This document shows, piece by piece, positions 1-14,712 of a DNA stretch of 14,712 nucleotides. The stretch lies in NCBI RefSeq assembly GCF_000966975.1, contig NZ_JZWV01000462.1:1-14712 (forward strand). Direction: 5' to 3'. How positions within the stretch are numbered: position 1 is the stretch's first letter; each line of letters begins with the position of its first letter. Source of the stretch: Streptomyces katrae (GTDB taxonomy: Bacteria; Actinomycetota; Actinomycetes; Streptomycetales; Streptomycetaceae). The notes below the pieces were generated by a model that was given only the letters and a program-made list of their open reading frames with translations, searched no databases and was not told the origin of the DNA. Position numbers and translations under genes: made by a program.

Positions 1-6
1 CGGGGT

Positions 7-23
7 CAGGGGCGGAGCCCCTG
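7..23. terminator. GC-rich hairpin at left edge
   Basis: A perfect 7-bp stem, CAGGGGC (7-13) and GCCCCTG (17-23), encloses a GGA loop. It lies about 50 bp downstream of the stop codon of the minus-strand MFS gene, so it could terminate that transcript or an unseen plus-strand gene to the left. Short GGA-loop hairpins of this kind are common between Streptomyces genes. There is no T-run on either side. Bases 24-74 show no gene. Confidence 0.45.
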
Positions 24-74
24 GGAACGGTGGAAGGGCGGGTAGGGGATCGGCTCCGCGCAGCGGGGTCGCCG

Positions 75-1328
75 TCAGCGGGACGCAGTCGGCTGGGCTT
101 CGGTCGGGGACGGGGTGGCGGTCGAGCCGGTGATCAGGCGGGTCGCGCCCGAGCGGCGGTCGATGCGGAGGGCCAGCAGGGTCAGGGCGATCGCGGTGAC
201 GGTCATCGCCGCGCCGGCCCAGGCGGTGGCGGCGTAGCCGTAGCCCGCGTCGATGACCGTGCCGCCCAGCCACGGCCCGCCCGTGTTGCCGAGGTTGAAC
301 GCGGCCGTGGTCGTCGCCCCGGCCAGGGTCGGCGCGGCGCCGGCGACGTTGAACATGCGGGCGTTGAGCGCCGGGGCGGTGAAGAACGCCGAGACGCCGA
401 GCAGGAAGGACAGGCCCACGGCCGCCACCTGCACGGAGGCCAGCAGGGCGAGGGCCGTGAGGAAGGCGGTGGAGGCGGTGATGCCCCAGATCATCACCCC
501 GAACAGGCGGCCGTCGGCGATCCGCCCGCCGACGGTGGTCCCCACCAGCGCGCCGACGCCGAAGAGGGCCAGGACCCACGGCACCCACGCCGAGCCCAGT
601 CCGGCCGTCTCGGTCAGCAGCGGCGACAGGTAGCTGAAGGCACAGAACACGCCGCCCGCGGCGAGGGCGGTGACGGCGACGGCGAGCCACACCTGGCGGT
701 CCCCGTAGATGCCGAGCTCGCGGCGCAGGCGGGGCTTCTCGGCGGGCAGCGGGATCTTCGGGATGAGCGCCAGGATGCCCGCGAGGGCGATCGCGGAGGC
801 GGCGCCGACCGACCAGAACGCGGAGCGCCAGCCGAACTGTTCGCCGAGGAAGGCGCCGGCGGGGACGCCGAGGACGTTCGCGATGGACAGCCCGCCGATC
901 ATGACGGACATGGCGCGGGCGCGCTGGTCGGTGCGGACCATGGCGATGGCGACGGCCGCGCCGACGGCCCAGAACCCGGCGCAGGCCAGGGCCGAGACCA
1001 CGCGGGAGGCGAAGAGGAGCCCGTACGAGGGGGCCAGCGCGCCCGCCACCTGGCCGAGGCCGAAGAGGCTGATGAGCGCGATGAGGGTGGTGCGGCGCGG
1101 GAGGCGCAGGGTGGCGACGGCCAGCAGCGGCGCCCCGATGACCATGCCGATCGCGAAGGCGGATATCAGCAGGCCCGCCCGCGGGATGGAGACGTGCATG
1201 TCCTCGGCGATGGGCGGCAGGAGCCCGGACAGCATGAACTCGCTCGTGCCGAGCGCGAAGACGGACAGGCCGAGGACGTAGACGGCGACGGGCATGCGGG
1301 ACGGGGCGTTCGCTGAGGTCGGGGACAT
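75..1328 (-). CDS. MFS transporter, DHA1 drug-efflux type (Cmx/CmrA-like)
   Basis: This is a proton-driven efflux permease of the major facilitator superfamily in the cytoplasmic membrane. The protein is about 417 residues with roughly 12 hydrophobic segments. The first helix carries GTSEFMLSGLLP, close to the start of Cmx/CmrA chloramphenicol exporters and AraJ-like sugar/drug exporters. Motif-A-like (IGAPLLAVATLRLPRR) and antiporter motif-C-like (GVPAGAFLG) stretches are present. The start is uncertain. The ATG at 1328 has AGGA close upstream; the ORF opens at 1361; Cmx proteins begin at the position matching the ATG at 1295. The HD-domain gene ends about 60 bp upstream on the same strand, so the two may be co-transcribed. 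The substrate cannot be read from sequence, and chloramphenicol is only a family-based guess. The C-terminal 25 or so residues are a disordered Thr/Pro/Ser tail. Confidence 0.9.
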   Translation of the reverse strand: MSPTSANAPSRMPVAVYVLGLSVFALGTSEFMLSGLLPPIAEDMHVSIPRAGLLISAFAIGMVIGAPLLAVATLRLPRRTTLIALISLFGLGQVAGALAPSYGLLFASRVVSALACAGFWAVGAAVAIAMVRTDQRARAMSVMIGGLSIANVLGVPAGAFLGEQFGWRSAFWSVGAASAIALAGILALIPKIPLPAEKPRLRRELGIYGDRQVWLAVAVTALAAGGVFCAFSYLSPLLTETAGLGSAWVPWVLALFGVGALVGTTVGGRIADGRLFGVMIWGITASTAFLTALALLASVQVAAVGLSFLLGVSAFFTAPALNARMFNVAGAAPTLAGATTTAAFNLGNTGGPWLGGTVIDAGYGYAATAWAGAAMTVTAIALTLLALRIDRRSGATRLITGSTATPSPTEAQPTASR

Positions 1329-1390
1329 GTTCCTGACGAACCGGAACGGGGCGGGCCGCATTCCCGGGCGGCAGCGGTGTATGTCAGGTC

Positions 1391-1996
1391 TCAGGTCAGG
1401 GCGGCGAGCTCCGTGGCGAGGTTGCGGCGGGCGGGGGCCTCCCAGTGGGCGGCCCCGTACGGGGTGCGGAAGAGGCGGGGCAGGGCGAGGAGCTGGCGCA
1501 GGACGGCGGCACGGCCGGCGCGGAAGGCCTCGTCGGGGACGAAGGCGTACTCGGCGCGGACGGCGGCGGCGTAGGCGGCGTACGCGGCGGGGTCGTCCGG
1601 GTGGTCCGGGTCGCCCGCGAGGACGGCGAGGTCGGCGTCGCAGAGGGCCTCGCCGTTGGTGTCGCCGGGGGCGGGGTCGTGGGTGACGGTCAGCCGGACC
1701 AGGCGGGGGGCGCTGCGCTCCTCGTTCTCGGAGCGGTCGGGGCGGTAGACGGCGTCGTGGAACCAGGCGGCGAGCTCGACGGCGGTGGGGTCGGCGGCGT
1801 GCGCGGCGAGTACGTCGACCCGTGCGAGGACGTCGGCGAGGTGGGCGGTGGTGTGGTACCGGCGCTGGGGCTCCGCCCAGGCGGCGAGGAGGCGGTCGGC
1901 GTAGGGGGCGGGGTCCCGGTCGGCCCCTGCCGCGGCGGCGGTGGCGGCCCAGCGTCGGCGCAGCCCGTCCGTGTCCGGGCCCGTGTGGGTGGTCAT
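1391..1996 (-). CDS. HD-domain predicted metal-dependent phosphohydrolase (COG4339-like)
   Basis: The product is a soluble protein of 201 residues. Visible motifs are RRYHTTAHL (His48 and His52), WFHDAVY (His80 and Asp81, the HD dyad) and a downstream CDADLAVLAG segment with an Asp suited to metal binding. NEERSA after the HD dyad is typical of this family. HD enzymes cleave phosphomonoesters or nucleotides using divalent metals, but the substrate of this subgroup is not established. I see no good ribosome binding site before the ATG. A weak -10-like CAGAAT lies six bases upstream (2003-2008, minus strand), so a leaderless message is possible. The stop codon sits in a small duplication, TCAGGTC twice at 1384-1397. 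The MFS gene follows on the same strand. The divergent cutC promoter region (1997-2105) may serve both directions. Confidence 0.88.
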   Translation of the reverse strand: MTTHTGPDTDGLRRRWAATAAAAGADRDPAPYADRLLAAWAEPQRRYHTTAHLADVLARVDVLAAHAADPTAVELAAWFHDAVYRPDRSENEERSAPRLVRLTVTHDPAPGDTNGEALCDADLAVLAGDPDHPDDPAAYAAYAAAVRAEYAFVPDEAFRAGRAAVLRQLLALPRLFRTPYGAAHWEAPARRNLATELAALT

Positions 1997-2060
1997 GCGG
2001 ACATTCTGCGGGTGGCGTGATGGTGCTGGTGGAGGGTGGGCCGGGCCCCGTACCCTGGAT

Positions 2061-2076
2061 ATTGGACTAGACCTAT
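2061..2076. promoter_or_regulatory. DasR-like operator (dre-like palindrome) before cutC
   Basis: ATTGGACTAGACCTAT is an imperfect 16-bp palindrome (12 of 16 positions pair). It matches 12 of 16 positions of the DasR responsive element as I remember it, whose core is TGGTCTAGACCA. It lies 30 bp upstream of the cutC ATG in an unusually AT-rich patch for this genome. TATTTT (2074-2079) and TATGTT (2083-2088) are possible -10 boxes just downstream, so a bound repressor would block transcription. It is also 65 bp from the divergent HD-gene start. The site match is seen; DasR control is inferred. Confidence 0.55.
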
Positions 2077-2105
2077 TTTCCCTATGTTCCGAAGGATGGG
2101 ATCAC

Positions 2106-2864
2106 ATGAGCAACCGTGCGCTCCTGGAGGTGATCGCCCTCGACGCGGAGGACGCGGTCGCCGCCCAGGCGGGTGGGGCGGACCGGCTGGAACTGGTCAC
2201 CGACATGGCCGCCGACGGGCTCACCCCGTCGCGCGAGACCTTCGCGGCGATCCGCTCCTCGGTCGACATCCCCCTGCGCGTGATGCTCCGTCTGACGGAC
2301 GGGTTCGCGGCGGGCGACGTCGCCGCGCTGGTCAGGACCGCGCGGGAGCTGCGGGCGGAGGGTGCGGAGGAGTTCGTCCTCGGGTTCCTGCACCCGGACG
2401 GCAGCCCCGACCTGGGGGCGGTCGAGGCGGTGCTCGCGGAGCTCGACGGCTGCCGCTGGACCTTCCACCGCGCCATCGACCGAGCGGCGGACCGGGACGG
2501 GCTGCGCAAGGCGCTGGCCGACCTGCCGGGCCTGGACACCTACCTGACGGCCGGCTCGGCGGCCGGGGTCCCGGACGGGCTGGGCGTCCTGATCGCGGAA
2601 GCCGCGGCGGGCCGGCGCGGCGAGCCGGGATACGGGCCGCGGATCCTCGTCGGCGGCGGGCTGGCCCTGTCTCACGTACCGGTGCTGAGGGAGGCCGGCA
2701 TCGACGCCTTCCACATCGGCGGCGCGGCCCGCCCCTCCGGCTGGCGGAAGCATGGCTCGCACCCCGCCCTCCTGCCGTTCTCCGGGATGCCGGGACCGGT
2801 GTCCCGGAGAAGGGTGAGGGGCGGGGGGCGGGCGGTTGGGCGGTCGGTCAGGCGGTCCGGGTGA
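2106..2864 (+). CDS. cutC: CutC family protein (annotated as copper homeostasis)
   Basis: The product is a TIM-barrel protein of 252 residues, cytoplasmic. Family motifs in order are LLEVIALDAEDAVAAQAGG near the N-terminus, GADRLELV, RVMLR, FVLGFLHPDGSPD, WTFHRAIDRA (the FHRA(F/I)D signature), LTAGSAAGV, ILVGGGL and AFHIGGAARP. The ATG at 2106 has GAAGGA (2091-2096) nine bases upstream, which decides against the longer upstream frame. CutC was named for copper tolerance in E. coli, but a direct copper role is disputed and the enzyme activity is not settled. The last 45 or so residues after GGAARP are Arg/Gly-rich and unlike the usual short CutC end. This tail is encoded through a perfect hairpin at 2778-2811 and overlaps the end of the opposite-strand gene by 17 bp, so the native stop may have been lost. 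A DasR-like site lies upstream. Confidence 0.9.
   Translation: MSNRALLEVIALDAEDAVAAQAGGADRLELVTDMAADGLTPSRETFAAIRSSVDIPLRVMLRLTDGFAAGDVAALVRTARELRAEGAEEFVLGFLHPDGSPDLGAVEAVLAELDGCRWTFHRAIDRAADRDGLRKALADLPGLDTYLTAGSAAGVPDGLGVLIAEAAAGRRGEPGYGPRILVGGGLALSHVPVLREAGIDAFHIGGAARPSGWRKHGSHPALLPFSGMPGPVSRRRVRGGGRAVGRSVRRSG
2778..2811. terminator. Bidirectional terminator-like hairpin between convergent genes
   Basis: TTCTCCGGGA (2778-2787) and TCCCGGAGAA (2802-2811) form a perfect 10-bp stem with a 14-base loop. It begins 36 bp downstream of the stop of the minus-strand NmrA-like gene, a normal terminator position. For the plus strand it falls inside the cutC reading frame, about 50 bp before the stop. 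No T-run follows on either side, which is usual for Streptomyces terminators. Confidence 0.6.
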
Positions 2865-3714
2865 ACGCGTGGAGGTGTTCGCCGAGGAAGGTGTGCAGTG
2901 TCCTGGCGGGGCGGCCGAGGACGGTCTCGACGGTGTTGTTGGGGGATTCCGGGCGGGCGATGGCCAGTTGCTGGATCTCCACCACGTGGTCGGCGAGCCA
3001 GGGCGGCATGTGTGCGTTGGTCAGGAGGTGGCCGTAGAACTCGCTGGGCGGCAGGTCGATGTAGCGGACGGGGCGGCAGGTCAGCTCGCTGAGCAGGCGG
3101 GCGAGTTCGGGGTGGCTGAAGGCCTGCGGGCCGGTCAGGGTGTAGGTGGCGCCGGCGAGGCCGGGGCGCAGGAGGGTCTCGGCGGCGACGTCGGCGATGT
3201 CGCGGACGTCGATGTAGTTGCAGGGTGCGTCGCCCATGGCTCCGATGAGTACGCCCCTGGCGATGGCGGGGGCGTTCAGGGGCAGCTTCTGCATGAAGGC
3301 GTAGGGCCGCAGGAGCGTGGCCGTCATTCCGGTGGTCGCCAGGTGTTCCTCGATCCGCCAGTGGCTGCGCGAGATGGCCACCGGTGAGGTGGGCTCGGCT
3401 GCGGGGGCGGAGAGTTTGACCACGTGCCGTACCCCTTGGTGGGCCGCGGCGTCTATCACGTTGGTCTCCAGCTCGGCTTGGAGCGGGCTGTTGGCCATGG
3501 CGAGGAACAACTGCGTGGAGCCCTCGAAGGCGTCGCGGAGCGTCCGGGGGTCTGCGGCGTCCGCACCGACGATCTCGACCGGGGTGTTCGTGCCGATGGT
3601 GGCGCGCAGGTTGTCGGGCGTGCGGCTGACGGCGCGGCAGGGGACTTCGAGTTCGATGAGCCGCTGGAGCAGGGCGCTGCCGGTGGCGCCGGTGGCGCCG
3701 ACGATGGTGATCAC
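2848..3714 (-). CDS. NmrA-like NAD(P)-binding protein (SDR-type, possible quinone oxidoreductase)
   Basis: The product is a 288-residue cytoplasmic protein of the atypical short-chain dehydrogenase group. The N-terminus VITIVGATGATGS is a Rossmann glycine motif (GxxGxxG), followed by a basic patch (RAVSRTPDNLR) that could bind the NADP phosphate. VKLSAPAAE, LRPYAFMQ and IDVRDIADVA match conserved parts of NmrA/QOR2-type proteins. Family members are either NAD(P)-dependent reductases or redox sensors without activity, and sequence alone does not decide. The start is the GTG at 3714, with GAAAGG six bases upstream; the open frame continues to 3861, but that part covers the end of the preceding gene. 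The membrane-protein gene ends 37 bp upstream on the same strand, so both are likely one operon under the MarR-type operators at 4232-4268. Confidence 0.88.
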   Translation of the reverse strand: MITIVGATGATGSALLQRLIELEVPCRAVSRTPDNLRATIGTNTPVEIVGADAADPRTLRDAFEGSTQLFLAMANSPLQAELETNVIDAAAHQGVRHVVKLSAPAAEPTSPVAISRSHWRIEEHLATTGMTATLLRPYAFMQKLPLNAPAIARGVLIGAMGDAPCNYIDVRDIADVAAETLLRPGLAGATYTLTGPQAFSHPELARLLSELTCRPVRYIDLPPSEFYGHLLTNAHMPPWLADHVVEIQQLAIARPESPNNTVETVLGRPARTLHTFLGEHLHAFTRTA

Positions 3715-3751
3715 TGTGTGCCTTTCGTGGGCGGGAAGGGGCTGGGTCAGG

Positions 3752-4213
3752 TCAGGTCTGTTGCCGGGACGCCGTGCCGTGCCAGCGCCAGGTGACGATG
3801 GTGGTGGCCAGGCCGGCCGACAGCGGCAGGTCGATCCGCAGCCGCTGCAGCCATCGGGCATCGGGTACCGGGGTGTGCGACGGCAGCCAGTCGGATACGA
3901 ACCATCCGGCCAGGCCGGCGATCGCGACCGCTGTCACGGCGAGTCCGAGGGTGAGCACCGGTCGCGGCATCGCGGCCGTCCAGAGCCGGGGCCGGCCGCG
4001 GCGGTGCAGCCATGAGCCGACGATGCAGGCCACCAGGGCCGACGTGACCCCGATGGAGGTGAAGGCGGCCCTGGTCACTTCGGGCTGGCGGCTGAGGAAT
4101 CCGCCGAGCCCGGCGGTGAGCGCGGGGGCCAGGTAGGCGGTCGCGACCTCCTTCCACAGGGTGAACGGACGGGTGGCGGAACCGCGCTGGGCGGTACTGG
4201 GAGGGGGGCTCAT
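3752..4213 (-). CDS. Hypothetical four-helix membrane protein
   Basis: The product is a 153-residue protein I do not recognise. Four hydrophobic segments are visible near residues 26-43, 49-69, 83-109 and 127-144, with short charged linkers (for example HRRGRPR). Its size and helix count recall DoxX or DUF1772-type proteins, but no diagnostic motif is seen. The ATG at 4213 has a good GAGGAG four bases upstream. A second minus-strand frame covers almost the same bases (3747-4238) but gives an Arg/Pro/His-rich product with no plausible helices, so it is rejected. The gene is immediately downstream of two MarR-type operators and is followed after 37 bp by the NmrA-like gene. It is probably the first gene of the regulated operon. 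Confidence 0.72.
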   Translation of the reverse strand: MSPPPSTAQRGSATRPFTLWKEVATAYLAPALTAGLGGFLSRQPEVTRAAFTSIGVTSALVACIVGSWLHRRGRPRLWTAAMPRPVLTLGLAVTAVAIAGLAGWFVSDWLPSHTPVPDARWLQRLRIDLPLSAGLATTIVTWRWHGTASRQQT

Positions 4214-4231
4214 GCGACTCCTCGGAAGTAA

Positions 4232-4268
4232 TTAGCAAGCTAACTATTTGATTAGGAGGCTAACTATT
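4232..4268 (-). promoter_or_regulatory. Tandem MarR/SlyA-type operators
   Basis: TTAGCAAGCTAA (4232-4243) is a perfect inverted repeat and is identical to the consensus reported for Salmonella SlyA. A close copy, TTAGGAGGCTAA (4252-4263), lies exactly 20 bp away, so both sites face the same side of the helix. Each is followed by CTATT, giving the direct repeat GCTAACTATT at 4239-4248 and 4259-4268. The AT-rich patch sits just upstream of the ribosome site of the membrane-protein gene and between it and the MarR gene. Repression of the operon by the adjacent regulator is the simplest reading. I could not place a convincing -35/-10 pair here. Confidence 0.8.
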
Positions 4269-4331
4269 AGGGCGTGGGGAAGGGCGCCGCGCGGTCGAGG
4301 CGGCCGCCCCTGCGCGGCGGTGGTGCCGCGG

Positions 4332-4853
4332 CTATTCGGCGGTCAGTGCGCCGATCCGCTGGGTGATCCGCTCCAGGAGGTCGAGGAACAGCCCGCGTTC
4401 GTCGGCGGCCAGCCCGCCGACCAGCGCCTCAAGCCGTGCGAAGTGATCCGCCGCCATGTCGTGCAGCCGCCGGCTGCCGCGCGCCGTGAGCACGACCACC
4501 GCGCCACGCCCGTCCTCCGTCGAGGCGCGTCGGGCCACCAGGCCCTCTCGCTCCAGACCGGCGACCAGGCCGGTCACCGTGGCGCGCGAGACGCCGAGGC
4601 TCTTCGCGAGCTGCGACGGCGACTTCTCCCCGTCGCCGTCCTCGAGGTCCACCAGGAGGCGGTAGCGACCGGTCGACAGCCCGGACCGCGCGAAGTGCAC
4701 CTCGGACGCCCGGTCCAGGCGCGCCCCGGCGGCCATCAGGCGCACCGCGACGAGCACCGCCTGCGGGTCGGCCTCAAGCCCGTACCGCGCGATCTGCTTA
4801 CGCGCCTGATCGAGCGTGGGTGCAGCGCCGGGGTTCACGTCCTCGTGACTCAT
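4332..4853 (-). CDS. MarR/SlyA-family transcriptional regulator
   Basis: The product is a 173-residue dimeric winged-helix DNA-binding protein. The helix-turn-helix is near residues 79-105 (SQLAKSLGVSRATVTGLVAG), followed by the wing (RRASTEDGRGAVVVLTARG, about 108-126) containing the DxR motif typical of MarR proteins. The flanking N- and C-terminal helices form the dimer interface. The ATG at 4853 is chosen because a promoter ends seven bases before it; an upstream in-frame TTG (4889) lies inside that promoter's -35 box. There is no ribosome site, consistent with a leaderless message. An inverted repeat (4864-4878) between the -35 and -10 suggests autoregulation. Targets are likely its own gene and the downstream membrane protein/NmrA-like pair. 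MarR proteins commonly respond to phenolics, oxidants or antibiotics; the ligand here is unknown. Confidence 0.9.
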   Translation of the reverse strand: MSHEDVNPGAAPTLDQARKQIARYGLEADPQAVLVAVRLMAAGARLDRASEVHFARSGLSTGRYRLLVDLEDGDGEKSPSQLAKSLGVSRATVTGLVAGLEREGLVARRASTEDGRGAVVVLTARGSRRLHDMAADHFARLEALVGGLAADERGLFLDLLERITQRIGALTAE

Positions 4854-4889
4854 GGGAAGTAATATGGTGCCTAACCATCTGCCAGTCAA
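4854..4889 (-). promoter_or_regulatory. Leaderless promoter with internal operator for the MarR gene
   Basis: Reading the minus strand, TTGACT (4889-4884) is a five-of-six match to the -35 consensus. It is followed by exactly 17 bp and then CATATT (4866-4861, -10), then seven bases to the ATG at 4853. Transcription should begin at or next to the A of the start codon. The spacer holds the inverted repeat ATGGT-TAGGC-ACCAT (4878-4864). Bases 4855-4881 align without gaps to 4224-4250 in front of the regulated operon (19 of 27 identical), sharing GGAAGTAAT and CTAAC. Confidence 0.75.
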
Positions 4890-4927
4890 GTCCCCGATAC
4901 CGGCGGCACGTTCGGACAGTTCGCCCT

Positions 4928-4970
4928 TGTGGGGTCGGATGTGGGGTCGGAGGTGGGGTCGGCGGTGGGG
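4928..4970. repeat. 12-bp tandem repeat, about 3.5 copies
   Basis: Units TGTGGGGTCGGA (4928-4939), TGTGGGGTCGGA (4940-4951) and GGTGGGGTCGGC (4952-4963) are followed by a partial GGTGGGG. They lie in the 97-bp gap between the helD stop (4987) and the MarR promoter. The repeat keeps a plus-strand frame open (Trp-Gly-Arg), but there is no sign that this is coding. It may be a slippage-prone spacer. Confidence 0.7.
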
Positions 4971-4986
4971 GCCCGCCGGCCGTGCC

Positions 4987-7128
4987 TCAGGCGGCCGAGA
5001 GGGCCGCCGGGAGGGGAGCGGCGTGGAGGGCCGTGAGGCCTGAGACGGCTCGGGTGAGGCAGACGTACAGGCGGCGCAGCCCGGTGCGCTCGTCCGGCTC
5101 GCCGTCCACCACCGCCGCCGGCTCGTCCAGCACGACGTAGTCGTACTCCAGGCCCTTGGCGAGGGACGCCGGAACCAGCGTCAGCCGGGACTCGGCCGTC
5201 GTCTCCTCGCCGGGCGACAGGTACGCCATCCCCGCCGCGTCCAGCGCCTCCGCCAGTACCGGGATCCGCGCGTCGGCCGCGATCAGACCCACCGAGCCCT
5301 CGTACGCGAGGAAGTCCCGGCAGGCGCCGATGACGTCCGCCACCAGCTCGTCCGGGGCCGACTCGGACACCGTCAGCGACCCAGGCGTCTCACGCACCGA
5401 CGACACCGCCGCCAGCCCCGGCGAGATCTCCGGCAGCAGCCGCGACGCGTACGCGATCACCTCGCGCGGCACGCGGAAGCCCGCCGTCAGCTCCTCCAGC
5501 ACCGCCTCCGGCTTGCCCAGGTGCGCCAGCGCCTCCGCCCAGCTGCGGGTGGCCCACGGGGTCGTGCCCTGCGCGAGGTCGCCCAGTACCGTCGCCGAGC
5601 CCGTCGTGCAGCGGCGTCCCACCGCCCGGTACTGCATCGGCGACAGGTCCTGCGCCTCGTCGACGACGACGTGCCCGAGCGAGTGCGTCCGCTCCACCAG
5701 GTCGGCGGCCTCGTCGATGAGGACGAGGTCCGCCGCCGACCACTTCGCCGACTTCACGCTCCGGAACGGCTTCGGCCACAGCAGCAGCTTCTGCTCGTCC
5801 TCCGTCAGGACCCCCTCGGCGTGCTCCGCCAGGAACTCCGGGTCCGACAGCAGCCGCAGGACCAGCTTCGCCGGTTCGACCAGCGGCCAGATCGCCTTGA
5901 CGGCCGCCTTCACCGCCGCGTTGCGGGCCACCGCGTCCTGCACCCGGTCGTCGGGCGCCTCGCCCGCCTGCTCCATGCGGACGAGGACGGCGTGCGCGAT
6001 CCGCTGCGGCAGCGCGTCGCGGGCGGCGCCGTAGCGGATGTCGCGGTTCTGGAGCTCGGTGACGATCTCCTCCAGCTCGTACGCGGGCACCCGCCAGCGG
6101 CGCGATCCGCGGACCACCATCAGCGGCTCGGCCGGCGCGGTGACGTGGGAGCGGACCGCGCGGCGCAGCACCTCCGCCATCCGGGCGTCGCCCTTGACCA
6201 CGGCCGTCGCGGCGGTGTCGCTGCCGCGCACCTCCAGGCCCGGGCGGGCGACGAGGTCGTCCACGGTCGCCTGCTGCACCTCCAGCTCGCCCAGCGCGGG
6301 CAGGACCTGCTCGATGTAGTGCAGGAAGGAACGGTTCGGCCCGATGACGAGCGTGCCGGTGCGGGCGAGCCGCTCGCGGTGCGCGTACAGCAGGTACGCC
6401 ACCCGGTGCAGGCCCACGGCCGTCTTCCCGGTGCCGGGGCCGCCCTGGACGCACACCGAGCCGGACAGGCCGGAGCGGACGATCTCGTCCTGCTCCGGCT
6501 GGATCGTGGCGACGATGTCGCGCATCGGGCCGACGCGGGGGCGTTCGATCTCCTGCTGGAGCAGCTTGCTGACGGCGGCGGCCTCGGCCGGGTCGGAGAG
6601 GTGCTCGTCCTCGTACGCGGTGAGGTCGCCGCCGGTGTAGCCGAAGCGGCGGCGCAGCGCGATGTCCTGCGGGTCGGCCTTCGAGGCGCGGTAGAAGGGC
6701 TGCGACACGGGCGCGCGCCAGTCGATGACCATCGGGTCGCCGTCGGCGTCGTGGACGTGGCGGCGGCCGATGTAGAACTGCTCGCCGCCCGCGCCCTCGG
6801 CGAGGTCGGCGCCCGGGGCGTGGAGGTAGTCGAGGCGGCCGAAGAACAGCGGGGTGTGGGACAGGTCGGCCAGCGCCTTGATGCGGTCGTCGATCTGCGC
6901 CTGGAGGACGACGGCGTTGACCCAGTTCGCGGTGACGTCGCGGATGTCGAGGGCCTCGACGTCCTCGCGCATCGCGCGCAGGGCGGCCCGGGAGGCGGCC
7001 AGGTGGGCGCGCTCGCGGCCGAGGAGGCCGGCGGTGTCGGCGGTGTCGGGGGTGCCGACGGGGGTGGTGGTGGCCGTGCCGGGTGCGGCGGTGTCGTCGG
7101 GCGTGGTGTCGGGGGCGTGCGCGGGCAC
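4987..7128 (-). CDS. helD: HelD-family RNA polymerase recycling ATPase (UvrD/SF1-like)
   Basis: The product is a 713-residue cytoplasmic ATPase. HelD proteins bind RNA polymerase, push arms into its channels and release stalled or idle enzyme using ATP. The N-terminal 100 or so residues are helical and charged, fitting the secondary-channel coiled-coil arm. A HelD hallmark, VIDWRAPVSQPFYRAS, lies near residues 133-147. RDIVATIQPEQDEIVR is followed by Walker A GGPGTGKTAV (Lys235). Walker B VVVDEAQD is near 488-494; KGLEYDYVVLDEP near 656 and YVCLTRA near 686 are SF1 motifs V and VI. The length is near that of mycobacterial HelD (about 736). I place it in the general HelD group rather than the rifampicin-linked HelR branch, whose N-terminus looks different. 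The start is the GTG at 7128, with GGAGG seven bases upstream. The leader carries an attenuator-like hairpin pair. Confidence 0.9.
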   Translation of the reverse strand: MPAHAPDTTPDDTAAPGTATTTPVGTPDTADTAGLLGRERAHLAASRAALRAMREDVEALDIRDVTANWVNAVVLQAQIDDRIKALADLSHTPLFFGRLDYLHAPGADLAEGAGGEQFYIGRRHVHDADGDPMVIDWRAPVSQPFYRASKADPQDIALRRRFGYTGGDLTAYEDEHLSDPAEAAAVSKLLQQEIERPRVGPMRDIVATIQPEQDEIVRSGLSGSVCVQGGPGTGKTAVGLHRVAYLLYAHRERLARTGTLVIGPNRSFLHYIEQVLPALGELEVQQATVDDLVARPGLEVRGSDTAATAVVKGDARMAEVLRRAVRSHVTAPAEPLMVVRGSRRWRVPAYELEEIVTELQNRDIRYGAARDALPQRIAHAVLVRMEQAGEAPDDRVQDAVARNAAVKAAVKAIWPLVEPAKLVLRLLSDPEFLAEHAEGVLTEDEQKLLLWPKPFRSVKSAKWSAADLVLIDEAADLVERTHSLGHVVVDEAQDLSPMQYRAVGRRCTTGSATVLGDLAQGTTPWATRSWAEALAHLGKPEAVLEELTAGFRVPREVIAYASRLLPEISPGLAAVSSVRETPGSLTVSESAPDELVADVIGACRDFLAYEGSVGLIAADARIPVLAEALDAAGMAYLSPGEETTAESRLTLVPASLAKGLEYDYVVLDEPAAVVDGEPDERTGLRRLYVCLTRAVSGLTALHAAPLPAALSAA

Positions 7129-7160
7129 GGGACTGCCTCCAGCGGCTTCGGTGCGGAACA

Positions 7161-7187
7161 GAAACCCACCGGTTTCCGTCCGGTGGG
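7161..7187 (-). terminator. Attenuator-like hairpin pair in the helD leader
   Basis: On the minus-strand transcript, CCCACCGG and CCGGTGGG (7187-7180 and 7172-7165) form a perfect 8-bp stem with a 7-base loop, followed directly by TTTCTGTT, like an intrinsic terminator. A competing stem, GAAACC-GGTG-GGTTTC (7176-7161), uses part of the same bases, so the two cannot form together. The helD ribosome site follows about 25 bases downstream. This arrangement is typical of transcription attenuation. Confidence 0.6.
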
Positions 7188-7229
7188 CGGCTCTCCCCGG
7201 TGCGGCGGCGGGAGGCGGCAAGAGCGGAG

Positions 7230-7235
7230 ATTGTA
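7230..7235 (-). promoter_or_regulatory. Probable helD -10 box
   Basis: TACAAT on the minus strand matches the -10 consensus in five of six bases and lies in otherwise very GC-rich DNA. A start about seven bases downstream (near 7222) would give a leader of about 95 nt containing the attenuator. The -35 is poor (TTCGCG, 18 bp upstream), so activation or another sigma factor is possible. An in-frame TTG (7221) lies almost at the predicted RNA start. Confidence 0.5.
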
Positions 7236-7293
7236 GTCAGGGGGCGGGGCCGGCGCGAATGGATTTACGGGCCCCGGGGTCTGGGCGGCCGGT

Positions 7294-7326
7294 ACACCCG
7301 TACGGGTGTCATACCCGGGGGTGTCA
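7294..7326. promoter_or_regulatory. Perfect 16-bp palindrome plus direct repeats
   Basis: ACACCCGTACGGGTGT (7294-7309) is a perfect 16-bp palindrome. Its right half continues as GGGTGTCA (7304-7311), which is repeated at 7319-7326, a 15-bp spacing. The neighbouring TACCC-GG-GGGTG (7313-7323) loosely resembles metal-sensor (CsoR-type) half-sites, but I would not name the factor. The location between divergent genes suggests an operator. Confidence 0.5.
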
Positions 7327-7439
7327 GACCTTCGGCAGAGGCCCAGGGAAAACCATGGGACGTGAGGAGGAGCCGGGGGCCTGTGAGATTGGCTCTCCAG
7401 ACCGATGTGCGGAGCGGGGAGAAAACGCACCATGGATAC

Positions 7440-7625
7440 ATGAGCACCGCAACCCTCACCCCGATCCAGGGCGGCCGCCCTAGCGGCGCCACCGCCACCT
7501 CCTCCCACCACCCCCGCCACCGCGTCGGCGACGTCCTGCGCGCCGTGAAGGTCTTCGCGACCGCCGCCGTGAGCGTTGTCGTCCTCGGCGAGTACTCCGA
7601 GGACGCGGGCGTCATACGCCGCTGA
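7440..7625 (+). CDS. Small conserved-looking hypothetical protein (61 aa)
   Basis: The product has 61 residues. A Ser/Thr/Pro/His-rich N-terminus is followed by RVGDVLRAVKVFATAAVSVVVLGEYSEDAG, with one short hydrophobic stretch near residues 34-49 that could be a membrane-associated or packing helix. The coding pattern (G/C third bases, ordered amphipathic part) supports a real gene. I recall similar short Streptomyces proteins but no function. The ATG at 7440 has no ribosome site of its own. GGGGAG (7416-7421) instead suits an ATG at 7432, which encodes only Met-Asp-Thr and stops in TGA overlapping this start as ATGA. Translation may therefore be coupled. The stop lies in a 12-bp tandem repeat. 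It is divergent from helD. Confidence 0.65.
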   Translation: MSTATLTPIQGGRPSGATATSSHHPRHRVGDVLRAVKVFATAAVSVVVLGEYSEDAGVIRR

Positions 7626-7669
7626 GCGCGCCGCTGAGCGCGTCTGACCGCGCCGCTGACCTGCGGTCA
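7618..7669. repeat. 12-bp tandem repeat and small hairpin after the small ORF
   Basis: GCCGCTGAGCGC occurs twice in tandem (7618-7629 and 7630-7641), with a degenerate third copy GCCGCTGACC at 7652-7661. The first copy contains the stop codon of the small gene. TGACCGC (7645-7651) and GCGGTCA (7663-7669) form a 7-bp stem with an 11-base loop that could act as its terminator. Confidence 0.5.
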
Positions 7670-7712
7670 CGGTGCGTGGCCTGATCCCGGCGGGGGGCCC
7701 GCGTTGATCCAC

Positions 7713-7732
7713 TAGGGTCACGCGCGTGACCC
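7713..7732 (+). promoter_or_regulatory. Leaderless -10 box and 18-bp palindrome across the GTG start
   Basis: TAGGGT (7713-7718) fits the Streptomyces -10 pattern TANNNT and ends seven bases before the GTG at 7726, with no ribosome site between. A leaderless start is likely. GGGTCACGCGCGTGACCC (7715-7732) is a perfect 18-bp palindrome covering the -10, the start point and the start codon, so a bound protein or an RNA hairpin could control it. The -35 region is not convincing. Confidence 0.55.
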
Positions 7733-8586
7733 GCAGCCCCGATCCCGACCGCTCGCCGTCGCCCCTCGCCGGCATGCTGGTCACAGGGGCGCTGCTCACC
7801 CTCGGCGTGCTGTGCGTCGCCCTGCGCGTCCCGACCGCCGACGCCCTCCTCAGCGGGTTCTCCGCCGCCGACTGGCACCCGCCCGCCGGCTACCCGCCGT
7901 TCGCCGCGATCCTCTTCACCCCCGCCGCCTGGCTGCCCGCCGGCGTGCTCAAGGCCGTCCTCGTCCTCGGGAACGGCGGCCTGCTCGCCCTGCTGGTCCT
8001 GCTCTCCTGCCGGCTCGCGGGAGTACGCGCCCGGCCGGGTCCCGTCCTGGCCGCCACCATCGCCGGGCTGTGGCTGGAGCCGCTGTTCCAGAGCCCGCTG
8101 CCCGGCCAGATCAACCTGGCGCTGGCCTGCCTGGCCCTGTGGGACCTGGGCCGGCCGCGCGGCGCCCTCGGCAAGGGCTTCGCCCTGGGCACCGCCGCCG
8201 GGATCACCCTGACCCCGGCGGTGTTCATCCCGTACCTGCTGCTCACCGGACGGGTCCGGGCCGGCCTGACCGCCCTGGCCGGCTTCACCGGGACCGCCCT
8301 GCTCGGCGCCCTCGTCCTCCCCGAGGCCTCCGCCGACTTCTGGGCCCACCACCCGCCGACGGCCGACGGGGCCCCGCTGCTGCACTGGCAGCAGCTGTGG
8401 GTGTGGGCCGTCCCGCCGCTCACCGCCCTCGCGGTGAGGACGGCGGGCGCCCTCCGGGGCCGCCGCCACCGCGCGACGGAGGCCCCGGTCCCCGCCCCCG
8501 GGTCACCCCTGGGGCGGGAGGACGCGTGGGACGTGGGGGACGCGGGCCCGGTCAGTCACCGGCCAGCAGCTCGTCGGCGTCCATGA
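7726..8586 (+). CDS. Shortened GT87/DUF2029-like membrane glycosyltransferase
   Basis: The product has 286 residues and about seven hydrophobic segments. HPPAGYPPFAAILFTPAAWLP and SPLPGQINLALACLALWDLGR followed by GITLTPAVFIPYLLLTGR match the (T)YPPFA, GQxNL and K/TLTP..F.PYL pattern of polyprenol-phosphate-mannose-dependent GT87 enzymes, which add mannose outside the membrane. The usual Lys in the KLTP motif is Thr here. Family members are usually around 400 residues. The N-terminus lacks the usual long first loop, and after FWAHHPP the sequence jumps to HWQQLWVWAVPPLTALA, resembling the far C-terminal SW.HH.VW helix, so a middle part appears absent. Activity is therefore doubtful. The GTG start is placed by a leaderless promoter. 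The C-terminal 45 residues are low-complexity, run through a hairpin and overlap the XPB gene by 35 bp. Confidence 0.7.
   Translation: MTRSPDPDRSPSPLAGMLVTGALLTLGVLCVALRVPTADALLSGFSAADWHPPAGYPPFAAILFTPAAWLPAGVLKAVLVLGNGGLLALLVLLSCRLAGVRARPGPVLAATIAGLWLEPLFQSPLPGQINLALACLALWDLGRPRGALGKGFALGTAAGITLTPAVFIPYLLLTGRVRAGLTALAGFTGTALLGALVLPEASADFWAHHPPTADGAPLLHWQQLWVWAVPPLTALAVRTAGALRGRRHRATEAPVPAPGSPLGREDAWDVGDAGPVSHRPAARRRP
8491..8518. terminator. Hairpin downstream of the XPB helicase gene
   Basis: CCCGCCCC (8491-8498) and GGGGCGGG (8511-8518) form a perfect 8-bp stem with a 12-base loop. It starts about 33 bp past the XPB stop, a normal terminator position on the minus strand. On the plus strand it sits inside the tail of the GT87-like reading frame. 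Confidence 0.5.
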
Positions 8587-10195
8587 TCCGGTACGCGTAG
8601 CCCTGCTCCGCCAGGAAGCGCTGGCGGTGGGCGGCGAAGTCCTGGTCGATCGTGTCCCGCGCCACGACCGAGTAGAACCGCGCCTCGTGCCCGTCCGCCT
8701 TCGGCCGCAGCACCCGGCCCAGGCGCTGAGCCTCCTCCTGCCGGGACCCGAAGGTGCCCGACACCTGGATGGCGACCGTGGCCTCGGGCAGGTCGATGGA
8801 GAAGTTCGCGACCTTCGACACCACCAGCACGTTGATCTCGCCCTCGCGGAAGGCGTCGAAGAGCTTCTCGCGCTGCGCGTTCGAGGTCTCGCCCTTGATC
8901 ACGGGCGCGTCCAGGTGCTCGCCCAGCTCGTCCAGCTGGTCGATGTACTGCCCGATGACCAGCGTCTGCTCGCCCTTGTGCTTGCGCACCAGCGCCTCGG
9001 TGACCTTCCGCTTCGTCGCGGTCGTCGCGCAGAACCGGTACTTCTCCTCCGTCTCCGCCGTCGCGTACGCCAGCCGCTCCGACTCCGTGAGGTTCACCCG
9101 GACCTCGACGCAGTCGGCGGGCGCGATGTAGCCCTGCGCCTCGATCTCCTTCCACGGCGCGTCGAACCGCTTCGGCCCGATCAGCGAGAACACGTCCGAC
9201 TCCCGGCCGTCCTCGCGCACCAGAGTCGCCGTCAGCCCCAGCCGGCGGCGGGCCTGCAGGTCGGCGGTGAACTTGAAGACGGGCGCCGGCAGCAGGTGCA
9301 CCTCGTCGTAGAGGATCAGCCCCCAGTCCCGCGAGTCGAACAGCTCCAGGTGTGGATAAACGCCCTTCCGCTTCGTCGTGAGGACCTGGTACGTGGCGAT
9401 CGTGACGGGCCGGATCTCCTTGCGCGTACCCGAGTACTCGCCGATCTCCTCCTCCGTCAGCGAGGTCCGCCTGACCAGCTCGTGCTTCCACTGCCGCGCG
9501 GAGACCGTGTTCGTCACCAGGATCAGCGTCGTCGCCTTGGCCTTCGCCATCGCCCCGGCCCCGACCAGCGTCTTGCCCGCACCACACGGCAGCACGACCA
9601 CCCCGGACCCGCCGTGCCAGAACCCCTCGACCGCCTGCGCCTGGTACGGCCGCAGCGCCCAGCCGTTCTCCTCCAGCTCGATCGGGTGCGCCTCGCCGTC
9701 CACGTACCCGGCGAGGTCCTCGGCCGGCCAGCCCAGCTTGAGCAGCGTCTGCTTGATCTGCCCGCGCTCCGACGGGTGCACGGCCACCGTGTCGGCGTCG
9801 ATCCGCGCCCCGACCAGCGGCGTGATCCGCTTCGACCGCAGGATCTCCTCCAGCACGGGCCGGTCCGTGCTGGTCAGCACCAGCCCGTGGACGGGGTGCT
9901 TGGAGAGGGTGAGCCGCCCGTAGCGGGCCATCGTCTCGGCCACGTCGACGAGGAGCGCGTGCGGGACGGGGTAGCGGGAGAACTCCACGAGCGCGTCGAC
10001 GACCTGCTCGGCGTCGTGCCCGGCGGCCCGCGCGTTCCACAGCCCCAGCGGGGTGATCCGGTAGGTGTGGATGTGCTCGGGTGCCCGCTCCAGCTCGGCG
10101 AACGGGGCGATGGCCCGGCGCGCGGCACCGGCGAGCTCGTGGTCGACCTCCAGGAGGAGGGTTTTGTCGCTCTGGACGATGAGAGGCCCGTTCAC
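8552..10195 (-). CDS. XPB/Ssl2-type DNA repair helicase (SF2)
   Basis: The product is a 547-residue ATP-dependent 3'-5' DNA helicase, the bacterial relative of eukaryotic XPB. An N-terminal accessory domain (about residues 40-160; HTYRITPLGLWNARAAG onward) is followed by the helicase core. Walker A is PCGAGKTLVG (Lys208). The DEAD-like box is DEVH (297-300). LTATLVRED contains the RED motif (Arg327-Glu-Asp) that marks XPB proteins. Motif VI QRLGRVLRP is near 490. XPB family members open DNA in nucleotide excision repair and transcription initiation; in bacteria the pathway is poorly defined. The GTG at 10195 is chosen for its AAGGGA seven bases upstream. The open frame extends to 10342, but that part is Pro/Arg-rich and overlaps a hairpin. 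The gene overlaps the GT87-like gene tail by 35 bp. Confidence 0.93.
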   Translation of the reverse strand: MNGPLIVQSDKTLLLEVDHELAGAARRAIAPFAELERAPEHIHTYRITPLGLWNARAAGHDAEQVVDALVEFSRYPVPHALLVDVAETMARYGRLTLSKHPVHGLVLTSTDRPVLEEILRSKRITPLVGARIDADTVAVHPSERGQIKQTLLKLGWPAEDLAGYVDGEAHPIELEENGWALRPYQAQAVEGFWHGGSGVVVLPCGAGKTLVGAGAMAKAKATTLILVTNTVSARQWKHELVRRTSLTEEEIGEYSGTRKEIRPVTIATYQVLTTKRKGVYPHLELFDSRDWGLILYDEVHLLPAPVFKFTADLQARRRLGLTATLVREDGRESDVFSLIGPKRFDAPWKEIEAQGYIAPADCVEVRVNLTESERLAYATAETEEKYRFCATTATKRKVTEALVRKHKGEQTLVIGQYIDQLDELGEHLDAPVIKGETSNAQREKLFDAFREGEINVLVVSKVANFSIDLPEATVAIQVSGTFGSRQEEAQRLGRVLRPKADGHEARFYSVVARDTIDQDFAAHRQRFLAEQGYAYRIMDADELLAGD

Positions 10196-10220
10196 GCCTG
10201 GTCCCTTTCCGGCGGGTGGC

Positions 10221-10242
10221 GGCCGCCCGGGCGCGGGCGGCC
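10221..10242 (-). promoter_or_regulatory. Leader hairpin upstream of the XPB gene
   Basis: GGCCGCCC (10221-10228) and GGGCGGCC (10235-10242) form a perfect 8-bp stem with a 6-base loop, 26-47 bases before the XPB start codon. It may terminate transcription from the DUF4291 gene (stop at 10358) or shape the XPB leader. No T-run follows. The rest of 10196-10357 shows no gene. Confidence 0.45.
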
Positions 10243-10357
10243 AAACCTCCAGTCTGCCGCATCCCGCCGCGGGCGCGGGGGTCCCGCCGGGCAGGCCGGG
10301 GAAAAGGCGCCGACGGCGGCCGCGCGAGGCGTGGCCCTCCACCGAGGGGACGGCCGG

Positions 10358-10957
10358 CTACGCGCCGAGGTGAGGCAGCGGCCCCGACGGGTACGGGGTC
10401 TCCACCGGGAGCAGGGCGCGGGCCGCCTCGGTGTCGCCGGCGCGCAGCAGGCCGTGGATCTCGCGGACCAGCGGGGTGACGTCGCGGATGGACACCGTCC
10501 ACTCGTCGGCGTAGGCGCGCGACGCCGGGCCCGACAGGCCCAGCTGGAGGGACCGGTAGGGCAGCGGGTTCAGGTGCGGGTCGCGCTCGGGGTCCCACTG
10601 GACGCGGACCGGGGAGCGGGACAGGGTCTTCTTCCAGTCCGCGCGGTCGGCGTGCACCTTCGGCGCGTAGTGCGACAGGCAGGCCTCCGCGAGGGCCCCG
10701 TCGAAGCCCTCCCGGCTGATCTCCACGGCCAGCACGGTCTCCTGGCCCTCCTTCGTGGCCCAGCCGCAGCGGTACATCATCCACAGGAACGACGGCTTGA
10801 TCCACGTCATCCGCTCCCGCTTCCAGGCGGGCGGGAAACGGCCGTCGCGGGCCGCCGGGAGGCCCAGGGCGGGGGAGTACGCCTGGTACACCGTCAGGGT
10901 GGTGGCGGTGTGGACGGCGCGGATCTGGCGCGTGGGGGTTTCCGGGGCTTCCTGCAT
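10358..10957 (-). CDS. DUF4291 domain-containing protein
   Basis: The product has 199 residues, the usual size for this family, and is soluble. Recognisable family blocks are VYQAYSPALG near the N-terminus, RMTWIKPSFLWMMYRCGWATKEGQE in the middle (shown here in family terms as WIKP.FLWMMYR..WG.KEGQE), VQWDPERDPH, and SLQLGLSG. The many conserved Trp, Tyr, Lys and Asp residues look like an enzyme or nucleic-acid-binding fold, but the function of DUF4291 is unknown. The ATG at 10957 gives the family length; there is no clear ribosome site. The frame open to 11173 overlaps the preceding gene and is not used. The broken helicase-associated gene ends 47 bp upstream and XPB begins 162 bp downstream, all on the minus strand. 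Confidence 0.88.
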   Translation of the reverse strand: MQEAPETPTRQIRAVHTATTLTVYQAYSPALGLPAARDGRFPPAWKRERMTWIKPSFLWMMYRCGWATKEGQETVLAVEISREGFDGALAEACLSHYAPKVHADRADWKKTLSRSPVRVQWDPERDPHLNPLPYRSLQLGLSGPASRAYADEWTVSIRDVTPLVREIHGLLRAGDTEAARALLPVETPYPSGPLPHLGA

Positions 10958-10992
10958 GGGCCCAGGGTGCGGTCCCAGCACCCCCTCCCGCC

Positions 10993-11006
10993 AGGGGTTT
11001 TCCCCT
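10993..11006 (-). terminator. Short hairpin at the end of the helicase-associated gene
   Basis: AGGGG (10993-10997), TTTT, CCCCT (11002-11006) is a perfect 5-bp stem with a 4-base loop that overlaps the stop codon (11005-11007) of the broken gene. It lies 36 bp before the DUF4291 ATG. It is too short to be called a strong terminator and may only separate the two genes partly. Confidence 0.35.
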
Positions 11007-13480
11007 ACACCTGGTCCTCCGCCAGCTCCGCCACCCCCGTGATCCGGTGCAGGGCGTAGGTGCGCACCTCGTCCGCCGTGTGGTCGTAGCCGGTGACGAA
11101 GCCGCCCTCCACCCGCACCGGGGCGATGACCCGCTGGCTCGCCGCCCCCTCGGCGTTGACGTACCCGATCCACACCGCCGAACCGGTCAGCGCGGCCGCC
11201 TGCACCGTCGCCAGGGTCTCCGCCGCGCTCGTGCGGGGCAGCTCGCCCGGCGCCGGCGCGGCCGACTGCCCGGCCGGCTGCCCGGCCGGCTCCTTGCGGA
11301 CCGCCGTCGCCGCCAGGTCGCCCGCCCGGATCGCCCGTACCGCCGCGCCCAGCAGCGTCGCGTCCGGCACCGGCGGCCCGTCCGGCACCGGCACCGGCGC
11401 CGTGCGCTCCGGCGTGCGGTACGCGGCCGCCCGCGCCACCAGCACATCACCCGTACGGGACTCCGCCGCCGGGGCGTAGCCCATGGCCCGCAGCCCGTCG
11501 AGCAGCGCGCCCGGCTCCGCCTGCGCCGCGAGCACCGTCGGCGCGAGGCGGCGCAGCCCCAGGCCCGCCGAGCGCTTGTCGGCCAGGATCTCGCCCAGCA
11601 TCGCGTCGTCGTCGCAGCGCACGTACGAGGAGGCCGCGCCGACGCGCAGGTGCCCGTGCCGCCGGGCCACGTCGTCGATCAGGTACGCCAGCGGCTGCGG
11701 CACCGGGGTACGGCTGTGCTCGGCGAGGAAGGCGTGCAGGTCGGAGGCGGTCTGCCCGGAGTCCAGGGCCCGGCGCACCGAACCCGGGGTGAACCGGTAC
11801 ACCGTCGCCCCGCCCTTGGACTCCACGTCCGCCAGCACCGCCAGCACATCGCCGAGCGGCCGGCGCAGCGGTCCGGGCGCCACCGCCGTCAGGTCGGCCT
11901 GGCGCCAGCAGCGGCGCCGGGTCGCGGCCCTCCAGCAGGGCCCGGCCGAACGCGCTGAGCGCGCCCCGGCCGGTGACGCCCAGCACCTCGGCGTCGTGCA
12001 GGGTCCAGTGCGCGAGGCGGGCCCGCAGGTCGCTCGTACCGCGCTCCGGGCGCTCCCACGCGAGCCGCTCCAGCAGCGCGTCCGGGGCGGGCGAGCCGCC
12101 CTCGGGCAGGGCGGCGAGGAGTTCCAGGACCCGGCGGCGCACCTCCGGCGCGGGTGAGCGGTCCAGGTCGGGGCCGAGCGCCGCGAGGGTGCGGCCCTTG
12201 GTGTCCTGCTCGCCGACCATCCCGGCGGTGCGGGTGGCGGCCAGCCAGGCCGAGGCCAGCGCCGACCAGCGTTCGGCGGGCGGCAGTTCGCACCAGTCGT
12301 CGAAGGCGGGGGTCGGCGCGTACCGCTCGTCGGCCTCGCCGTCGCTGGCCAGCAGCCCGGCCGCGTAGGCGAGTTCGATCCAGAACGCGGCCGCCTGCTC
12401 GGTGGTGTCCAGGGCCGACGCCGTCCGCTTGAGGTCGCGTACGGCCAGCCCGCCCGCCCGCAGCACCAGCGGACCGGTGTGCTCCCAGGACTTCACCAGC
12501 TCCTCGACGGTGGCCAGCGCGGCCAGTGCCTGCCCGGCGGCGTTCGCGTCCACAAGCTGTGGACGGTGCTCGCGGTGCACGCCCACGGGCGGCGCGACCG
12601 GCTCAGTCCGCCGGTGCGCGAGCCCGCCGCGCAGGTGCAGGGCCACCTCGCGGGGCAGCACGACGGTGCGCGGCGAGGCCGGCAGCAGCAGCCCCCGGTC
12701 ACGCAGCCAGCGCACGGGCGGCGCCGGGTTCGGGGTCACCTCCCCGTACGGCGGCCCCCACACCAGCCGCCCCAGCACCTGGTGCGCCTCCGCCGGGGCC
12801 TGGTCCAGCAGCGCCGACATCCGCTCCGGGTCGGTGAACAGCCCGGTCAGGGCCGCCACCGCCGAGACGGGGTCGTGGGTCGGGGGCAGCCCGGCGGCCG
12901 CGACGATCTCCTGGATCCGGGTCGGCGACATCCCGGCCGTGGCCTCGGCGACCGTCGGCCCCAGCCCGGTCGGGGAGGGACGCTGGGCGGAGGGGGCGAG
13001 CAGCTCCCGGGCGGTGCGGACCAGGCGCAGCCGGTCGTCGTCCCCCCACACCAGGGCCTGGTCGCGCAGGGTCCCCAGGGCCCGGGGGAGCGCGTCGCGG
13101 GCCGCACCGTCCTTGGCGTCCTCGCCGCCGGTGCCGGTGAGGAGCTCCTCCAGCACCGGGTACGGGCACGGGTCGGGGGCCACCGCGAGGGCCTCGGCCG
13201 TCTGGAGCGCGAACCGGTCGAGGCGGTCCAGCGCGCGGACGACGGAGGCCCGGGTGCCTGCGCGGGTGGCCAGCTGAGTGATGTCACCGGGCACCGGGTT
13301 CAGCAGGTCGGGGCGGGCGTGCAGCAACGCGGTGAGCGCCGCGTCGTCCCGGGCGCGGAGCGCCTCGGCGAGGGAACGCGGAGGGGGCGGGGTGGGGGAG
13401 GCGGTGCCGGCGGGCGGCTGTGCCGTCGTGCCCCGCGGGGCGTTCGTCGTGGCGCTTCCCTGTGGACTTCCCTCGGGCAC
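11005..13480 (-). pseudogene. Helicase-associated / WYL-like domain protein, frameshifted
   Basis: Two minus-strand frames together make one protein of about 820 residues. The N-terminal part (13480 to about 11915) begins with a disordered Pro/Thr/Ser leader, then LAEALRARDDAALTALLHARPDLL and helical repeats. The C-terminal part (about 11900 to 11005) opens with QADLTAVAPGPLRRPLGDVLAVL, then VYRFTPGSVRRALDSGQ, a Helicase_C_3-like domain also seen in the XPB N-terminus, and ends in a WYL-like segment (AVWIGYVNAEGAASQRVIAP, then RTYALHRITGV). The frames meet near 11900, where 3k+2 bases are missing (or one is extra), beside a GGCGCC hairpin. The start is the GTG at 13480 with GGAGG nine bases upstream. 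As written the product would end in a scrambled tail. A true mutation or a sequencing error in GC-rich DNA are both possible. A role with XPB is inferred. Confidence 0.82.
11901..11918. repeat. GGCGCC inverted/direct repeat at the frameshift site
   Basis: GGCGCC (11901-11906), AGCAGC, GGCGCC (11913-11918) is both a direct and an inverted repeat and can form a tight stem-loop. The two reading frames of the broken gene join within a few bases of it. Such repeats favour deletion by replication slippage and also sequencing compression or assembly collapse. Confidence 0.75.
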
Positions 13481-13500
13481 GGTGCTCGCCTCCTGGTCAC

Positions 13501-13547
13501 GTCGGCCGGTCGTCGGCCGGTCCCCATCCGGCCAACGGTATCCGTTG
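13501..13547. promoter_or_regulatory. Tandem repeat and operator-like palindrome in a divergent promoter region
   Basis: GTCGGCCGGTC is duplicated exactly in tandem (13501-13511 and 13512-13522). Next, CAACGG-TAT-CCGTTG (13533-13547) is a perfect inverted repeat with a 3-base centre. It includes TACCGT (13540-13535, minus strand), a possible -10 for the helicase-associated gene. The 110-bp region separates two divergent starts (13480 and 13591), so one regulator could act on both. Confidence 0.45.
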
Positions 13548-13577
13548 CGCCGACGGCCGCTCCACGCCCGCACGCGC

Positions 13578-13583
13578 TACCTT
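13578..13583 (+). promoter_or_regulatory. Leaderless -10 box for the HAAS-like gene
   Basis: TACCTT fits the TANNNT -10 pattern and ends seven bases before the GTG at 13591. No ribosome site is present in between, so the message probably starts at the GTG. A TTGCGC at 13545-13550 is too distant (27 bp) to be its -35. Confidence 0.5.
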
Positions 13584-13590
13584 CTGGGGC

Positions 13591-14595
13591 GTGGGGATCG
13601 AGAGCGACCATCTGGTCTACGAATACCTGAGCCGGGTCGGGGACTTGGCGCAGCAGCGGCAGCTGCCGTCGGGGGACCGGATGCGGCTCCGGCTCGTGTC
13701 GGGGCTGCGCGACGAGATCGACCGGCGGCGCGCCCGGTTCGAGCCGGAGACGCCGGAGGCGGTGCGCGCCGTCCTGGAGCGGCTCGGCACGCCGGAGGAG
13801 GTCCTGGACGCGGTGGGCCGCCGGGCGGCGCAGGCCGGTGCGGGCCCGGTCGCCGATCCCGGTCGCGCCGCCGTCGCGCCGGTCTCGGTACCGCAGCAGC
13901 GCGGGAACCGGCGGCGCGCCGCAGCCCCCGCTCCGGAGCCGCGGAACGTGCCGCCGCACCTGGCGGGGCTGGACGAGCTCGGCGGATCGTCCTCGGACCA
14001 CGGCGAACCCGACTGGTGGCGGCTGCCCGCCGCCGGACGCGGACCGCAGGTCGAGGGGTTCGCGGGCGGCATCGAGATCCCGGAGCTGCTCGGGCGGGAC
14101 ACGGAGGAGGAGCCCGCGACCGGCCCCGCCCCGGCCACGCCCCCGCAGGGCGCCGCCGCCGGCCTGCTCGGCTACCTCAAGCAGCGCCGGGAGCGGGGCA
14201 AGGAGCCGCAGCCACCGGCCCCCGGGGCGGCGGAGGCCGGGCCGGCCGCCAAGGTGCCGCGCCCGCGCCCGCACGGTTTCCTCCTGCTGGCGGCGGTGCT
14301 GCTGGGGGCGGGTGCGCTGACCGGGTACTGGCCGCTGCTCGGGGCGGGCGCGCTGGTGGCGTACGTGTCCCGGGTGCTCGGGCCGCGGGAGCGCAAGTGG
14401 GTGATCCTGGGCGTCCCGGCCGGGGTCTTCACCGCCGCGGTGCTGTGGCTGTGGGGGCGGAGCACGGGCCGCTGGGGCGAGCCCCTCCCGTCCGCGCAGC
14501 TGGGCCCGGCCTTCCAGGCGATGTGGCCCACCCTGGCCCGCACTGCGGGCGCCACCCTGGCGGCATACCTGGCCTGGCGGAGCCGACGGCGGTAG
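13591..14595 (+). CDS. Membrane protein with HAAS/DUF1700-like N-terminus
   Basis: The product has 334 residues. The N-terminal 75 or so (LVYEYLSRVGDLA, then RLRLVSGLRDEIDRRRARFE, AVRAVLERLGTPEEVLDAV) have the pattern of HAAS/DUF1700 domains: an amphipathic helix pair, then E.LG.PEE. Residues 80-225 are Pro/Ala/Glu-rich and likely disordered, with a conserved-looking EPDWWRLP patch. Four hydrophobic segments follow near 229-245, 246-263, 269-290 and 310-330, ending in WRSRRR. HAAS domains often sit in membrane proteins paired with PadR-type regulators, but none is visible here. The function is unknown. The GTG at 13591 is chosen from the leaderless -10 seven bases upstream. It is divergent from the helicase-associated gene and is closed by a strong hairpin. 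Confidence 0.8.
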   Translation: MGIESDHLVYEYLSRVGDLAQQRQLPSGDRMRLRLVSGLRDEIDRRRARFEPETPEAVRAVLERLGTPEEVLDAVGRRAAQAGAGPVADPGRAAVAPVSVPQQRGNRRRAAAPAPEPRNVPPHLAGLDELGGSSSDHGEPDWWRLPAAGRGPQVEGFAGGIEIPELLGRDTEEEPATGPAPATPPQGAAAGLLGYLKQRRERGKEPQPPAPGAAEAGPAAKVPRPRPHGFLLLAAVLLGAGALTGYWPLLGAGALVAYVSRVLGPRERKWVILGVPAGVFTAAVLWLWGRSTGRWGEPLPSAQLGPAFQAMWPTLARTAGATLAAYLAWRSRRR

Positions 14596-14597
14596 GG

Positions 14598-14628
14598 CCG
14601 CCCCCGCCCCGGCGGGGGGCGGGGGCGG
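14598..14628 (+). terminator. Strong 13-bp terminator hairpin
   Basis: CCGCCCCCGCCCC (14598-14610) and GGGGCGGGGGCGG (14616-14628) form a perfect 13-bp all-GC stem with a 5-base loop, two bases after the stop codon of the HAAS-like gene. There is no T-run, which is common in Streptomyces. It should stop transcription from the left and perhaps from the right. Confidence 0.8.
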
Positions 14629-14681
14629 TATCCCGGGGGCGGTATCCCGCGGGGCGGTGGCCGGACAGGGGGGGGGCGGTA
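14621..14681. repeat. 14-bp tandem repeat with degenerate copies
   Basis: GGGGGCGGTATCCC occurs twice in perfect tandem (14621-14634 and 14635-14648). Degenerate copies follow at about 14651 (GGGGCGGTGGCC) and 14672 (GGGGGCGGTACC), with a run of nine G at 14668-14676. The first copy overlaps the right arm of the terminator, so the repeat may have grown from that arm by slippage. No gene is visible from 14629 to the window end. Confidence 0.75.
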
Positions 14682-14712
14682 CCGGGAGCGTCGGGACTTC
14701 GGCGGGGCGGTC

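Follow-up and report, generated by a model that had tools for sequence, protein, structure and literature searches.

A conserved leader element upstream of a class II helD gene in Streptomyces and its possible role in gating translation

The helD locus and its promoter

The window analysed here is a stretch of 14,712 nt from Streptomyces katrae (contig NZ_JZWV01000462.1), in which a gene on the minus strand encodes a HelD-like protein. RNA polymerase that has stalled or is bound by a drug is released by HelD proteins, of which Streptomyces have several. The gene and the features of its 5' region are as follows.

4987..7128, minus strand: helD-like gene, GTG start at 7128, stop at 4987, 713 amino acids
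7135..7140, minus strand: helD Shine-Dalgarno (SD) sequence GGAGGC, the rival partner of GCCTCC
7155..7229, minus strand: full extent of the conserved leader element (match to covariance model R1, 72.1 bits)
7157..7164, minus strand: T-rich tail TTTCTGTT
7165..7187, minus strand: P2 hairpin, CCCACCGG, loop ACGGAAA, CCGGTGGG; the stem taken for a terminator in an earlier, sequence-only reading of this DNA
7176-7171 and 7166-7161, minus strand: alternative stem GAAACC/GGTTTC
7190..7196, minus strand: 3' strand of P1, GGAG-A-GC, with one bulged base
7211..7216, minus strand: 5' strand of P1, GCCTCC, exact complement of the SD GGAGGC
7221-7219, minus strand: TTG in frame with the GTG at 7128, stop-free between them; open reading frame 4987..7221
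about 7222-7225, minus strand: expected (predicted) transcription start
7230..7235, minus strand: -10 hexamer TACAAT, from the sequence
7253..7258, minus strand: -35 hexamer TCGCGC, 17-bp spacer
7262..7267, minus strand: WblC/WhiB7-type box TAAATC (consensus GAAAWY), 3 bp upstream of the -35

Downstream of helD, on the minus strand, are genes for a MarR-family regulator (4332-4889) and an NmrA-like NAD(P)-binding protein (2848-3861), and at 75-1361 on the same strand there is an MFS transporter of the Cmx/CmrA chloramphenicol efflux family (500 bits against a cut-off of 400; the CmlV model gives 641 bits, under its cut-off of 830). Divergent from helD is a 60-residue open reading frame beginning MSTATLTP (7443-7625, plus strand), which has no Pfam match; a reverse-strand start that resembles it by eye is present at locus L195. 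A GT87-type glycosyltransferase (7726-8586, plus strand) and an XPB/ERCC3-type DNA helicase (8552-10342, minus strand, as helD) lie beyond it.

The 713-residue protein has UvrD-type helicase domains (Pfam), and the closest solved structure by sequence is that of Mycobacterium smegmatis HelD (PDB 6yxu; 254 bits, E 3e-74), the structure of Bacillus subtilis HelD scoring 112 bits. Since its NCBIfam scores fall far below the HelR/HelD cut-offs (342 bits against 1100 and 305 against 750), the protein is, as judged from these scores, not HelR, the rifampicin type, and is another class II HelD paralogue. A helD match at E ≤ 1e-100 is present in 119 of 121 genomes of the genus, the window's own included; at least one of the 119, G017, has the second paralogue alone (52% identity). 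The two paralogues differ in their distance from dnaA, which is 459-540 kb for the window-type helD and 339-422 kb for the second paralogue in all six genomes compared. In Streptomyces coelicolor, whose dnaA we take to be SCO3879, we infer from position that SCO4316 is the orthologue of the window helD, because it is more distant from dnaA than SCO4195. These are described as the two small class II HelDs of that species (PMC8655204).

Leaders from 80 and 29 loci were examined together with that of the window, 110 in all, and 106 were usable. Three of those left out (L022, L076, L106) have no recognisable motif pair, and L092 was mis-anchored; R1 does match upstream of helD in the genome of the latter (G078).

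Promoters activated by WblC are described as GAAAWY, 3 bp, TKGMNN, 16-19 bp (best 17-18) and TANNNT (PMC7157823). That of the window reads TAAATC-CAT-TCGCGC-17 bp-TACAAT, with one mismatch in the box and two over box and -35 together. A TANNNT hexamer stands at about the -10 place in 106 of 106 leaders. Over box and -35, 24 of the 106 helD promoters match perfectly, 56 come within one mismatch and 79 within two, the spacers of these 79 being 18 bp (46), 17 bp (31), 16 bp (one) and 19 bp (one); at least three mismatches are found in 27 of the 106. Among shuffled upstream sequences, 0.02% come within one mismatch and 0.26% within two. In real DNA from the first-named 80 loci, TANNNT sites away from helD have at most one mismatch in 2 of 529 cases and at most two in 18 of 529, compared with at most one in 47 of 92 sites near the helD start. 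Novobiocin (10 min) is reported to induce SCO4316 in S. coelicolor (log2 2.37), together with wblC (1.91) and tuf3 (4.60) (PMC6637917). The last of these is described as WblC-activated in PMC7157823, the main text of which names neither HelD nor any SCO41xx or SCO43xx gene. From its promoter sequence, helD is probably under WblC-type control, as a putative member of the WblC regulon.

A two-hairpin element in the helD leader

Just after the -10, the 106 leaders carry CTCCGCTCTTGCCCGCCTCCC, a variable loop and then GGAGnGCCGCCGnCCGGnCGGAAACCGGnCGGC or a close variant (79-row consensus). P1, in these 106 leaders, is GCCUCC paired with GGAG-n-GC. P2 is GCCG-n-CCGG paired with CCGG-n-CGGC and closes an NCGGAAA loop that is nearly fixed, on an inner stem that is near-invariant in sequence. 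In the window the strands of P2 are CCCACCGG (7187-7180) and CCGGTGGG (7172-7165), giving eight perfect pairs around ACGGAAA, and an extra G-T pair (7188/7164) extends the stem. This hairpin with short flanks (32 nt) folds with z = -3.03; the 130-nt window leader, first codons included, has z = -0.22, a stability ordinary for its composition. Stability is unremarkable in three of the four full leaders folded, those of the window, L026 (+1.08) and L219 (-0.22), with L180 (-3.21) as the exception.

Three alignments were made. A1 holds 79 of 107 rows, identical rows, long inserts and some others being left out, while A2 (65 leaders) and A3 (54) were hand-chosen for diversity and fitted to the model, so that they lean towards the model's structure. 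Across the family, in the 54 hand-chosen leaders, 95.3% of cells are paired and double changes occur in 5 of 15 pairs; the double-changed cells number 28, against 10.3 in shuffles that ignore relatedness, none of 500 such shuffles being as high. Pairing in the same alignment is at most 51.9% once the partner strand is slid. Within Streptomyces (79 rows), P1 hardly varies and double changes are found at two pairs of P2. One of these is G-C in 47 rows and C-G in 15, with 12 of the 79 unpaired, the C-G rows belonging by eye mostly to the window's clade; the other, at the central n-n position, lacks pairing in 44 of 79. Because P1 is almost invariant in Streptomyces, its covariation comes from few sequences. 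Changed strands picked out by eye are GCCTTCCC/GGGAAGGC for P1 in L183, and for P2 GCCGCCCGG/CCGGGCGGC in L180 and GTCGGCCGG/CCGGTCGAC in L200.

Between the strands of P1 there are 4 to 47 nt across leaders, both strands being kept, and this variable gap argues for an RNA rather than a DNA operator. The sequence-only reading had proposed conservation of its terminator stem and alternative stem as a check; the stem pair conserved on alignment is a different one, P1 with P2, together with the SD. We conclude that the helD leader is very probably a conserved functional RNA element.

Other pairings were considered. RNAalifold, applied to A1, picked another second hairpin, CCGCC[GnCC]GG-n-CGG, with 98.7% of cells paired and no double change; by eye it loses pairs in a sister genus, and it is a possible alternative in Streptomyces only. 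Pairing of TTGCC with a GGCA after the SD was rejected as inconsistent across genera by eye.

At a threshold of E ≤ 0.05, R1 matches in 93 of 101 genomes of the genus. The matches number 105, of which 93, one per genome, immediately precede helD in the same orientation; for the other 12, E ≥ 0.0037. The eight genomes without a match differ in kind. G017 has the second paralogue only; the element is absent from the leader in G022 (L195) and G089 (L196) and is not seen in 330 nt in G088 (L203); P2 is kept and P1 decayed in G037 (L201); the element of G043 is divergent, with a weak match in L200; an insertion separates P1 from P2 in G098 (L106); and G073 has only 39 nt of contig left upstream of the aligned N-terminal part.

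R1 matches in 13 of 14 genomes of one sister genus and in all 35 of another, the weakest of these matches not being separable from chance by E-value alone. The element adjoins helD in 14 of 15 loci from the first of these genera (13 of 14 genomes), an extra weak match (L194) having no helD beside it, and in all 20 loci taken from the second (35 of 35 genomes). At the level of the order, 265 of 293 genomes have a match (a genome-level count). The R1/R2 matches outside the family are weak, with E of 0.018-0.05 in three genomes and 5e-4 to 7e-3 in four, and are treated as chance. Positions 6950-7450 of the window have no Rfam match at E ≤ 1. The element, so far found only in Streptomycetaceae, is a candidate RNA family without an Rfam match. 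We found no published description of the helD leader, of which an unlabelled supplementary-table entry is possible: a table of Rfam-based leader elements in Streptomyces lividans has no helD entry (PMC8079986), and a term count gives no 'HelD' in the main text of a 50-genome RNA survey (PMC11109978).

Several loci depart from the common arrangement. At L022, L076, L195 and L196 the leader element is gone, with a promoter-like -10 and helD retained, and at L045 and L106 P1 and P2 are split by an insertion that may itself form a small hairpin. In genus g2 (L180-L193) the leader has, by eye, an extra lineage-specific 3' domain before the SD, with CTCAAA/TTTGAG in many cases and a long GCTGCGCG/CGCGCAGC hairpin. 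At L206, which encodes a HelD relative of 62% identity in another family of the order, P1 and P2 are absent by eye, and a GCCTCC lies upstream of the SD GGAGGC.

Pairing of the leader with the Shine-Dalgarno sequence

The GCCUCC strand of P1 exactly complements the SD GGAGGC, so that P1 and masking of the SD are mutually exclusive. With the whole helD leader searched, a perfect complement of the leader's own SD hexamer is found in 104 of 106 cases, the exceptions (L018, L083) having GGAGGA as SD. The neighbour-gene controls cover 107 nt only, and in a like-for-like search of the 107 nt upstream the complement occurs in 73 of 106 helD leaders, compared with 2 of the 51 neighbour genes that have GGAGG. 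In 3 of these 51 a C follows the GGAGG; under a less strict start rule the complement occurs in 2 of 36 neighbour genes, none of which has C after GGAGG. Predicted accessibility of the SD is 0.188 for helD (n = 104) against 0.353 for neighbours (n = 112; Mann-Whitney p 8e-7), and 0.192 (n = 79) against 0.349 (n = 45; p 2.6e-4) when matched for GC content, neither set being phylogenetically independent. The SD is still GGAGGC in L022, L076 and L195, three loci without the element.

The predicted balance between the two pairings varies from leader to leader. In the window the SD is bound to GCCUCC with a predicted probability of 0.999. The mean predicted pairing over the 106 leaders is 0.37 for P1 and 0.36 for the SD, and each exceeds 0.5 in only 36 of the 106 Streptomyces leaders. 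Of 32 sister-genus leaders, a set without L192 and L193, 31 were folded, L212 not fitting the pattern; P1 wins in 11 of the 12 g2 leaders folded (predicted SD pairing at most 0.25), on a P1 figure that is the sum over 8 positions divided by 6 and has a maximum of 1.33. A crude series of minimum free energy structures for the growing chain of four leaders gives P1 early in all four, briefly in the window and L014, and SD pairing from 88-107 nt, once the SD is made; the end states are SD pairing (window), P1 (L026, L073) and neither (L014).

Is the complement matched to the SD of its own lineage? In genus g2 the SD is GGGAAGGC, with which the strands of L183 and L191 (GCCTTCCC) pair at -18.7 and -17.1 kcal/mol, compared with -10.1 for the Streptomyces SD. 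The same swap separates own from foreign SD weakly for the GCCTCC strand of Streptomyces (-13.0 against -11.6) and gives no discrimination for the GCCTCCC strand of g2a (L180; -12.7 against -13.0), and the strand of L199 binds the g2 SD (-13.7) better than its own (-11.9).

Possible mechanism, alternatives and related systems

In the scheme we propose, WblC and the primary sigma factor would start the helD mRNA at the WblC/WhiB7-type promoter, and the two adjoining hairpins of the leader would gate its translation. The GCCUCC strand, made first, would pair locally with GGAG-n-GC as P1, beside P2, and the SD would then not be held by it; later pairing of GCCUCC with the SD GGAGGC would turn translation off. 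Recognition probably lies with P2 and its NCGGAAA loop, which would favour P1 either because it folds first or because it binds a small molecule, a protein or RNA polymerase/ribosome. We infer in this way both the switch and its trigger. Translational gating by SD masking, as modelled from predicted folds, seems to us evenly balanced between true and false, and we place the same half-way confidence in the whole reading of a WblC-type promoter, a helD mRNA and a leader that may gate its translation.

Could the leader instead act on transcription? The sequence-only reading had cast P2 as an intrinsic terminator, with the leader RNA ending near 7157 unless the alternative stem, or ribosomes reading from the TTG at 7221, gave relief. 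Its features are real: the -10, the 8-bp stem, the T-rich tail and the alternative stem can all be found in the window, as can a TTG whose frame runs open to the GTG. About 500 bp contain a single terminator-like site, formed by the window stem and TTTCTGTT, where shuffled sequence gives 0.1 on average, and premature 3' ends are reported for other Streptomyces leaders (PMC8269248). These features are rarely shared, however. Taking the best 8 nt that follow the stem, only the leaders of the window and its nearest sister (2 of 106) contain at least five T, with four T in six more, and the exclusive alternative stem is confined to the window, 1 of 106. A TTG is present in 75 of 106 leaders and in frame in 19 of the 75, where chance gives 25; 18 of the 19 are open to the helD start. 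A leader peptide was rejected as a conserved function on these TTG counts. An attenuator would thus be at most private to this strain and its nearest sister, and as an account of the leader we consider it unlikely. Premature termination that needs no U-tract, or that is limited to the strain of the window, is conceivable. What finds support in the sequence-only reading is a regulatory RNA in the helD leader, which is conserved in three genera and shows changes that keep the pairing; the transcription attenuator finds none.

Among readings that do without an SD switch, a protein-binding leader, on which HelD, RNA polymerase or another protein would sit on P1-P2 and repress or stabilise its own mRNA, would account for the near-invariant inner stem and loop of P2, as expected of a binding site, and for the position of all confident R1 matches before helD. 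Protein binding alone leaves the exact SD complement unexplained, and in an RNA polymerase RIP-seq study that includes S. coelicolor, HelD appears twice in the main text, one passage being about M. smegmatis (PMC11077062); we regard this autoregulation as possible, on the doubtful side. The element begins no more than about 10 nt from the expected transcription start, a terminal position that would also suit a non-switching stability element or 5' end protector. For such a role a fixed loop or an SD complement would be superfluous, and the leader is conserved in sequence as well as in pairing; this reading seems improbable. Finally, a convergent antisense promoter within the leader might sense rifampicin, as one is reported to do for helD of B. 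subtilis (PMC12802891). Despite this precedent in a helD gene it is highly improbable here: the stretch from the sense -10 to codon 20 has an antisense TANNNT in 2 of 106 leaders, and that of the window has none.

To return to translational gating by the leader, a dedicated leader on one near-universal helD paralogue, behind a WblC-type promoter, suggests a role against translation-blocking antibiotics, the condition in which transcription and translation uncouple. Tentatively, and with limited confidence, the leader might belong to a class of RNA sensors that is new: its P2 loop would report on the transcription or translation machinery and so open or close the helD SD, under a WblC promoter that answers translation stress. 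If true, this would be a direct regulatory link from blocked ribosomes to the rescue of uncoupled RNA polymerase.

Masking of the SD by alternative strand pairing is the mode of action of translational riboswitches and of leaders of the ribosomal-protein type. The helD leader resembles these in that one strand is predicted to alternate between a local partner and the SD, and differs in having no known ligand or protein and no Rfam match. In Streptomyces venezuelae and Mycobacterium abscessus, helR is controlled by the RAE, a 19-bp palindrome (PMC10719064); there too an element in the 5' region is associated with an actinobacterial class II HelD, whereas helR is another paralogue and the RAE, as described, is set apart from this leader. 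The rifampicin alarm of B. subtilis helD likewise places cis control of a HelD gene in its 5' region and links it to trouble at RNA polymerase. It works through an antisense promoter (PMC12802891), in contrast to the conserved sense leader found here, which has no conserved antisense -10. With the WblC/WhiB7 promoters as described (PMC7157823), the helD promoter shares the GAAAWY box, the 3-bp gap, the -35, the spacer and the TANNNT.
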